A DNA stretch of 64,000 nucleotides from Candidatus Woesearchaeota archaeon (GTDB taxonomy: Archaea > Nanobdellota > Nanobdellia > Woesearchaeales > JACPIF01). The stretch lies in assembly GCA_016188215.1 (NCBI GenBank), contig JACPIF010000004.1, positions 34,236 through 98,235 on the forward strand, given 5' to 3'. Positions 1 through 64,000 of the stretch are shown here, in pieces. Both the position numbers and the translations under genes were made by a program. Under the pieces are notes generated by a model. It was not told the origin of the DNA, searched no databases, and was given only the letters and a program-made list of their open reading frames with translations. Each line of letters begins with the position of its first letter. Position 1 is the stretch's first letter.

Positions 1-1608
1 CAGGTCTATGAGGACACTTCAGGCATTACGCCCGGCGAGCCGGTTATTAATACCGGGCAGCCGCTGGTGGTTGAACTTGGCCCAGGCCTGCTTACTTCTA
101 TTTATGACGGCATCCAGAGGCCGCTGCCTATCCTAAAGGCTGCCATGGGAGATTTCATCACAAGGGGCGTGGATGCGCCAGGCTTATCAAGGGAGAAAAA
201 ATGGGAATTTACGCCAGTGGTTTCACGGGGAGATATGGTGAAGCAGGGCGATGCGCTGGGAGAAGTTGAGGAGACTCCGGGCATTATGCATAAAGTGCTT
301 GTGCCGCCCGGCATGTCAGGCAAGGTTGCCGAGATATCCAAAGGGAAATTCACTGTTGATAATATTATATGCAAGCTGGATGATGGCAGCAAGATTTCAT
401 TGATGCAGAAGTGGCCGGTAAGAATGCCAAGGCCTGTCAATAAGAAACTGAGCCCAGTGATGCCGCTGCTTACAGGACAGAGAATATTTGATGCATTGTT
501 TCCGCTTGCCAAAGGCGGGGTTGCTGCAATCCCAGGGCCGTTTGGAGCCGGAAAAACGGTGACCCAGCAGACTCTTGCAAAATGGTCTGATGCAGACATC
601 ATAGTTTATATCGGATGCGGCGAGCGGGGCAATGAGATGACTGAGGTGCTTACCGAGTTTCCTCACCTCACTGACCCAAAATCAGGCAACCCGCTCATGA
701 ACAGGACTGTATTGATTGCAAATACCTCAAATATGCCGGTGGCTGCGCGGGAAGCTTCTGTCTATACGGGAATCACAATTGCAGAATTCTACAGGGATAT
801 GGGATATTCAGTTGCATTGATGGCTGATTCAACAAGCAGGTGGGCAGAGGCAATGCGGGAGATCAGCAGCAGGCTTGAAGAGATGCCGGGAGAGGAAGGG
901 TATCCTGCATACTTATCAACACGGCTCGCTGAATTTTATGAGAGGGCAGGAAGAGCAGTGCCGCTCGGAACAGTTGCCTCAAACAAAAAAAGTGAGGGCT
1001 CTATCTCGGTTATAGGAGCAGTTTCCCCGCCTGGCGGCGACGTGTCTGAGCCGGTTTCCCAGGCAACGCTCAGGGTAGCGAAGGTTTACTGGAAGCTGGA
1101 TGCGCGTCTTGCCCAGAGAAGGCATTTCCCCTCAATAAACTGGCTTGACTCATACTCACTGTATCTGCGGGCGCTTGAGCCGTGGTATGCACAGAACGTG
1201 GCAGCTGACTGGAAGGAGTATGTTGAGCGGATGATGAGAGTCCTGCAGGAAGAGGAAAAGCTGCTTGAGATCGTGCAGCTTGTCGGCTCTGACGCGCTGC
1301 CTGACAGGGAGCAACTTACGCTGGAGATTGCAAAGATGATCCGGGAATTCTTCCTGCAGCAGAATGCATACCATGAGGTTGACACGTACAGTGAGCTGAA
1401 GAAAACTTACATGATGATGAAGATTATCCTGCTGTACGGGACGCTGGCGCAGGAAAGCCTGGCCAGGAAAGTTCCGGTGAGGGATATCATCAATATCAAG
1501 GCAAAGCAGAAGATTGCCAATGCGCGGTTTGAAAAAGGCTATGAAGAGCTGCTGGATTCAGTAGAGCAGGAGATGCGCAAAGAGTTTGAGCAGCTGAAGG
1601 GAGCATAG
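1..1608 (+). CDS. atpA: A-type ATP synthase catalytic subunit A (5' end outside window)
   Basis: Catalytic subunit of the archaeal A1Ao ATP synthase on the cytoplasmic face of the membrane. The reading frame is open from base 1, so the N-terminus lies upstream and the GTG near base 67 is internal. About 535 residues are present, against roughly 580 for the whole family. The Walker A motif GPFGAGKT is encoded at about 538-561, and the Walker B region reads [13 protein letters not shown]. The subunit A-specific non-homologous region lies before the P-loop. The gene is followed 20 nt later by atpB, the usual archaeal A-B-D order. Confidence 0.97.
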
Positions 1609-1628
1609 CAAATTTAGGTGATTATCGC

Positions 1629-3002
1629 ATGAAAGAGTACAAAACTATCACACGGATTGCAGGGCCGCTGGTGTTCGTGAAGAACACAGATCCAGTTGCG
1701 TATGCAGACTTAGTAAGGATCATGCTGCCTGACGGCAGGGTCAAGAACGGGCAGGTGCTGGATACGAGCGATGATGTTGTCGTGGTGCAAGTCTTTGAAG
1801 GCACTTCCGGTATTGATAAGGAGACAAGGGTGAAGTTCCTGGGAGAAACCATCAAGCTGCCGGTTGCAGATGATATGCTTGGAAGGATATTGAACGGGGC
1901 AGGCAAGCCGATAGACGGCGGGCCGGAGATAATACCTGAGAAGAGGCTGGACATCATAGGAGCTGCTATCAACCCATATGCGCGGGAAAGCCCTTCTGAT
2001 TTCATACAGACTGGCATCTCAACGATTGATGCCACCAACACGCTTGTCAGGGGGCAGAAACTTCCCATATTCTCCGGAAGCGGGCTGCCTCATAACGATA
2101 TTGCGCTGCAGATTGCGCGGCAGGCTAAGGTGGTCGGGCAGCAGAGCAAATTCGTTGTCATCTTTGCGGCGATGGGGATTACCAATGAGGAGGCGCAGTA
2201 TTTCATCAGGGATTTTGAGCAGACCGGAGCGCTGGAAAGGAGCGTTGTGTTCCTGAACCTGGCGGATGATCCTGCGGTTGAGCGCCTCATCACGCCTCGG
2301 ATGGCACTGACTGCCGCTGAATACTTTGCCTATGAGAAGAATGCACATGTCCTCGTGATTTTGACTGATATGACCAGCTACTGCGAAAGCCTGCGGGAGA
2401 TAGGAGCTGCGCGGGAAGAAGTGCCTGGAAGGAGAGGATATCCCGGGTATATGTACACAGACCTTGCGACTATCTACGAGCGTGCCGGCATCATCAAGGG
2501 AAGGGAGGGAAGCATAACGCAGATTCCCATCCTTACCATGATTGGGGATGATATAACGCACCCTATTCCTGACCTGACCGGATATATCACAGAAGGCCAG
2601 ATCGTGCTGTCACGGGAACTGCACCGCAAGAACCTTTACCCGCCCATTGATATCCTGCCAAGCCTTTCACGGCTGATGAACCTTGGCATTGGCAAGGAGA
2701 AGACGAGGGAAGACCATAAGCAGGTGTCTGACCAATTGTATGCGTTCTATGCAGAAGGCAGGGACCTGCGCGGACTGGTGGCAATCGTAGGCGAAGAGGC
2801 ATTGTCCGAGCGTGACCGCAGGCTGCTCAAGTTTGCAGAAGAGTTTGAGAAGCGGTTTGTCCGGCAGGCAAGGAACGAGGACAGGAGCATCCAGCAGACG
2901 CTTGACCTGGCGTGGGATCTGCTTGGAACAATCCCTGAGCATGAGCTCACCAGGGTCAGCAATGAGCTGAAGCAGAGATACTATAAGCCTGGTAGGAAAT
3001 AA
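1629..3002 (+). CDS. atpB: A-type ATP synthase subunit B
   Basis: Regulatory, non-catalytic nucleotide-binding subunit that alternates with subunit A in the A1 head. The protein has 457 residues, normal for the family. Where subunit A has a P-loop it carries the degenerate [18 protein letters not shown] segment typical of B subunits, and it ends with the usual helical C-domain. It lies 20 nt after atpA, in the same transcript. Its stop codon is followed within 20 nt by a three-hairpin repeat that separates it from atpD. Confidence 0.97.
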
Positions 3003-3119
3003 ACTGCTAAAAAGCAGGAACCAGCTGAGATGAATCTCAGCTGGGCTGTGCGAGAAGTCCCCCGATTTTTTGCTGTGAATATGCAGTTCGGGGGACATGT
3101 TGTGGCGCGCATTACGCGC
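3003..3119 (+). repeat. Three-hairpin dispersed element, copy 1 (atpB-atpD gap)
   Basis: Hairpin 1 is a perfect 11-bp palindrome, CCAGCTGAGAT with its complement, and a 2-nt GA turn (3021-3044). A linker reading gctgtgcgag follows. Hairpin 2 (3057-3096) has a 9-bp stem, GTCCCCCGA/TCGGGGGAC, around a 22-nt loop. Hairpin 3 is GCGCG-N5-CGCGC (3105-3119). Compared with the other copies the hairpin-2 loop is inverted: its reverse complement aligns with the loop at 22.1 kb. The preface AAACTG...GCAGGA is shared with the copy at 53.4 kb. Function unknown. Confidence 0.85.
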
Positions 3120-3218
3120 AGTATCCTAATCAAGTTTTGGTCGCTTCAAAAGGATAAAGAATTAGATTTAAACAAGAATTACACTCATCTATGATGAGTG
3201 GTTTTTGACAATTTGAAA

Positions 3219-3845
3219 ATGGCGATTGATGTAAAACCGACACGGAGCGAGCTTATCAAGCTAAAGCAGCGGATCAAATTAGCCAAATCAGGATATAACC
3301 TGCTGAAGAGGAAGCGTGATGGGCTGATCCTTGAATTCTTTGAGATACTGAAGCGGGCGAAGAGCGTGCGGCAGGAATTGATGGCTGCGTATAAAGAGGC
3401 GCTGCATAAGGTAAACGTGGCGCGGGCGGTTGAAGGGGATATCACGCTGCAGTCGCTTGGGCTGAGCATTGCAGATCATGGGGAGGTCAGCATAGAGACA
3501 AAGAATATCATGGGAGTAGTGGTGCCAAAGATACAGTCGCACAAGCTGAGGAGGGGCAGCCTGGAGCGGGGCTACGGCCTTATCGGTGTATCTGCCAGGG
3601 TGGATGAGGCGGCTGAGGCGTTTGAAGCGGTGGTGGAGCATGTTATCAAGGCTGCTGAAGTTGAGACGTCAATGAAGAAGCTGCTGAGCGAGATTGAAAA
3701 AACAAAGAGAAGGGTGAATGCGCTGGAGTTTGAGATAATCCCGCGGCTGGAGCGCACCAGGGTTTTTATTTCCCTGAGGCTTGAGGAGCTTGAGCGGGAA
3801 AATATCTTTAGGCTGAAGCGCATCAAGAAGAAAACTCCATCGTAG
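3219..3845 (+). CDS. atpD: A-type ATP synthase subunit D
   Basis: Central-stalk rotor subunit D, a long antiparallel coiled coil inside the A1 head. The translation from ATG 3219 is 208 residues, starts MAIDVKPTRSELIKLKQRI and matches the conserved N-terminus of the family. The C-terminal helix contains EIIPRLERTRVFISLRLEEL. An in-frame GTG at 3198 would add seven residues. A TTTAAA box at 3167-3172 would place a transcription start near 3196, so either a leaderless GTG or a 22-nt leader before ATG 3219 is possible. ATG is preferred because it fits the family N-terminus. The gene may therefore have its own promoter in addition to read-through from atpB. Confidence 0.93.
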   Translation: MAIDVKPTRSELIKLKQRIKLAKSGYNLLKRKRDGLILEFFEILKRAKSVRQELMAAYKEALHKVNVARAVEGDITLQSLGLSIADHGEVSIETKNIMGVVVPKIQSHKLRRGSLERGYGLIGVSARVDEAAEAFEAVVEHVIKAAEVETSMKKLLSEIEKTKRRVNALEFEIIPRLERTRVFISLRLEELERENIFRLKRIKKKTPS

Positions 3846-3911
3846 GGGCTATCGCAACATTTTTATATGCCCAAGTGCATCTTCTTTCCAGTCAGCAACG
3901 CGCCACAACAT

Positions 3912-5420
3912 ATGAATTCTACTAACATGCAGCAGCAGCAGTATGCACAGCCACGGCACAGGCAGGAAACAATAATCAAGGAGATAGGCAGCTTCCTAAG
4001 GGAGCTTGAAGAGACCAAGAAAAGCAGGGAGATCACATACTTCAGCCAGCTGCTCGGCACTAAAATATACGATGCTGACAACCATCACATCGGCAGGCTG
4101 CAGGACCTGGTGGTCACTTCAGGAGAGAAGTTTCCCGTGGTTGAGGCGCTCATCTGCCAGCACGGGAAGTTTACAATCAAGATCATGTGGCAGTTCATTG
4201 CCGCATTCAACACACATATCAACTTAACGCTTCCCTTCTACAAAATCCCAAAAGAAAAAATACAGGACAACGATATTCTCATCGGCGCGACCATCATTGA
4301 CAAGCAGCTTGTTGACATAAATGGGCTGAAGGTCATCAGGGTAAATGATATCGCGCTTGCCAAGATCAAGGGGAGGCTCAACCTGGTGAGCATTGACATA
4401 GGCATGCGGGGAATCCTGCGCAGGATTGGGCTGCAAAAGGTCAGCGGCTGGCTTGGCATCAAGGACCAGCTGGTGCCGTGGAGTAATATTGAGCCGCTGC
4501 ACGACAGCCTCAAGCGCATCCGCATCAATGTTTCCATGCCGCATATTGACGAGCTGCATCCTGCGGATGTTGCAGACCTGCTTGAAGAGCTCAGCATGAA
4601 GGAGCGGCAATCTGTGTTCAAGTCCATTAACAGCAGAACCGCGGCCCGCATCCTTGAAGAAGCAGAGGATTTCGTGAAGAAATCAGTGGCGAACAGCCTG
4701 GAGGAAAGGCGCGCAGCTTTAATCATTGAAAAGATGTCCAGGCACAAGGCAGCTGATATCCTGAGCCTGATTGATGATGAGAAGAAAGAGCGCCTGCTTG
4801 GCCTGATGAAGCTAGAGGTTGCAGCTGCCATCAGGGAGCTGCTCACTTACCCTGCGGAATCAGCAGGGAGGTTCATGTCGCTGCGCTATGTTGCCATACC
4901 AAAGCATTTCACCATCCGCAGGACCATTGAATACCTGAGGAGAATGGATCTGAAGCCAAGGATCCTCCATTATGTGTATGTTGTTGATGAGCTGAATGCG
5001 CTCGCAGGAGTGCTCTCATTGAGGGATATAGTGCTTGCGCATCCTGAGGCTTTGGCGCAGGATATCATGAAGAGGCGTGTGATCAGCATCAAGACAAAGG
5101 CTGGGGTCAAGGATGCGACTGCCATCATGGCAAAGTATGACCTGCTCGGGCTGCCTGTCATTGATTCCGAGAGGAAAATCAAGGGCATACTGAACATTGA
5201 AGAGGTGTTTACTGAGAGCGGAACCAGAGTTGCAGAAGAGCCAATTGCGCAGCCGCTTCCGAAATATAAAAACATCTTCCGGGAGATAGGCGCTGTGCTG
5301 CGGGACATTGACGAGTTCATACGCATAAAGCAGATTGAGCGGCTTAAGGGGCTCAAGGACCGCGGCATCAAATTAAGTTTTGACAAGCAAAAGATCATTG
5401 ATGATGAAACTAAACATTAG
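3912..5420 (+). CDS. PRC-barrel / MgtE-N / CBS protein, soluble Mg sensor-like
   Basis: A 502-residue cytosolic protein without membrane helices. An N-terminal PRC-barrel-like segment (around YFSQLLGTKIYDADNHHIG) is followed by a second barrel-like segment, an MgtE N-terminal helical superhelix ending in YPAESAGRFM (the MgtE signature region), and a CBS pair. In MgtE channels the N and CBS domains sense Mg2+, and here they stand without a channel. The stop overlaps the start of an Nramp-like transporter, so the two proteins are probably made together and may act together. An ATG at 3867 lies inside the TATA-like box tttttatatg; ATG 3912 is placed correctly after it and is preferred. Confidence 0.85.
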   Translation: MNSTNMQQQQYAQPRHRQETIIKEIGSFLRELEETKKSREITYFSQLLGTKIYDADNHHIGRLQDLVVTSGEKFPVVEALICQHGKFTIKIMWQFIAAFNTHINLTLPFYKIPKEKIQDNDILIGATIIDKQLVDINGLKVIRVNDIALAKIKGRLNLVSIDIGMRGILRRIGLQKVSGWLGIKDQLVPWSNIEPLHDSLKRIRINVSMPHIDELHPADVADLLEELSMKERQSVFKSINSRTAARILEEAEDFVKKSVANSLEERRAALIIEKMSRHKAADILSLIDDEKKERLLGLMKLEVAAAIRELLTYPAESAGRFMSLRYVAIPKHFTIRRTIEYLRRMDLKPRILHYVYVVDELNALAGVLSLRDIVLAHPEALAQDIMKRRVISIKTKAGVKDATAIMAKYDLLGLPVIDSERKIKGILNIEEVFTESGTRVAEEPIAQPLPKYKNIFREIGAVLRDIDEFIRIKQIERLKGLKDRGIKLSFDKQKIIDDETKH

Positions 5421-6648
5421 ATCGGTGATGCTGTTTCTTGCCGTGATCGGCCCGGGCCTCATTACGGCAAATGTTGACAATGATGCAGGAGGCATCGCAA
5501 CCTTCTCGGTTGCAGGAGCGCGCTTCGGCTATGCCCTGCTCTGGACCCTGATTCCTATCACTATCCTCCTAGCTATGACGCAGGAGATGTGCGCACGGAT
5601 GGGGGCAGTAACCGGAAAGGGATTATCTGACCTGATACGTGAGAATTTCGGGATAAGGATGACGGTCTTTATCATGATAGGGCTTGTGCTGGCTAACTTT
5701 TCAGTTACTGTCGCCGAGTTTGCAGGAATCGCGGCAGCAGCCCATATATTCGGCGTGAGCAAATACCTTGTCATCCCTCTCGTGGTCTTCATCACCAGCT
5801 TCTTTATCATAAGGTCAAATTACAAGACACTTGAGAAAATATTCCTGATAATGATACTGTTCTATGGCACCTATGTGGTATCTGCTTTTATGGCAAAGCC
5901 GGACTGGGGTGAGGTATTGCAGGCAACAGTTGTCCCGAGCTTTACGCTGAGCGCCCCCTACCTCTTCCTTCTCGTCGGGCTTATCGGCACCAATATCACG
6001 CCGTGGATGCAATTCTTCCTGCAGTCCACCATCGTTGAAAAAGGCATCAAGGAAGAGGATTACAAGTACTCGCGGATTGAGGTATGGCTGGGATCAATAA
6101 TGACTAACGCAGTCTCTTTCTTCATTATCGTAACCTGTGCAGTCACTTTGTTTGCGGCGGGCGTGTATATTACAGATGCAGGGGATGCTGCTGCTGCGCT
6201 TGAGCCGGTGGCAGGGCGCTATGCCTCGCTGCTGTTCGCAATCGGCCTGTTCGGAGCGGCACTATTCGGGGCGATGATACTTCCACTATCAACAGCTTTC
6301 TCAGTGACCGAGGGCATGGGCTGGGAAAACGGGCTCAACAAGAACTTCAAGGGTGCGCCTGAATACTATACCATCTTTCTTGTCCTGCTGATAGGCTCTG
6401 CGCTCCTTGTTCTTGCGCCGGGCATCCCGCTTATAAAGGTCATGCTGGTATCCCAGGTGATCAATGGCCTGCTGCTTCCCTTCATCCTAATACCTATGCT
6501 CCTGTTGACTTCAAATAAAGCCCTCATGGGGAAGCATGCTAATTCAAAATTGTTTAATGCGGTTGCCTGGACAGGATGCATTTTAGTGGTAATCCTTGCA
6601 TTGCTGCTTACAGTGCTAACATTATTTCCCAACATAGGGTTTGCTTAA
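5401..6648 (+). CDS. Nramp-like divalent metal transporter
   Basis: Integral membrane protein of about 415 residues with roughly 11 hydrophobic segments and the Nramp/SLC11 fold. The TM1 metal site of classical Nramp (DPGN) is replaced by NVDNDAGG, and the TM6 motif (MPH) by GTNITPWMQFF. This is therefore a divergent Nramp-related transporter whose ion may be Mg2+ or Mn2+ and not Fe2+. ATG 5401 (or 5404) overlaps the preceding MgtE-N/CBS gene by about 20 nt, which indicates translational coupling. A TTG further upstream (5380) is less likely. The neighbour suggests Mg2+-dependent control; this is inference. Confidence 0.85.
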   Translation: MMKLNIRSVMLFLAVIGPGLITANVDNDAGGIATFSVAGARFGYALLWTLIPITILLAMTQEMCARMGAVTGKGLSDLIRENFGIRMTVFIMIGLVLANFSVTVAEFAGIAAAAHIFGVSKYLVIPLVVFITSFFIIRSNYKTLEKIFLIMILFYGTYVVSAFMAKPDWGEVLQATVVPSFTLSAPYLFLLVGLIGTNITPWMQFFLQSTIVEKGIKEEDYKYSRIEVWLGSIMTNAVSFFIIVTCAVTLFAAGVYITDAGDAAAALEPVAGRYASLLFAIGLFGAALFGAMILPLSTAFSVTEGMGWENGLNKNFKGAPEYYTIFLVLLIGSALLVLAPGIPLIKVMLVSQVINGLLLPFILIPMLLLTSNKALMGKHANSKLFNAVAWTGCILVVILALLLTVLTLFPNIGFA

Positions 6649-6797
6649 ACTAAAGCATATCTTACATATCCTGTAAGGTTAAATCTTAAATAACATTATA
6701 TCTTATTCTGGAAAATATCTTAGGTATTGAATATTGAATATTGAATATACTGACTATCCTGATACAGGGTAGTGTGTTTTACATGGGGAGTGCAATC

Positions 6798-7622
6798 ATG
6801 AAGCGAAATACGACTTTTGGGATAGTGCTGCTTGGATTGCTGCTTGTCCTTGCAGGATGCGATCAGGCAGCAGATGGCGATAATCTGACGGCTGATACAG
6901 GCGGTGCAACTACTGACACTGGCGCTATTGATACAGGGGTAACAGATACAGGTATAACTGACACAGGTGTTACGGATATTGGCGTGACAGATACAGCAAC
7001 AACTGATACAGGCACGACTGACACTGGAATGAATGATACAGGAACTACAAGCACTGTTGAAAGCCCTGAAACGCCGCTTGAAATACTGATTGTTGAGCAT
7101 GTAAGGCTTGAGGCAGAGGCCGGGGCTGCAGTTTTGAACGGAAATGACACTGAAACTGTCACTGATGAGCTTGAGCGGAATATTAACCAAATAGCTGACC
7201 TCATCGCAAACTACAGTGATATCTCTGAGTCAGAATTCGTTTCTGCCTGGCAGATGCACGAAAATGTGGTAGATGATTATGCTATAGAAGTTGACGCAGG
7301 CAGGGACCTGAGCACACTTGATGATGAGATTGAAGAGGCGGCTGATGCCATGGAGGATGTCTTTGGGGATATGAACCTATCCAATTCAACAGGGATGGGC
7401 ATGTATAGGGAGCACATGTTCCTAATGCTGAATGTGATAAATGCTACAGCTGAAGGAGACTCAACTGCAAGCCTGGCTGAAGCTGAGGAGCATGCGCGCG
7501 ACATGGCAAGAGCATGGGCTGAGACATTGGGTATAAGTGCTATGACAACTTCAGAAGTATCCAGCACATCCAGCACTGGAAGCACTGACACCGGCACAAC
7601 AGATACAGGAAGCACCTATTAG
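6798..7622 (+). CDS. Threonine/Asp-Thr-Gly repeat lipoprotein
   Basis: Predicted secreted lipoprotein of 274 residues. ATG 6798 gives a basic start (MKRNT), a hydrophobic stretch and a lipobox LAGC; ggggag seven or more bases upstream can serve as ribosome binding site. An earlier in-frame start at 6741 would spoil the signal peptide. After the lipid-anchor Cys comes a linker of about ten near-repeats of T-D-T-G-x, then an acidic helical domain of about 170 residues, and a second short run of the same repeat at the C-terminus. The helical part is of unknown function. The upstream 6715-6750 region holds three tandem copies of TATTGAA. Confidence 0.75.
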   Translation: MKRNTTFGIVLLGLLLVLAGCDQAADGDNLTADTGGATTDTGAIDTGVTDTGITDTGVTDIGVTDTATTDTGTTDTGMNDTGTTSTVESPETPLEILIVEHVRLEAEAGAAVLNGNDTETVTDELERNINQIADLIANYSDISESEFVSAWQMHENVVDDYAIEVDAGRDLSTLDDEIEEAADAMEDVFGDMNLSNSTGMGMYREHMFLMLNVINATAEGDSTASLAEAEEHARDMARAWAETLGISAMTTSEVSSTSSTGSTDTGTTDTGSTY

Positions 7623-7668
7623 GCGCTTTTCTTTCTTTTTCTTTTTTACCTTCTCTTACTTTCTCTTA
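7620..7668 (+). terminator. Pyrimidine-rich terminator after lipoprotein gene
   Basis: Directly after the stop codon the + strand is almost pure T/C with several T runs (ctttt, cttttt, cttttttacc). Archaeal RNA polymerase terminates at such U-rich tracts without a hairpin. Supported by composition only. Confidence 0.55.
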
Positions 7669-7705
7669 CAGCAAGCTTTTAAATCTATTCTGATTGCTGT
7701 TTTCT

Positions 7706-8446
7706 ATGGCTGCTTACATTCAAATAAAACAGGGCTTTTTCCTAGATGATGTCGCGCTTTACATTGAGCCGTACAAGATTTTGGCATTCGGCGATGTGCA
7801 TATAGGCTATGAAGAGGCGCTGAACAAGCAAGGGGTTTTGGTGCCCAGGTTCCAGTTTGAAGAGACTATGAAGCGGATCAAAAGGATTATGGAAAATATT
7901 CCGGGAGAGATTGAGACAGTTGTTATTAACGGCGATCTGAAGCATGAATTTGGGACTATTTCAAACCAGGAATGGAAGGAGGCGCTTGAATTCCTGGATT
8001 ATATTGGTGGATTCTGCAAAGAAATAGTCCTGGTAAAGGGCAACCATGACACTATCCTTGGCCCTATTGCCAGGAAGCGGAACGTCAAGCTGATGGAGCA
8101 TTACCTTACTGAAGACAAGAAGCTCCTTTTTATACATGGCGACAAGATCCCTTCGGATTTCCCCTGGTGCGAGACTATTGTCATGAGCAATGAGCATCCG
8201 GCTGTTTCTCTGCGGGAAGGGGTACGGGTTGAGACCTATAAGTGCTTTCTTAAAGGAACATGGAAAGGTAAGGAGCTGATTGTATTGCCATCCTTCAACG
8301 TTGTGACTGAAGGGACTGATGTCATAAAGGAAAAGCTGTTGAGCCCATACCTGCACCAGAACCTTGATAATTTTGAGGTTTTTGTTGTGGATGATACTGT
8401 TTACAGGTTTGGGACACTGAAACAAATAAAGGAACTTGGAAAATAG
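7706..8446 (+). CDS. Metallophosphoesterase (calcineurin-like)
   Basis: A 246-residue phosphoesterase of the archaeal YfcE/SbcD-like single-domain type. Visible metal-binding motifs are GDVHIGY, NGDLKHEFG and GNHD, followed by IHGDK near the middle; together they form the two-metal site. Substrate unknown. Translation from ATG 7706 (MAAYIQIKQG) is preferred because a TTTTAAAT box at 7677-7684 lies 26 nt before it, the spacing for a leaderless mRNA. The gene is convergent with the HTH-CBS gene, only 2 nt separating the stops. Confidence 0.88.
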   Translation: MAAYIQIKQGFFLDDVALYIEPYKILAFGDVHIGYEEALNKQGVLVPRFQFEETMKRIKRIMENIPGEIETVVINGDLKHEFGTISNQEWKEALEFLDYIGGFCKEIVLVKGNHDTILGPIARKRNVKLMEHYLTEDKKLLFIHGDKIPSDFPWCETIVMSNEHPAVSLREGVRVETYKCFLKGTWKGKELIVLPSFNVVTEGTDVIKEKLLSPYLHQNLDNFEVFVVDDTVYRFGTLKQIKELGK

Positions 8447-8448
8447 AC

Positions 8449-8997
8449 CTAAACTGTCTTATACAACTTACTCAGCACATCTGATTTTGTGATGACGCCT
8501 TCTAGCCTTCCGCCATCTGCTACTAATACCATTGGATAGAATGTCAGGAGATTTGATACTATCCTGATAGATGCCTTCTTTGAGACGACTGGAGGGGATT
8601 CTGTCATGACGTCCCTTACCAGTCTTCCCTTGCCCTGCAATAGCGCGTCAAGGAGGATTGTCTCTGAGATTGTGCCTACCACCTTGTGATCATTCAGCAC
8701 AGGAAGCTGGGAGATGCCATAGTTCTTTATCTTCTTGATAGCTTCCTTTATGGTATCTTCCGGATGCAGCGCAATGACCTTGGGGTTCATCACTTCCTCA
8801 GCCTTAACCTCTTTATCATGCGTTATGTCATGGAGCACGTCAACAATCTTCTTGACCTTGCTGTACGTCGGGTCAATCCGGCCTGCCTCTATCTTCGCTA
8901 TGAGGCTCTGTGAGACGCCTGCCTGCTTTGCCAGCTGCGTCTGCGTCATGCCAAACTTCTTGCGCACATGCTTTATCTCGTTCAGCTCAATTGCCAT
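8449..8997 (-). CDS. HTH (XRE-type) transcriptional regulator with CBS pair
   Basis: A 182-residue protein with an N-terminal Cro/C1-type helix-turn-helix (residues about 8-60, with TQTQLAKQAGVSQSLIAKIE as the recognition part) and two CBS motifs filling the rest. CBS pairs bind adenosyl ligands such as AMP, ATP or SAM. Archaeal HTH-CBS proteins of this layout are common but poorly characterised. It is divergent from metK, with a 9-bp inverted repeat between the two promoters. Control of metK in response to SAM or an adenylate is plausible but unproven. A TTTAAATA box about 26 nt upstream suggests leaderless translation. Confidence 0.9.
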   Translation of the reverse strand: MAIELNEIKHVRKKFGMTQTQLAKQAGVSQSLIAKIEAGRIDPTYSKVKKIVDVLHDITHDKEVKAEEVMNPKVIALHPEDTIKEAIKKIKNYGISQLPVLNDHKVVGTISETILLDALLQGKGRLVRDVMTESPPVVSKKASIRIVSNLLTFYPMVLVADGGRLEGVITKSDVLSKLYKTV

Positions 8998-9037
8998 ATT
9001 CTTATATGAATAAATAGCTTATTTAAATATTTTTCTA

Positions 9038-9083
9038 AGAATATACTGGAGCGATAGGAAGCTTATTCCTATCGGAATATTCT
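9038..9083. promoter_or_regulatory. Inverted repeat between HTH-CBS regulator and metK
   Basis: Perfect 9-bp arms CGATAGGAA (9052-9060) and TTCCTATCG (9066-9074) around gctta, flanked by AGAATAT (9038-9044) and ATATTCT (9077-9083). The site lies between the divergent TATA boxes (TTTAAATA near 9024 on the minus strand, CTTTATAAAA near 9093 on the plus strand). Likely operator for the neighbouring regulator. A metK leader hairpin is less likely because the site is upstream of the expected metK transcription start (about 9122). Confidence 0.6.
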
Positions 9084-9146
9084 AAGTACAAAACTTTATA
9101 AAAGCAGGGAGCGCCATACTCGAAAGCATTATGGGGTGAATCAAAA

Positions 9147-10361
9147 ATGACAAAGGTTGAATTTTACACATCAGAAAGCGTTACTCGACGAAGATCACCC
9201 CGCCGTGATCGCGGCGGCGAAGTTAGTGACGCAATTCTTGATGAGTTATATAGGCAAGATCCCTATTCCCGCGTTGCGATTGAGACATTAACAACGACAG
9301 GCCTAGTTATATGCGCTGGAGAAGTCACTACAAAAGGCTTTGTTGACGTTCAAAAAATTGTTCGCCAGACTTTGAAAGACATAGGCTATACTGATCCCCA
9401 GTACGGCATTGACTGCGAGGATGCAGGCGTCTTAGTAAGCATACATGGGCAATCACCTGATATTGCACAGGGCGTAGACGAAGGGGAGAGCAAGGAGCAG
9501 GGTGCAGGAGACCAGGGCATGATGTACGGGTTTGCCACGAATGAGACTCCTGAGCTGATGCCTTTGCCAATCATGCTTGCGCATGCATTAACGCGAAAGC
9601 TTGCAGAAGTCCGGAAGAAAGGTGTAATTGACTATATCGGCCCTGACGGCAAGAGCCAGGTCTCTGTGGAGTACCATGACAATAAGCCTGTAAGGGTAGA
9701 TGCTGTAGTGATTGCACAGCAGCATAGGGAATATGTGAGCCAGCACCAGATACGGAAGGATATCATTGAGAAAGTAATCAAGCCGGCATTTGAGGAATGG
9801 AAGCATAAGACAGGCCAGATGCTGCTTGATGATGACACCAGGATCCATATCAATGCAACTGGAAAGTTTGTCATTGGCGGGCCTGAGGGCGACACCGGCG
9901 TCACCGGAAGGAAGATAATCGTTGACACTTACGGCGGGATAGGCAGGCACGGCGGCGGAGCATTCTCAGGAAAAGATCCGACTAAAGTGGACAGGTCAGG
10001 GGCTTATGCCGCGAGATTCGTTGCAAAGAATATCGTTGCTGCAGGATTGGCAGACAAGTGCGAAGTGCAGCTTTCCTATGCCATTGGCATTGCCGAGCCA
10101 ACTTCTGTCAATGTAGACACCTTTGGCACCAACAAGATCCCGGAAGAGAGGATTGTGGAACTGGTGAGAAAACACTTCAGGCTCACACCGCGGTGGATTA
10201 TTGACACGCTGAAGCTGCGAAGGCCAATCTACAAGAAAACAGCTTCCTACGGCCATTTCGGAAGAACTGATCCGGACTTCACATGGGAGCAGACTCCTTT
10301 TGCAGAAGTACTGCGGAAAGAGGCTGGAGTTGTAGAGACACATAAGCTGCGGGTCAAGTAA
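9147..10361 (+). CDS. metK: S-adenosylmethionine synthetase, bacterial type, with altered N-terminal motif
   Basis: Makes SAM from methionine and ATP. The 404-residue protein is of the bacterial MetK type, not the distinct archaeal MAT family: it has [34 protein letters not shown] and the expected C-terminus. The N-terminal catalytic segment, normally [21 protein letters not shown], reads [20 protein letters not shown] here. Histidine and aspartate of the HPD motif are therefore missing in frame, and the segment is two residues too long. The +2 frame there spells EDHPAVIA, so paired frameshifts or a sequence error in a GC-rich hairpin are possible. ATG 9147 has ggggtga upstream. Confidence 0.9.
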
Positions 10362-10402
10362 TCTTTTAATTTCTTATCTTTTCCATATTTTTTACCTTTA
10401 TT
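10362..10402 (+). terminator. U-rich terminator after metK
   Basis: Just past the metK stop the + strand contains repeated T runs (cttttaatttcttatcttttcc and a following T6). Archaeal-type U-tract termination is likely. Composition evidence only. Confidence 0.45.
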
Positions 10403-10447
10403 CTAATTTAGACCTATTTTATATACCCTGCAGTATTCCCGCATTTT

Positions 10448-11164
10448 ATGGCTGGCTATTGGAATATCGTGAACAAGGTCATTGCGCAGAGTGATGTAAT
10501 CCTGCTGATACTGGATGCGAGGATGCCTGAGGATACAAGGCATGCCGAGGTTGAGGATAAGGTGCGGAAAGCGGGCAAGAAGCTGATGTATGTCTATAAC
10601 AAGGCAGATCTGGCCCCTGAGAATCCTTTCATGAGATACAAGCCAGCGGTGCTTGTCTCGTCCACAAAACGGTGGGGCGGCACAAAACTCTACCGCAAAA
10701 TCCTTGAGTTGAGCAAGGGGAAGGCTTGCAAAGTTGGAGTTGTTGGCTATCCTAATGTCGGGAAAAGCTCTGTGATTAACCTGATCAAGGGGAAGGCAAG
10801 CGCAAAAGTCAGCAGCGTAGCTGGCATGACGCGCGGGGTGCAATGGTTCAAGACAGGCAAGGTATGGCTGCTTGATACGCCGGGAGTAATACCATATGAC
10901 GAGAAGAATGTAGCAAAGCACGTTATGATAGGCACCAAGAACCCGCACGAGCTGCGGGACCCTGATGTCTTTGCCATGGAATTCATTGAGCATAATCCTG
11001 ATCTTATTGAGCAGCATTACGGGATAACAGCTGACGGCGATTCTTATGAGATATTGGAGAGGCTGGCTGCGAAGCAGAAGCTCTTTATCAGGGGCGGGAA
11101 GCCGGACATTGAGCGGATGTCACGCAAACTGCTGCAGGATTGGCAACGAGGGAAGCTGGCTTAA
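10448..11164 (+). CDS. Circularly permuted GTPase, YlqF/NOG-related
   Basis: A 238-residue GTPase whose G motifs come in permuted order: G4 (NKAD, near residue 52) precedes G1 (GYPNVGKS, near 100), then the G2 region (GMTRG) and G3 (DTPG). This order is diagnostic of the YlqF/RbgA, YawG and Nug families, which act in large-ribosomal-subunit assembly. A short C-terminal helical domain follows. The TATA box ttatata near 10420 lies about 27 nt before ATG 10448, so the mRNA is probably leaderless. It ends next to the convergent apt gene, the stop codons abutting. Confidence 0.9.
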   Translation: MAGYWNIVNKVIAQSDVILLILDARMPEDTRHAEVEDKVRKAGKKLMYVYNKADLAPENPFMRYKPAVLVSSTKRWGGTKLYRKILELSKGKACKVGVVGYPNVGKSSVINLIKGKASAKVSSVAGMTRGVQWFKTGKVWLLDTPGVIPYDEKNVAKHVMIGTKNPHELRDPDVFAMEFIEHNPDLIEQHYGITADGDSYEILERLAAKQKLFIRGGKPDIERMSRKLLQDWQRGKLA

Positions 11165-11689
11165 TCATTCTTCTTTATCATATTTAATCAGCGATAATAT
11201 ATCATAACCCTTCAACTTGTCTCTTCCATGCAAAAAGCTTAGCTCAATCAGGAAGCACAGGCCGATGACTTTACCGCCTAATTTTTCCGCAAGATAGACG
11301 GCAGCCTTGCTTGTACCCCCGGTTGCAAGGAGGTCGTCAACAATAAGCACATTGTCTCCAGGCTGTATCGCATCCTCATGAATCTCAAAGGCGTCTGTGC
11401 TGTATTCTGTGTCAAATTCCATCTTTATTGTCTTTGCGGGCAATTTTCCAGGTTTCCTTAATGGGACAAAGCCTGCATGCAGCTCATAAGCCAGAATGCT
11501 GCCAAAAATGAAGCCGCGGGATTCAGCGCTCGCCACCTTGGTGATTTTCTTTCCGTCAAAATGATGGAGCATCTCCCTGACGACATGCCTGAATGCGTGA
11601 GCATCCTGCAATAAAGTTGTAATATCCTTGAACATAATCCCTTTCTTGGGAAAATCCGGGATTGTGCGGATCTTGCTCTTTATGTCCAT
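11165..11689 (-). CDS. apt: Adenine phosphoribosyltransferase
   Basis: Converts adenine and PRPP to AMP. From ATG 11689 the protein is 174 residues and begins MDIKSKIRTIPDFPKKGIMF, the conserved Apt N-terminus. The open frame extends 39 codons further upstream, through the promoter region, and that part is not believed. The PRPP-binding motif is VLIVDDLLATGGT, and the Apt-specific SRGFIFG is present. MTA phosphorylase (12370-13164) and MetK are nearby: MTA cleavage releases adenine, which Apt recycles. Confidence 0.93.
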   Translation of the reverse strand: MDIKSKIRTIPDFPKKGIMFKDITTLLQDAHAFRHVVREMLHHFDGKKITKVASAESRGFIFGSILAYELHAGFVPLRKPGKLPAKTIKMEFDTEYSTDAFEIHEDAIQPGDNVLIVDDLLATGGTSKAAVYLAEKLGGKVIGLCFLIELSFLHGRDKLKGYDILSLIKYDKEE

Positions 11690-11768
11690 GTTAGAATAGC
11701 GATTTAACAGTGTTATATATAGTTTTCTGGCACAATGCTTATAAATAGGCTTACTTAAAACCTTAAAA

Positions 11769-12398
11769 ATGGAATCATACGACGATCCTTTTGAAACAAT
11801 CCGCAATACTGTAGTTGCTATTTCAGATTCGACCCTTCCTTTTAGCCAAACAGTGGCCCAGAAATTAGCGGAGAGAAGGATTCAACTTGTTTTAGGTACT
11901 TCTGATAGCTATAACGGATTTGTTGCAGAAATGGAGAAAAATTTTAAACCATTTATTCTTCCAGTCTCATATCAGAGAGATTCAAGAGAGGAGGCTGGAA
12001 GATTCTTCGAAGAAAGCAAAAGGTATTTCACGAGATTTCCTGGAATTCTAATACATGAGTTTCATGTCCCCCCTGTTCCATTGACGGTGGATAAAGATTT
12101 GTATGCCTTTGAACAAGCAGTTCAACCATACAAAAAATTAGCCGAAGTTGCTGCTAATCACTCGAGTAAGGTTATTTTGGTTACTCCTGTTGCAGATCCT
12201 AGAGTTTTGAGGCTTGAGGAGGAGCTTGCCCTAACTACTACACAAAAAGTAAGAGAACTATTTCAGCGGCAATATGAACATTTAGGAATTCAATTTAGAA
12301 ATTTTTTAAAAGGCTATGAGCCTCTAGAAATTCAAGTTCAAAATCTGTTGACAAACCATGTATTGAGTCCTAACGCCCGCCAATCACCGCAGCCTTGA
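11769..12398 (+). CDS. Hypothetical protein, Rossmann/SDR-like
   Basis: A 209-residue protein that I do not recognise with certainty. The start ([20 protein letters not shown] followed by [12 protein letters not shown]) resembles the beginning of short-chain dehydrogenases, but the glycine-rich TGxxxGIG motif and the YxxxK catalytic pair are absent, so an active oxidoreductase is doubtful. The 3' end overlaps the convergent mtnP gene by 29 nt. Codon usage is more AT-rich than in the neighbouring genes, which hints at a different history. It shares the upstream region with apt, from which it diverges. Confidence 0.6.
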
Positions 12399-13164
12399 TG
12401 TCTTCCCTGCACTGGCATTCTGTGAAATTTATTCTTGGAATTGCCTTGAGGATTAACCTTTTTACATTGTCTGCATTCTTCTTCATGACACTAAGCACTT
12501 CCTCAATGTTTACAGGTGGCCTATCCTCCATAAAGCAATCATAGTCTGTTGACATCGCAATAGACGCATAACAAATGCCAGCTTCACGCGCCAATACGAC
12601 TTCAGGAACTGTGCTCATGTTAATAACATCTGCACCCCACTGCCTGAACATGTGGGATTCTGCCTTTGTTGAGAATCTTGGGCCTTCCACAGTAATTATG
12701 GTGCCCTTGTCATGGTGCTTGAGGTCAAGCTCCCTGGCTGTATCTGATAAAATAAGCCTCAGCTTGTGGCAGAATGGCTCTGCCATGGGGATGTGGCAGA
12801 CTTTATCTTTTTCATAGAAGGTTGAGGCTCTCTTTGTCGTCCTGTCAATGAATTGGTCAATGAATACAAGATCTCCGGGGTTGAGGTGCTCCCGCAATGA
12901 GCCGCAGGCAGTTGTTGCTAGGATGTGCGTGCAGCCTTGCTCTTTCAAAGCCCAGATGTTTGCCCTGAAATTCACATTGGTAGGCATTATTGTATGCTTC
13001 TTTCCATGCCTGGCAAGAATCACGACATCATGGTTGCCCAATTTTCCAGTTGTCAAAGGAGAAGAAGGCTTGCCGAAGGGCGTGTCAACCTCAATCTCTT
13101 TATAATCCTTCAAAAGCTTAGGATCATCCAATCCAGAGCCGCCAATTATTCCGATTTTGACCAA
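12370..13164 (-). CDS. mtnP: S-methyl-5'-thioadenosine phosphorylase
   Basis: Phosphorolysis of MTA, a by-product of SAM use, to adenine and methylthioribose 1-phosphate. The 264-residue protein starts [12 protein letters not shown], and has [27 protein letters not shown] and [17 protein letters not shown], the motifs of the archaeal/eukaryal MTAP family. The Asp-containing base-recognition segment (STDYDCF) favours 6-aminopurines. Its adenine product is the substrate of the nearby Apt. The 3' end overlaps the convergent orphan gene. Confidence 0.94.
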
Positions 13165-13278
13165 TAAACCACCCCTGATAAGGATTTCGCTTTTGATTTA
13201 AATATTTTTTGCGCTTTATTTTCACCACCATTTGTGGACAAGGGAAAGTATAAATATCGGTTCTTGGCGTAGTATACT

Positions 13279-14151
13279 ATGCAAAGAAGTCATCTGCCCA
13301 TTAATGTTCGTGATATTCTATCCCAAGCTTTAGCAAAGAAGAGTCTTTCAATATACGATTTGCACACGCATGTGGAATCTGCAGACTTACGTGAACCCAT
13401 AAAACGCTCAAAATATCGTGCAATTATTCATGAGCGAGGCCTTACCGCTGTTGTGCAAACTGACCATAATTCACCCCCATTCAACTTTAAGTCCCGCCTT
13501 TTTATTCCAGGCATAGAAATAGGAAGCATTCAAGGCCACATAAACCTTATGGGCATAAATGAACGCTATAAGAAGCTCATTGAGGAGCATTATCCTCTTG
13601 AAGAACCATCCAGGCCGACATTGAAGAGAAAAGCTATTTCTGCTGACCAGATATTATTTGACCTTCATGAGTGGTATGGCAACAGCCCTGATTTGCCTAT
13701 TGATGTTTTACCACATCCATTTCAGAAAGGTGGAATCTTTTACAATAAAGACCCCATTGAAGTTATACAAGCATTCAAGCGCAAACGGGTGCCGCACGCA
13801 GAGGATAGGACTTATTTTATTGAATGGACTAATGGATATCATAAAAGCCCTTATTGTGCAAATGCTGAGCGGGTGCTTGAGATTGCACAGAAAAAACAGT
13901 TTGATTTTGTCCTCGTAGCTGGTTCAGACAGCCATAGGAGTGAAAGCCTAGGTTTAGCCGGCATTGTAGTGACGCCTGGAGGCAATTCATATTCATTTGA
14001 AAGAGCGAAACAGGCTCTCCGCAACAGGCAGCATCTAGTGTACCATCTCAGCATAGATCCAGATAATCCAGACTATATCACACTAACATTAACTACAGCT
14101 CGTGGTACTGATAGAAGAGATTTTCAATTTGTTGCAGAAAGGACAGCCTAA
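13279..14151 (+). CDS. PHP-domain metal-dependent phosphoesterase
   Basis: A 290-residue protein of the polymerase-and-histidinol-phosphatase superfamily. The metal-binding motifs occur in order: DLHTH (near residue 32), TDHN (near 63), PGIEI (near 76), PHPF (near 148) and GSDSH (near 217). Family members hydrolyse phosphoesters; the substrate cannot be read from the sequence. A TATAAATA box (13250-13257) is 26 nt before ATG 13279, so it is probably leaderless. The palindrome TAGTATACTA (13270-13279) touches the start codon and could be an operator. Confidence 0.88.
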   Translation: MQRSHLPINVRDILSQALAKKSLSIYDLHTHVESADLREPIKRSKYRAIIHERGLTAVVQTDHNSPPFNFKSRLFIPGIEIGSIQGHINLMGINERYKKLIEEHYPLEEPSRPTLKRKAISADQILFDLHEWYGNSPDLPIDVLPHPFQKGGIFYNKDPIEVIQAFKRKRVPHAEDRTYFIEWTNGYHKSPYCANAERVLEIAQKKQFDFVLVAGSDSHRSESLGLAGIVVTPGGNSYSFERAKQALRNRQHLVYHLSIDPDNPDYITLTLTTARGTDRRDFQFVAERTA

Positions 14152-14153
14152 TA

Positions 14154-14729
14154 TCACAGCTTTGACTTCTGCGCCTTATCAGAAATAATTGCAGAATTCC
14201 CAGTGGGATCCTCAATGATGAGCTTCTGCTTCTCCTGGCCCCACTTTATCCTTATAAGCTTCTTGAGCAGGTTCTTTGCCTTTGTCTTGTCCTCATCGTC
14301 TTCTGCTGTGTCGCGCAGCGTCTCAATCTGCGCCTTTACCCTGTTGAGGATGCCTTCAATATTGGTGACGTAGCCCTGGGCTGCTGGACCGGGCGTTATA
14401 GTTGTGATGTGGGGTATCTTCACGGTTGCCTCGCTTGACTTCACTACACGCACTTTCATGTCATCCTCTGAAGAAATCTCAAAAGTGTATCTTGCGGGCT
14501 CGTGCTGCTCTGCTGCCTCGACATCTGCCTTGTGGTACTTGCATGCAGTGCATGTCATTGAGTAGAGGAAGACTTTGCCGAAAAAAGGGATTTCAGACTC
14601 AGATTCAGACAGCACTAATGTCTTTTGATGGCATAACGGGCATGGCTCGTGGTCTAATTCTTCAGGCGCTTCAGCAGCTATTTTACTTTTTTCTGCACTT
14701 GATTTCTCTTTACCAGAACTCCTTTTCAT
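14154..14729 (-). CDS. ZPR1-type zinc finger protein
   Basis: A 191-residue protein with one zinc finger, CPLC-(x about 29)-CTAC, followed by the ZPR1 beta-rich domain (FEISSEDDMKVRVVKSSEAT..PHITTITPGPAAQGYVTNIEG). Archaeal proteins carry a single copy of the module that is duplicated in eukaryotic ZPR1. The eukaryotic protein has been linked to elongation factor 1A biogenesis; an archaeal role is inferred only. The N-terminal 25 residues are charged and low in complexity. It ends 2 nt from the convergent PHP gene. Confidence 0.88.
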   Translation of the reverse strand: MKRSSGKEKSSAEKSKIAAEAPEELDHEPCPLCHQKTLVLSESESEIPFFGKVFLYSMTCTACKYHKADVEAAEQHEPARYTFEISSEDDMKVRVVKSSEATVKIPHITTITPGPAAQGYVTNIEGILNRVKAQIETLRDTAEDDEDKTKAKNLLKKLIRIKWGQEKQKLIIEDPTGNSAIISDKAQKSKL

Positions 14730-14794
14730 GCAGCTTTAGGAATCTGCAATGTTTATATAGTTTTTGATTGAAAAAGAAATTAGAAATAAAAAAC

Positions 14795-15208
14795 CTATTC
14801 CAATTCCATCTCATCCCTTGGCATTTTCTTGACCTCAGGGGCTGACTCCTTTGCCCTGTAAATCTGGGCAAAGCTTGGAGTGACAACGATGTAATCCTCG
14901 CCAAAGCCGGCAATCTCGCCTTCAATCGCATCAGTTGTCTTCTTTAGCTTGTTGATGGATCTCTTTAGCTCTACCAGGTCCTTGTCCTTCAATGGCTTGA
15001 TATTGACTAAAGCAATGGTGTAGCCTTCGCGCAGCGAGTCAAGTATCTCCTTGACGTCATCAAAATCCTTCAGCACAAATGGCCTGACTATGATTTTTGA
15101 CTTGAATTCCTGGCTTTCAGAATCGAGCTCAACGTACCCTTCCTCATGGTCGCCCGAGTGCTCAGGCGCCTTCACCTTCTTCATTATCTTTGAAAAAAAC
15201 TCCTTCAT
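14795..15208 (-). CDS. sepF: SepF-like cell division protein
   Basis: SepF anchors FtsZ filaments to the membrane in many archaea. From ATG 15208 the protein is 137 residues: an amphipathic N-terminal helix (MKEFFSKIMKKVKAP), an acidic linker, and the SepF core (IIVRPFVLKDFDDVKEILDS..EGYTIALVNIKPL) with the G-containing dimer segment GEIAGFGEDYIVVTPSF. The sequence GGAGGG eight bases upstream fixes this start over an ATG ten codons earlier. FtsZ is encoded about 15 kb away, so a full FtsZ-SepF system is present. Confidence 0.9.
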   Translation of the reverse strand: MKEFFSKIMKKVKAPEHSGDHEEGYVELDSESQEFKSKIIVRPFVLKDFDDVKEILDSLREGYTIALVNIKPLKDKDLVELKRSINKLKKTTDAIEGEIAGFGEDYIVVTPSFAQIYRAKESAPEVKKMPRDEMELE

Positions 15209-15373
15209 TTTCAATACCCTCCTTCCAAGACCCTTCAAAAAAACACTGCTATGCCTATTTTCTTGGGCTACGTATATTTAAATTTATCTAATTCGCACAC
15301 TGAAACCCTTAACTTTAGCCTTTATATCATTATTGACTTTCTTGTATTTTTATATCATGCATCATCTAAAATA

Positions 15374-15451
15374 ATGAGCAAAGTAGTCGTTCGGCTGAAG
15401 CCTCACTCCGTGGGTGCGAGTAGTCCGCCAACATTAATGCTACAGCTATAA
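15374..15451 (+). CDS. Possible leaderless 25-residue peptide overlapping a repeat element
   Basis: ATG 15374 lies about 23 nt after a good TATA box (TTTTTATAT, 15347-15355), and the frame is open for 25 codons, ending at the TAA at 15449-15451. The peptide starts MSKVVVRLKPHSV. Most of it is made from the three-hairpin repeat, and the stop codon falls exactly before the second arm of hairpin 2. Translation is unproven; the promoter may instead make a non-coding RNA. Confidence 0.3.
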   Translation: MSKVVVRLKPHSVGASSPPTLMLQL

Positions 15452-15537
15452 TGGCGGACAGGTATGCTGCGCCTTGCGAAAATCGTAGATTCCACAAAAT
15501 TCGCAAGAATTTTGAGAGCCGAAAATCAGAGATTTTC
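15378..15537 (+). repeat. Three-hairpin dispersed element, copy 2 (upstream of L21e)
   Basis: Starts with AGCAAAGTAGTCG, shared with the copies at 17.6 and 41.4 kb. Hairpin 2 has stem GTCCGCCA (15423-15430) and TGGCGGAC (15452-15459) around a 21-nt loop. It is followed by CAAAATTC-GCAA-GAATTTTG (15495-15514, 8 bp with a GNRA loop), enclosed by CTTGCGAA/TTCGCAAG, and by GAAAATC-aga-GATTTTC (15521-15537). Hairpin 1 is degenerate. The 15209-15701 gap otherwise holds only promoters. Confidence 0.75.
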
Positions 15538-15701
15538 ATGCAGCCGTATCCTATTACTGTTACTGTGGAAAGAATATTTAGAGGAAAAAGTTCCTTAACT
15601 TTAGGGTCTCATCTAATTTAAGAGAAACCTTTAAATAATAGAATATAGCTTCTAGAGGCAGTATTAAGCAATTTAAGTAGTTTACAGACTAGGGGGTTGG
15701 C

Positions 15702-15992
15702 ATGGTCAAAAGATTAGGGGGATACAGGAGAAAATCTCGGTACAAGATGAGTAAGCCGGTGCATGAGCGCGGCAAATTAAGCTTGCGGAGATATTTCCAG
15801 AGCTTCAAGCCCAATGATAAGGTGGGCCTAGATATGGAGCCCAGGGTGCACGCAGGGGTCTATAACCTTCGCTTTCATGGCAGGATAGGTGTCGTAACCG
15901 GGCATAAGGGCTCATGCTACGCAGTCAAGATACGGGATGGCAATAAGGAAAAGAGCCTGATTGTGCATCCTGTGCATCTGAGGAGGGTATAG
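15702..15992 (+). CDS. rpl21e: Ribosomal protein L21e
   Basis: Large-subunit ribosomal protein specific to archaea and eukaryotes, 96 residues, the normal length. The basic N-terminus MVKRLGGYRRKSRYKMSK and the core FHGRIGVVTGHKGSCYAVKI are characteristic. A CTTTAAATA box near 15633 and the strong ribosome binding site agggggtt, five bases before ATG, indicate a leadered mRNA of about 40 nt. It begins the conserved archaeal cluster L21e-RpoF-DUF655; the stop overlaps the GTG start of rpoF by one base. Confidence 0.96.
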   Translation: MVKRLGGYRRKSRYKMSKPVHERGKLSLRRYFQSFKPNDKVGLDMEPRVHAGVYNLRFHGRIGVVTGHKGSCYAVKIRDGNKEKSLIVHPVHLRRV

Positions 15993-16324
15993 TGGCACAC
16001 ACAGCAGTCCTTGAAGAAAAGCCATTAACCATGGCTGACATGAAAGAAGAGCTTGCCAGAATCAGGAAACGGGATGGCGAGCTGAATTTCCGGGCCAATA
16101 AGACAGATGAGTACCTGACCCACTTTGTCAAGCAGGGCAATGCGCAGAAATTAGTTGCGGAAATCGCCAAGCTGGGCATACCCAGGCTGAAAGAGAGCCA
16201 TATCGTGAAGATAGTGGACCTGCATCCTGCGACTGTAGAGCAGCTGAAGGCGGTGCTGCAGGGTTATACACTGAGCGTAAGCGATGACAACCTCAAGAAG
16301 ATTATCAATGTACTCAAAACCTAA
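15992..16324 (+). CDS. rpoF: DNA-directed RNA polymerase subunit F (Rpb4)
   Basis: Stalk subunit of archaeal RNA polymerase, partner of RpoE/Rpb7. The protein is 110 residues and almost entirely helical, with the HRDC-like C-terminal fold (IPRLKESHIVKIVDLHPAT..VLQGYTLSVSDDNLKKIINV). Translation starts at GTG 15992, which overlaps the L21e stop, so it is coupled. The place between L21e and DUF655 is the usual archaeal one and supports the call despite modest sequence conservation. Confidence 0.92.
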   Translation: MAHTAVLEEKPLTMADMKEELARIRKRDGELNFRANKTDEYLTHFVKQGNAQKLVAEIAKLGIPRLKESHIVKIVDLHPATVEQLKAVLQGYTLSVSDDNLKKIINVLKT

Positions 16325-16335
16325 AATGGTGCAAC

Positions 16336-16902
16336 ATGATGGAGCGAAGAGCAAAGGAAGAAACTGCAATAGTTCTGGATTTCCTGCCGAACGGCTACCC
16401 GTTAGACCCACGGCCGAGCCATCGCAAGACGCCCATCGTGCAGGCCATGGGCAAAGAGCATTTTGTACTGCTTGAGCTAGTCCCAAAGAAAGAGGCTGCA
16501 GCCATGCAGCCGGGAGAAGAGGTTTACATCGGCGAGGGCAAGCGGGACAAGATACACCATATTCTCGGAAAGCTTCCCATGAACAAGCTGACTGCCACTG
16601 CAAAGGCAGAGCTGGAGTTCCTGATAAAGGATATTGTAGAGAAGAACCAAGCGAGGTTCATTGATTTCTTCAACAGGGCGCAGCCGCTGAGCACAAGGAT
16701 GCACCAGCTTGAATTATTGCCTGGGCTGGGCAAGAAGCATATGTGGGAGATCCTTGAGGCGCGCAACCAGAAGCCTTTTGAAAGCTTTAAGGACCTCAAG
16801 GAAAGGGTGAAGCTGATGCCTGACCCTGAAAAGGCAGTTCTCAGAAGGATAATGCAGGAGCTGCAGGGCGAGGAAAAGCACAGGATTTTTGTAGATATGT
16901 AA
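16336..16902 (+). CDS. DUF655 protein, predicted nucleic-acid binding
   Basis: A 188-residue member of archaeal DUF655, found in most archaea after rpoF. An N-terminal OB-like part (AIVLDFLPNGYPLDPR, GEEVYIGEGKRDKIHHI) is followed by a helix-hairpin-helix-like region with LELLPGLGKKHMWEILEARN, an arrangement typical of nucleic-acid binding. The precise role is unknown; a link to translation or rRNA handling is inferred from neighbours. It usually precedes ksgA, but here an M50-type protease gene follows, 5 nt downstream. Confidence 0.9.
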   Translation: MMERRAKEETAIVLDFLPNGYPLDPRPSHRKTPIVQAMGKEHFVLLELVPKKEAAAMQPGEEVYIGEGKRDKIHHILGKLPMNKLTATAKAELEFLIKDIVEKNQARFIDFFNRAQPLSTRMHQLELLPGLGKKHMWEILEARNQKPFESFKDLKERVKLMPDPEKAVLRRIMQELQGEEKHRIFVDM

Positions 16903-16907
16903 CTTAC

Positions 16908-17555
16908 ATGGCTTCTATGCACAAGCAATACAGGATAGGGCACCTTACGACTTCCAAGAAGGAAATTGTTGATTTGGCAAAGGCATGGATAGTCATCTCA
17001 CTTGCATTTGCAGTATATATCACCAAATTTATACTCCACCAGCCTCTCTTAGGCTCCCTATTCTATTTCTCTATCATTGTATCAGCCCTCACGGTTGGAA
17101 CAGGTTTTTTGGTGCATGAATTTGCGCATAAGGTACTGGCGCAGCACTATGGGTGCGACGCGGAATTCAGGAGCTTTGATGTTATGCTCATTGTCGCACT
17201 GCTCGGCTCGTTCATCGGCTTTATCTTTGCTGCCCCAGGGGCTGTCTTCATAAATGGGCCTGTGGGAGTGAGGAGAAACGGGAAGATATCCATGGCAGGG
17301 CCCCTCACTAACCTTATTTTCGCCGCTATCTTTCTGGCAGGACTGCTTCTTTTCAGCTCAGGTTCGCTGCACTTCATATCTGTATATGGCTTCAGCATAA
17401 ATACCATGTTGGGCCTATTCAATATGATACCTTTCGGCATATTCGACGGCAGCAAAATATTTGCCTGGAACAAAACGGTGTATGGTGTGATGGTCGGGGC
17501 TGGTGTCCTCTTTTTAGTGCTGCAGATTGTTGCGCAGAATAAGGGCTGGTTTTAG
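16908..17555 (+). CDS. Site-2-protease-like membrane metallopeptidase (M50)
   Basis: Membrane protein of 215 residues with about six hydrophobic segments. The zinc-binding HExxH motif appears as VHEFAHKV in the second or third segment. The second M50 motif, with Asp as third ligand, appears near the C-terminus as FNMIPFGIFDGSKI. This pairing defines intramembrane S2P-type proteases; the substrate is unknown. It is the last gene of the L21e operon, starting 5 nt after DUF655, and is followed by a three-hairpin element. Confidence 0.88.
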   Translation: MASMHKQYRIGHLTTSKKEIVDLAKAWIVISLAFAVYITKFILHQPLLGSLFYFSIIVSALTVGTGFLVHEFAHKVLAQHYGCDAEFRSFDVMLIVALLGSFIGFIFAAPGAVFINGPVGVRRNGKISMAGPLTNLIFAAIFLAGLLLFSSGSLHFISVYGFSINTMLGLFNMIPFGIFDGSKIFAWNKTVYGVMVGAGVLFLVLQIVAQNKGWF

Positions 17556-17579
17556 TAAATTTGTACTAAAATAAACAAT

Positions 17580-17695
17580 TAGCACAGTAGTCGCTCACAA
17601 ATGTTCGCTCCGTAAGTCCATGGTCCGCGAATCGCGAGCCACAGCAAATAATCGCGGACCGCCCCATGGTGGGCGCGCAGTTCGCGCAGTGTGCT
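17580..17695 (+). repeat. Three-hairpin dispersed element, copy 3
   Basis: Starts TAGCACAGTAGTCG as in copies 2 and 6. Hairpin 2 stem GGTCCGCGA (17622-17630) and TCGCGGACC (17652-17660) encloses a 21-nt loop ending in ACAGCAAATAA. Hairpin 3 is GCGCG-N5-CGCGC (17673-17687). The ends AGCACA (17581-17586) and TGTGCT (17690-17695) are complementary and could close the whole element. Hairpin 1 is degenerate. It lies 25 nt after the M50 stop and points towards the coiled-coil gene, whose own TATA box lies downstream near 17750. Confidence 0.8.
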
Positions 17696-17784
17696 CATTT
17701 AGTGCTATTTCTTGTTCTTTGTTTGCAGCTCATATATATCATCTGGTAACCTTTAAATAGGCGTTATAGTTTGTTCTCTCTGCT

Positions 17785-18384
17785 ATGTTTGAAAAAATAA
17801 AGGGGATGGTGCAGAATAAGGAGGCTGTGGATGAGCTTTCTTCAAGGATAGGCGAGCAGGGCTTCCGCATGGATGTCATGGCCAAGGAGAATTCTGAGCT
17901 GAAGCGCGAGTTTTCTGAGATACGGGAAGAGTTGCGGTCTATTGCAAAGGCACAGCGTGACATCACTGAAGAAATGCAGGGCAATATTTCCCTGGTCACG
18001 GAGAGCAGGCAGCGGTTTGAGCGCGAGGTGGATGATTTCAAGATAATGAAGGGCAGGCTGCAGCAAAGCTTGTTTGAGCAGTTATCAGAAGAATACAGGA
18101 AAGAACTATTAGTTGCGATAGAGCGGCTCAAGGCTGATGTCGCCTCGTTCAACAGCCTCAAGCAGGAGATATTCAGCATAGCTGCGCGCACCACAAGGCT
18201 TGCGGGAGAGATTGACAAGCTTGCATCCATCTCAAGCAAGATACGGAAAGAGGATTTTGAGCTGCACCAGTACGCTACTGTACTCCAGCGGCAGGAGAAC
18301 GAGAAGATACGTCTGTTGCGGCAGATAGACGCGCTTGAGCGCCTGGTTTCACGGGAACGGAGAAAGAAATCAACTACGTTTTGA
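17785..18384 (+). CDS. Coiled-coil protein of unknown function
   Basis: A 199-residue, almost wholly helical protein with heptad-like hydrophobic spacing and high Glu/Lys/Arg content from about residue 30 to the end (for example ELKREFSEIREELRSIAKAQ). No signal peptide, membrane helix or known catalytic motif is visible. It could be a structural or scaffold protein. ATG 17785 follows a CTTTAAATA box (about 17750) at leaderless or near-leaderless distance. Confidence 0.75.
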   Translation: MFEKIKGMVQNKEAVDELSSRIGEQGFRMDVMAKENSELKREFSEIREELRSIAKAQRDITEEMQGNISLVTESRQRFEREVDDFKIMKGRLQQSLFEQLSEEYRKELLVAIERLKADVASFNSLKQEIFSIAARTTRLAGEIDKLASISSKIRKEDFELHQYATVLQRQENEKIRLLRQIDALERLVSRERRKKSTTF

Positions 18385-18463
18385 TAAGAATTCCTGCATA
18401 CTATCGCAGGAGAATCTTATTATTATCTGTATAGAAAATGACGACTGTTTTGCTTTTCATGCC

Positions 18464-18586
18464 CTAGCCGGAATACCACTTTCTTGCAATCTCTTTCGCT
18501 AGTTTCCTGTCTGTAGTGATGCCTGACTCGAGAATCCTATCTGCTATGTTATGGATGATCTCAATCTTCTTCATGGCGTTTTCCAT
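18464..18586 (-). CDS. Small 40-residue protein
   Basis: Starts at ATG 18586 behind a good ribosome binding site (ggggtgg, four bases before ATG) and runs 40 codons to the stop at 18464. The peptide (MENAMKKIEIIHNIADRI..) is a plausible two-helix basic/acidic protein ending LAKEIARKWYSG. No family is recognised. The rest of 18587-18788 shows no gene. Confidence 0.55.
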   Translation of the reverse strand: MENAMKKIEIIHNIADRILESGITTDRKLAKEIARKWYSG

Positions 18587-18788
18587 AGTTCCACCCCGTA
18601 TGCAGCGAAGCAGGCTGGTTATTTAAACCTTTTTGGCTTTGGCCTAGCAATCGTTGAACTTGTAAGGGCGTGTGGCGGGGGAGAGCGAAGGCTGGGTTGC
18701 AATTTTTACTTAACTGAAAAACTTGATTTGCAACTGATATTCTTGGGAATATTAGTCCTCACACGGCGGACGGCCTCTACTTCTTAAA

Positions 18789-21362
18789 CTATTTCTGTAT
18801 CTTAGCCAGAACTTTCTTGTGCAGCCGTTTGATGAACTCGTGCCTGTCTTCAATCTTAAGAATGTCGGTATAGCCCTGCGCAACAAGGTTGAAGGCGAAT
18901 GGGGAGGGTGTTGAGGTATGGATCTCCTTAACTTTTGCAATTCCCTTCTCAACCTGGCTTATCACTAATTCTGAATTCTTGATGTCCATCAAATCTTCAA
19001 GCACTTCCCTTCGTGCTTCCCGCAATATAGGGAAATCTTCAGAGATACGCTTGACTGCGCTCAATAATATCTGTGAGCTTACCTGCTGCCTGCCGACACG
19101 CTTCTGGTGCCCTTTATAGTTCCTTAAAATCATTAGGGAGCGGGCGGCACAATGCCTGAACCTGCGCTTCAGCACTTCTGTCCGCTCAATGGCCAGCTCT
19201 GCAACCTTCCTCAACTCATTTGACTTTAACATGTTGAAAGCTCGCAGCGCCTGCACTTCCCTTGAAGAAGCGACATAAAATCCGTTATCGCTGATGCCAA
19301 TTTCCACATCGCGGTGCTGGATCCGCGAGATTGCAAAGGCAACTGCCCTCGCCAACACATCATTTACCCTTCTTCCAAACAATGTATGGAAAATATGATA
19401 GGTCTGCTTTCCGTCATTAAAGACCTCAATTGTGATAGTCTTGTCAGACGGGACTTCTGAGAAATAGAACTGCTCATAGAAATATTCGTAGATTGAGTTT
19501 GCAGCGTTATCGTCCACGTACAGGTATTCATGGATAAATTTCAGGATATCGGTCCTGGATCGCTTCTTGGTGAACATGTCATTCAGGTTTTTCCTCAATC
19601 TGTTGATCTCAAGCGCCAGGTCAAATGACAGGGGAAGCATCTCTGAAAACCAGCTTGGGACTGTAGGCGGCCTGTTTACTGAAACAGCGACCTGCGCCAC
19701 CATGCCGCGCGCAAACTTAAACTCATAAGTTGCCCCGCCAAGCACGAAGACATCACCAGGTCTCAGCCGCTCCAGGAAGGCTTCATCAATCTTGCCGATG
19801 GACTGCTCGCCGACCTTTACAGTTACAAATGTCTCGTCAGGGATTGTGCCTACATTTGTCATGAAAATAACACGGCTCATCTTTCCCTTGCGGCCGATCA
19901 TGCCAGTTTCCTCATCATGCCATATCTTTGCGTAGATATGCCGCTCCTCCAGCGAGATGTGCTTCCCGGTGAGGTAGTCAATGACTTCCATGAATTCTGC
20001 GCGCTCAATGCCTTTGTAGCAGTGGCTCTGCCTTATCATGGTGAAGAGGTCATTTATGTGCATTTTCTCGGCGATCGACATTGAATATATCTGCTGCGCG
20101 AGCACGTCAAGGCAGTTTGTCGGGATATGGATGCGGTCAATCTTCTTTTCAATGGCTGATTTCAGCAGGACAGCGCATTCAACCAGATCATCGCGGTCAA
20201 GGACAAGAATCCTGCCCTTTGCCGTCTCATGCAGCTTGTGCCCCGAGCGACCGATGCGCTGCAGGCAGCGGGCAACACTTTTCGGGCTGCCCAGCAAAAT
20301 GACTAGGTCAACATACCCTATGTCTATGCCCAACTCCAGCGAGGTTGATGAAACCACTACTTTCAGCTTGCCCTGGCGCAGGCGCTCCTCAATGTCATGG
20401 CGGTGCTCTTTTGAAAGCGAGCCGTGGTGCGCGCCAATGTTCTCATCGTATTGCTTTGGGAACTTGTCCTTCAGGTAGTGCACAACACGCTCTGTTGCAG
20501 ATCGGGTGTTGGTGAAAATCAAGGTAGTGCGATGCTGCCTGATCAGGTCGTCCATTAACTCGTACATCTTTTGGTGCATATCCCCATGCGGCACGTCAAC
20601 AAGATTATCCACAGGAGACAATACCTTGAGGTCAAGCTTCTTCAGAAACTGCACATCTACTATCCTGCATTTCCTGTATTTTCCGTTTTCCAGGCCAACC
20701 AGGAACTGCGCAATCTCTTCAAGAGGGGAGATGGTTGCAGACAACCCGACGCGGGTCATGCCGGGAGCAAGGCGCTGCAATCGCTCAAGAGACAGGGAAA
20801 GATGGACACCGCGCTTGTTCTCTGCCAATGCATGGATCTCGTCTACAATGCACCAGTCAACTGCCTTCAAATGCTCTGAGAATTTCCTGGTTGTAAGAAG
20901 GATTGCCAAAGATTCTGGGGTTGTAATAAGGATGTGGGGCGGCTTTTTCAGCATCTTTGACTTTTCAGAAGCTGTAGTGTCTCCTGTTCTGACACCTACC
21001 CTGATACCGAGCTTGCTGCCATGCAGCTCTTCCATTTCCTTTAATGGATTGATGAGGTTTACAGAAATATCCTGGTTCAATGCCTTTAAAGGAGAAACAT
21101 ATACGCAGTATACTTTGTCCTGCAGGATGCCTTTCTGCGCTGAATCCACCAATTCATTGAGGATGGAGAGGAATGCGGTCAGAGTTTTTGTCGCTCCGGT
21201 CGGTGCACTTACTAGGATATTGCTCCTGCTGTGTATCTCCATGACTCCATAGAGCTGCGGCAGGGAGAAGCTCTTGAACCTTGAGAAGAACCATTTCTTC
21301 ACCAAGGGGTTCAGCATCCCCAACAATTCCTTTTCTGTGTTCTGCTGCTCCTTGTATTCCAT
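18789..21362 (-). CDS. lhr: Lhr-type DEAD/H-box helicase
   Basis: Superfamily 2 helicase of 857 residues, in the size range of the archaeal Lhr core. Motif I reads SAPTGATKTLTAFL, where the usual GxGKT glycine before Lys is Thr. Motif II is DEIH, motif III SATI, and the C-terminal RecA domain has STSLELGIDIGYVDLV and QRIGRSGH. The winged-helix and Lhr-specific C-terminal domains follow. Archaeal Lhr proteins act on DNA-RNA or RNA duplexes in repair or RNA processing. ATG 21362 (MEYKEQQ) is preferred over an upstream TTG because a TTTTAAAG box lies 26 nt before it. Confidence 0.92.
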   Translation of the reverse strand: MEYKEQQNTEKELLGMLNPLVKKWFFSRFKSFSLPQLYGVMEIHSRSNILVSAPTGATKTLTAFLSILNELVDSAQKGILQDKVYCVYVSPLKALNQDISVNLINPLKEMEELHGSKLGIRVGVRTGDTTASEKSKMLKKPPHILITTPESLAILLTTRKFSEHLKAVDWCIVDEIHALAENKRGVHLSLSLERLQRLAPGMTRVGLSATISPLEEIAQFLVGLENGKYRKCRIVDVQFLKKLDLKVLSPVDNLVDVPHGDMHQKMYELMDDLIRQHRTTLIFTNTRSATERVVHYLKDKFPKQYDENIGAHHGSLSKEHRHDIEERLRQGKLKVVVSSTSLELGIDIGYVDLVILLGSPKSVARCLQRIGRSGHKLHETAKGRILVLDRDDLVECAVLLKSAIEKKIDRIHIPTNCLDVLAQQIYSMSIAEKMHINDLFTMIRQSHCYKGIERAEFMEVIDYLTGKHISLEERHIYAKIWHDEETGMIGRKGKMSRVIFMTNVGTIPDETFVTVKVGEQSIGKIDEAFLERLRPGDVFVLGGATYEFKFARGMVAQVAVSVNRPPTVPSWFSEMLPLSFDLALEINRLRKNLNDMFTKKRSRTDILKFIHEYLYVDDNAANSIYEYFYEQFYFSEVPSDKTITIEVFNDGKQTYHIFHTLFGRRVNDVLARAVAFAISRIQHRDVEIGISDNGFYVASSREVQALRAFNMLKSNELRKVAELAIERTEVLKRRFRHCAARSLMILRNYKGHQKRVGRQQVSSQILLSAVKRISEDFPILREARREVLEDLMDIKNSELVISQVEKGIAKVKEIHTSTPSPFAFNLVAQGYTDILKIEDRHEFIKRLHKKVLAKIQK

Positions 21363-21495
21363 GGTTTGTGACAAAGCCTGCCCCTTTAAAAGGATTGCGA
21401 ACAGCTGGAAATATGCTTAGACTGGTATTTGAAGAAAGCTTTAAATAACATCGTCGATATAGGTTCTGGGGCTTTGATTAGTGCAGGTGTTTTTA

Positions 21496-21642
21496 ATGGT
21501 TGAGACCGATCCCCACAGAGACCATATCGGCATTATTGTAGACACGCCGCTGTACTGCTACCGGTGCCAGGTCAGGATGAAGCAGCTGTCTGCTGCACGG
21601 TGGAGATGCACAAGCTGCGGATCTGAGTACGAGGAGAAGTAG
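21496..21642 (+). CDS. Small zinc-ribbon protein
   Basis: A 48-residue protein with two Cys pairs, CYRC and CTSC, spaced like a zinc ribbon, plus an acidic C-terminus (SEYEEK). A CTTTAAATA box near 21443 provides a promoter. ATG 21496 or the in-frame GTG 21481 could be the start; gggg at 21468-21471 is better spaced for GTG. Similar tiny zinc ribbons in archaea serve in RNA polymerase or ribosome contexts, but I do not recognise this family. Confidence 0.6.
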   Translation: MVETDPHRDHIGIIVDTPLYCYRCQVRMKQLSAARWRCTSCGSEYEEK

Positions 21643-21726
21643 CGAAATTTACTTCTTTTCAGTTTTATTTATGTGTTTATCTACATCTTATGTAAGTTTA
21701 AAAGATTAATAATACGGCAAAGAGGC

Positions 21727-21873
21727 ACAATCTATTGTGGACAATAGATTGTAGGATATTCTTTGTAAATTATAGAAAATTATAGAAAATTTTGAAAAAC
21801 CATCAAATTGTCAAAATTCTCTAAGAGAACTTTGAATGAAAATGATAAATTAGGGGATTATTCAAAGTTCTCT
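21727..21873. repeat. AT-rich palindrome cluster
   Basis: A 12-bp palindrome, ACAATCTATTGT with a GG turn (21727-21752), is followed by AATTTTGA...TCAAAATT (21788-21818) and by a perfect 14-bp stem, AGAGAACTTTGAAT/ATTCAAAGTTCTCT, around a 22-nt loop (21824-21873). The order short-turn palindrome then 22-nt-loop hairpin mimics the GC-rich three-hairpin elements. The surrounding 21643-21940 stretch is very AT-rich and no gene is seen in it. Confidence 0.6.
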
Positions 21874-21971
21874 ATATGTTATTAACAGCCATATGTATTC
21901 TAGAAACATACATTATATCTAAACTTAGAATTTTTACGCAATCTTTATAAACATCATACTATCCCCAGTCG

Positions 21972-22037
21972 ATGGCTAGCAACAGCCGTTCTAGCGCCGC
22001 AAGGCGCGAACATGTCAAATTTCAAACTTTAGGGTAG
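21972..22037 (+). CDS. Possible leaderless 21-residue peptide upstream of rps19e
   Basis: A CTTTATAAA box (21943-21951) is 24-25 nt before ATG 21972, as expected for a leaderless start. Twenty-one codons follow (MASNSRSSAARREHV..), ending TAG at 22035-22037. It then runs into three-hairpin copy 4 and rps19e, with no other TATA box visible, so this promoter probably also drives the ribosomal operon. The frame could be a regulatory upstream ORF or just leader RNA. Confidence 0.35.
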   Translation: MASNSRSSAARREHVKFQTLG

Positions 22038-22072
22038 ATAAACTTAAAGATAAACTAACAATTTGCAAGGGA

Positions 22073-22163
22073 GCAACGAGATAAATCTCGTTGCACTGTG
22101 CGAGGTCCCCGAACCGCAATTTACAGCAAGCATCGGGGACATATTTGGGCGCGCATTTCGCGC
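22073..22163 (+). repeat. Three-hairpin dispersed element, copy 4 (rps19e leader)
   Basis: Hairpin 1 GCAACGAGAT with 2-nt turn aa and its complement (22073-22094). Linker actgtgcgag. Hairpin 2 GTCCCCGA (22105-22112) and TCGGGGAC (22133-22140) with a 20-nt loop ACCGCAATTTACAGCAAGCA. Hairpin 3 GCGCG-N5-CGCGC (22149-22163). This is the most regular copy. It ends 48 nt before the rps19e start and probably lies within the 5' leader of that operon. Confidence 0.85.
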
Positions 22164-22211
22164 TAGTTTCCAACTAGTAAAAGTGAATAACAAAAACAAC
22201 TAAACTAAAAA

Positions 22212-22880
22212 ATGGCAACAATCTATGATGTACCGGCGCAGGAGCTCGTTGAGAAGGCAGCTGAAAAGCTGAAATCTGTGAATGAGATACAGCCGCCTGC
22301 GTGGGCGCCGTTCGTCAAGACAGGACATTCCAAAGAAAGGCCGCCTGCGCGGGATGACTGGTGGCATGTGCGGGCTGCGGCAGTGCTGCGGGTAGTCTAT
22401 CGGCTGGGCCCTGTCGGCGTGTCAAAGCTGCGCGTCAAGTACGGCGGCAGGAAAAACAGGGGAGCAGCTGGCGAGCACACTTACAGCGGCTCCGGCAATA
22501 TCCTCAGGAAAATCCTGCAGCAGCTTGAGAAAGCCGGGCTGGTGAAGCAGGTCACCAAGGATGTCCACAAGGGAAGAATCATAACTCCAAAAGGAAAATC
22601 ATTGCTTGACAAGACAGCTACTGAAATAATTGCAGGATCAGCCAAACCAGTGCAGAAGACTGAGGCAAGCGCAGCTGCAGAGCAAAAGCCGAAGCATGAA
22701 AAGAAGGCTGAGAAACTGGAAGAGAAAGCTGAGAACCTGGAAAAACAAAGTTTTTCTGGCGCCAGAAATGCGCGCATTTCTGAGCGAGCCGAAAAGACTG
22801 AAAAGGCAGAGAAAACCGCTGAAAAGACGGAGAAAAACGTTGGGAAGGCTGAGGTTGCGGCAGAACATGTCGGAGCTTGA
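22212..22880 (+). CDS. rps19e: Ribosomal protein S19e with long charged C-terminal tail
   Basis: Small-subunit ribosomal protein of archaea and eukaryotes. Residues 1-145 are the normal S19e domain ([59 protein letters not shown]). The remaining 75 residues are a Lys/Glu/Ala tail made of motifs such as [14 protein letters not shown], not found in ordinary S19e (about 150 residues). Inside the tail, codons at about 22753-22795 derive from a palindromic repeat. The start ATG 22212 has no clear Shine-Dalgarno. The gene overlaps the PDCD5 gene by 14 nt. Confidence 0.93.
22753..22795 (+). repeat. Palindromic repeat fragment inside the S19e coding tail
   Basis: Two overlapping perfect palindromes, TTTCTGGCGCCAGAAA (22753-22768) and CAGAAATGCGCGCATTTCTG (22763-22782), are followed by GAGCGAGCCGAAAA. 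The last part closely matches GAGAGCCGAAAA after the hairpin in dispersed element copy 2. The segment keeps the reading frame ([15 protein letters not shown]), so it looks like a captured piece of the repeat family. Confidence 0.65.
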
Positions 22881-23187
22881 TGAGATCAGGAAGCGAAAGC
22901 TGGAAGAATTGATGCGCGCACAGCAGCAACAGCACAATAATGATGAGCAGGAATTTGCGCAGCAGGTGCAGCAGCTTGAGGCTATTGTCAAGCAGCGGCT
23001 GACAAAGGAAGCGGTGCAGCGCTACGGCAATATAAAAGCGGCAAACCCGCAGAAAGCCGTGCAGCTGCTTGCGGTGCTCGGACAGCTGATACAGGGCGGC
23101 AGGATTGATACAATTGACGATGAATTGCTCAAGAAAATACTGATCCGCATGCAGGAGCCCAAGAAAGATTTCAATATCAGGAAATAA
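22867..23187 (+). CDS. PDCD5/TFAR19-family DNA-binding protein
   Basis: A 106-residue protein of the archaeal/eukaryal PDCD5 family (dsDNA-binding helical bundle). It has the flexible acidic-basic N-terminus [20 protein letters not shown], and the core [20 protein letters not shown] with the C-terminal helix [12 protein letters not shown]. The ATG at 22867 overlaps the S19e stop by 14 nt, implying coupled translation. S19e-PDCD5-L39e-L31e is the standard archaeal order. Confidence 0.93.
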
Positions 23188-23191
23188 AAAA

Positions 23192-23365
23192 ATGGCACGA
23201 TACAAGCATCCAAGCAGGAAACAAAGGCTGGTAAAGCTTAACAAGAGAACGAGATGGGCGCCGTTCTGGACTGTAATGAAGATATACGGCAAAGGAAGAA
23301 GGATACATCCCGGAAGGCATACAAAAGTTAAGCGAAGCTGGCGAAGGACCAAGACAAAGGCGTGA
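23192..23365 (+). CDS. rpl39e: Ribosomal protein L39e
   Basis: A 57-residue, highly basic protein (MARYKHPSRKQRLVKLNKR..) with the L39e core WAPFWTVMKI and the C-terminal GRRIHPGRHTKVKRSWRRTK. L39e lines the ribosomal exit tunnel. It is slightly longer than the usual 51 residues. It lies 4 nt after the PDCD5 gene and 2 nt before L31e. Very small genes like this are easily missed. Confidence 0.93.
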   Translation: MARYKHPSRKQRLVKLNKRTRWAPFWTVMKIYGKGRRIHPGRHTKVKRSWRRTKTKA

Positions 23366-23367
23366 AC

Positions 23368-23967
23368 ATGGCACTTGAACGAATCTATAATGTCCCTTTG
23401 AGGAAGGAATTCATGAAGGCCCCAAGGTACAGGAGGGCGAAGAAAGCAGTCATAGCATTGCGTGAGTTCCTTGCAAAGCACATGAAGGCTGATATTGATA
23501 AGGTTAAGATACAGCAGTATGCAAACTTATTGATATGGAAGCGAGGCATGCAGAGCCCTCCGCACCACATCAAGATCAAGGCAGTCAAGCAGGACGATGG
23601 AACTGTTATAGCGGAGCTTGTTGGCGCACCCGAGAAAAAGGTTGAGAAACTGGAAGAAAAGACAGAGAAGGCCGGAAAGGCTGAGGTAGGCGCGCAGCCA
23701 GCTGAAAAACAGGAACAGGAGAAACCAAAGCGATTAGGCAAGAAAGCCCTGCAGAAAGAGATGCAGCAGGTCCAAGGAAAGATTGAAGAGGCTGCAGCTG
23801 AGTTGAAAGAGAAGATTGAGGAGCACCAGAAAGAAGCTAAAAAAGTTGAGGGAGAAGAGATTAAAGAGCTCAAGCACGAGCAGGAAACCGTGAAGAAACA
23901 CAAGCCCAAAACTCCCAAGCAGCCCAAGACCCAGGAGACTCATCCGACCGGGCCGCAGCACCAGTGA
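23368..23967 (+). CDS. rpl31e: Ribosomal protein L31e with charged C-terminal tail
   Basis: Large-subunit protein near the tunnel exit. Residues 1-85 are the normal L31e domain (ALERIYNVPLRKEFMKAPRY, ALREFLAKHMKADIDKVKI, LLIWKRGMQSPPHHIKIKA). The remaining 115 residues are a Lys/Glu/Ala/Gln-rich, probably coiled-coil tail, starting EKKVEKLEEKTEKAGKAEVG, which resembles the S19e tail of the same operon. Typical L31e is about 85-95 residues. ATG 23368 is used; GTG 23362 overlaps the L39e stop and is less likely. Confidence 0.93.
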   Translation: MALERIYNVPLRKEFMKAPRYRRAKKAVIALREFLAKHMKADIDKVKIQQYANLLIWKRGMQSPPHHIKIKAVKQDDGTVIAELVGAPEKKVEKLEEKTEKAGKAEVGAQPAEKQEQEKPKRLGKKALQKEMQQVQGKIEEAAAELKEKIEEHQKEAKKVEGEEIKELKHEQETVKKHKPKTPKQPKTQETHPTGPQHQ

Positions 23968-23993
23968 ATCCCATTACTATATTCTTATTTAGG

Positions 23994-24707
23994 TTATTTG
24001 CTGGACCTTTTCATTGTCTTATAACCATAGTACGAAAGAAGGGCCAATATAATTAAAACAAGCACATATACTACCAACTTCTTTACATTAATTCCACCAG
24101 AGCAGTCATAATCATTTCCGCCGCTGCAATCAGGATCACATAACCCGTCTGCTGCTTTATCACACACTCCATCTGCCTGCCCGGACCTGCAATCTGAAGA
24201 GCATGCTATATAATTCTCGCCTTTGTCGCATACCCTGTTGCCACAGGTGCAATCGCTTGGACAGGTGTCTATAGATTCAATGCCTTCGCATACCTTGTTC
24301 TCGTTGCACACTGAGAATGAGCTTACGTCCACTTCAAACATTATCTCCCTACCCTTCAGGATTAATACGCTTTTTGCGTTTGGGTAGTAAGGGAGAACCA
24401 GGTCTACCACAGTTGAGCTTGGCTGACTAGCCGCTGCTCCGCCTGGAGCGCGAAAAATCGCGACTTCTACGTTAAAAGTTGTCTCGTAAAGAACCTCGCC
24501 ATTAAATGAAGTGATTCTGGCAGTATACAGCTTGCCATCTGTTTTACTCATTGGCTCTGCTGGAACAAGCTCTATATTCTTGAGCGTGAATTTTCCTGAG
24601 TCAAAGTCAAGGGCAATCGAATACGACACTGTTTCGGCTTTGACCAATGATATCAATGCGAAAATTGCTAGCATCACTAAGAAAATTTTCATTTGAGTTT
24701 TCCCCAT
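23994..24707 (-). CDS. Cys-rich surface protein with C-terminal membrane anchor
   Basis: A 237-residue exported protein: signal peptide (MKIFLVMLAIFALISLVKA), a beta-rich domain of about 110 residues, a Cys-rich module with CNENKVCEGIESIDTCPSDC and repeats of C-x4-CDKGE type, then a transmembrane helix and a basic tail (MKRSSK). Topology is therefore outside with a C-terminal anchor. The Cys-rich part resembles the dockerin-like/EGF-like segments of archaeal surface proteins; ligand unknown. Start 24707 has aaggagatg at good distance; M6 is an alternative. It follows the M64-type gene by 18 nt and is probably in its operon. Confidence 0.75.
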   Translation of the reverse strand: MGKTQMKIFLVMLAIFALISLVKAETVSYSIALDFDSGKFTLKNIELVPAEPMSKTDGKLYTARITSFNGEVLYETTFNVEVAIFRAPGGAAASQPSSTVVDLVLPYYPNAKSVLILKGREIMFEVDVSSFSVCNENKVCEGIESIDTCPSDCTCGNRVCDKGENYIACSSDCRSGQADGVCDKAADGLCDPDCSGGNDYDCSGGINVKKLVVYVLVLIILALLSYYGYKTMKRSSK

Positions 24708-24725
24708 TTTATTTTCATCTCCTTT

Positions 24726-27635
24726 TTATCCCGCGTCTCCACAAAATCTGCGGCCCCTGGTTCCCTGTGGTTCAATCCCGCTGGGAGATTCGTTAGTGCA
24801 ACTCGTTGAAGAGAGTCTGGCTGTAATATTTATATCCTCTGATTTCATAATAAAAGAGCAGGTTTGATTCATTGGATTCTCACACGGGCTTGCCATCCAG
24901 CGGAAAAACCTTGAGCCGTCAAAAGCTTCGGCCTTTATCGAGAACCTTGATGATTCTGGCCAATTTGTTTTTCCCATCTTGCAGTTATAGCCGCAGATTT
25001 CCTTCTCCAGAGTAGAGTTGTATAATATGAACTTGCCGTCGCCAGTACCCTCTTTTGTTACGGTTACTGTAAATGTCCTGGGCTTATTTAGCTCAACTTT
25101 CAGCCCTGGGCCTGGCGCGTGGGTTGCAGTGAAAGCATCAATCTTCTTCTGGATCTCGCGCTCGTTCACCGGCCCGAAATCAATCCCAAGGTCTACGCTG
25201 ACCATCAAAGATAGTTTTGCAGGCCGTATGTTCTTATGCACAAATGCGCAGCCGCCATCACTCCAGTCGCTTCCGTCAGGGAACAGGCCGAGCGCAGGAT
25301 AGCTTGCCACGGGATGCTTGTAATATGTTGTTCCAGGCATATCTTTAATGCCGGTGAAGTAATGCACTCCGCGGACACCTTCAAGGTCGCCCCATTTCCT
25401 TTTGGCTTCTTCCACGTTAGTGGCGCAGTTCGGCAAGTCATAGTATTGCATATAATCATTCCCACCATATTCCACGTATTCGTCCCCAAGGCTGCCTATT
25501 GCATGGCCGAGCTCATGAACCAGTGTCCTTCCTACAAATTCCTGCCCTCTTATAGGATCCTGCAATGAAAGAAATACTTTTCCCCCAGAAGCGTCTGAAG
25601 TTGGGAAGTTGGCAAAAGACCTGAATAGCTCCACTGATGAGACTATGACAGTGTCCCTGCTGCATGTCCTGACAAACCTCTCGTAATCGTCATAATCGGG
25701 GACAGTAAGATTGCCCACGCCTTCAAACCCTGAAGGCTCCTCGTGATGCTTATAGTCCGGAGCCAAGACCATCCAAACATTAAATTTCTGCTTGTTTTCC
25801 TTGAACGGAGAAAGGCTGAACACGCCAAGCTTATTTTGCGATATGCTTTCAAAATCCATGAGCAGGTTTATTCCCTCCTTCAGCACATTGTAATCCTTAA
25901 AACCATCGCCTACAAAGACTATGTCCAGCTTGTCTTTCGGATCGCCATTGACCCAGACTGGCTTGCAGGCTGGCTCGCCTATGCATTTGCGCACCTGTGA
26001 ATTGCATGTCCTTCCTTCTCCGCAGTCACTGTCGGAACAGCAGTCAAATTTCTGGCATTTGTGATTGTTGACAGTGCCGCATGCGCATTGCACTGGAACG
26101 CAGCCCTGTTCAGAGCATGCCTTGTCATTCGGGCATTCTGAATCGCCACTGCAGCCTGCAGTGAATTTTGCAATCACTGAATGAGCATTCTGAATCTTAA
26201 TAGTGCATTCATTCTGAGTGCCGGCGCACGAGCCGCTCCAGCTTTCAAATAACCATCCCTTTGCAGGCTCAGCTATTAGCCTGACTGTATCTCCAGGAGC
26301 ATACATCGCAGAGCAATTGTTTCCGCAATCAATCCTGCCGTCTGCAGTCTCCACCCTGCCATTCCCGACTGTCCCTGCTGAAAGCCTTGGCTCATGGCCC
26401 CCCAGCTTGCCGAAAGATATGCGCATCATCCCCCTTTCAGTATTGTATACCACCCAGAGAACAATGTCGCCATAAGCTTCGTCAATCGGGCCGGATGCGC
26501 CAACTTTATTCCAGTTTTCCAGCACCAACTTCCTCGTCCTTCCATCGGGAAACATGCCCCAGATGTTCCAGTCAATCGGTACAATCGGAAGGACTTTCCA
26601 TGTGCCGGAAGAGCTGCTGTACTGCCATGTGGCATTTGGATACAGGATAAGTTTTGTAGGAGGAACTTTCAATCTTACAGCTTCATCCCATGCATTCACT
26701 GAAGAGCCGCCCTTGGCAGAAGACAGCTCCATCGTGTATATGCGCCAGATGCCGAAAAGGTTGGCATCAAGGAGATTCTCTTTCTGGGGCTCGTCAGAAG
26801 TGTCATTGAGCACTTTCAGGATTTCATCCTTTACCTTGTCTATGGTTTCATTCTCGGTAAGGTTGCTGGCGGCTGTTTGATTTATTGGAGCGATTGGAGT
26901 GAGGTTTATGCTGGTGGCATTATCCGCCCCTATCTTTGGCTCGCCGGTTATGTTGCTCACATTAAGGATTGTTATTGGGATATCCTCAGGAGCGCTCTCA
27001 TTCGGGGGGCTTATGATGATTAACTTTGTTATGTTTTCAATGTCAGTCTCATTGCTGCCATTCAGGATCATCTTGATAAACCCGGGACCAATCATTGTCC
27101 CGTTGAAGCCAGGGCCAATCTCAACTTTTATGTATCCCGGGCCAATAGTTACATTCAAGCCAGGGCCGAGCTCAGGCGCCACAAATCCCGGGCCAATGGT
27201 TGCCTTCTTGTACCCTTCGCCAATCTCAGGCCTTGTGTAATTATCTGTAGTTGGTGCCACAAATCCCGGGCCAACCGTAGCTTTCTCATAGCCGGGGCCA
27301 ATGGTTGCATTAACGTACCCCGCGCCGATAGTAGGCGATGTGTAATTGCCATCAGATTTTGGGGCTATGTAGCCTTCGCCTGCAGTAGGAGACTTATAGC
27401 TGTTGTCTGAAGTGGGTGATGTGTAACTATTGTCTGAAGTTGGGGATTTATAGCTGCTGTCTGAGGTCGGTGAAATATAACTGCCGTCTGAAGCAGGCGA
27501 GCTGTAGGATGAGGTCTCGTTGGCAGTTGCGTAGCCAGTCAATGACGGCGGGGCAAGCAGAACGATGAGGACCAGCAGGAAAGCAGGTATACAAATATTC
27601 CACGCGTCTGAAGTTATGATTTTATGGATATTCAT
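24726..27635 (-). CDS. Secreted M64-type zinc metallopeptidase with repeat stalk
   Basis: A 969-residue surface protein. An N-terminal hydrophobic signal or anchor (residues 15-37) is followed by about 20 short tandem repeats of the forms SPTSDNSY and ATIGPGY (about 45-190), a Thr/Asn-rich linker, a WRIY-GTW-NWNK domain shared with the neighbouring lipoprotein (about 300-408), an InlB-like repeat (GWLFESWSGSCAG, about 435-490), a Cys-rich segment, and a catalytic domain with HELGHAIGSLGDEY (about 706-719). This zinc site and LDIVFVGDGF fit peptidase family M64. A second beta domain follows. The start overlaps the lipoprotein stop by 4 nt. Confidence 0.85.
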   Translation of the reverse strand: MNIHKIITSDAWNICIPAFLLVLIVLLAPPSLTGYATANETSSYSSPASDGSYISPTSDSSYKSPTSDNSYTSPTSDNSYKSPTAGEGYIAPKSDGNYTSPTIGAGYVNATIGPGYEKATVGPGFVAPTTDNYTRPEIGEGYKKATIGPGFVAPELGPGLNVTIGPGYIKVEIGPGFNGTMIGPGFIKMILNGSNETDIENITKLIIISPPNESAPEDIPITILNVSNITGEPKIGADNATSINLTPIAPINQTAASNLTENETIDKVKDEILKVLNDTSDEPQKENLLDANLFGIWRIYTMELSSAKGGSSVNAWDEAVRLKVPPTKLILYPNATWQYSSSSGTWKVLPIVPIDWNIWGMFPDGRTRKLVLENWNKVGASGPIDEAYGDIVLWVVYNTERGMMRISFGKLGGHEPRLSAGTVGNGRVETADGRIDCGNNCSAMYAPGDTVRLIAEPAKGWLFESWSGSCAGTQNECTIKIQNAHSVIAKFTAGCSGDSECPNDKACSEQGCVPVQCACGTVNNHKCQKFDCCSDSDCGEGRTCNSQVRKCIGEPACKPVWVNGDPKDKLDIVFVGDGFKDYNVLKEGINLLMDFESISQNKLGVFSLSPFKENKQKFNVWMVLAPDYKHHEEPSGFEGVGNLTVPDYDDYERFVRTCSRDTVIVSSVELFRSFANFPTSDASGGKVFLSLQDPIRGQEFVGRTLVHELGHAIGSLGDEYVEYGGNDYMQYYDLPNCATNVEEAKRKWGDLEGVRGVHYFTGIKDMPGTTYYKHPVASYPALGLFPDGSDWSDGGCAFVHKNIRPAKLSLMVSVDLGIDFGPVNEREIQKKIDAFTATHAPGPGLKVELNKPRTFTVTVTKEGTGDGKFILYNSTLEKEICGYNCKMGKTNWPESSRFSIKAEAFDGSRFFRWMASPCENPMNQTCSFIMKSEDINITARLSSTSCTNESPSGIEPQGTRGRRFCGDAG

Positions 27636-28633
27636 TGCAGATCGTCATTTGTATGGCCAAACTTCATTTGGATGATGCCGGGGTTTGCAACAGTAGGAGG
27701 CTCTACGCGGTAGATGACCCAGAAAAAGTCTATTCCGCCAAATGGCGAATACTCTATCGGGCCGTCAGCCTCTGCCTTGTTCCAGTTATGCAGTACTACT
27801 TTCTTGGCAGGGCCATATGATTCAGAGCCCCACTTTTTCCAATCATCTTCTTCAATGTCCTTAACTTCCCACGTGCCTTTTGAGTCTCCAAATTTCCAGG
27901 TTGCGTCCTTGTTTAGCTCAAGAAGCCTGAAGGATATATCACTTGCGCCCCGACCGCCTATATCGTAAAAAATAGTCTGGGAATAGATGCGCCAGTCATT
28001 GACTAAATCAGGATCTATATTGCCTTTCCCGGAAACCTGCTCCAGTGGTTTTTCAGCTGGCTGCTCAACTATCTCAAATGAGTCAACCATGCGCTGCACT
28101 TCCTTCTGAAAGTTCTGGAACTCCTCCTCATCAGCTGCAAATGAAAGGATGTATGCATTGCCGTTCCTTACAGTCCATACCTGTAAGACCCGGAGCTTGT
28201 TTCCCTGAGGGCCTGTTGAGCTGTACACCACTTTGCGGCCAGGGCTGCTGCTCAGCTGCACTTCTGCAGGATTAGATACTTCAATATCTGGCAATGCTTC
28301 TTTCAATAGGGCGAGCGCACTTGCAGTATATGCATCAAGGGATATTAACGGATCTGAAAGCTCATCCACCACTATGTTGAAACTTTCAGCAAAAGTGTCA
28401 TTAGACTTTAAAGGAGGTACAAAAACTGCAGCAATGCCTGCCTCATCTGCCTTTACAAGCCAATCTTTCGGATATTGCATCTGTATCTTATAGTACGAAT
28501 TCTGGTATACGGTGAATTCTGTTTCTGCAGGTTTCGCTTCATTTGAGTTCTGGCTAGAAGATGGAGCCTGAGGCGTGCAGCCTAATAGTATGATAAGAAG
28601 CAATAGGATTACTGGTGGTCTATTACCTTTCAA
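27632..28633 (-). CDS. Lipoprotein with PsbP-like and WRIY/NWNK domains
   Basis: A 333-residue lipoprotein with lipobox LLGC after a Leu/Ile-rich signal peptide. Residues 40-190 (YYKIQMQYPKDWLVKADEAG..MVDSFEIVEQ) look like the PsbP/DUF1795 fold often found in prokaryotic lipoproteins. Residues about 214-333 (DWRIYSQTIFYDIGG..GTWEVKDI..VLHNWNKAEADGPIE..) match a domain inside the next gene, the M64-type peptidase, whose ATG overlaps this stop codon (ATGA). First gene of a three-gene surface operon. Function unknown. Confidence 0.8.
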   Translation of the reverse strand: MKGNRPPVILLLLIILLGCTPQAPSSSQNSNEAKPAETEFTVYQNSYYKIQMQYPKDWLVKADEAGIAAVFVPPLKSNDTFAESFNIVVDELSDPLISLDAYTASALALLKEALPDIEVSNPAEVQLSSSPGRKVVYSSTGPQGNKLRVLQVWTVRNGNAYILSFAADEEEFQNFQKEVQRMVDSFEIVEQPAEKPLEQVSGKGNIDPDLVNDWRIYSQTIFYDIGGRGASDISFRLLELNKDATWKFGDSKGTWEVKDIEEDDWKKWGSESYGPAKKVVLHNWNKAEADGPIEYSPFGGIDFFWVIYRVEPPTVANPGIIQMKFGHTNDDLQ

Positions 28634-28757
28634 TAAAATCCCTCTTTTTAGTACTATTTTCCTTGATTACTCCTATATATAGATTTCGTCCACTAGTCCT
28701 CCACTTAGTCCACTAGTAGAAACTTTTATTATTGCCTGCCTGTTTGGGCACTGGAAA

Positions 28758-29744
28758 ATGGGAAATCTGCCCTTTGAAAAGGTAAAACGTGATGTTTTGG
28801 TAAAGCGGGAAGCAAACACTTCTCCAGAGTATGGCAAAAAGCCGGAAGAAAGGGCTGCTGAGGAGCGCATACAGTACTCTGTTGTCAACATTGACAAGCC
28901 GCGCGGGCCGACATCACACCAGGTGAGCGAGTACGTGCAGAAGATATTCGGCATTGACAAGGCTGGGCATTCCGGCACGCTTGATCCACATGTAACTGGT
29001 GTGCTGCCCATAGCGCTCGGCAGAGGAACAAGGATTACACAATTTCTGCTGACAGCAGGTAAAGAATATGTTGGCATCATGCATCTGCATAAAGAGGTGC
29101 CTGAGAAGGAAATAAGGGAAGCAGTTGCTAAATTCACAGGAAAACTTATGCAAAAAGTCCCCCTGAGGAGCGCGGTGAAGCGGCAGGTGCGGGAGCGTGA
29201 AGTGTACTATTTTGACATTCTTGAGATTGACGGGAAGGATGTGCTGTTTAAAGTCGGGACGCAGGCTGGGACTTACATCAGGATGATCTGCCATGATGTT
29301 GGAAAATACTTGAAAGTCGGGGCGCACATGTCTGAACTGCGGAGGACAAAGGCAGGGATGTTTGATGAGAGCACTCTAATTACATTGCAGGATCTGCAGG
29401 ATTATTTTGTATATTCAAAAGAAGGGAATGATGCGAAGCTTAGACAGGCACTGCAGCCGGTTGAGCTTGGAGTAACGCATCTTCCTAAAGTGTGGGTAAT
29501 TGACAACACGGTTGACGCGCTCTGCCACGGTACGCAACTAGCGGTGCCGGGAATTTGTAAATATAATACGGGAATCAAAGAAAAGGACACGGTTGCCCTA
29601 ATGACGCTGAAAGATGAATTAGTTGCAGTAGGGAATGCTGCCATGAGCTCTGAGCAGATTGGAAAGGAGAGCAAGGGGATTGCAGTGAGGCCAAGTGCTG
29701 TGTTTATGCAGCCGGGTGTTTATCCGAGGTATAAGAAAATATAA
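28758..29744 (+). CDS. cbf5: tRNA/rRNA pseudouridine synthase Cbf5/TruB
   Basis: Catalytic component of H/ACA RNPs and tRNA pseudouridine-55 synthase in archaea. The 328-residue protein has the TruB catalytic motif GHSGTLDPHVTG with the nucleophilic Asp, RAPL-like VPLRSAVKRQVR, GTYIRMICHDVG, and a C-terminal PUA domain ending VAVRPSAVFMQPGVYPRYKK. ATG 28758 follows an ACTTTTATT box near 28720. The upstream gap holds two copies of GTCCACTAGT-like sequence (about 28688 and 28705). Confidence 0.95.
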   Translation: MGNLPFEKVKRDVLVKREANTSPEYGKKPEERAAEERIQYSVVNIDKPRGPTSHQVSEYVQKIFGIDKAGHSGTLDPHVTGVLPIALGRGTRITQFLLTAGKEYVGIMHLHKEVPEKEIREAVAKFTGKLMQKVPLRSAVKRQVREREVYYFDILEIDGKDVLFKVGTQAGTYIRMICHDVGKYLKVGAHMSELRRTKAGMFDESTLITLQDLQDYFVYSKEGNDAKLRQALQPVELGVTHLPKVWVIDNTVDALCHGTQLAVPGICKYNTGIKEKDTVALMTLKDELVAVGNAAMSSEQIGKESKGIAVRPSAVFMQPGVYPRYKKI

Positions 29745-29846
29745 TCTGAAGTACATTATGTCATATTTACATTGAATATGAAAATAAAGAAATTCACCGT
29801 TATCTAGTATACCAAAAACCTATACCAGTATATACAAAACGTAACA

Positions 29847-29949
29847 TTTAAATATAAGCGGCATCATAAAAATTACTCCCGCGGTGGTGCGGAATCATGC
29901 TCAGGTTAATCAGTGACGACAAACAGCGATAAAAAAAGAGGTGAATATC
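29847..29949 (+). promoter_or_regulatory. ftsZ promoter and structured 5' leader
   Basis: The TATA box ATTTAAATATAAG (29847-29859) predicts a start near 29880 and a leader of about 70 nt. The leader begins with the hairpin CCGC-GGTGGT-GCGG (29879-29892) and ends with gaggtga five bases before ATG 29950. Half-sites of the TAGTATAC type occur just upstream (near 29808 and 29825). Confidence 0.5.
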
Positions 29950-31032
29950 ATGGCTATGGATTTTTTGGTGGACAACGCTCTCCAGAGTGATGCAGGCAGG
30001 AAACAGGACTTTGTTGTTGGCCAGGCTAACATCAAGGTGATTGGTGTAGGAGGAGCTGGCTGCAACATGGTCAGCTGGCTGTACAAAAAAGGAGTCAGGG
30101 GAGCAGAGATCATAGCATGCAATACTGACAAGCAGCATCTTGACATTACTGAATCTGACCGCAAGTTCCTAATCGGTAGGAATGTCACCAGAGGCTTAGG
30201 AGCAGGCGGTTTCCCGGAGAAGGGAGCACAGGCTGCACAAGAAACAATTAACGAGATCCGTGATTCTCTCAAAGCGACAGACATGGTATTTGTATGCGCA
30301 GGCATGGGCGGCGGCACCGGTACAGGAGCAGCTGCAGTAGTTGCCTCAGTTGCAAAGAGCGCAGGCTCTATTGTCATTGGAACAGTAACCATGCCTTTCA
30401 AGATTGAAAGGGCAAGGATTGACAAGGCAGAATTTGGACTGCAGCAGCTCAGGAGCGTTTCTGATACCGTAATCGTGATTGACAACAACAGGCTAGTCCA
30501 AATTGCAGGCAACCTGCCAATACAGCAGGCATTCGCAGTAGCTAATGAGCTCATATCAACAATGATTAGGGGCATTGTGGAGACTATAGCGGTTCCTTCG
30601 CTAGTCAACCTGGACTATGCTGATGTCAAGGCTATAATGACCAATGGAGGAGTGGCTGCTATCGGCGTAGGTGTGTCTGACACCAACAACAGAGTTGAAG
30701 AGGCTGTAAAAGGCGCTCTAAGCAACCCACTGCTTGAGATAAGCTATAAAGGCGCGACCGGAGCACTTATCCATGTGGAAGGCGGGCCTGACATGACACT
30801 TGATGAAGTCTCCAAGATTGGAGAGCTTGTAACTGAAAGCCTGGATGAGGATGCAAATGTCATCTGGGGTGCCAGAGTCTCGGATAGCATGAAGAAGAAG
30901 ATTGCAGTCATGACCATCATTACAGGAGTCAAAAGCCCCTGGATCATGGGAAAATCACAAGTCAAGGCAGGAGCTCACCACAGCGAAGAGTCAAGAAGGA
31001 TGAGCGAAGAGCTGGGCATCAAGTTTGTCTAG
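29950..31032 (+). CDS. ftsZ: Cell division protein FtsZ
   Basis: Tubulin-like GTPase that forms the division ring. From ATG 29950 the protein is 360 residues. Signature motifs: IKVIGVGGAGCNMVSWL, the tubulin loop FVCAGMGGGTGTGAA, and the T7 loop NLDYADVKAIMTNGGVAAIG with catalytic Asp. The short C-terminus (HHSEESRRMSEELGIKFV) could bind SepF. The gaggtga site favours ATG 29950 over GTG 29941. SepF is encoded at 14.8 kb. It is followed by a 670-nt non-coding, hairpin-rich stretch. Confidence 0.97.
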   Translation: MAMDFLVDNALQSDAGRKQDFVVGQANIKVIGVGGAGCNMVSWLYKKGVRGAEIIACNTDKQHLDITESDRKFLIGRNVTRGLGAGGFPEKGAQAAQETINEIRDSLKATDMVFVCAGMGGGTGTGAAAVVASVAKSAGSIVIGTVTMPFKIERARIDKAEFGLQQLRSVSDTVIVIDNNRLVQIAGNLPIQQAFAVANELISTMIRGIVETIAVPSLVNLDYADVKAIMTNGGVAAIGVGVSDTNNRVEEAVKGALSNPLLEISYKGATGALIHVEGGPDMTLDEVSKIGELVTESLDEDANVIWGARVSDSMKKKIAVMTIITGVKSPWIMGKSQVKAGAHHSEESRRMSEELGIKFV

Positions 31033-31149
31033 CCATCTTTTAGATTTTAATAGCAACAACAGAGATTAAGCAGGAAGAAACAACAGAGGAGCAACAAATA
31101 AAGGCAGTATCCCTTAGATGCATTCATATTCATATCCATAGCCAATTAC

Positions 31150-31632
31150 AAAAGTATGCTGCACAAAACTCTGCGAAGCAGAAGCAGCAGAACCTGTGAT
31201 TAAAAAACTATGGAGATGAAACAATCCTTGCAAGAACCACACCCTTAAAAAGTGTGGCAACTGCGGGATTTTTCATGATAAAAGAAAAATAGAAAACTAA
31301 CTAAATAAAGAGCAACTAACCAGATGAGGTAAACCTCATCTGGACTGTGAACAGTCCCCGAACAGCAAGCTAACAGCTAGAATCGGGGACATATTGAAAA
31401 GTAAAAGCCGCGAAGCGGACCAAATAAAAGCAAGATAAATTCGAAAAGCATCACCCATCACGTTCATATTGGAAATAAGCTACATTCCTCACAAAAGTGA
31501 GTGCGTAGCCAAATCCAATACTGAAAGACCTACGAAAGTAGATCTACCGCGCCAGGTTGAATTCCTGGACTAAAAGTGGCATTTACATCCATACCCTAAA
31601 AACGTATGGAATAGATGCTACTTTTTTTCTTA
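31150..31632 (+). ncRNA. Candidate structured non-coding RNA after ftsZ
   Basis: About 480 nt of A-rich linkers and clean hairpins. Examples: TGCTGC(31157-31162)/GCAGCA(31184-31189) enclosing TCTGC-gaa-GCAGA; CCACAC/GTGTGG near 31237-31257; TATTGG(31467-31472)/CCAATA(31515-31520) enclosing GCTAC/GTAGC and CTCAC-aaaa-GTGAG; a final imperfect hairpin AGTGGCAT..TCCATAC/GTATGGA..ATGC-ACT followed by T8 (31621-31628), which looks like a terminator. Three-hairpin copy 5 is embedded. No RNase P, SRP or box C/D signature was recognised, and no ORF of note is present. Confidence 0.45.
31320..31420 (+). repeat. Three-hairpin dispersed element, copy 5
   Basis: Hairpin 1 CCAGATGAGGT with turn aa and complement (31320-31343). 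Linker actgtgaaca. Hairpin 2 GTCCCCGA (31354-31361) and TCGGGGAC (31383-31390) with a 21-nt loop containing GCTAACAGCTAGAA. Hairpin 3 CCGC-gaa-GCGG (31408-31418). It lies within the structured ftsZ-MFS gap and points towards the MFS gene, which has its own TATA box at 31671-31680. Confidence 0.82.
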
Positions 31633-31704
31633 ATAATAGATTCTAGTTATAAAATATAAAGATTAGCAATCTTTTTATAGAGATGCACTTTTGGATTTTA
31701 TCTC

Positions 31705-32961
31705 ATGACGGATAAACGACATACAGGGCAGGCTGTAAAGCAAAGCAAACTGAAAGAGATGTTCTCTTCCCTCAAATACCGCAACTTCAGGCTGCTCTGG
31801 TCAGGAGTGGTCATCTCAACAACAGGGGATTTCATTGAATTAGTTGCGCTGAACTGGCTGGTATATGAATTAACTGGATCTGCCTTTTATCTTGGCATGT
31901 TTAATCTGGCTAGAGCATTGCCAGTCCTGTTTTTTACGCTAATAGCAGGAACTTTAGCTGACAGGTATGAAAGAAGAAAACTGATGCTCTATTCACAGGG
32001 GACAGCAATGATTCTTTCTGGTATACTGGCATTCCTTGCATTTACAGGCAGGATTAATGTTTATAGCTTGATTTCAATCGGCATTCTTCAGGGCGTGGCA
32101 AATTCATTTAACCTGCCCATCAGGCAATCTTTGATTCCAGAGCTTGTGCCCAGAGATCAGATAGCTAATGCAATTGCTTTGAACGGCGCATTCTTCAATC
32201 TGACTTTAGTATTAGGGCCTGCATTGGGCGGCATTATTATAGCCAGCCTTGGTGTTCCCTTGGCGCTTTTGATTAATGCCCTTAGTTTTATAGCTGTTCT
32301 TTGGGCTTTGTTTAGCATGAAGATACCCAGGATAGAAAGGAAGCATGACAAAACTTTGTTTGAAAGCTTGAAAGAGGGCATCAGATATATACTGAACCAT
32401 AGAACTATACTAACCATTCTAAGCTTCTATTTCCTAATGATAGCTATAGGAATGCCATATAACACCCTCTTGCCTGTGTTTGCCAAAGACTACTTTCATT
32501 TAGAAGCATCAGGATATGGCTTCCTGTTTGCCATAGGAAGCTTAGGAGGTTTGCTGGGAGCATTAGCAGCGGGCATGAGGAACAAGGAGCATGTAAAGAA
32601 AGCTACAACTTATGCCTTTACAGGTTTTGGATCTTTATTAATAATATTCGGCATTGCTGCCCTTTTTACGAACTATATCTTCCTATTTGTCTTATTGCTT
32701 GTATTGATGGGCTTTTCATTGACAACCTTCTATATATCCAATAATACCAGCATCCAGCTCCTGGTTGAAGATGCTTATAGGGGGAGAGTTGTGAGCACCA
32801 TATTCCTAGGCTTGGGATTAACCTCAATAGGAAACTTCTTTATCGGGACACTTGCTGAACTGTTCAGTGCACCTGTCGCCTATATTATCATAGGAGGGAT
32901 ATTGATGGTTGCAAGCTTATTCTTCATGTATTTAACAAGAGAAAGCGTATTCCATGACTAA
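31705..32961 (+). CDS. MFS transporter (MFS_3/EntS-like)
   Basis: A 418-residue membrane protein with 12 predicted helices. The MFS motif A appears as GTLADRYERRKLM after TM2, and the second half has the matching turn. The sequence resembles the exporter branch that includes EntS, so efflux of a small molecule is likely, but the substrate is not predictable. The ctttttatag box (31671-31680) lies about 29 nt before ATG 31705, so it is leaderless. Adenine- and thymine-richer than the preceding genes. Convergent with the receiver-like gene, stop codons 1 nt apart. Confidence 0.9.
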   Translation: MTDKRHTGQAVKQSKLKEMFSSLKYRNFRLLWSGVVISTTGDFIELVALNWLVYELTGSAFYLGMFNLARALPVLFFTLIAGTLADRYERRKLMLYSQGTAMILSGILAFLAFTGRINVYSLISIGILQGVANSFNLPIRQSLIPELVPRDQIANAIALNGAFFNLTLVLGPALGGIIIASLGVPLALLINALSFIAVLWALFSMKIPRIERKHDKTLFESLKEGIRYILNHRTILTILSFYFLMIAIGMPYNTLLPVFAKDYFHLEASGYGFLFAIGSLGGLLGALAAGMRNKEHVKKATTYAFTGFGSLLIIFGIAALFTNYIFLFVLLLVLMGFSLTTFYISNNTSIQLLVEDAYRGRVVSTIFLGLGLTSIGNFFIGTLAELFSAPVAYIIIGGILMVASLFFMYLTRESVFHD

Positions 32962-32962
32962 G

Positions 32963-33295
32963 CTATTGCAGTATCTGCGGCAGCTTTATTGTAAATGCCG
33001 AGCGTGGCATAATCTCATCAATACCAACTTCTTTCGCTTTCTTTATTAAGTCAGTCTGCACATGAGAAACGTAAGCTACTATCCTAGCCTTTGAATTCTC
33101 TTTGATAAGCTTGGCAGTTTCCACAAGATTAAATCCTGCATTCAAGTCCCATATTATTAAAGTAGGATTTTCTTTTAGAGCAGGTGCTAATGTTTCTTTG
33201 TCAGGAACAATCTTGATAGGCTTGCCGAGCAGGGCTGCGGTTGTCTCTATCTTAGTCTGGAAGAAGAGGTCGTTGCAGATTACTAGAGTAGCCAT
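32963..33295 (-). CDS. Degenerate CheY-like receiver domain protein
   Basis: A stand-alone 110-residue domain with the alternating pattern of response-regulator receivers: LVICND at strand 1, TLIIWDLN with the possible phospho-acceptor Asp at strand 3, RIVAYVS at strand 4 and MPRSAF at strand 5. The usual acidic pair at strand 1 is a single Asp and the strand-5 Lys is Arg, so phosphotransfer may be lost. No histidine kinase is nearby. Role unknown, possibly protein-protein signalling. Confidence 0.65.
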   Translation of the reverse strand: MATLVICNDLFFQTKIETTAALLGKPIKIVPDKETLAPALKENPTLIIWDLNAGFNLVETAKLIKENSKARIVAYVSHVQTDLIKKAKEVGIDEIMPRSAFTIKLPQILQ

Positions 33296-33326
33296 TAAAA
33301 CATGAATAGAAATATACTATTTAGAA

Positions 33327-33704
33327 TTATCGCTTCTCAACAATGAAAGCAGTGCCGCCGAAATCCACAAAAGTGATTTCGTCGCCCTCATTTAAGTTGC
33401 CCACCAAGTCTTCATGGTATTCTGCATCCAATGTCTCGTAAGAATACAAATCCATTATTTGCATTTTGTCTTCTGCCTTAGAGATGACCTGGCCGTGCTT
33501 CCGGATAATCTCAAGGTCCTGCACGAAATCATGCGGAGGGGCGGTAAAGCTTTCATTAACGCCAGAGAACAAGCCATGCACAGAAACCTTTACCTTAGTA
33601 TGGGTATGAGTGCCGGTAACGACACTAACTACCTCTTTCACCATGTACGGCTCTCCTTTATGCAGGATGTATGAGCCTTTCTTGAGCTTTTTGACTTCTA
33701 GCAC
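33327..33704 (-). CDS. Translation factor IF5A without hypusine lysine
   Basis: A 125-residue two-domain aIF5A homologue: an SH3-like N-domain (MLEVKKLKKGSYILHKGEPY) and an OB-fold C-domain (KMQIMDLYSYETLDAEYHED). In the family the hypusine-bearing Lys lies in a loop of the form SKPGKHGxAK; here the aligned loop reads VVTGTHTHTKVKV. The modified Lys is replaced by Thr, although the flanking Gly and His remain. If the sequence is right, the factor cannot be hypusinated at the normal position. Upstream lies a 42-codon small ORF on the same strand. Confidence 0.88.
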   Translation of the reverse strand: MLEVKKLKKGSYILHKGEPYMVKEVVSVVTGTHTHTKVKVSVHGLFSGVNESFTAPPHDFVQDLEIIRKHGQVISKAEDKMQIMDLYSYETLDAEYHEDLVGNLNEGDEITFVDFGGTAFIVEKR

Positions 33705-33718
33705 TATGAGTTTAGCGA

Positions 33719-33847
33719 TTAAACTATGAGTGCACGCTTCTTGAGCCGCATGAATATCATGCCATCACGCTGCTCAACCTGCTTGTAGATCATTGATTTT
33801 CCCTTAACCCTTATAACATCAACTTTTGAACTGCTGATATGTACCAC
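33719..33847 (-). CDS. Small basic protein, 42 residues
   Basis: A GTG at 33847 (embedded in gaggggtgg) opens 42 codons ending at TAA 33719. The peptide VHISSSKVDVIRVKGKSMIY..MRLKKRALIV is basic with a strand-like pattern. It ends 14 nt before the IF5A start and may be co-transcribed with it. No family recognised. The ribosome binding site is too close to GTG, so an internal ATG is possible. The 33848-34019 stretch shows no gene. Confidence 0.4.
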   Translation of the reverse strand: MVHISSSKVDVIRVKGKSMIYKQVEQRDGMIFMRLKKRALIV

Positions 33848-34019
33848 CCCTCAATCTTTCTTCCTAAAAAGTAAACGATGAATATACCTACCTATCCCCT
33901 GAAATAGCTATTGAATACAGAATATAAAAAGGTTGCGAATTTGAGGAGATTAGGCGAACTGACTTTAATACGGCTTATATCACTGCCAGGCAGCCAGTAT
34001 AGCCAGTGCCATCCTGCCC

Positions 34020-34868
34020 CTATCTTTGTTTCAAATAATATTTGAGCGGCTTTTGCTTCCTCTCAATGCTGCTCTTAATGGTGTCTGCACTGAACGATCG
34101 CGGCAATGTCCTGCCTATCTTCTCCTGACTCAGAAGGGTTATTAGGAACTTCTTGGTTGCGTTCTTGCCGAGAACCTCTGAAGCTACCTTAGCCAGTTTC
34201 TCAGGCTGGCGCAGCGAGGATTGCTTGAGCATGGCAATGAGCTCTTTATCAGAAGTGGAGCGGGCAAAGCTCTTCCTGATAGTTTCCTTGGTGATCAGCG
34301 TCTTTAATACCTTGGCAGTATCGTACGCTGTCAATACATCGCGGTTGCTGCCTATCAGCTCAACAACCGCTTCTGCGTCTGACAATACCAGGTATTTCAT
34401 CAGTTGCAGGCTTCTTACAACATCGTTCTTGTAATACTGAGTATCAAGCTGCTCCATGACTTCAATGAGGACATCCTTGAACTCAATGACCCGGATGCCT
34501 TCTCCGCTGAAGCCTGCCACCATCTCTGTTTTTTTTGACCTTGGCATTGAGCCCAGGACAAGAATCTTGCGGTACGTGTATTCTGAGCCCATGTGGCTCT
34601 TGGTGTATCGCCGGATAGCGTTGGTAACCGCAGGATTATTGAAATTGTTGGCCGTGAAATTCTCTACAAGCTTTTTTGTATCTCCTGAATCAGAGACGCT
34701 TGAGGTAATTGAGCAGTTGATCTCAATGTGCCATATCTCCTGCACAGACCCTTCAGAGAATTTTAGGGCAAGAATACCTACGTCTCGGTTTGCAGCCTTC
34801 AGGTTGGTTACAGTAAAGAAACCCTTGGCATTCAGCCAGTAATCAACAACCTGCTTCTCAGCACTCAT
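34020..34868 (-). CDS. Hypothetical protein, possible nuclease-like N-domain
   Basis: A 282-residue cytosolic protein from ATG 34868 (MSAEKQVVDYWLNAKGFFTV), chosen over GTG 34877 because ggggtg lies six bases upstream. Residues 1-50 have the pattern of a restriction-like fold (helix, strand, NRDVGILAL then EIWHIEINCS), where Asp and Glu could be PD-(D/E)xK ligands, but the Lys is Asn, so this is tentative. The C-terminal 130 residues are helical and basic. No known family was identified. Confidence 0.6.
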   Translation of the reverse strand: MSAEKQVVDYWLNAKGFFTVTNLKAANRDVGILALKFSEGSVQEIWHIEINCSITSSVSDSGDTKKLVENFTANNFNNPAVTNAIRRYTKSHMGSEYTYRKILVLGSMPRSKKTEMVAGFSGEGIRVIEFKDVLIEVMEQLDTQYYKNDVVRSLQLMKYLVLSDAEAVVELIGSNRDVLTAYDTAKVLKTLITKETIRKSFARSTSDKELIAMLKQSSLRQPEKLAKVASEVLGKNATKKFLITLLSQEKIGRTLPRSFSADTIKSSIERKQKPLKYYLKQR

Positions 34869-35028
34869 CAGAGGCACCCCTTACTTATAGGGGCAATTGA
34901 AGAGTATATTTAAAGGTTGCTATACAAACCAAGCACTGGAATCAGGGATAATTCCTTAGCTGAAACTGGTAATCCAATCAGAGGAATCAGCGTAATATTT
35001 AAATATCAAATATTATAATCTACTCATT

Positions 35029-35091
35029 ATGATAAAAACTAGCACAGGAATCATTATCTTGGATATTTTGCTAGTGATTATTATCTTATAA
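35029..35091 (+). CDS. Leaderless 20-residue hydrophobic peptide
   Basis: The promoter palindrome ATATTTAAATAT (34995-35006) is 28-29 nt before ATG 35029, ideal for leaderless initiation. Twenty codons follow, giving one membrane-spanning stretch (STGIIILDILLVIII), then TAA. The next gene starts 30 nt later, after a small hairpin (GCTTGC/GCAAGC). It could be a membrane micro-protein or a leader peptide for 35122-35691. Confidence 0.45.
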   Translation: MIKTSTGIIILDILLVIIIL

Positions 35092-35121
35092 GGGCTTGCT
35101 ATATTTCTGGCAAGCTTTGAA

Positions 35122-35691
35122 ATGCTTCTTCTTAAATCTCTAAAAGAGAGGAGAGAAGAAGATAAAAGCGGGGACGTAACCATGGGAAGTCAGGCAGATG
35201 TGGTATCTGAGAAATATTTGGGAGAGATAGAAGCATTGCCTAGGGCAAAATTAGTTCATTTTAGGGATGAGTCTGGTAATCCCCGTGGCTTTATAATCAA
35301 GCGAGGAGTTTATTACGCACCTGTTAATCCTGTACAATTTAACAATGGAAGCATGTCTGAACTAGGATTAAGCACTTTAGATTGGTTTTTAATTATTGGC
35401 AATGAGAATTTAGGGCATGATTTGATGGCTGCGTGGGCAAGAGCTTTATCTGATGGTAATGGTGGCTACTACCATAATGACAAAAAATTATTGCTTAACC
35501 CCTCTCCTTTGCGAGCATATCTAGCTGAAGAAATGCTTGCAATATTTCCAAATTCTGACGGGAGAAAATTGTCATTTTTCAAACCGCCATTAAGAAGATT
35601 CTTTTTCAAAGTGCCATTGCTTGATAATGGAAAGCTGCCAAGCACTTACGAGGGGCATTTAAGGAAAGACATATCTTATCTTGTTTTATGA
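35122..35691 (+). CDS. Hypothetical protein, 189 residues
   Basis: A soluble protein not recognised as any family. Features visible: a charged N-terminus (SLKERREEDKSGD), a beta-rich middle (LVHFRDESGNPRGFIIKRGVYYAP), the helix LGHDLMAAWARALSDGN and an aromatic-rich end (FFKPPLRRFFFKVPLL). Start 35122 is taken; an in-frame ATG at 35182 (MGSQADVV) is possible. Base composition is AT-rich compared with the core genes. It follows the 20-residue hydrophobic ORF by 30 nt and ends 2 nt before the convergent basic protein gene. Confidence 0.6.
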   Translation: MLLLKSLKERREEDKSGDVTMGSQADVVSEKYLGEIEALPRAKLVHFRDESGNPRGFIIKRGVYYAPVNPVQFNNGSMSELGLSTLDWFLIIGNENLGHDLMAAWARALSDGNGGYYHNDKKLLLNPSPLRAYLAEEMLAIFPNSDGRKLSFFKPPLRRFFFKVPLLDNGKLPSTYEGHLRKDISYLVL

Positions 35692-35693
35692 GA

Positions 35694-35879
35694 TTATAGC
35701 TTCTTCTCAATCCGCTTCTCAATCTTCCGCAATGTTTCCTTAAGAAGCTTCCTCTGCTCATTCATGTATTCCTTAACAATAGGATCATTGGCCATATTCT
35801 TCAGCACTTGCCGTGCTTTTTTGGCTAGATTGACTTTTTGAGCCCTTTGCCTTTTCTGTTTCCGTGCCAAGCTACTCAC
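35694..35879 (-). CDS. Small basic helical protein, 61 residues
   Basis: A 61-residue protein with about one third Lys/Arg (MSSLARKQKRQRAQKVNLAK..RKIEKRIEKKL), probably a single long helix; nucleic-acid or membrane-surface binding is possible. The ATG overlaps the end of the upstream membrane protein gene by 8 nt, so translation is coupled. No family recognised. Confidence 0.6.
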   Translation of the reverse strand: MSSLARKQKRQRAQKVNLAKKARQVLKNMANDPIVKEYMNEQRKLLKETLRKIEKRIEKKL

Positions 35880-36156
35880 CTTTCATGTAGAGATATGCTG
35901 CGAATGCTATAGTAAGGCCAAGAACAATGTAGAGAATGCCTGATTGGATCCCGGGAAAGAATGTGTTGAGCACCTGCACTACGCCATACATGATAAGAGC
36001 TAATGCCGCAATCATGATCATCAATGAAATGATATACCGCTTTACAATCTTTTCAGTGTATTTCCTGGATATGCGCACTACACTTTCCTCAAGCATGGAG
36101 AGGATTGTTGAGAATGCTCTCCATCCGCCATTCCGTTTAGTAACAGCCTTTACCAT
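35872..36156 (-). CDS. Small two-helix membrane protein
   Basis: A 94-residue protein with a basic amphipathic N-terminal half (STILSMLEESVVRISRKYTE) and two transmembrane helices (YIISLMIMIAALALIMYGVV and GILYIVLGLTIAFAAYLYM) separated by a short loop. The layout resembles small holin- or DUF-type membrane proteins, but no family is certain. It overlaps the basic protein downstream and starts about 30 nt after the ligase gene, so the three may form one transcript. Confidence 0.65.
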   Translation of the reverse strand: MVKAVTKRNGGWRAFSTILSMLEESVVRISRKYTEKIVKRYIISLMIMIAALALIMYGVVQVLNTFFPGIQSGILYIVLGLTIAFAAYLYMKGE

Positions 36157-36189
36157 AGCAAAACCTCAGAACACGCCCTTTTTGCTTCT

Positions 36190-37536
36190 TTACAAGGCAT
36201 GAGTGCTTATAAAGTCTTTGGTTGAACGCATATCTTCCATAAACTTTCCTGAGTAATGCAAGGCAATCTCTGTTGCAAGCTTGTTGCTCAATGCATCTTT
36301 TTTCCTGTAACCCCTCTTTTGCGCGAACTTAAGCATGTCATCTGAAACTGTCCTTCTTCTGGAAAGCATTTCATGCAGCGGTTTCGTACAGGCAAGCTCT
36401 TCCTTCGGAATAACTGACTCAGCAAACTTCAAAAAACGTTTGCAATAATTGTATACTGCTTCGTTCTCAAACCCTTTATAGGCGGCATTTTTTTGCAGAT
36501 CATTCTTGACATAACTGTAAGGTGGAATGTAGATTACGTCGCCCTCAACCTTGAACGGCTCTCTAATCCCTATATCTGCCGGCACAACAGCGTAAAATTC
36601 TTCCTGAAGCATCTTCTGCACATGGCGAATGATAGTGCCTATCCCGAGGATATTGCTCAGAAAATTCATGTCCATCCCTCGCACCTCAAGCGTACCATTG
36701 TCATTTATCTTCAAGGCTCCCCAGTATGTATCAAGGATAGAGCCATACAGTGAAAGCGTCCTTAAATTAATCCCCAATTTCTTGATGTAGGCTTTCCATG
36801 TCTCGTAATTGGCATTGAGGATTTCCATTATGTCAAAGCCTGTTAGTTTGTAAGGAGGCAGACCACCAAACTCCTCCAAGTTGGCATACAGGCTCTGCGG
36901 ATTATTGAAAGGCGCCCCGCCCCGGTACATTATCACCCTGGAATCCTTTGCTATATACGCGCCTTGGTAAAAGGGTGAAGATTGCATGAAAGTAGTAAGC
37001 GCCGGGTCAGCAGCAACCATCAGGTTGTAGCTGTTTACCAGGCTGTCCTTGATTTTCGAATTGGTAAACATTTTCAATATGCGCAGCTGGCTATCAAACA
37101 TGCCGCGAGGCAACGTGTAGTGGCAGTGAAATCCGACCACCCTGCCAGCTATATTAAAGCGCTTTTTCCCAAAAATAGATTCCTGTATCCTGTATCGAGG
37201 ATCAGGGCGCATCACAGGGTTGAATTTGCCGGGGTATGTCCCAAAGGGATAAAACAGTACCCCTTGGGGCTCCGCAATATCGTACGCATATTCAAGTTCC
37301 CTTACCAGATGATTCATAGTCTGGGCGGAGCTACTATAGGGAGCTGTTGCAATCTCCAAGTAATGCGTAGTGCATTCTTTCTTGATGTGGAACGTATGCT
37401 GCTCGCGCTTGGAGTCCCGTATCTTTTTCAGAATATTATCGGCGGCAGGCATAATTTGGCCTTTCTTATTGATTGTAAAGAACTCTATCTCAAACCCGAC
37501 GAAAGCCTTTTTTAGTAATTTTTTCTGCATTTTCAA
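36190..37536 (-). CDS. Carboxylate-amine ligase, glutamate-cysteine ligase GCS2-like
   Basis: A 448-residue enzyme of the GCS2/YbdK family of ATP-dependent ligases that join a carboxylate (often glutamate) to an amine. Typical segments are GFEIEFFTI near the start (metal-binding Glu), TTHYLEIATAPYSS, RVVGFHCHYTLPRG and the C-terminal DNGTLEVRGMDMN. Substrate cannot be read off; a glutathione-like or gamma-glutamyl compound is one option. No second-step ligase (GshB) gene is in the window. Translation starts at ATG 37536. Confidence 0.82.
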   Translation of the reverse strand: MKMQKKLLKKAFVGFEIEFFTINKKGQIMPAADNILKKIRDSKREQHTFHIKKECTTHYLEIATAPYSSSAQTMNHLVRELEYAYDIAEPQGVLFYPFGTYPGKFNPVMRPDPRYRIQESIFGKKRFNIAGRVVGFHCHYTLPRGMFDSQLRILKMFTNSKIKDSLVNSYNLMVAADPALTTFMQSSPFYQGAYIAKDSRVIMYRGGAPFNNPQSLYANLEEFGGLPPYKLTGFDIMEILNANYETWKAYIKKLGINLRTLSLYGSILDTYWGALKINDNGTLEVRGMDMNFLSNILGIGTIIRHVQKMLQEEFYAVVPADIGIREPFKVEGDVIYIPPYSYVKNDLQKNAAYKGFENEAVYNYCKRFLKFAESVIPKEELACTKPLHEMLSRRRTVSDDMLKFAQKRGYRKKDALSNKLATEIALHYSGKFMEDMRSTKDFISTHAL

Positions 37537-37566
37537 TCTTTAAGAGAATTCATAAATTCCACAGCA

Positions 37567-38595
37567 TCATTTATCCCCATGATATATTTTTCTGACCGGC
37601 CATGATATCTCTATGCCCCTTAAGTCATATGCCTTCTTTAAAGCTTTTATAAATTCATGGGTAATCAGATATTTGTCTACAAAAGTTGCGACACGAAGGA
37701 TAACTGAAAAATTTATGTTGGAATCGCTGAAAGTATGGTAGCGTATGAATGGCTCAAAATCCTTTACAGCTCCAGGAATAGTTCTTTGGATCTTGCGGGC
37801 GACATCTGCTGTAACCCTCTCAACTTTCTCAAGGTCAGAACCGTATGCTACGCCGCACTGTATCACAACTGCCATATCCTTAGAAGGCAGCGAGTCATTG
37901 GTGATGATGGTTGAGGCAATCTTTGAATTGGGTACTATAACTAAATTGTTTGGCAATGTCCTTATGCGTGTTGAGCGCCAGCCAATGTCTTCCACATAGC
38001 CTGAAATGTTACCTTCCAATTCAATGTAATCACCTACATTAATGGGCCTATCTGATATAATGTGCAGCCCGGCAAAGAAATTTGAAAGGGTGTCCTGCAG
38101 CGCAAAACCGACTGCAATGCCCCCAATCCCGAGCGTTGCCACCAGCGGAGTTATTTCAATATTAAAGTGCTTAAGCACGATGATTAGGCCTATGAAATAG
38201 ATGAAGATATTTACAACTTTCATGAAAATTTTTGGCATACTTTGGTATCCGGGATTCATTAAAATCCATTTTTGGAGGACAACTTGAGTTACCCGATGAA
38301 GCACAAAGATAGCCCAGAGAACAGCCAGAATAAAGAAGAAATCATCAATATACGATTTAATCTGCTCAAAATAACTTACCTGCATAATAGAAACGTAAAT
38401 GCCAATCAGGACTATGCCAAGAACAAACGGGCCTTCGAGCGCTTCAAGAAGCCTGTCATCTATGTCTGTTCTTGTCTTTTTCGCCGCATGCTTTACATAC
38501 TTGTTTATTACATAATAAGCCGCCTTGGCCAGGATAAAAGAGGCCAGTATGCCAATTAGAGAAACCAATATCTCAACATTTATTGTATAAACCAT
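37567..38595 (-). CDS. mscS: MscS-family mechanosensitive channel
   Basis: From ATG 38595 (MVYTINVEILVSLIGILAS) the protein has 342 residues: three to five membrane helices and the MscS pore and beta domain, with ITPLVATLGIGGIAVGFALQDTLSNFFAG, SDRPINVGDYIEL and GYVEDIGWRSTRIRTLPNNLVIVPNS. It releases solutes on hypo-osmotic shock. The open frame continues 72 codons upstream through the promoter region and the HxlR gene start; this part is not coding, because a TATTATATAA box lies at about 38640 for a start near 38612. Confidence 0.93.
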   Translation of the reverse strand: MVYTINVEILVSLIGILASFILAKAAYYVINKYVKHAAKKTRTDIDDRLLEALEGPFVLGIVLIGIYVSIMQVSYFEQIKSYIDDFFFILAVLWAIFVLHRVTQVVLQKWILMNPGYQSMPKIFMKVVNIFIYFIGLIIVLKHFNIEITPLVATLGIGGIAVGFALQDTLSNFFAGLHIISDRPINVGDYIELEGNISGYVEDIGWRSTRIRTLPNNLVIVPNSKIASTIITNDSLPSKDMAVVIQCGVAYGSDLEKVERVTADVARKIQRTIPGAVKDFEPFIRYHTFSDSNINFSVILRVATFVDKYLITHEFIKALKKAYDLRGIEISWPVRKIYHGDK

Positions 38596-38681
38596 GACCC
38601 ATCTTTTCCTATAATACCGCTTCAAAAGCGAAATTATTATATAATACGAAATCTTAATGTAATATGGTGATTTATAAGGAT

Positions 38682-38701
38682 TAGTATAACGCCGTATACC
38701 A
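38682..38701. promoter_or_regulatory. Candidate operator at the HxlR gene start
   Basis: TAGTATAACG, one base, then CGTATACCA lies between the TATA box GATTTATAAGG (38669-38679) and ATG 38701, covering the predicted transcription start. The half-sites resemble the perfect palindrome at 40526-40547. Autoregulation by the HxlR protein is plausible. Confidence 0.4.
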
Positions 38702-38991
38702 TGCTTCACAACTACATGCTTTTGTTCGACTTTATGGAGATCCTCGGCAAGAAATGGGTAGTCCCGCTGCTGCTGCTTCTCCTGCTTGCCGAGCAGACAA
38801 ATTTCTCGCACATGAAGCGGCAGCTCAGGATAACATCCAGGGCGCTGTCAAAAAAGCTGCAGCTGCTAGAGGCAGTAGGGCTAGTGCAAAAGATAGTCCT
38901 TGATAATCCAAAGAAAATCTATTACACGCTTAGCATCAAAGGAAAGGAAGTTTCTCAAGCGGTTACGCAATTATCCACTTACCTTGCATAG
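38701..38991 (+). CDS. HxlR-family winged-helix regulator
   Basis: A 96-residue winged helix of HxlR type: EILGKKWVVPLLLLLLLAEQ, NFSHMKRQLRITSRALSKKL, LEAVGLVQKIVLDNPKKIYYTLSIKGKEV. The usual redox Cys near the N-terminus is absent, so sensing is by another route. A GATTTATAAGG box 27 nt upstream of the ATG predicts a leaderless mRNA. Divergent from the mscS gene and 13 nt overlapping, tail to tail, with the metallopeptidase gene. Confidence 0.88.
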   Translation: MLHNYMLLFDFMEILGKKWVVPLLLLLLLAEQTNFSHMKRQLRITSRALSKKLQLLEAVGLVQKIVLDNPKKIYYTLSIKGKEVSQAVTQLSTYLA

Positions 38992-39818
38992 TGAGGCATT
39001 GTTCTTGCAAGTGATGCATATTGCTTGACAATATCCCAGTGCAGTTCCAATGCGCGCATCCCTGCTGCCATTCTCGTTTTTACGAAATTGAATGCCACGT
39101 CATGCAGGTTATTTTCCGCGGGCTGTATATCGCCCGTGATTGAATCTGCCAGATTGCCTATATTATTCTCCTTGATGGCCTCAACCCAGGCGAGGCAGAA
39201 AGCAAATGCCTTGGCTTCCTCATCTTTGCTGTTTTCCAGGGTCTTTGTAAATACATGGCCTAGCTCATGCCCTATGGTGACCATGACGCTGTCTAATGGC
39301 CCTTTTCTCACAAAAATATGGCTTGTGCCATTGCCATTTGCGTTCAAGGAGAATCCCATGATGCCAGGATGCCAGGAGCCGAATGGGCTATGCATTTCAA
39401 TCATCTCCTCTATTGTGCAAAGCTGGATGGAAATGTTTTCCGGCAGTCCCTGTTGCGCAGCTGCCTTGAATGCCTCTGTAATCATATCTTTTATTTGTTC
39501 AGCTTCCCCTACGAACTGCGCAGGCTTCCTGCCAGGGCGCAGGAATGTTTCTGGAGTGAAATAATAGTGCTGGTGGAGCGTTGCGGTGTTTGGTGTGTAA
39601 TGCTTGGCCGCATCTTGCTCATATGGAGAATCTGCAATTTCGTAGATTATTGGTTTCAGTCCAATCGGAACATTCATCCCAAATTTTTTGTTATAAGGGC
39701 CCAGCTCTTGAAACATCACCGGATTGCCAACAAGATATTCAATGGAGCGCCTGCTGCCTGCGTGCGCGTAGTTTATTTTGCTCAGGATGCCTTCTATGGA
39801 TTGATAGCTTTGATACAT
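38979..39818 (-). CDS. HExxH zinc metallopeptidase-like protein
   Basis: A 279-residue protein without signal peptide. The zinc motif is GHELGHVFTKTLE, and a downstream acidic patch (KDEEAKAFAFCLAWVEA) could give the third, glutamate ligand, as in gluzincin-like folds. The N-terminal 150 residues contain no recognised domain. It is probably cytosolic. The 3' end overlaps the convergent hxlR gene. It lies 30 nt from the next gene upstream (39849-40355), with which it may be co-transcribed. Confidence 0.7.
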   Translation of the reverse strand: MYQSYQSIEGILSKINYAHAGSRRSIEYLVGNPVMFQELGPYNKKFGMNVPIGLKPIIYEIADSPYEQDAAKHYTPNTATLHQHYYFTPETFLRPGRKPAQFVGEAEQIKDMITEAFKAAAQQGLPENISIQLCTIEEMIEMHSPFGSWHPGIMGFSLNANGNGTSHIFVRKGPLDSVMVTIGHELGHVFTKTLENSKDEEAKAFAFCLAWVEAIKENNIGNLADSITGDIQPAENNLHDVAFNFVKTRMAAGMRALELHWDIVKQYASLARTMPHYAR

Positions 39819-39848
39819 GGCATCAAGAAAGATTTCTTTATTTAAAAA

Positions 39849-40355
39849 TCATTGCTTCTCAAAGAGGGATGGAATTTCCCGGGCAGATTGCATTATCTTA
39901 TGTTCATCTATCTTTGCAGCGCCATTTGTAGCCCCATTAATCGGAACATAGAGCAATCCTTCCGGTGCATAATTATGATATACTGATGGGATCTTGTTTG
40001 ACGGTATATTATTTTGGGCAGCCATCCATCGCTTCACACTTTCAGCCTGCGCGTGTAACAGTGACTCATACGCTACTTGATTGATTGACGGATGCATGAC
40101 AAGGTCATGGTACACAAATTGAGGGATACTATCTGTCCACACATAAAATCCCATAACAGCGCCACGTACGCCGCGCTCCTCATCGTTCACATCCCTTGCA
40201 AGAATAAGGTACTTCATGGCCCCATAACGCGGATAAGTCCGCAATTTCTCCGGCCGCATCCTGAGCCCCATATCAGCAACACAATCTCCGATGTACTCCG
40301 CCAGGCCCTTCTGCAATTCCTTTGCCGGGATTGCCTCAAATGCAAGAACTGCCAT
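39849..40355 (-). CDS. Hypothetical protein, possibly GNAT-like
   Basis: A 168-residue cytosolic protein. The central part (AMKYLILARDVNDEERGVRG, AVMGFYVWTDSIPQFVYHDL, VMHPSINQVAYESLLHAQAE) has the strand-helix rhythm of acetyltransferases, but the Q/RxxGxG/A CoA motif is not clear, so the assignment is weak. The gene is followed closely by the HExxH protein gene. Confidence 0.55.
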   Translation of the reverse strand: MAVLAFEAIPAKELQKGLAEYIGDCVADMGLRMRPEKLRTYPRYGAMKYLILARDVNDEERGVRGAVMGFYVWTDSIPQFVYHDLVMHPSINQVAYESLLHAQAESVKRWMAAQNNIPSNKIPSVYHNYAPEGLLYVPINGATNGAAKIDEHKIMQSAREIPSLFEKQ

Positions 40356-40420
40356 CGCTGCGTCATCCTATAAAACAAATTTTTAAGTCTTTTGCCCGAA
40401 ACGAAACAAAAGGAACAGAA

Positions 40421-40516
40421 ATGTCTGAAATGGGACTTATTTGCGGTGAGTGTCTTGCCTGCCTAAGCCTTAAAGTGGCTTTTTCACATATTCTGCATAG
40501 AAATGTTTATATATAA
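40421..40516 (+). CDS. Possible small CxxC..C protein, 31 residues
   Basis: ATG 40421 follows aaaggaa and a weak TATA (atttttaag near 40380). The peptide starts MSEMGLICGECLACLSLKV and has three cysteines (CGECLAC). Its end overlaps the promoter of the next gene. No family recognised and coding is uncertain. Confidence 0.3.
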   Translation: MSEMGLICGECLACLSLKVAFSHILHRNVYI

Positions 40517-40525
40517 GAACTATTC

Positions 40526-40547
40526 TAGTATACGATTCCGTATACTA
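40526..40547. promoter_or_regulatory. Perfect palindrome at a predicted transcription start
   Basis: Arms TAGTATACG (40526-40534) and CGTATACTA (40539-40547) around attc. The TATA box tttatatataag (about 40507-40517) places the transcription start inside the palindrome, so a bound repressor would block initiation. Similar half-sites precede hxlR, ftsZ and the PHP gene. Confidence 0.55.
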
Positions 40548-40570
40548 ATAGGCTAAAGAGGTGAATACCA

Positions 40571-40879
40571 TTGACAACCGACATTAACGCTGTAGAAGGG
40601 AAGGCAGAGAACCAGTTTGACCACATGAGTGAGCTGATGAACCTAAAGGACAATATGGATTCCTGGGTAAAGCACATCAATGCAGAGATGGGCTGCGTCC
40701 GGACCGTCTCTAAGGCCCTCAGGGAGACCATTGATAATACAGAGCATAACTACGAGCTTGCCCAGGAGATGCGACAGGAGATTGAGGAGTTGAAGCAGGA
40801 GATAAAGCTGCTCAAGATTATCCAATTGACCATGCTTAAGTCCAAGCCGGGCATTGCAAAGCAAAAGATGCAGAAATAA
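40571..40879 (+). CDS. Small coiled-coil protein with TTG start
   Basis: A 102-residue helical protein. The TTG start is supported by gaggtga six bases upstream, the same arrangement as in front of ftsZ, and by a fitting TATA box. The N-terminal part has VEGKAENQFDHMSELMNLKD; the C-terminal half is a coiled coil (ELAQEMRQEIEELKQEIKLL) with a basic tail. A role in oligomerisation or scaffolding can only be guessed. The promoter carries a perfect 9-bp palindrome, so expression is probably regulated. Confidence 0.7.
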   Translation: MTTDINAVEGKAENQFDHMSELMNLKDNMDSWVKHINAEMGCVRTVSKALRETIDNTEHNYELAQEMRQEIEELKQEIKLLKIIQLTMLKSKPGIAKQKMQK

Positions 40880-40880
40880 T

Positions 40881-41189
40881 CTATTCTATTTCACTTTCTA
40901 ATTTTTTCATCACTTTATCCAGGCAATAGAACAAGTTCCTATCAACCATCTCTGCTGAGAATGAACTTCCATTCACCATAAGCCTGCCATGAATCTCATA
41001 TATCTCGCCTTTCTCGCGCTCATGCAGCGGCTTCATGGTGACATGCAGCTTCTGGAAATCCTCATTCTGGTCAGAAAACTTCTTGGCGAAATTGCCCACA
41101 ATCTTCTTGAGAATCACCATGCTCCCGGGGTCTATATCCCTGAAGCCGGAAAGCTCAATGTTGCCGCCAAGACTTACGCTATCTTCCAT
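40881..41189 (-). CDS. Ribosome-hibernation-factor-like protein (RaiA/HPF-like)
   Basis: A 102-residue protein with the beta-alpha pattern of the RaiA/YfiA/HPF fold: LSGFRDIDPGSMVILKKIVG, LHVTMKPLHEREKGEIYEIH, GRLMVNGSSFSAEMVDRNLF, then DKVMKKLESEI. The arrangement ..YEI.G.L.......A.......D.V...L.. is close to that family, which binds the small subunit decoding region. Similarity was judged by eye only. A TTTATATA box near 41228 suggests a short leader. Three-hairpin copy 6 lies upstream, pointing at this gene. Confidence 0.5.
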   Translation of the reverse strand: MEDSVSLGGNIELSGFRDIDPGSMVILKKIVGNFAKKFSDQNEDFQKLHVTMKPLHEREKGEIYEIHGRLMVNGSSFSAEMVDRNLFYCLDKVMKKLESEIE

Positions 41190-41350
41190 CGCAATCGCTG
41201 GTAAAATCCTGATTTAACTAATATATAAAACCAACGGTTTTAAACACGGAATTCGTCGAATTCCGTTGTATAAAGGTATCTAATGGCTGTTTTTTCTATT
41301 TTACTTAAATTACTAACTGTACATTGCTAGGCAACTTAACTGGAACTTGG

Positions 41351-41469
41351 ACGCTCGCTACGCTCGCGCAAAAACTTCAACATGTCCGCGAACCGCGGTA
41401 CACTGCGGATATTCGCGGACCACATCGCACTCCCAGAGGTGAGGTTCACCTCACCGACTACTTTGCTAA
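41351..41469 (-). repeat. Three-hairpin dispersed element, copy 6 (minus orientation)
   Basis: Read on the minus strand: the prefix TTAGCAAAGTAGTCG, hairpin 1 GGTGAGGT with turn ga (41438-41455), a linker containing gtgcgatg, hairpin 2 GTCCGCGA/TCGCGGAC (41384-41391 and 41413-41420, 21-nt loop), and a GC-rich tail with a direct repeat of ACGCTCGC (41351-41368). The hairpin-2 loop starts ACCGC on the plus strand, which may mean that it is inverted, although this loop is partly symmetric. The 41190-41501 gap holds nothing else except promoters. Confidence 0.8.
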
Positions 41470-41501
41470 GTTTTTTAAAGATTCTTTGATTTTCTTAAAG
41501 T

Positions 41502-42785
41502 ATGGCCCGAATCTATATGCAGACGCATGGCTGCTCTGCGAACCTGGCAGAATCAGAGATGATGGCGAGATTATTGGAGGAAGAGGGGCATGATATTACT
41601 GGTGATGAGGGAGAAATAGAAGGTGTAGATGTATCCATTGTCAATATCTGTACGGTAAAAGGGGACACGCATGCGCTCAGGGAGATAAGAAAGCTAAGGG
41701 AAAAATCAGGGAAGCTCATTGTAACAGGATGCATACCTGACGCAAGCGTGGATAAGATAAAGAGGTTCAAGCCTGCAGGATTGGTGAGTACCCATAATAT
41801 AAGGCAGATACCTATTGCGGTGAACCATTCTCTTGCAGGAGAATATTCTGAGTTACTGCAGAAGCAGAAAGAGCACAAGATCAATATCGGGAAGCGCAGG
41901 ACCAATCCTGTTGTCAATATTGTGCCCATATCCTCAGGCTGCCAGTCTGCCTGTGCATTCTGCTCTGTGAAGCTGATCAAAGGGAATACTGTTTCATATC
42001 CTGCTGAGAAGATTGCTGCTGAGATAGAGGCTGGGATTCATGATGGATGCAAGGAAGTATGGCTGACATCCCAGGATAATTCTGCCTATGGGATGGATAC
42101 TGATAAAGTAACTGCGCTTCCACAGCTGATTAAGCGGGTTGCGGAAATTCCCGGCGACTTCAAGGTGAGGATTGGCATGATGAGCCCGCAGCACTTGTTT
42201 AAAGTTCAGGATTCATTTATTGATGCAATTAAATCTGATAAAACCTTCCAATTCCTGCACTTGCCTATACAGTCAGGAAGCGAAGCTGTGCTCAAAAGAA
42301 TGTTCAGGATGTGTTCTATAATGGATTTCAAGGGGTTTATTGCTGCTGTCCGGAAGAAATACCCTATGGCAACACTAGCCACTGACATGATAGTTGGCTT
42401 TCCTGGAGAGACAGAAGAAGATTACCGGAAGTCTCTTGAATTGCTGAGAGAAATCAAGTTTGACATCGTCAACATATCAAGGTATGCTCCGAGAGAGGGA
42501 ACTGTTGCATACAAATGGAAGCCAATTATGGGAGATATAGCTAAGAAACGCTCTACTGAGATGACAAGGGTAGTTGATGAAATCTCTCTTGAGCTAAATC
42601 AACGGTGGTTGGATTGGGAAGGAAAAATACTAATTGATGAGGAGGGCAAAGATGGCAGCTGGGTCGGAAGGAACTATGCCTATAAACAGGTTGTCGTCAA
42701 GACAATGAAACCTTTATTAGGCAGGACTGTCAAGGTTAAGGTAGAACAGGTTACAAGTCATTATCTGATTGGGGAGATGGTATAG
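41502..42785 (+). CDS. Radical-SAM tRNA methylthiotransferase (archaeal MtaB/CDKAL1 type)
   Basis: Converts t6A37 to ms2t6A37 in tRNA. The 427-residue protein has the UPF0004 N-domain with three Fe-S cysteines (THGCSANLAESE, NICTVKG, VTGCIPD), the radical-SAM cluster motif CQSACAFC, the core FLHLPIQSGSEAVLKRM and TDMIVGFPGETEEDY, and a C-terminal TRAM domain (GRTVKVKVEQVTSHYLIGEM). The TTTTTTAAAG box (41471-41480) is about 26 nt before ATG 41502, so leaderless. The enclosing frame that begins upstream at 41324 is not coding. Confidence 0.92.
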   Translation: MARIYMQTHGCSANLAESEMMARLLEEEGHDITGDEGEIEGVDVSIVNICTVKGDTHALREIRKLREKSGKLIVTGCIPDASVDKIKRFKPAGLVSTHNIRQIPIAVNHSLAGEYSELLQKQKEHKINIGKRRTNPVVNIVPISSGCQSACAFCSVKLIKGNTVSYPAEKIAAEIEAGIHDGCKEVWLTSQDNSAYGMDTDKVTALPQLIKRVAEIPGDFKVRIGMMSPQHLFKVQDSFIDAIKSDKTFQFLHLPIQSGSEAVLKRMFRMCSIMDFKGFIAAVRKKYPMATLATDMIVGFPGETEEDYRKSLELLREIKFDIVNISRYAPREGTVAYKWKPIMGDIAKKRSTEMTRVVDEISLELNQRWLDWEGKILIDEEGKDGSWVGRNYAYKQVVVKTMKPLLGRTVKVKVEQVTSHYLIGEMV

Positions 42786-42805
42786 ATCTCTTTTATTTTA
42801 GCCAT

Positions 42806-43405
42806 TTACCACCAATGTTTTTCAATAGAGATTATTTCTTGATTATCCAAATCAACAATAATCCTTACTCGTTCAGATTCTATAACCTTTGGTGCACTAT
42901 AAGCTACTATTACCAAAGAAGAATTCCCTGGCACTTTTCTAGCAAAAGAATAAGAAGTCCTTTGAAGTATCTCTGGATCTTCTTTTTCAATAAGAGTTTC
43001 TATTAAGCTTTTTTGTGCATCGGTGAGTTCAATTATATCTGATTCTATAGGACTTCTGTTATTTCCAAGTCCTGATTCATTATATGGCATTGATATTGCG
43101 GCTCCCCCACTTCCCTCACCAGCTCCCTCGTCTAATACTATATTAGATTGGTTAGTAAGGGCTATGGTTTCTTCTTCATAGTCTGGGTTCCTCAGTTTAA
43201 TCTTGGATTGATCCGCATCAGGAACCGGTAAAGCCTCCTCACTCAAAATTTCTTGAGTACTGCCTATAGATGCTTTATTTATGTAGCCTGCATTCTCTTT
43301 AGAAATCTTGCCTTCACTAAGGGAATTGTTATCGTTTGAATCAGGTGAAGCAGTGCAGCTTATGAAAAGTAGAGCAATAATCACTAAATACCATTTTTTA
43401 GACAT
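42806..43405 (-). CDS. Lipoprotein of unknown function
   Basis: A 199-residue exported lipoprotein: MSKKWYLVIIALLFISC ends in a lipobox FISC and is followed by a Ser/Asn/Asp-rich linker. A short C-terminal domain (ELTDAQKSLIETLIEKEDPE, SLVIVAYSAPKVIESERVRI) of about 80 residues follows. No family is recognised. AT-rich base composition. It lies between convergent and same-strand genes without overlap. Confidence 0.65.
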   Translation of the reverse strand: MSKKWYLVIIALLFISCTASPDSNDNNSLSEGKISKENAGYINKASIGSTQEILSEEALPVPDADQSKIKLRNPDYEEETIALTNQSNIVLDEGAGEGSGGAAISMPYNESGLGNNRSPIESDIIELTDAQKSLIETLIEKEDPEILQRTSYSFARKVPGNSSLVIVAYSAPKVIESERVRIIVDLDNQEIISIEKHWW

Positions 43406-43445
43406 ATAAGAAATATTGTCAGACTATTATAAGAATTTATCTTAA

Positions 43446-43775
43446 CTAAGCCATTATTTTCTTTGGTTTCTTTGAAGCTCTTTTCTTCAAATCCTCTATC
43501 ATCAAAGCGTCATCTATCTCTATTAACTTCTTTACCTTAAGGCTTTCTTTATTTAATTTAAACAATTTAGCTTTTCCTATAGTTCTTGTGGGAATAATGA
43601 TTGCATTCTTTAGTAAATCGTCCCAAATCCTGTAGAGGGTAGCTCTTCCTATCTTTGCGTTTCTAGCCATATCTGATATGGAAAAGTCTAAGCCTCGTTC
43701 AGTTAGCAAATAGTCTAAAACTCTAATAGTAGGGGAGTCTCCCATGAATTCTATGAATAATGATTTTTCTGCCAT
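43446..43775 (-). CDS. Winged-helix transcriptional regulator
   Basis: A 109-residue protein with a helix-turn-helix of the archaeal MarR/ArsR-like kind: TIRVLDYLLTERGLDFSISD, MARNAKIGRATLYRIWDDLL, TIGKAKLFKLNKESL, and a basic C-terminus (KKRASKKPKKIMA). The upstream region has two copies, exactly 11 bp apart, of TATATAGTCAT (minus strand) overlapping the presumed TATA box, which suggests autoregulation. Confidence 0.8.
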   Translation of the reverse strand: MAEKSLFIEFMGDSPTIRVLDYLLTERGLDFSISDMARNAKIGRATLYRIWDDLLKNAIIIPTRTIGKAKLFKLNKESLKVKKLIEIDDALMIEDLKKRASKKPKKIMA

Positions 43776-43828
43776 TTTTTATTATCTAATAGATTTTCTG
43801 TTGTTTACCTCCTTGATGCATAGTATAG

Positions 43829-43853
43829 AATGACTATATAATGACTATATAAA
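43829..43853 (-). promoter_or_regulatory. Tandem 11-bp repeat in promoter of HTH gene
   Basis: On the plus strand ATGACTATATA occurs at 43830-43840 and again at 43841-43851, one helical turn apart. On the minus strand this is a doubled TATATAGTCAT ending at a TTTATATAG TATA box for the HTH gene 43446-43775. Probable regulator-binding site. Confidence 0.45.
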
Positions 43854-43922
43854 CCTTTCCATCTTGATACAACATTGTCTCAGAACAATACCTTTAAATA
43901 TATGCTCATTCTTATAATCTTT

Positions 43923-44195
43923 ATGGATTATACTGTTGACGAAATAAAGAAACGTGTCATAATCAAATTGGTGCGCTGGAAGAAATGGGGCGGCGCACAT
44001 ACCGAAAATGTCCGCAAGGGACTCCCTAGCCACATGAAAGGGGCAAAAATTACAGACCAAGCTTTTAAAGAGTTGGAGCGCGCTGGTTGGCTTCTCTCCG
44101 CTAAGAAGACTGGTGAAATTCACTATTCCCTTAATCCAAAGAAAACAAATGAAATCTTGCAGTTTTATGAGAAATATTGCAAGGATTCAGATTGA
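43923..44195 (+). CDS. Small winged-helix-like protein, 90 residues
   Basis: From ATG 43923 (MDYTVDEIKKRVIIKLVRWK) the protein is 90 residues, with a helix-rich start (HTENVRKGLPSHMKGAKIT), a helix-turn-helix-like DQAFKELERAGWLLSAKKTG, and the wing EIHYSLNPKKTNEIL. The TATA box CCTTTAAATATATG near 43897 is 26 nt upstream, so leaderless and not the ATG 16 codons earlier. Likely DNA-binding; target unknown. Confidence 0.7.
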   Translation: MDYTVDEIKKRVIIKLVRWKKWGGAHTENVRKGLPSHMKGAKITDQAFKELERAGWLLSAKKTGEIHYSLNPKKTNEILQFYEKYCKDSD

Positions 44196-44231
44196 AAAGA
44201 TTTTTATAAAGCAATTTAAGAGTATCTAACA

Positions 44232-45566
44232 ATGAGCAATGTCTTCAAAGCATACGATATCCGAGGCATCTATCCTTCTGAATTGGATGAAGACTTTGCA
44301 TATAAGCTTGGCAGGGCATTTGTTGCCTATACTAAGGCGAAGCAGGTTGCAGTGGGAAGGGATGCAAGGCTGAGTTCCCCTTCATTGTTCGAGGCGCTTG
44401 TAAAAGGGATTACTGAACAGGGAGGAGATGTTGTTGATATCGGCTTGTGCAGCACGCCCATGTTTTATTTTGCACTCGGCAATTATAAGTTTGAATCGGG
44501 CATCATGGTATCTGCATCGCATAATCCCCCTCAATATAATGGCTTTAAGCTATACAAGAAGAATGTTGAGCCTATAGGGCAGGGATTCGGGATGGAAGAA
44601 TTGCAGAAGATTGTTGAGCAGGGCAAATTTACCAATGCGAAAAGAAAAGGCAAAGTAACTAGCAAGAAAATAATGGATGATTATGTTAAGAAAGTGTGCA
44701 GTTTTGCAAAGAAAATTGGCAATCTGACGATAGTGGCGGATGCAGGCAACGGAATGGCAGCTTATTCCACGCCGCCTGTATTCAAGAAGCTGGGGCTTGC
44801 CCCTAAAAAGCTGTGCTACACGCTTGACTTCACTTTCCCGAATCATGAGCCTAATCCTATGAAATATGAGAACTTGCAGGATCTGAAGGAGGCTGTACTG
44901 AAAGAAAATGCAGATTTGGGCGTTGCTTTTGACGGAGATGTGGATAGGGTTGGATTTGTTGATGAAAAAGGAGATGTTGTCAGGAATGACATTGTCACGG
45001 GGATAATTGGAGAGCATCTGCTAAAAAAGAATAAAGGCGCAAAAGTATTGTACGAAATAAGGTCAACCTGGGCTGTTAGGGATGCTATCCTTGCAAATAA
45101 AGGCAAGCCTGTGCTGTGGAAGGCAGGGCACTCATTGATCAAGAAGAAAATGCGGGATGAGAGGATACTGTTCGGCGGCGAGAAGTCCGGTCATTTCTTC
45201 TTTAGGGATTTCTGGTATGCAGAAGACGGGGCTATTGCGCTCATCATCATGCTCAATATCATGGCTGAGACAGGCAAGAGGCTATCTGAGCTTGCTGAGC
45301 CTTTCATGGCGTACCACGGCGGAGAGGAGATCAACTTTGAGGTTGAGGATAAGGATGGTGTGCTGAAGGCTGTTGAAAAGAAGTATAAGCCGCTTGCAAA
45401 GAGAATCCTGCATATTGACGGCATCACGGTTGAGTTTGCAGACTGGTGGTTCAACCTGAGGAAAAGCAATACCGAGCCTGTGTTGCGGCTTAACCTTGAG
45501 GCTAAGAGCAGGGATTTATACGAGCATAAGAAAGGCGAGCTAGAGGCTCTGATAAAAAGCCTATAA
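44232..45566 (+). CDS. Phosphomannomutase/phosphoglucomutase family enzyme
   Basis: Interconverts hexose or hexosamine 1- and 6-phosphates, feeding sugar-nucleotide synthesis. The 444-residue alpha-D-phosphohexomutase has all four signature loops: catalytic Ser loop MVSASHNPPQYNG, metal-binding DGDVDR, sugar-binding GGEKSGHFFF, and phosphate-binding RKSNTEPVLRLNLEA. The exact substrate (mannose, glucose or glucosamine) cannot be told. A gatttttataaag box about 27 nt before ATG 44232 indicates leaderless translation. Confidence 0.93.
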   Translation: MSNVFKAYDIRGIYPSELDEDFAYKLGRAFVAYTKAKQVAVGRDARLSSPSLFEALVKGITEQGGDVVDIGLCSTPMFYFALGNYKFESGIMVSASHNPPQYNGFKLYKKNVEPIGQGFGMEELQKIVEQGKFTNAKRKGKVTSKKIMDDYVKKVCSFAKKIGNLTIVADAGNGMAAYSTPPVFKKLGLAPKKLCYTLDFTFPNHEPNPMKYENLQDLKEAVLKENADLGVAFDGDVDRVGFVDEKGDVVRNDIVTGIIGEHLLKKNKGAKVLYEIRSTWAVRDAILANKGKPVLWKAGHSLIKKKMRDERILFGGEKSGHFFFRDFWYAEDGAIALIIMLNIMAETGKRLSELAEPFMAYHGGEEINFEVEDKDGVLKAVEKKYKPLAKRILHIDGITVEFADWWFNLRKSNTEPVLRLNLEAKSRDLYEHKKGELEALIKSL

Positions 45567-45682
45567 CACTATATTTGCACGATACCTTTATATATAAAAG
45601 CGCTATTTCTATTAATTGGAGAGAGAAAAAGCATAGCGTGTCGAAAGAGCAAATTTTGGCCTGTTTTTTTCTCTATAACTTT

Positions 45683-46006
45683 ATGGTAGCAGAAACGATG
45701 ATGATGGCTGCTCCAAGGAAATTCCCCAAGGCAAGGAAGCGATACATTGCATTCCGGATTGAAGGGGAGGCATCCAGGAAAGAGCTGGAATTGCTGCTTA
45801 GGCAGATAACACAATCTGGAGTGTCTGTAAAACTTGTTGCTGAGCGCTATGACGAGCATCGGAAGATGGGATTGCTCAAGACAGGGCATAAGGATGCCAT
45901 CAAAATCAGGGAGATGCTTGCAAACCAGGCGCAGATAACTATAAAAACAATGGGGACTTCAGGAACTATTAAAACAGCTGTTAGAAAATACTTTAAAAAT
46001 ATATAA
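45683..46006 (+). CDS. rnp2: RNase P protein component 2 (Pop5)
   Basis: Archaeal Pop5/Rpp14-type subunit of RNase P, which removes tRNA 5' leaders. The core KARKRYIAFRIEGEASRKEL and the C-terminal TIKTMGTSGTIKTAVRKYFK are characteristic. The start is uncertain: the frame is open from 45575, but the family N-terminus begins close to the ATG at 45683 (107 residues) or at one of the three Met codons near 45698. A CTTTATATATAAAA box at 45587-45600 would give a leader of about 65 nt. It heads the superoperon Pop5-PsmA-Sdo1-Rrp4-Rrp41-Rrp42. Confidence 0.88.
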   Translation: MVAETMMMAAPRKFPKARKRYIAFRIEGEASRKELELLLRQITQSGVSVKLVAERYDEHRKMGLLKTGHKDAIKIREMLANQAQITIKTMGTSGTIKTAVRKYFKNI

Positions 46007-46029
46007 TCAGACAAAGGAGGACTAATACA

Positions 46030-46761
46030 ATGCAACCAATGCCGCACCAACTGATGGGATATGACAGGGCCATCACGATGTTCAGCCCTGACGGAAGATT
46101 ATTGCAGGTAGAATACGCTAAAAAGACCGTCAAGCAGGGAAGCACCGCCATAGGTGTCGTCTGCAAGGATGGCGTTCTGTTAGTCGCGGACAAGCGGATA
46201 GTTGATAGCCTTGTAGTGCCGGAAGCTGTGGAGAAGATATGGCAGATTGACGAGCACATAGGCGCTTCTGCATCAGGGATCCTTTCAGATGCGCGCGTCT
46301 TGATTGAGAGGGCGCAGATAACAGCGCAGCAGCATAGGGTAACTTTTGATTCTGAGATTGATACCTCTGCAATCGTGAAGGACATCTGCGACCTGAAGCA
46401 GATCTGCACGCAGTCAGGCGGCTTGCGGCCGTTCGGCGTTTCCATACTGGTTGCAGGCATTGACCATGACGGGCCGAAACTGTTTGAGACTGATCCAACA
46501 GGGATATATTTCCAGTACAAGGCGACAGTCATAGGCGAAGGCGAGACAGAGATTGAGGAGATACTGCACAAGGAATATTCAGAGGGCATAACAATAGAAG
46601 AAGCCCTCAAGCTGTGCGTGAATGCTCTTGCAAAGATACTTGACAAGAGCTTCAATGTGCAGCGGATAGATGCAGCTTACATCAGGACTGATGAGAAGAA
46701 GTTCACTAAAGTTGACAGGGCAAAACTTGAAAAAGTGCTGAAGGACGGGAAGAAAAAATAA
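46030..46761 (+). CDS. psmA: Proteasome subunit alpha
   Basis: Alpha-ring subunit of the 20S proteasome, 243 residues. The N-terminal gating region is MQPMPHQLMGYDRAITMFSP, with DGRLLQVEYAKKTVKQGSTA, the family signature. It has no propeptide or catalytic Thr, as expected for alpha. Strong ribosome binding site aaaggagg nine bases before ATG. It lies in the exosome superoperon, as in most archaea. No beta subunit is in the window. Confidence 0.96.
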   Translation: MQPMPHQLMGYDRAITMFSPDGRLLQVEYAKKTVKQGSTAIGVVCKDGVLLVADKRIVDSLVVPEAVEKIWQIDEHIGASASGILSDARVLIERAQITAQQHRVTFDSEIDTSAIVKDICDLKQICTQSGGLRPFGVSILVAGIDHDGPKLFETDPTGIYFQYKATVIGEGETEIEEILHKEYSEGITIEEALKLCVNALAKILDKSFNVQRIDAAYIRTDEKKFTKVDRAKLEKVLKDGKKK

Positions 46762-46763
46762 CC

Positions 46764-47465
46764 ATGGTCGCGGTAGATAAGGCAATTGTTGCCAGGCTTA
46801 AGACGCATGGCTTGGTTTTTGAGATCATGGTAGACTGCGAGAAGGCCCTGCAATTCAAGGCAGGAAGGCTGCAGGACATAAATGAGGCACTTGCCGTCAG
46901 GCACATTTATTCTGATGCTGACAAGGGCCTGGAAGCTTCTGAAATATCACTTAAATCTGTATTCAAGACAGCTGATCCCCTTGAGGTAGCCAAGCAGATT
47001 ATACAAAAAGGAGAGATACAATTAACGACTGAATACCGGCAGAAACTCAGGGAGCAGAAGCGGAGACAGGTCATTGACATTTTGCATAAGAACGGAGTCG
47101 ATCCCCGGACGCATCTTCCGCATCCTATTACCAGGCTTGAGAATGCGCTTGAGGAGGCTAAAGTGCATGTTGATGAGTTCAGTGATGTGCATGACCAGGT
47201 GCAGGATATCCTCAAGAAGCTAAAGCCAATACTTCCTATAAAGTTTGAGATGAAAGAGATTGCGCTAAAAATACCAGCGCAGCATGCGCCAAAGGTGTAC
47301 GGCCCGTTAAAATCGTTCGGCGCCATCCTCAATGATGAATGGCAGAAGGACGGGAGTTGGGTTGTTGTGATAGAAGTTCCAGGTGGTTTAGAGCAGGACC
47401 TATACGACAGGCTTAACGGGATAACACATGGCGATATGGAAGCAAAAGTGATGAAAGTAAAGTAG
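46764..47465 (+). CDS. sdo1: Ribosome maturation protein SBDS/Sdo1
   Basis: SBDS orthologue, involved in releasing the anti-association factor from nascent large subunits (in eukaryotes) and found with the exosome genes in archaea. The 233-residue protein has the FYSH domain (VDKAIVARLKTHGLVFEIMV), the helical middle domain (KRRQVIDILHKNGVDPRTHL) and the ferredoxin-like C-domain (DEWQKDGSWVVVIEVPGGLE). It starts 2 nt after psmA. A large copy of the three-hairpin element follows the stop. Confidence 0.95.
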   Translation: MVAVDKAIVARLKTHGLVFEIMVDCEKALQFKAGRLQDINEALAVRHIYSDADKGLEASEISLKSVFKTADPLEVAKQIIQKGEIQLTTEYRQKLREQKRRQVIDILHKNGVDPRTHLPHPITRLENALEEAKVHVDEFSDVHDQVQDILKKLKPILPIKFEMKEIALKIPAQHAPKVYGPLKSFGAILNDEWQKDGSWVVVIEVPGGLEQDLYDRLNGITHGDMEAKVMKVK

Positions 47466-47518
47466 TGAAGTACATGAAACTGTTTAAAAAACTAATAAAA
47501 CTAATTTGGATTGTGGTC

Positions 47519-47691
47519 GGTGAGATAAACATAGGAAATGCAAGCATTTCCTTGGCTTTAGAATTGCCTAGCAATTCTAAAATCTCACCTCCGTGGTTAC
47601 GTGGGTCCGCGAACCGCAGGCTTTACAGCTGGAATCGCGGACTTTTGGCACAGTGCGCGAGCAGAGGCGAGCGCTTCCGCGCGCAGCGCGG
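47519..47691 (+). repeat. Three-hairpin dispersed element, copy 7, with nested hairpins
   Basis: GGTGAGAT (47519-47526) pairs with ATCTCACC (47582-47589). In between, where the other copies have a 2-nt turn, lie two further hairpins: GGAAATGC-aa-GCATTTCC (47534-47551) and AGAATTGC-cta-GCAATTCT (47560-47578). Hairpin 2 GTCCGCGA/TCGCGGAC (47605-47612, 47635-47642) has a 22-nt loop; hairpin 3 is CCGCGC-gca-GCGCGG (47677-47691). It sits between sdo1 and rrp4 in the middle of the superoperon, 48 nt before the rrp4 start. Confidence 0.85.
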
Positions 47692-47738
47692 TGCAAAATA
47701 GTAAATTAACACACTAACTAACAAAGGTGAAAACAAAG

Positions 47739-48590
47739 ATGGAAAGCAAATTATTAATTCAAGATAAGGAAATAGCGGTTCCGGGAGAGATACTTGCGGA
47801 AGGCATGGATTTCGTGCCCGGGCCGGGGACATATAGGATTGGAGAGACTATAGTGGCATCACGCCTGGGATTAGTGCAGGTGGATGGCAGGGCGCTTAAG
47901 CTCATCCCTATGTCAGGGAAATACATGCCGAAGCGTGATGATACCATCATCGGGCAGGTTGTTGACATCCTGTTCTCAGGCTGGCGGGTTGACATCAATT
48001 CAGCCTATCCTGGCATGCTGAACATAAAGGATGCTACCTCTGACTTCGTGAGCAAAGGGGCAGACCTGACGCAATACTATACATTCGGCGACTATATCGT
48101 CACCAAGATAACGAATGTGACGAGCCAGAAATTGGTTGACCTGAGCATGCGCGGGCCTGGCCTGAAGAAATTGAAAGGCGGCAGGATAATTTCTGTGAAC
48201 CCGAGCAAAGTGCCCAGGATCATCGGAAAGCAGGGCAGTATGGTGAGCCTGATCAAGGAAGCGACCTACTCAAGGATTACAGTCGGGCAGAACGGCCTGA
48301 TATGGATAGATGGCGAGCCTGAGAACGAGCTGGTAGCGATTGAGGCTATCAGGAAGATAGAGAACGAGGCGCACCTAGCCGGATTGACTGAGAAGGTAAA
48401 GGAGTTCCTTGATGCAAATAAAAGCCGCATCAAAGAGGTGGAGATGAAGCCAGAGGAGCCTGAAGAGCAGCCGGAAAGGTTTGAGCGGTTTGACAGGGAG
48501 AGGCCGCGATACGGTGACAGGCCGCGATATAACGATAGGCCGCCGCGGCGTGAAGGCGACAGGCCATTTAACAGGAGGAGATTCTCATGA
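47739..48590 (+). CDS. rrp4: Exosome complex RNA-binding protein Rrp4
   Basis: Cap subunit of the archaeal exosome with S1 and KH domains, 283 residues. N-terminal domain VPGEILAEGMDFVPGPGTYR, S1 domain TIIGQVVDILFSGWRVDINS, KH domain VPRIIGKQGSMVSLIKEATY. The last 35 residues are an unusual Arg/Asp/Pro-rich tail with repeats like DRPRYGDRPRYNDR. The ATG at 47739 is preferred: aaaggtga lies nine bases upstream, whereas GTG 47727 is part of that site. The stop overlaps the rrp41 ATG. Confidence 0.95.
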   Translation: MESKLLIQDKEIAVPGEILAEGMDFVPGPGTYRIGETIVASRLGLVQVDGRALKLIPMSGKYMPKRDDTIIGQVVDILFSGWRVDINSAYPGMLNIKDATSDFVSKGADLTQYYTFGDYIVTKITNVTSQKLVDLSMRGPGLKKLKGGRIISVNPSKVPRIIGKQGSMVSLIKEATYSRITVGQNGLIWIDGEPENELVAIEAIRKIENEAHLAGLTEKVKEFLDANKSRIKEVEMKPEEPEEQPERFERFDRERPRYGDRPRYNDRPPRREGDRPFNRRRFS

Positions 48591-49291
48591 GATCAGACGG
48601 AAGGAAAGATGATGAGTTGCGGCCGGTTACAGCAAAGGCCGGAATAATAAAGCGGGCAGACGGCTCAGGATATTTCAAGGTTGGAAATACTGAAGCATAT
48701 GCTGCAGTGTACGGGCCCAGGAACCTGTATCCAAAGTTCATGCAGAACCCTGAGCGGGGCATCCTGAGATGCAGCTATAATATGATGCCGTTTTCAGGGG
48801 CTGGGGAAAGGGTAAGACCTGGCGGCTCAAGGAGATCAAAAGAAATATCTCTTGTAACAGAAAAGGCTCTGCTGCCAGTTCTCGAGTTAAGCGAATATCC
48901 AAATTCTGTTGTGGACATCTTCATAGAATTCCCGCAGACAGATGCAGGCACTAGATGCGCAGGAATATGCGCGGCATCAATCGCGCTTGCAGATGCAGGA
49001 TTGGTCATGAAAGACCTAGTGAGCGCGGTTGCAGTTGGTTATAACAAAGGGAGGATTCTAGTGGACGTGTCCAAGGAAGAGGAAGACATTGAAGGCATGA
49101 CTGATATACCTGTTGCGGTATTGCCGAGAACCGGCAAGATATCATTGCTGCAGATGGATGGGCAGATACCTCCTGCTGAGCTGCAAAAGGCAGTAGCCAT
49201 GGCTAAGGAGGCCTCAAGAAAGCTGTACGAGATACAGAAGCAGGCCCTCAAGGATAAGTATCATAGCTTTGAAGTGGGTGAGTTGCGATGA
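48587..49291 (+). CDS. rrp41: Exosome catalytic subunit Rrp41
   Basis: RNase PH-type phosphorolytic exoribonuclease of the exosome hexameric ring, 234 residues. The start (MRSDGRKDDELRPVTAKAGI) and the phosphate/catalytic region (EFPQTDAGTRCAGICAASIA, and DGQIPPAEL) are typical of active Rrp41. It overlaps rrp4 and rrp42 by 4 nt each (ATGA), a translationally coupled trio. Confidence 0.96.
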   Translation: MRSDGRKDDELRPVTAKAGIIKRADGSGYFKVGNTEAYAAVYGPRNLYPKFMQNPERGILRCSYNMMPFSGAGERVRPGGSRRSKEISLVTEKALLPVLELSEYPNSVVDIFIEFPQTDAGTRCAGICAASIALADAGLVMKDLVSAVAVGYNKGRILVDVSKEEEDIEGMTDIPVAVLPRTGKISLLQMDGQIPPAELQKAVAMAKEASRKLYEIQKQALKDKYHSFEVGELR

Positions 49292-50067
49292 TGTACGACC
49301 TGAAAGAGCACGTTATCAAATTCCTGCAGCGCGGGCTGCGGGTAGACGGAAGGAAACCGCTTGAGTACCGGGATATCTCTATTGAGACCGGGATAACCAA
49401 GAATGCCGAAGGCTCTGCCCGTGTCAAGATAGGAGAAACTGAACTCATTGTGGGAGTGAAGATGGAAGTCGGCTCACCATACCCGGATACCCCTGCAGAA
49501 GGGACTATCATTGTGGGCGCTGAGCTGCTGCCATTGTCTTCGCCTGAATTTGAGGCAGGGCCGCCTGATATCCAGGCAATTGAGCTTGCAAGGGTTGTTG
49601 ACCGCGGTATCAGGGAAAGCCGTGCAGTCAGCTTCAAGAAGCTCTGCATTGAGCCCGGGAAGAAGATATGGATGTGCGTCATTGATGTCGTTACAGTCAA
49701 CGATGCAGGCAACCTTTTTGATGCGGCTGCTCTTGGAGCAATGGCTGCGCTTAAGACTGCAAGGTTTCCTGAATACGATGGCGAGAAGGTCAACTACAAG
49801 AAGCTAACTGATAAAGGCCTGCCAATTGAGGAAGAGCCGATATCAGTTACTGTGCTTAAGATAGGCGAACACTTCATCGTAGATCCCAGCACTGAAGAGG
49901 AGAAGGTCTACGATGCAAGGCTTACAGTTGCCATCATGAGCAACGGCGACCTATGCGCTTTGCAGAAAGGCGGCGATGCTGCGGTTACTGAGGAAGAGAT
50001 TAGCCAGATGATTGGGATTGCAGTTGACAAGAGCAAAGAGCTGAGGAAGCATCTCAGCGCAATTTAA
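49288..50067 (+). CDS. rrp42: Exosome subunit Rrp42
   Basis: Inactive RNase PH-like partner of Rrp41, 259 residues, which completes the RNA-binding site of the ring. Characteristic are the N-terminal LQRGLRVDGRKPLEYRDISI, VKIGETELIVGVKMEVGSPY, and VDRGIRESRAVSFKKLCIEP. The catalytic Asp motif of Rrp41 is not retained. It is the last gene of the superoperon; a T-rich tract follows its stop (50068-50085). Confidence 0.95.
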   Translation: MMYDLKEHVIKFLQRGLRVDGRKPLEYRDISIETGITKNAEGSARVKIGETELIVGVKMEVGSPYPDTPAEGTIIVGAELLPLSSPEFEAGPPDIQAIELARVVDRGIRESRAVSFKKLCIEPGKKIWMCVIDVVTVNDAGNLFDAAALGAMAALKTARFPEYDGEKVNYKKLTDKGLPIEEEPISVTVLKIGEHFIVDPSTEEEKVYDARLTVAIMSNGDLCALQKGGDAAVTEEEISQMIGIAVDKSKELRKHLSAI

Positions 50068-50086
50068 TTTTCTTTCTTTTATTCTT

Positions 50087-50518
50087 CTATATCTTAACTT
50101 TTGTTCCTATGCTTATGCTATTCTTTATTGTATAATTAGCATTGACTTCAAGGACATACTTGGCTGGCTTAGTTGAGTTGTAGAGAGTGCATGGGTCAGC
50201 AGTGCATGGGGCTGCATGCTGTATGTCAACTACCTCCAGGTCTTTGCTTATGAAAATCATGTCTAGGGGGATTAGTGTGTTCTTCATCCAGAATACTCTA
50301 TCGGCTTCATCATCAAAGATGAATAGCATACCCTGGTTTTCCGGCAATGATTCGCGGAACATGAGCCCTTGGGCGCGCTCTTTATCTGTGTCTGCTATCT
50401 CTGCTGTTATGAGTACCAATCCATTCTCTGTGTTTATTGAAACTTCTTTTCGGTCATTAGGCTCTTTTGCGCATCCTATCAAGAGAACTACCAGGAGTAT
50501 CCATACAATGCGCTTCAT
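50087..50518 (-). CDS. DUF192 family lipoprotein
   Basis: A 143-residue lipoprotein of the DUF192 family: signal peptide with lipobox LIGC, then ERAQGLMFRESLPENQGMLF, the conserved WMKNTLIPLDMIFISKDLEV and the tail YVLEVNANYTIKN. DUF192 proteins are small extracytoplasmic beta-barrels of unknown function; the WMKNT motif is invariant in the family. It is convergent with rrp42. Confidence 0.88.
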   Translation of the reverse strand: MKRIVWILLVVLLIGCAKEPNDRKEVSINTENGLVLITAEIADTDKERAQGLMFRESLPENQGMLFIFDDEADRVFWMKNTLIPLDMIFISKDLEVVDIQHAAPCTADPCTLYNSTKPAKYVLEVNANYTIKNSISIGTKVKI

Positions 50519-50605
50519 ACGAATCTGGAGTTTTGCAGAAAATATAAGCTTTGCCTCTGCCTCTTGCCATAAGCTTTTAATAGGCTCTATTTCCCTTACT
50601 TTACT

Positions 50606-50899
50606 ATGAAGGAGATTAACAAGGAAAAGCTGGATAAATACTTTGATGTCACAAGGCGGGCATTAGCTAAGGTAAAGATTGCAGCAGAATGCCCCATAAA
50701 CTGGCAGAAGTCTGCAGAGGATTTCCTGGACATGGCGCAGCGGTATTATGATGATGCGCAGCACTTCATGGAGAAAGGCGATTATGTGACTGCGTTTGCC
50801 GCAATCAACTATGCTCATGGCTGGCTGGATGCAGGCGCCAGATTGGGATTGTTTGATGTCGGGAAGGATAACAAATTGTTTACGGTAGATGATAAATAG
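50606..50899 (+). CDS. DUF357 protein
   Basis: A 97-residue archaeal DUF357 protein with the family's helical hairpin: YYDDAQHFMEKGDYVTAFAA followed by INYAHGWLDAGARLGLFDV. The function of the family is unknown; the ordered helices suggest a small adapter. The agcttttaata box near 50575 lies 27-30 nt before ATG 50606, so it is leaderless. Confidence 0.88.
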   Translation: MKEINKEKLDKYFDVTRRALAKVKIAAECPINWQKSAEDFLDMAQRYYDDAQHFMEKGDYVTAFAAINYAHGWLDAGARLGLFDVGKDNKLFTVDDK

Positions 50900-50958
50900 A
50901 GGAATTGTTGTCCCTTTTGTCATAAAATTTATAACTATTCAGTTGAAAACTTGACTTT

Positions 50959-51606
50959 ATGAAAGTTTATGCAGCCATCCTAGCTGGTTTATTGAGTGCC
51001 GGGTGTTCTGGAATCCCTACGGATATACCAGGAGCGAGTCTCCGTGCCGCCTCGAAAGGCTCAATACTCCACTCAATCAGAGATGAGGTAAACCAATATT
51101 TCTCCCAATCAGCACAGGAGTGCCTTAACGAAGTGGTCGATATGGAGCTTCATTTTTCTTGGTTCTTTGAAAAACCTCCTCACGGAGCCATATATGCCCT
51201 TCATCCAAATGGGCTTAAAATTGTTGGTATAAGCGAAGATAATTTGAAACCTGATAGAGCAATTGAACTAGCGTTTCATGAGCGATTGCACCATCTCGTT
51301 AGGTGCAAGAATATATTAAACCGCCAAGCATTTATGGAGATGTACGAAGGAATGGATCCACGATATTCTATCAAGAATAAAGTAGAAGACTTTTTACAAA
51401 AGCCGCCATATTCTGAGACAACAGACAAAAAAGAAGAAAGGTTCGTACTTTTAGTACAGCTGTGGGCTTGGCAGAGTTATGCGCTTCCACCTGGGATGGA
51501 AGATTATTTAGCAAAGTTCATAAACATGGAGATGGTTAGAGAAAGACAGGAGAGATTAGCAGCAAGGCAAATTCAACTCATTAATAATTCAATGAGACTT
51601 CCTTAA
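50959..51606 (+). CDS. HExxH-containing lipoprotein
   Basis: A 215-residue lipoprotein: the N-terminus MKVYAAILAGLLSAGC ends in the lipobox SAGC. In the mature part, LAFHERLHHLVRCKN contains an HExxH zinc motif, and KEERFVLLVQLWAWQS about 60 residues later may give the third ligand. An extracytoplasmic protease is possible but the family is unknown. Base composition is AT-rich. It overlaps the convergent Nudix gene by 18 nt. Confidence 0.65.
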   Translation: MKVYAAILAGLLSAGCSGIPTDIPGASLRAASKGSILHSIRDEVNQYFSQSAQECLNEVVDMELHFSWFFEKPPHGAIYALHPNGLKIVGISEDNLKPDRAIELAFHERLHHLVRCKNILNRQAFMEMYEGMDPRYSIKNKVEDFLQKPPYSETTDKKEERFVLLVQLWAWQSYALPPGMEDYLAKFINMEMVRERQERLAARQIQLINNSMRLP

Positions 51607-52032
51607 TGCCTCAAAAGCCTTCAATGCCAAATGCTTAACATCAATCGTAACGTGCGGCTTATCCAAGTCTTCTTTTGAGAACCAGGCTGCGCCTTTCAGC
51701 TCCTCGTTGATTTTCAACTGCTCAGGATTTTTTGGCTTGCAGAGGTAGAACAGGCAGCAGTGGTCATGGTCGCCGACATTGTGGACGTTTACGGCAAAGG
51801 GGACTGCAAGGCTGCGCCTGATGTTGCCTTCCATAGGAAGGCTGCTCTGGTTGAGAATTTCTACATCCAGGCCGGTTTCTTCCTTTATCTCCCTGATTAC
51901 AGCATCGTCAGGGATCTCATTCGGCTCGATATGGCCGCCGGGAGGCAGCCAGAGGTCAAGCTTGCGGTGGTGTATGAGCAGCACCTTGCCGTCATGGATG
52001 ACGTAACCTGCTACAACTATCTGTGTTTCCAT
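51589..52032 (-). CDS. Nudix hydrolase
   Basis: A 147-residue hydrolase of nucleoside diphosphates linked to another group. The Nudix box is complete: GHIEPNE, seven residues, then REIKEETG. The N-terminal strand VVAGYVIHDGKVLLIHHRKL and LWLPPGGH are typical. Substrate unknown; a house-cleaning role is likely. Start ATG 52032 is 1 nt after the stop of the HD gene, with which it is probably co-transcribed. Confidence 0.92.
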   Translation of the reverse strand: METQIVVAGYVIHDGKVLLIHHRKLDLWLPPGGHIEPNEIPDDAVIREIKEETGLDVEILNQSSLPMEGNIRRSLAVPFAVNVHNVGDHDHCCLFYLCKPKNPEQLKINEELKGAAWFSKEDLDKPHVTIDVKHLALKAFEALRKSH

Positions 52033-52033
52033 G

Positions 52034-52606
52034 TTATTTCTGAGCCTCCGCTATCTTCTTAGAGCTGTCCATATCCACTTCCTCCCTGAATTTCTTAAGA
52101 AACGGATGGAAGTCAGTGAATTTTTTGCCATATGTGAATTGAAACTCAAACTCTTCGGGAGCCCATGTTGAGATATCCGCTTCATTGTGCTGTATAATAA
52201 CCTCAAGCTTGTCCAGCGCCTTGACTAATTTTGCTTCTAGGGTCTCAGCATTCTCATATTCCTTCCAGAGCTCAATAATCTTCTTTTGAAGGTTAGGGGG
52301 CAAAGGCTGCACAATCCTTTTGACTGCTATCTCTTCACGGATCTTTTCATCAGGACGCTTCCTGAACGCTGGGATATCGCCATCGTACACCTCTCCAAGG
52401 TCATGTATCAGACACATCTCAATCACTTTCCTCATGTCAAGCTTAGGAAATTCATCTTCAAGGACAATTGCCATCATGGACATGCGCCACGAGTGCTCAG
52501 GCACGCTTTCCTGCCTTCCTGATGAAAGCCAGGAATGCCTTGTAACAGACTTGAGAAGCTCTAAATCATGGAGAAATGCAAGGGTATCCTGTATCTTTTT
52601 GTCCAT
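52034..52606 (-). CDS. HD-domain phosphohydrolase, YfbR/HDDC2-like
   Basis: A 190-residue HD protein. Metal ligands are spread as in 5'-deoxynucleotidases: SVPEHSWRMSMMA (first His), LIHDLGEVYDGDIPAF (HD pair and downstream acidic residues) and KALDKLEVIIQHNEAD (last Asp). A dNMP 5'-nucleotidase role is therefore likely. It shares a transcript with the Nudix hydrolase, a combination that suggests nucleotide sanitation. Confidence 0.87.
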   Translation of the reverse strand: MDKKIQDTLAFLHDLELLKSVTRHSWLSSGRQESVPEHSWRMSMMAIVLEDEFPKLDMRKVIEMCLIHDLGEVYDGDIPAFRKRPDEKIREEIAVKRIVQPLPPNLQKKIIELWKEYENAETLEAKLVKALDKLEVIIQHNEADISTWAPEEFEFQFTYGKKFTDFHPFLKKFREEVDMDSSKKIAEAQK

Positions 52607-52640
52607 TAAAATGAAAAGAAAAAGTAAGAATATAATAACC

Positions 52641-52790
52641 TTACTTCTTGCCGAGAATCCTGAATACCTTGGTGCCGCACTTCGGGCAGACGCCTTTCAA
52701 CGCTTTCATGCCATTCTTCATGACAACATTACTGGGATCCTTGATATCAACCTGCTTCTTGCATTTCATGCACCTTGCTTGTTCTGCCAT
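52641..52790 (-). CDS. DUF5679-type zinc-ribbon protein
   Basis: A 49-residue protein with two CxxC pairs: MAEQARCMKCKKQVDIKD and GVCPKCGTKVFRILGKK. The arrangement CMKCK-KxV-(I/M)KDP-N-GxKALKGVCPxCGTK is that of DUF5679, frequent in archaea and some bacteria; the function is unknown. A gaggtga site five bases before ATG 52790 confirms the start. Too short for ordinary gene finders. Confidence 0.85.
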   Translation of the reverse strand: MAEQARCMKCKKQVDIKDPSNVVMKNGMKALKGVCPKCGTKVFRILGKK

Positions 52791-52921
52791 CCAATTCACC
52801 TCATAGGTTTTCTCATTAAAAAGCCTGTATCAGCTTTATAGCTCACTTTCTGAAGCATTCACTATATAAAGCTTACGAAAAACCCTATTGGAATCATCAC
52901 GGAAAGTATGCTTTTTGTATA

Positions 52922-53260
52922 CTACCTGCTGTAGCGCTTGTTGAGAGCGTCAAACAGAATGATTAACTGCGCTACTACAAACGCCACTATAAGGAAGAGC
53001 GTAGGGCTCCACAGAATATAGTGGGTTGTGAAACTCAGGAAAAGGGAGCGCTGCGCCAGGAAGAAGAGCAGCGCGGCAAGCAGGCCTATCAGATAAGGCA
53101 CATACTTCCTCTCTTCAAATAACTCCACGTAGCTGCGCAGCAGGATCGCATAGAGAATAGGCAGGTTGAGCAGCAGCTCAACAATAGTAGGGACAAATAA
53201 TGCAATTCCATACAGGAAAAAGAACAAAACAAGGAGCAGGAACAGGATGTGGATAATCAT
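52922..53260 (-). CDS. Small membrane protein, 3-4 helices
   Basis: A 112-residue hydrophobic protein with about four membrane segments (ILFLLLVLFFFLYGIALFVP, LLNLPILYAILL, LIGLLAALLFFLAQ, TLFLIVAFVVAQLIILF) and few charges. No family recognised. It is preceded, on its own strand, by a three-hairpin element ending about 64 nt before the ATG. Confidence 0.7.
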   Translation of the reverse strand: MIIHILFLLLVLFFFLYGIALFVPTIVELLLNLPILYAILLRSYVELFEERKYVPYLIGLLAALLFFLAQRSLFLSFTTHYILWSPTLFLIVAFVVAQLIILFDALNKRYSR

Positions 53261-53323
53261 GACTCATATAATCAGATGCTGCCTATAAAAATCTTATTCA
53301 TTTTTTACGACTTTACTTGGACT

Positions 53324-53450
53324 TGCAGCTGCGCTGCACTCCACTACGGGAGAGTCCGCGAATATCTATCATTAAGCTGCGGTTCGCGGACCACTCGCAC
53401 AGTCCAGCTCAAGTTCACTTGAGCTGGTTCTCCTGCGCTTTGCCAGTTTA
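53324..53450 (-). repeat. Three-hairpin dispersed element, copy 8 (minus orientation)
   Basis: Read on the minus strand: preface AAACTGGCAAAGCGCAGGA as in copy 1, hairpin 1 CCAGCTCAAGT with turn ga (53404-53427), linker actgtgcgag, hairpin 2 GTCCGCGA/TCGCGGAC (53354-53361, 53384-53391; 22-nt loop), hairpin 3 TGCAGC-NNN-GCTGCA (53324-53338). It begins about 31 nt after the stop of the ACT-domain gene and points at the small membrane protein gene. Confidence 0.85.
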
Positions 53451-53458
53451 TTTCTTTT

Positions 53459-54082
53459 CTATCTCTGCACTGCCTGTAATGCCTTGGCAACGTCATCCTG
53501 GTCTATGAGGAATATGGTGTCTGTGTAACAGCTCATCGTCTCCACGATGTTGATGCCATGCTCTGCAAACAGGCCATAGAGGTAGGACATGACCCCAGGG
53601 GTATCTTCCAGCTTGGCTGAGCTGGTCAAAGTAATCTCTGCCAAATGCTGGTTTATCTTTATGATCTTGTTCCTGAAGTATTCCTTTATCATGGGGAGCA
53701 TATCATCTGCCGTAATTATCGTGATGCTGTTGCTGCCCTGCACCACGTGCAGGCCATTCCCGCGCTTCCTGATAGCTTTCTGCAGCTCAATCAGGCTGTC
53801 AAAATATATGTCCGGCTCAAGGACTGCTGCAACGACGCTGCTCTTGACCTCAAACTTGCTCTTTTTGAGCAGGTCCATGATATCCTTCTCAAATGCTTTC
53901 TGGGCCTTGAGCTTTGCTGCATGGCGCCTGCAGGCAATCAGCACTGCATCAAACTTCCGGATGCCCATCTCCTTCCCAATCTTCCGAGAGAGTGCAGAAT
54001 AGTTGATGAGCCCCTTCTTCAGGCTGTCCATGATGCTGGGGTGCTCCTGGATGTACTGGGCAACTGCCTTTGTGATGTTCAT
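53459..54082 (-). CDS. ACT-domain protein with N-terminal helix-turn-helix-like part
   Basis: A 207-residue protein. Residues 1-60 (QEHPSIMDSLKKGLINYSAL, SRKIGKEMGIRKFDAVLIAC) look like a small helical DNA-binding domain. The C-terminal 70 residues are an ACT fold (EITLTSSAKLEDTPGVMSYL, YGLFAEHGINIVETMSCYTD, TIFLIDQDDVAKALQ) that resembles the aspartokinase-type ACT7 domain. Amino-acid-responsive regulation is a reasonable guess. Archaeal homologues of this layout are known only as conserved hypothetical proteins. Confidence 0.8.
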   Translation of the reverse strand: MNITKAVAQYIQEHPSIMDSLKKGLINYSALSRKIGKEMGIRKFDAVLIACRRHAAKLKAQKAFEKDIMDLLKKSKFEVKSSVVAAVLEPDIYFDSLIELQKAIRKRGNGLHVVQGSNSITIITADDMLPMIKEYFRNKIIKINQHLAEITLTSSAKLEDTPGVMSYLYGLFAEHGINIVETMSCYTDTIFLIDQDDVAKALQAVQR

Positions 54083-54226
54083 AGCGCCTAGTTTTGCGCC
54101 TGACTATTTATTCTTTTCTATTTGTCTTATTTAGGACAGAAAAGTTCTTTTTGTTTTATTTTGGGCAATAGATTTAAAAATGAAAACTATAAAATTAAAT
54201 CTGAAAAATATTTAGGGGGAACATCA

Positions 54227-54805
54227 ATGAAATCACCGCGATTGATTCCTGAAAGGGGATATGAAATTATTGAAAATCCAAAAACTGGAATTTTCATGGT
54301 AAAAGAACTTATGCCATTCATGAATTGGAGATTTAGTGAGGATAGGGGAGATGTAGTCGTTCCAGACTTTCCGGAAAGATTTTATCCTGAGCATCCTAAT
54401 AATCTTAACTATGGTTTTCTTATAATAGGCAGTTATAGAGGAAAAACAAGCGGTGTAACGGTTGCCACAAAGGAGCAGCTACGGATAAATGGCGTACATG
54501 GCGAAACTGTTCCATGGTATTGCCTGGACAAGGTCGTCTCATATCCTTCTAATAATGGCATTATGAGTGACATGATTGCTTTAAGCAGAGCAAGAAAAAT
54601 AGCAATGGCCTTAAGGACAAGTCGGTTGCAGGCGCATGAGGCATACAGTAAAGTTAGTGACATAAATAATGAGAAATGGAGAACTCCAGAACAATATTTC
54701 TGCCACGGCTTTTTTCCGGGCCCTATCACCGACAGAGAAGGAGATATATTCTCAGTAATGTGCATGTATCTCCAGGAGCGCCCTAAAACAACAATGCCTA
54801 AATAA
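54227..54805 (+). CDS. Hypothetical protein, 192 residues
   Basis: Not recognised. From ATG 54227 (MKSPRLIPERGYEIIENPKT), chosen because agggggaac lies seven bases upstream, it is 192 residues. A further 35 upstream codons lie in a stretch that includes the probable promoter (gatttaaaaatg, near 54175). Segments RFSEDRGDVVVPDFPERFYP and LNYGFLIIGSYRGKTSGVTV look beta-rich; the middle is helical. AT-rich composition. Soluble, no signal peptide. Confidence 0.6.
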   Translation: MKSPRLIPERGYEIIENPKTGIFMVKELMPFMNWRFSEDRGDVVVPDFPERFYPEHPNNLNYGFLIIGSYRGKTSGVTVATKEQLRINGVHGETVPWYCLDKVVSYPSNNGIMSDMIALSRARKIAMALRTSRLQAHEAYSKVSDINNEKWRTPEQYFCHGFFPGPITDREGDIFSVMCMYLQERPKTTMPK

Positions 54806-54843
54806 AGAAAGCCTTATAAACTTCTTTCTTTAGGATTCATTGC

Positions 54844-55578
54844 ATGAAGTTCATTGTGCAGAAAGAAGTGTTTGATAGAGTCCCGGGACTTGTCATAGGG
54901 GTTGTGGCAGTTAAAGGATGCAATAACCACGGCAAGGTCCTTGAGATAATGGATCTTCTCGGAGAGGTGGAGATGTTCATCAGCTCCAACTTCACCAAGG
55001 ACACGGTAAGCCAGCACCAGCACATAGAATCCTGGAGGAAGGCATTCGCAGCCTTCAGAAAGGAGGCGCATACATACCATACGCCTGTTGAGCGGCTTAT
55101 CAGGACTATTCTTGAGAAAGGCAGCGTAGAGCAGCAGAATAAGCTGGTTGACATTGCCGCCTATATCTCCCTTAAATATATCATCCCGATTGCATGCTAT
55201 GACCTTGACACCATTTTTGGCGATATTGAGCTTGGCCTTGCTTCTGGAACTGAGAAATTTATAGGAGCAGAGCCAGGGCCTGCTGTCAAGGTTGCAAAGC
55301 AGGAGATCATCTATAAGGATGCGGTCCAGGTATTGAGCAGGGCATGGAACTGGAAGCAGAATTATACCAGCATGATAAGCAAAGATACAAAGAATGCACT
55401 GCTGGTTATTGAAGGTCTGCCGCCTGTACAGCAGGATGAGGTTGAATCCATCATAAAGGAGCTGATTGAGCTCATTGACATGCACTGCCAGGGCGATATA
55501 GGCTACCAGCTCCTTAATGGCGAGCTGCGGCAGCTTGATATAGGCGAGCTTGAGCCGGCGATAAAGCTCAGGTATTAG
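54844..55578 (+). CDS. B3/4-domain protein
   Basis: A 244-residue stand-alone B3/B4 domain, the tRNA-binding/editing-like module of PheRS beta. Landmarks are VPGLVIGVVAVKGCNNHGKV, FRKEAHTYHTPVERLIRTIL, LVDIAAYISLKYIIPIACYD and GAEPGPAVKVAKQEIIYKDA. Free-standing versions are thought to act on amino-acid or mischarged tRNA substrates, but this is not established. It precedes argS by 35 nt. Confidence 0.85.
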   Translation: MKFIVQKEVFDRVPGLVIGVVAVKGCNNHGKVLEIMDLLGEVEMFISSNFTKDTVSQHQHIESWRKAFAAFRKEAHTYHTPVERLIRTILEKGSVEQQNKLVDIAAYISLKYIIPIACYDLDTIFGDIELGLASGTEKFIGAEPGPAVKVAKQEIIYKDAVQVLSRAWNWKQNYTSMISKDTKNALLVIEGLPPVQQDEVESIIKELIELIDMHCQGDIGYQLLNGELRQLDIGELEPAIKLRY

Positions 55579-55613
55579 AAAGCTTTTTATTCTTAGCATA
55601 GGTTCTTTTAGCT

Positions 55614-57290
55614 ATGGATTTTTTCAAGCAAAAGATAACAGATATTTTAAAAAAAGAGACAGGCTTAGATAATATTCCACTGGAGATACCTCCAGATCCC
55701 AAGCTAGGTAATTTTGCGTTCCCCTGCTTTGAGCTGGCACGGAAAGAGCAGAAGAATCCTGCTGTCATTGCTGAGGAACTTGCCCGCAAAATCAGCGCAT
55801 CAGCGATCATTGAGCGTGCTGAGGCAAAGGGTCCATACCTCAACCTATTCATCAATAAGGCGTATTTGACTAAGACTGTACTTGAGCAGCTCCTGCACAA
55901 GGAGAAAACTCCTAAAAAGAAGCAGAAAATCCTGGTTGAATCGCCAGGGCCGAATACCAACAAGCCGCTGCACCTCGGGCATCTGCGGAACATGGCGCTT
56001 GGCATTTCATTGTCTAACCTGCTCAGGAAAACAGGAGCAAAGGTCGTCAATGTTGATATCATCAATGACCGGGGCATCCATATCTGCAAATCAATGCTCG
56101 CCTACCAGAAATTCGGAAAAAGCAGGAAGCCGAACAGGAAACCTGACCATTTTGTGGGGGATTTCTATGTTCTTTATGCCAAACACGAGAAAGAGCTTGA
56201 GCAGGAAGTGCAGGAGATGCTGCAGAAGTGGGAAGCAGGCGATAAAAAAATCAGGGCACTCTGGAAAAAGATGAATGCATGGGCGCTGAAAGGTATCAGG
56301 GAAACCTATAAGCGGTTTGGAGTAAAGATAGACAAGCCGTATTATGAGTCACAGACCTATGACAAGGGCAAGCAGATTGTATTGAAAGGCCTTGAGCAGG
56401 GAATATTTGAAAAAGATGAAAAAGGAGCCATTGTTGTTGACCTTAGCGATATTGGCATGGATAAAAAAGTGCTTTTAAGAAGCGATGGAACAACTGTTTA
56501 TATCACCCAGGACATTTATTTAGCAATAAAACGGTATGAAGATTACAAATTTGACAGGCTTATCCATGTGGTAGGTTCAGAGCAGGAGCACCACTTTAAG
56601 GCATTGATTGGAACGTTCTTGAGGCTTTCCTACCCTTTTGCACATTCAGTTTACCACTTCTCTTATGGCATGATCTCTCTTCCTGAAGGAAAGATGAAGT
56701 CGAGGGAAGGCACTGTTGTGGATGCAGACAATCTTATTGATGAGGTCGTTTCACTTGCTCATGCAGAAGTGAAGAAGCGGAACCCAAAGATGAAAGAGAA
56801 GGATGCTGCAAAAACAGCTGAGATAATAGGCATCGGTGCCATCAAGTTCTTTATCCTCAAGTACGACCCTAAAACTGATTTTGTGTACCATCCTGAGGAA
56901 TCCATGTCGTTTGAAGGAGAGACCGGGCCGTATGTGCAATATGCGCACTCCAGAATAAAATCCATCCTAAAGAAGTATGGCAGGAAAGTGTCATTGAAGA
57001 AGGCAAATGTTTCATTGCTGAAGAATGATAAAGAGCTTGAATTGGTCACTCTTCTGGGAAGGTATAGAGAGACAGTACAGGAGGCAGCTGAGCAGTATAA
57101 GCCGCATCTGGTCGCTAGGCTGCTGCTTGACATATCCCAGGCTTTCAACAGCTTTTACCATGCCTGCCCTATTTTGCAGGCTGAGGAAGAAGAGCTTAAA
57201 CTGGCAAGGATTGCCCTTATTCAGGCTGTTCAATGGGTACTGGCAGATGGGTTAGGACTTCTTGGGATAGAGACGCCTGAGAGGATGTAG
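55614..57290 (+). CDS. argS: Arginyl-tRNA synthetase
   Basis: Class I aminoacyl-tRNA synthetase, 558 residues. The N-terminal Add1 domain contains GNFAFPCFELARKEQKNPAV. The HIGH motif is SPGPNTNKPLHLGHLRN, and the KMSK equivalent is EGKMKSREG. The anticodon-binding domain begins around MSFEGETGPYVQYAHSRI and ends HACPILQAEEEELKLARIAL. The tRNA-Arg(UCG) gene lies only 600 nt downstream. Confidence 0.96.
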   Translation: MDFFKQKITDILKKETGLDNIPLEIPPDPKLGNFAFPCFELARKEQKNPAVIAEELARKISASAIIERAEAKGPYLNLFINKAYLTKTVLEQLLHKEKTPKKKQKILVESPGPNTNKPLHLGHLRNMALGISLSNLLRKTGAKVVNVDIINDRGIHICKSMLAYQKFGKSRKPNRKPDHFVGDFYVLYAKHEKELEQEVQEMLQKWEAGDKKIRALWKKMNAWALKGIRETYKRFGVKIDKPYYESQTYDKGKQIVLKGLEQGIFEKDEKGAIVVDLSDIGMDKKVLLRSDGTTVYITQDIYLAIKRYEDYKFDRLIHVVGSEQEHHFKALIGTFLRLSYPFAHSVYHFSYGMISLPEGKMKSREGTVVDADNLIDEVVSLAHAEVKKRNPKMKEKDAAKTAEIIGIGAIKFFILKYDPKTDFVYHPEESMSFEGETGPYVQYAHSRIKSILKKYGRKVSLKKANVSLLKNDKELELVTLLGRYRETVQEAAEQYKPHLVARLLLDISQAFNSFYHACPILQAEEEELKLARIALIQAVQWVLADGLGLLGIETPERM

Positions 57291-57342
57291 CTCCTTCAAG
57301 ACGCAATCTTTATATATAATGCGGGAATTATAGCGCTTTCAT

Positions 57343-57540
57343 ATGGGCAGAATAAAGACACAGATGATAAAAAGGCTGACGCTGCAGCTCATCAAGGAAT
57401 ACGGCAGGGATACTTTCAGGCCTGATTTCAATGAGAACAAGAAATTAGTTGCGGACAGATTGTCAACAGAGAGCAGCAAGAAAATAAGGAATTCCATCGC
57501 AGGGTATGTCACGAGACTGGTGAAGAAAGGCGTAGAATAA
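57343..57540 (+). CDS. rps17e: Ribosomal protein S17e
   Basis: A 65-residue small-subunit protein of archaea and eukaryotes. MGRIKTQMIKRLTLQLIKEY, then FNENKKLVADRLSTESSKKI and NSIAGYVTRLVKK are diagnostic. A ctttatatataat box (about 57308-57320) lies about 28 nt before the ATG. Alba follows 28 nt after its stop, probably in the same transcript. Confidence 0.95.
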   Translation: MGRIKTQMIKRLTLQLIKEYGRDTFRPDFNENKKLVADRLSTESSKKIRNSIAGYVTRLVKKGVE

Positions 57541-57568
57541 GGCAGTGAATACTTAGGGGGATTGCAGA

Positions 57569-57850
57569 GTGACTGAGGATAACAGCATATTCATCGGCAA
57601 CAAGCCCTTCATGAACTATGTCACGGGAGTAGTGATGCAGTTCACCACCAAGAATGCGGATGAGGTCATTGTCAAGGCAAGGGGCAAGTTCATTTCCAGG
57701 GCAGTAGATGTTTCAGAAGTTGCCATGAAGCGGTTTCTTGAAGGCCAGATAAAGGTCAAGGATATTGTGATAGATTCTGAAGAGTTCCAGAACAGCGAGG
57801 GGAAGCAGGTAAGGGTCTCCACGATTGAGATTACTCTCGTAAGAGTTTAG
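57569..57850 (+). CDS. albA: DNA/RNA-binding protein Alba
   Basis: Archaeal chromatin protein, 93 residues. The core NSIFIGNKPFMNYVTGVVMQ, VIVKARGKFISRAVDVSEVA and VSTIEITLVRV is characteristic; the loop Lys in GNKPFMNY is the usual DNA contact and acetylation region. Translation starts at GTG 57569, seven bases after the strong site taggggga. Confidence 0.93.
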   Translation: MTEDNSIFIGNKPFMNYVTGVVMQFTTKNADEVIVKARGKFISRAVDVSEVAMKRFLEGQIKVKDIVIDSEEFQNSEGKQVRVSTIEITLVRV

Positions 57851-57891
57851 GGATTACCTTTAAATAGCTTTGATTTATTTCCCTATCACAT

Positions 57892-58012
57892 GGGCCTGTA
57901 GTATAATGGACAGAACGGACGGCTTCGGTCAGCAATATCGCTATGATGCATACGCAGAGCTGAACTGTTGGTAGGCAACCGTCAAATCCGGGTTCGAATC
58001 CTGGCAGGCTCA
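57892..58012 (+). tRNA. tRNA-Arg(UCG) with a 49-nt intron
   Basis: Acceptor stem GGGCCTG (57892-57898) pairs with CAGGCTC (58005-58011), with discriminator A and no encoded CCA. D arm 57901-57916; anticodon stem GACGG (57918-57922) and CCGTC (57979-57983). Loop C32 T33 then anticodon TCG (57925-57927) and G37. T arm CCGGG-TTCGAAT-CCTGG (57988-58004), 4-nt variable loop. The intron (57929-57977) lies at the canonical position between 37 and 38, and contains TCAGC/GCTGA, which can form the central helix of a bulge-helix-bulge splice structure. TATA box TTTAAATA (57859-57866) precedes it at promoter distance. Confidence 0.93.
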
Positions 58013-58015
58013 CTA

Positions 58016-58429
58016 TTAAATCTTCAGCAGAATCAGATTTGTATTTCCCATTGTCTTCTTCTCAACAACGTCGCGCTCAACCAGCTTCTGGACAATCCGG
58101 GATATCTGCACCTTGGTGAAGCCGGAAAGGACAACAAGCTTGTTCTGCTCAATGGAATTATTGTTGTCAAGCAGCACCTTTACAACTGTGCGCTCTTCCC
58201 TTGGCAATATCTTAAGGACACGCTCTACCTGCAGCCTGCTGATCCTCCACTGGAATAATACGACGACTGCCGCGCCAACCAGGATAGAAAGGAAGGAGAT
58301 AGCATATACAATCAGGGGAAGCTGCTCGTTTGTAGAGCTTGTATAGATGCCGTTTACAACGGCAAACAGAACGCCCAGGATGAATATCATGACAAATGCT
58401 ATGACCAGGCGCTTGGTGTCTATCTCCAT
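58016..58429 (-). CDS. Membrane-anchored winged-helix protein
   Basis: A 137-residue protein with two N-terminal membrane helices (RLVIAFVMIFILGVLFAVVN and PLIVYAISFLSILVGAAVVV) and a C-terminal winged helix (RVLKILPREERTVVKVLLDN, VLSGFTKVQISRIVQKLVER, KKTMGNTNLILLKI). Such archaeal membrane-bound regulators probably read signals at the membrane. The last gene of a three-gene minus-strand group. Its stop lies 3 nt from the tRNA. Confidence 0.82.
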   Translation of the reverse strand: MEIDTKRLVIAFVMIFILGVLFAVVNGIYTSSTNEQLPLIVYAISFLSILVGAAVVVLFQWRISRLQVERVLKILPREERTVVKVLLDNNNSIEQNKLVVLSGFTKVQISRIVQKLVERDVVEKKTMGNTNLILLKI

Positions 58430-58441
58430 TGTCCTGTTATT

Positions 58442-58684
58442 TTATTTCTCTATCTCTTTCTTCAGCCTTTCATACTCTTTGATATCTATCTCGCCGCTAG
58501 CAAGCCGCTTCTTGAGTATCTCTGCTGCAGCCTCTCCTGTACGAAAGCCAAATGAGCTGCTGTTCCTGATAATCCACCATATTATCACAAAGAATAATAT
58601 GAAAATTGCTATCTGAAACAGCCAGCCAAAACCGAACCAGCCCATACCGTAACCCATTCCTGAACCAAAGCCGTCATGCATCAT
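58442..58684 (-). CDS. SHOCT-domain membrane protein
   Basis: An 80-residue protein with a Gly/Met-rich N-terminus (MMHDGFGSGMGYGMGWFG), one membrane helix (LFQIAIFILFFVIIWWII) and a C-terminal SHOCT motif (ILKKRLASGEIDIKEYERLK). SHOCT proteins are small oligomeric membrane or electrostatic modules of unknown role. It lies 12 nt before the wHTH gene. The Gly/Met richness is shared with the gene upstream. Confidence 0.85.
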   Translation of the reverse strand: MMHDGFGSGMGYGMGWFGFGWLFQIAIFILFFVIIWWIIRNSSSFGFRTGEAAAEILKKRLASGEIDIKEYERLKKEIEK

Positions 58685-58733
58685 GTTACTTAACCTCCAT
58701 TACCTGTTTGTTTATATATTTTGCTTAAAAAAG

Positions 58734-59078
58734 CTACCGCATCATCGGGCAGCCATATCCTGGTGTCTGGTTATTTTTCTCGTACCATGCTTCCATTGCC
58801 TTGTGGCGCTCCTGCATCGCCTTGAACTCTTCTTCTGTATCCACCCAGGGCATTATGTTAGCTCCAAGCTCCTGCCGCAGGGCAACCAGATCTTGGTAGC
58901 TCCCTTCTTCCAGCACTTCCTCAACTTCTTCATGGAAATAACCCATTCCCATGCCCATTCCATCCATTCCTGAGCCTATCCCAAAGCCAGGGCTTCTGCC
59001 ATACATTCCATGCGCAGCCACAATACCAACAAGGAGCACAAGACTGAGCGCCAGCACACTTACTGTTTTGTATCCCAT
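58734..59078 (-). CDS. Secreted Met/Gly/His-rich small protein
   Basis: A 114-residue exported protein: signal peptide MGYKTVSVLALSLVLLVGIVAA, then HGMYGRSPGFGIGSGMDGMG, an acidic helical region with EEVEEVLEEGSYQDLVALRQ, and a C-terminus with GYGCPMMR. Met- and His-rich segments of this sort can bind copper or silver, similar in style to the Spy/CpxP-like small periplasmic proteins, but no homology is claimed. It heads the group SHOCT-wHTH. Confidence 0.65.
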   Translation of the reverse strand: MGYKTVSVLALSLVLLVGIVAAHGMYGRSPGFGIGSGMDGMGMGMGYFHEEVEEVLEEGSYQDLVALRQELGANIMPWVDTEEEFKAMQERHKAMEAWYEKNNQTPGYGCPMMR

Positions 59079-59194
59079 TTCTATTCGCCTCCAGTTTACC
59101 TATGGTATCATAAGTTGAAACAGGATAACAAATTTGCTGATACAAGATTGCAGAATCTGAAACGAGCCGCGGCTTTTGTGAAACCAAATATTTA

Positions 59195-59326
59195 TTGAAA
59201 ATTCATGCTAAAGCAAGGGGTTTTAAACCCATGAATTTTCAATCCCGCAAACTTGCCTATCAATCACGAGGCGCAATCAAAACCCCAGCTTTTAAGCTGG
59301 GGATTGCGCCGAGTGGCAAGTTTGCG
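59195..59326. repeat. Compound palindrome at the start of a lipoprotein gene
   Basis: Hairpin A: TTGAAAATTCATG (59195-59207) pairs with CATGAATTTTCAA (59230-59242) around a 22-nt loop. Hairpin B: CGCAAACTTGCC (59246-59257) pairs with GGCAAGTTTGCG (59315-59326) and encloses GGCGCAAT/ATTGCGCC around CCCCAGCTT-tt-AAGCTGGGG (59283-59302). The concentric stems recall MITE-like elements or IS200/IS605-type subterminal hairpins. No transposase is present. Confidence 0.7.
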
Positions 59327-59710
59327 TTATATCTTGTATTTGTGTCTGTTTTGCTACCTGCTTTACTATCTGCATGCGTCCCTGCACCGTATCAGGACAG
59401 TACAAAACCAAAAGAGCCTATTGAAACAGATACAGCAGGAATTGACACAAGCAACATTGAAGGAGCTACTGTTGACATACTTGAGGAAGGTGCTACGGAG
59501 ACCTATACGATGTCAGGCATTGAATATGACATTACGCTTGATTTTGTGGGATCTTCATCCGCGAAGTTTACCGTAAATGGTCAAGTAACACCTGCACTGG
59601 GTAAGGGTGATAGCTTTACCTTACTAAATGGCGTGGAAATTGTGCTTCGCGACACTTTTGCTGGAGAAGGGCCGCGCATGGCAGAGTTTATGCTTGTCAA
59701 GTACAAATAG
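59231..59710 (+). CDS. Lipoprotein with repeat-derived N-terminus
   Basis: A 159-residue lipoprotein. From ATG 59231 the first 30 residues (MNFQSRKLAYQSRGAIKTPA..) are encoded by the compound palindrome, then comes a signal peptide (KFALYLVFVSVLLPALLSAC) with lipobox LSAC. The mature part (about 110 residues) has a beta-rich domain (TMSGIEYDITLDFVGSSSAK, FTVNGQVTPALGKGDSFTLL). ATG 59231 fits a TATA (AAATATTTATTG near 59190) better than TTG 59195. Function unknown. It follows divergent, copper-like genes. Confidence 0.65.
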   Translation: MNFQSRKLAYQSRGAIKTPAFKLGIAPSGKFALYLVFVSVLLPALLSACVPAPYQDSTKPKEPIETDTAGIDTSNIEGATVDILEEGATETYTMSGIEYDITLDFVGSSSAKFTVNGQVTPALGKGDSFTLLNGVEIVLRDTFAGEGPRMAEFMLVKYK

Positions 59711-59757
59711 GACTGATTTCATAAAAACATATAAAATAATGCTATTTTCTTGCGGCT

Positions 59758-61869
59758 GTGGTTAAGGCACTAATGTTTGCTGGCTTGCTTGTATTGTGCA
59801 GCTTCGCCTTTCCTGCATGGGCTCTTACGCCTGACTCATTCCTTGCGGGATTGAACTATAGCGTGCGCCAGGCTTCCTTTAATGTTAGCAATTATACTGA
59901 TGCAATGAGCGATACCGACAGCAATGGAGTTAATGATACATTATCCTTGAGCATCACCTTCAACAGCACGCCTGGCAATTATTCTATCTTTACTGATTTG
60001 CATGTTAATGGGTCTATGCTCACTGCGAGCGCAAACAGGACTGCAGGAAATCCAAATACTCTGGTGCTGAATTACAGTACTTCTGCGTTGCAAGGCCAGC
60101 GCTTCAACTATACTATTAGGGCGTATGATGCTAACCTCAGCCTTAAATACAGGGAGAAAGGGATACTGACAAACAGCTATAACAACTATCAGCTAGCATA
60201 TACTATTGTGAATTTAACTGATATCAACCAGGGCAATACAACGCTGCTCATAATAGCTACGCTGAATGTTACCAATACATTCCAAGCAGATGCAACTGCT
60301 TACCTAAAGCATAACAGCACAACACTCACTGCAAGGAGCGCCCCAAACCTCTCTGCAGGGCTGCAACTCCTTTCGTTTGCGTTTAATAATGAAACTATAA
60401 AAAATACCCATTATATAGGGAATTTTACCCTTACCAGGCTCAGGATAAATGGCAGGCAATACAACCTTAACTATGCTACCAGCAAATATGACTACCGGGA
60501 TTTTGCCAGGAGCTCATACATCTACAATGCAACAGAACGAACTATAGATGCGGATAACGATAATTTATTTGATGCACTGCGGCTTAATACAAGCGTATAT
60601 ACCAATGCAAGCGGGAATTACAAACTGCAGGTAAATGTGTATGACTTATACTTCAACTACATCAAGCAAATCACTAAAAGCCAGAGCCTTGACAATGGAC
60701 TGCAATATATTACTGTTGATATAAATGGCACTGATTTCTATAAAAGAAAACTAACAGGGCCATACCTTGTATACCTAAAGCTCAAGCAGGGCAGCACTGT
60801 CATTGATGAGCTGCCGCGGCATACGACTGCTGCCTATAATTTCACGCAGTTTGAGCCGAGCGAGAGCCCTGAGCTGTTCGTGACCATCAACGTCACCGGG
60901 GATCACCTGTATGGCAGGAGAAATGCAAGCGTGAATGTAACTATTACCAATAATGGCACTATTCGCGCTTACAACATTTTCCTTGATGTGTTTGACAACT
61001 ATTCCTTTTCCCAAACGCTGTTCATCTCCACAATCCTTGTCAATGGAAGCAAGACCTTTGCCTTTAATTTCAGCAACATCAATGATACATTATTTACAGC
61101 GATTGCTGACCTGCAGAATGTCGTTGAGGAGCAGAACGAGTCTGATAACAGCCTTGAGCAGCCCCTGAAGATAAACCGTGCGCCCTCCATTGGAAAGGCT
61201 CCTTCTTCCAACCCCAACATAACAACCGGGGAACAGCAGCTATTCTCCATTAATTACAGCGATGATGATAACGTGACAATTAGCTGGATACTTAACGGCA
61301 GCTTGGCTGCGACAAATAGGAGCAACTATACATTTATCGGCAATTTAACGAATGCAGGCAGCTATACTATCCTCGTGAATGTTTCTGACGGCTACCTTTC
61401 AAACCATTCCAGCTGGAACCTTACCGTAGCTGAAGCTTCGCAGGAAAGCAGTCCAAGTACAGGAGGAGGCAGCGCAGGCACAGCGGGAAGCTCCGGCTCA
61501 AGCGGGGACGGCGGGTGCATTCCAAATTATTTGTGCAGTGAATGGAGTGCATGCATTAATGGAAAACAGTCCAGAAAATGCGCTATCATACAGGGCTGCA
61601 GCCAACAGATTGCTGCTGAAAGAAACTGTACTGCTGAAGGGAATCATGCGCCTGTCTTTATACTTTCCGGCAATACTATTGAGAATGAAGCTGCATCAAT
61701 TGCAGAATCTGCAGCTGCGCCTGCAGCAAACCAGGCAAGCCGGGCGCCTGCTATTTCTGGAGCTGTTGTATCTGAGTATGATGGGGGCGCATCTTTGTAT
61801 ATAGGTGCTGCTGCCATTGCTATCTTTATGATTGCATCTTTCGCTTACTTCAGGTTCTTCAGAAGCTAA
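59758..61869 (+). CDS. Surface glycoprotein-like protein with CARDB domain and C-terminal anchor
   Basis: A 703-residue surface protein: signal peptide (ALMFAGLLVLCSFAFPAWAL), several Asn/Thr/Ser-rich beta domains with many N-x-S/T sites, a CARDB-like domain (LFVTINVTGDHLYGRRNASV to NESDNSLEQPLKI), a Ser/Gly linker, a thrombospondin-like Cys-rich module (PNYLCSEWSACINGKQSRKC), and a final transmembrane helix with basic end (FFRS). The start is GTG 59758, supported by a TATA-like box acatataaaa about 28 nt upstream. Likely cell-surface adhesion or S-layer-associated. Confidence 0.8.
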   Translation: MVKALMFAGLLVLCSFAFPAWALTPDSFLAGLNYSVRQASFNVSNYTDAMSDTDSNGVNDTLSLSITFNSTPGNYSIFTDLHVNGSMLTASANRTAGNPNTLVLNYSTSALQGQRFNYTIRAYDANLSLKYREKGILTNSYNNYQLAYTIVNLTDINQGNTTLLIIATLNVTNTFQADATAYLKHNSTTLTARSAPNLSAGLQLLSFAFNNETIKNTHYIGNFTLTRLRINGRQYNLNYATSKYDYRDFARSSYIYNATERTIDADNDNLFDALRLNTSVYTNASGNYKLQVNVYDLYFNYIKQITKSQSLDNGLQYITVDINGTDFYKRKLTGPYLVYLKLKQGSTVIDELPRHTTAAYNFTQFEPSESPELFVTINVTGDHLYGRRNASVNVTITNNGTIRAYNIFLDVFDNYSFSQTLFISTILVNGSKTFAFNFSNINDTLFTAIADLQNVVEEQNESDNSLEQPLKINRAPSIGKAPSSNPNITTGEQQLFSINYSDDDNVTISWILNGSLAATNRSNYTFIGNLTNAGSYTILVNVSDGYLSNHSSWNLTVAEASQESSPSTGGGSAGTAGSSGSSGDGGCIPNYLCSEWSACINGKQSRKCAIIQGCSQQIAAERNCTAEGNHAPVFILSGNTIENEAASIAESAAAPAANQASRAPAISGAVVSEYDGGASLYIGAAAIAIFMIASFAYFRFFRS

Positions 61870-63089
61870 TAGCGGCTATGGAACCGCCTGCCGCCACGCG
61901 GAGGGCCATGCCTGCTGTGTCCGCCATACCCATGCTGCCTATGTACGGCCATGGGCCTGTGGAACGGCTGCTGTACCCTCACCATGGGAAACTCAGGAGT
62001 CCTGAGGCTCTCTATATTGATTGCATGGTCGCTCAATACGCTCCGCATATTGTCATGATCCCGCTCATCAAGCAGGTTGATTGCAAGCCCTTTGTCACCC
62101 ATACGCGCAGTCCTTCCTATCCTGTGGATGTACTCCTTGGATGTTTTTGGGATGCTGTAATTATAGATATGCGTGAGATCCTTGATGTCAATGCCACGTG
62201 CAGCAACGTCAGTCGCGACAAGTATATGCACATTATGGCCGTGCACCTCTTCCATAATCTCATTCCTGCGGTGCTGTGACAAGCCGCCGTGCAATGCCAT
62301 TGCATTGATGCCCTGATTTGCCAAATTCTTGGTCACGAAGTCAACTTCCCTTCTGGTGCCGCAGAAAACAATTGCCAACTTCGGATTCTCCTGGCGTATC
62401 AGGTGCACGAGGAATGAGAACTTCTCCTGCTTCCTCACCTGGTACATCACCTGCTTCAGCAGCTGCTGGGAGACATACTCTTTGGTCTTTATCTTATGGG
62501 GATCCCTCATGTAGCGCTGCGCGATGAAATGAACCTCAGTGCTAATGGTAGCTGAGAACATCAGCGTTTGCCTGTCCTGGTTTGTATAGCTCAGGATCTG
62601 CTTCACATCGTCTATGAATCCCATGTCAAACATCTTGTCAGCCTCATCAAGCACGAAAAATGAGATGCGGCTCAAATTCAATGTGCGGCGGCCCAAGTGA
62701 TCCAGAACACGGCCGGGAGTCCCCACTATTATATTGGCTCTCCTGATGTTGTCTATCTGCGGGTTCATGCTGACGCCGCCATAGATAGAAGTGATAAAAA
62801 CACGCTTGTAGCGCGAGAATGCCACCAGGTTTTTCTTGATCTGCTCTGCCAATTCTCTGGTAGGCGCAAGTATTATGGCCTGCAGCCCTTTTGCAGGGTC
62901 TATCTTTTCCAGGATAGGCAAGCCGAAGGCAGCGGTCTTTCCAGAGCCTGTCTCTGACTGGCCAATCACGTCATACCCTTTCTGGATAAGCGGTATTGCC
63001 TTTTCCTGGATTTCCGTAGGCTCTTCAAAGCCCAGTTCCTGCACAGCCTTCAATAGTTGAGGCTGAATCCCTAATTCATTGTATTTCAT
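61866..63089 (-). CDS. DEAD-box RNA helicase
   Basis: A 407-residue RNA helicase with all motifs: Q motif (GFEEPTEIQEKAIP), I (SETGSGKTAAFGLP), Ia (APTRELAEQ), II (DEAD), III (SAT), IV-VI (VATDVAARGIDIKD, HRIGRTAR). The C-terminal 40 residues are Arg/Gly/His-rich (HRQHGYGGHSRHGPPRGGRR), likely RNA-binding. Overlaps by 4 nt, tail to tail, with the surface protein gene. It probably unwinds rRNA or mRNA structure. Confidence 0.95.
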   Translation of the reverse strand: MKYNELGIQPQLLKAVQELGFEEPTEIQEKAIPLIQKGYDVIGQSETGSGKTAAFGLPILEKIDPAKGLQAIILAPTRELAEQIKKNLVAFSRYKRVFITSIYGGVSMNPQIDNIRRANIIVGTPGRVLDHLGRRTLNLSRISFFVLDEADKMFDMGFIDDVKQILSYTNQDRQTLMFSATISTEVHFIAQRYMRDPHKIKTKEYVSQQLLKQVMYQVRKQEKFSFLVHLIRQENPKLAIVFCGTRREVDFVTKNLANQGINAMALHGGLSQHRRNEIMEEVHGHNVHILVATDVAARGIDIKDLTHIYNYSIPKTSKEYIHRIGRTARMGDKGLAINLLDERDHDNMRSVLSDHAINIESLRTPEFPMVRVQQPFHRPMAVHRQHGYGGHSRHGPPRGGRRFHSRY

Positions 63090-63366
63090 ATTACTCTCTC
63101 TTTGCAGAAATATCGCTAAACGATGAACCTTAATCTTGTTTTGAGGTCAATTAAGCCTCCAATGAAGGTAAAGCCAGGCATTCTGGCACTAGAAATCTGA
63201 TTTCTTGTACGTGAATTCCGACTTTGATTTCTGCTGTTTTTTTTCTTTTAGACGAGTAAAGTGTAATGTCCTTTATAAGCTTTGCGTATTTGTGGGCTTT
63301 GTAATAAAAAGAAATTAATTTTATAATGGGATATATTTAAATAATGGCCTTAATAATCATAAGTAT

Positions 63367-64000
63367 ATGTCTAATCAATTAAAGAGTGCTATAATAGATA
63401 CTGAAATTGTTTTTGATCTATGCTTAACTAATTTATCTTCTGCAACTGCATCTGATTATAAATGTTCAATTACAAATTTAGGATTAGTTGAAGTCCAAAG
63501 TGGTGCATATCATGATGCATTCACCTCTCAAGATACTCCGATTTCAATATCAGAAATGATTGACATTTTAAAGCCAGAGATTATTATGATTGGTTATAAC
63601 AATCAATATGATTTTATTAAGGAGATAGATAATTTAAACAGACAAATAGACTTTAAGATTGTAATTAAAAAATGTGGCAGTATTGAGAATTCTTTACATA
63701 AGATAAGCAAGATTCTACCCATTTTAATAAGAGAAGGTTCTCATTTTGTTATTAATCATGCCGGGAAAGGAAATATCGAGATGAGTGGAGCTGATTTTGA
63801 TTTTTGTAATGGTTGCATACTTGAAAAAGATAAAAAAGATTATTTTATATTGCTTGATTATATGATTTACTATTTTTTCAATAAATATTATCCAGAGTTA
63901 GTTGAACCTAAGATTAGATCAACATATTTTTTGCTTTTTGACATGATTCATAAAACAAGAAATTATGAACTATTAACCAATATAAAACTTATTTTTAATA
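63367..64000 (+). CDS. AT-rich hypothetical gene, 3' end outside window
   Basis: ATG 63367 is preceded at leaderless distance by TATTTAAATA (63334-63343) and opens a frame of 211 codons to the window edge. The protein (MSNQLKSAIIDTEIVFDLCL..) is rich in Ile, Asn, Lys and Tyr, with an alternating alpha/beta pattern and no recognised motif. The coding region is conspicuously AT-rich compared with the DEAD-box and surface genes next to it, suggesting a foreign origin. The 63090-63366 gap holds only promoter-like T/A-rich sequence. Confidence 0.65.
   Translation, partial: MSNQLKSAIIDTEIVFDLCLTNLSSATASDYKCSITNLGLVEVQSGAYHDAFTSQDTPISISEMIDILKPEIIMIGYNNQYDFIKEIDNLNRQIDFKIVIKKCGSIENSLHKISKILPILIREGSHFVINHAGKGNIEMSGADFDFCNGCILEKDKKDYFILLDYMIYYFFNKYYPELVEPKIRSTYFLLFDMIHKTRNYELLTNIKLIFN

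Follow-up and report, generated by a model that had tools for sequence, protein, structure and literature searches.

Some archaea of the order Woesearchaeales carry, as judged from sequence, a conserved paralog of IF5A that has a threonine in place of the hypusine lysine and that coexists with an apparently hypusinable aIF5A. The member of this group (hereafter T-type) studied here is encoded on the minus strand at 33327..33704 of the window, i.e., the whole stretch of 64,000 nucleotides of DNA that was analyzed. Its ORF specifies 125 a.a. in two domains: (i) an N-terminal KOW-like (SH3-like) domain; and (ii) a C-terminal OB domain. In alignment, the GTG start codon falls exactly on the ATG codon at which related proteins begin. 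The β3-β4 tip loop, Gly31-Thr32-His33-Thr34-His35-Thr36-Lys37, lies at 33594..33614 (minus strand), and the Thr32 codon (33609-33611) occupies the position of the canonical hypusine lysine. Aligned from Val28 to Lys37, the loop reads VVTGTHTHTK against the canonical SKPGKHGHSK, such that Thr32 corresponds to Lys36 of the canonical IF5A that this genome also encodes; the Lys/Arg three residues ahead of the hypusine lysine is also missing. The preliminary description of this locus had claimed the replacement of the hypusine lysine by threonine, and both the ORF and its GTHTHTK loop were confirmed. Because 45 proteins, encoded in separate assemblies, have this loop in frame, a sequencing error could be ruled out, as could a chance match. 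Downstream of the paralog by 31 bases, and on the same strand, is an ORF of 110 a.a. (32963-33295, minus strand) that by eye resembles a receiver-type domain; it matched no Pfam family and is not kept beside other paralogs.

The T-type protein was searched for in 279 genomes of the phylum, with homologs scoring at least 66 bits counted. Seventeen genomes besides that of the window contain such a homolog, and the GTHxH[ST]K loop, which was not used as a filter in this whole-protein search, is present in all 17 of these top matches; it was not seen in the lower-scoring loci that were inspected. Carriers thus number at least 18 of 279, a lower bound because weaker matches were inspected only in part. 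They fall in seven families, all of them within Woesearchaeales, and this search detected no T-type paralog in any other order of the class. A scan of the GTDB genome set returned 44 T-type proteins; with few exceptions, the records they come from are named Woesearchaeota or Nanoarchaeota. Two lie outside the order and reflect either transfer or contamination. The first (L082) is in a single-cell assembly labeled Altiarchaeales, the partial canonical IF5A of which is of another type (SKPGKHGEAK), and the second (L123) is in a MAG labeled Undinarchaeales, a 3.8 Mb assembly that also holds a canonical copy (L126). A second IF5A copy in another genome (G255) proved on inspection to be of the ordinary Lys type.

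A tree was computed for 45 T-type proteins together with 61 Lys-type IF5As drawn from many phyla of archaea. A single branch separates the T-type proteins from all of the canonical archaeal IF5As sampled (SH-aLRT 99). Support for this branch was 98 once 14 loop columns and one long branch were removed. Choosing relatives by their loop motif would invite circularity, which is countered by the 17 top whole-protein matches and by the loop-free tree. The tree rests on 121-135 columns, its inner order is weak, and it is unrooted, so that the T-type proteins could either derive from an old duplication or have branched off the canonical Woesearchaeal gene and evolved fast.

The loop is under constraint. 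The tip residue is threonine in 45/45 T-type proteins and lysine in 61/61 canonical proteins, and Gly31, His33, His35, and Lys37 are likewise invariant in the T-type set. His33 and Lys37 are common to all canonical proteins and His35 to half of them. The residue following His33 is serine, methionine, or threonine in the paralogs, while it is always glycine in canonical proteins. Among the 18 proteins gathered independently of the motif, mean entropy is 0.31 bits over the seven loop positions vs. 1.61 bits over the remaining positions, and no other stretch of seven residues is as conserved. Pairwise dN/dS between close relatives of the paralog is 0.04-0.16. Taken together, the low dN/dS and the conservation of the loop indicate that the gene is under purifying selection, with the lysine-less loop as its best-kept stretch.

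The family assignment depends on whether fold or sequence is considered. An AF2 model of the window paralog, built from 18 relatives, has a pLDDT of 86.6; in it, strands E18-30 and E35-44 are joined by a hairpin turn at residues 31-34. Its best structural matches are solved archaeal IF5As (8put, 1bkb, and 1iz6), with a TM of about 0.78-0.80 to 8put and 1bkb. In Foldseek, the comparison with 8put_F (E-value 5.6e-11, TM 0.78) is consistent with the two-domain KOW-like and OB fold. By sequence, on the other hand, the protein scores 91.8 bits against NF003076 (cut-off 138) and 64.9 bits against TIGR00037 (cut-off 75.45), both from NCBIfam. For PF21485 (IF5A-like_N; cut-off 27.1) it reaches 25.6 bits by hmmscan and 27.4 in the genome search. 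The protein had initially been called a good two-domain IF5A; this holds for the predicted fold, but not for the sequence, which falls under the NCBIfam IF-5A cut-offs.

The genome of the window (1.11 Mb, 13 contigs, 91% complete) was searched for a second IF5A and for deoxyhypusine synthase (DHS), as the preliminary description had suggested, and both were found. A canonical aIF5A (L003) with the loop TSKPGKHGHSK is encoded on another contig. The sole DHS-family gene found (L001:1333-2466; G000:C2; E-value 7.5e-75) is divergent. Its product is 77-78% identical to second DHS-like copies in two other genomes (G183 and G204), is 19-34% identical to all other DHS proteins compared, and scores under the NCBIfam DHS cut-offs. 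It retains the lysine of the SWGK motif, which is the catalytic residue in human DHS, and has GGGVPRNW (within GGGVPRNWAQQ) in place of the eukaryotic-type GGGxxKHH. The Haloferax-type DHS also lacks the spermidine-binding His288, yet the aIF5A of that organism is deoxyhypusinylated (PMC5178350); the divergent motif is therefore compatible with DHS activity in the genome of the window. A homospermidine-type activity of the putative enzyme is also possible. As the second IF5A retains the canonical lysine, there is no sign that hypusination has been abandoned in this genome. Of the two readings first offered for the locus, abandonment of the modification by the lineage fails on the canonical SKPGKHGHSK protein and the DHS-family gene of the same genome, and a specialized paralog gains support from the distinct, conserved clade and from purifying selection.

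The same pairing is found in most carriers. A Lys-type IF5A is present in the assemblies of 14/18 (the genome of the window and 13 of the 17 others), and DHS-family genes are present in 17/18, G253 being the exception. Counting all genomes checked apart from that of the window, DHS-family genes are present in 22 of 23. No Lys-type IF5A was found in the draft assemblies of G090, G177, G253, and G271, and a profile built from closely related canonical proteins did not recover one either. These assemblies are estimated to be 86-95% complete, and for three of the four carriers, both copies are found in relatives of the same genus. Absence of a canonical IF5A from 4/18 carriers exceeds absence of any IF5A match from 6/261 non-carriers (Fisher p = 0.002); because all four assemblies are drafts, this excess is a lead and not a result.

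In eukaryotic structures, the IF5A loop reaches the peptidyl-transferase center. The paralog keeps the length of this loop together with its Gly, His, His, and Lys, and a single new residue has become fixed at its tip; the loop therefore most plausibly still works at the peptidyl-transferase center. A ribosomal role is further favored because the tip loop of a protein acting off the ribosome would be expected to drift, whereas here it is the best-kept part. From these features and by analogy with EF-P, the preferred explanation, which we would give about an even chance, is that the paralog is a ribosomal factor with an unmodified tip; it is placed ahead of ribosome silencing, an off-ribosome function, and DHS regulation, in that order. 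Such a factor would bind the E/P region of the ribosome like IF5A, and its GTHxH[ST]K hairpin tip, presumably unmodified, would contact the P-site tRNA or the peptidyl-transferase center. At some of the stalling sequences the paralog would then tune elongation or impose a pause, which would make it the archaeal equivalent of EfpL, the bacterial companion of EF-P. EfpL, an EF-P paralog, acts on XP(P)X stalls with an arginine tip that is unmodified (PMC11611912). E. coli EF-P lacking its modification retains activity only with a lysine or arginine tip (PMC6544042). A threonine tip may therefore not rescue polyproline, and the paralog may need its other changes or may act as a brake.

Gene neighborhoods are conserved only in closely related genomes, and no partner gene common across families was found beside the paralog. 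An RsuA/RluB-type rRNA pseudouridine synthase lies directly downstream in 13 of 44 loci (e.g., L067, L068, L070, and L075), at about 10 nt where measured; it lends weak support to a ribosomal role, as it is confined to one lineage. A conserved neighborhood was rejected as a clue to function, since the RsuA-type gene, DUF655, an EamA transporter, and RNase HII form lineage-specific blocks.

Next in order, and doubtful, is a ribosome-silencing or dormancy factor that would sit in the IF5A site and, through its non-stimulatory tip, block or protect idle ribosomes. eIF5A has been found on dormant eukaryotic ribosomes, with its loop touching a factor in the peptidyl-transferase center (PMC13345908), and a conserved loop without the stimulatory amine would fit a plug. 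An S30AE/HPF-like gene is also close to the paralog in five genomes; in the window (40881-41189, minus strand) the distance is about 7 kb. However, 34 of the 36 genomes tested in the order have this family, mostly far from the paralog, so that the adjacency is not specific and carries little weight. The S30AE/HPF-like proteins, such as that of the window and that at G000:C5:4113-4433, are about 100 a.a. long and score below, near, or just over the Pfam cut-off. In its AF2 model, the window protein has an HPF/YfiA-like fold (TM about 0.6-0.78), and the proteins of the order may represent an under-annotated archaeal hibernation factor.

A function away from the ribosome is unlikely, and is ranked behind silencing. 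Here the IF5A fold would have been recruited for assembly, as in fungal HEX-1, or for RNA binding or RNA processing. Reuse of the eIF5A domain has a precedent in HEX-1 (PMC5656841), and the net charge of the window copy is -6, compared to 0 for the canonical copy. The charge is not a feature of the clade, however, as the T-type mean of -0.8 is close to the -0.5 of the canonical proteins of the order. The tip loop also argues against such a role, since it is the best conserved part, is unchanged in length, and shares residues with canonical proteins. Less probable again is that Thr32 is the site of an undescribed modification, or that the unmodified GTHxHSK tip replaces hypusine, with some carriers, represented by the four assemblies that lack a Lys-type IF5A, living on the T-type protein alone; if true, an IF5A activity that does not depend on hypusine would be seen for the first time in archaea.

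It is improbable that the paralog is a partner or regulator of DHS, i.e., a non-modifiable pseudo-substrate that would bind the enzyme and set the level of hypusinated IF5A. A stable aIF5A-DHS complex is known in archaea (PMC6105217), the best structural match of the paralog, 8put, is the IF5A component of a complex with DHS, and trypanosomatid DHS is activated by a dead DHS paralog (PMC3663545). Against this reading, the canonical serine and Lys/Arg before the glycine, and the glycine after the first histidine, are all changed in the paralog, and DHS types vary widely among carriers while the paralog loop is constant. Finally, that the lineage dropped hypusination and uses the T-type protein as its IF5A is very improbable: although canonical IF5A is undetected in the four draft carriers above the non-carrier rate, and the DHS-like gene of the window's genome is divergent, this is refuted for that genome by its Lys-type IF5A, 13 other carriers retain one as well, three of the four exceptions still have DHS, and three have relatives in their own genus that carry both copies.

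According to the 2024 EfpL paper (PMC11611912), eukaryotes and archaea have only lysine at the tip. The T-type clade breaks this rule consistently: the same residue replaces lysine throughout, within a motif that is itself fixed. A literature search, most subscription papers being outside its reach, found no paper on a lysine-less archaeal IF5A and none joining IF5A with DPANN; the paralog should accordingly be regarded as not found in the literature, as distinct from unpublished. For the question of what an IF5A tip can achieve in the absence of hypusine, the clade offers a natural experiment, set in a group of small-genomed archaea that is poorly understood. It also calls for caution, as the annotation "IF-5A" in these genomes may catch a protein that is not hypusinable at the usual site.

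The paralog may be compared with several known systems. With aIF5A/eIF5A (NF003076, TIGR00037, PF21485) it has in common the two-domain KOW-like and OB fold, the length, the position of the hairpin, the glycine before the tip, and the histidine and lysine after it. It differs in having threonine for the hypusine lysine in all members, in forming a separate clade, in scoring under the NCBIfam cut-offs, and in lacking the canonical serine and Lys/Arg before the glycine. HEX-1 of fungal Woronin bodies is also an IF5A-domain protein, which took on another role as a septal-plug protein (PMC5656841); it self-assembles, and the plug is crystalline. Unlike HEX-1, the paralog has a strictly conserved tip loop, which argues that the function of the loop was kept. 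Natural tip substitutions in the same fold are known from EF-Ps with Asn, Gln, Met, Ala, Ser, or Gly at the tip, and threonine is absent from the tip residues given in the available text of PMC6544042 and PMC11611912. Those EF-Ps are bacterial and have three domains, whereas the T-type protein is a second copy in Archaea. EfpL (YeiP) likewise is a second copy beside the main factor and has a non-canonical tip. It has three domains, an arginine tip, and a loop two residues longer (PMC11611912), while the paralog has two domains, a threonine tip, and the canonical loop length, and the similarity of the EfpL model to the window paralog is negligible (E = 0.02, 15 bits). Together with canonical aIF5A, the T-type protein would provide a concrete archaeal parallel to the EF-P/EfpL pair.
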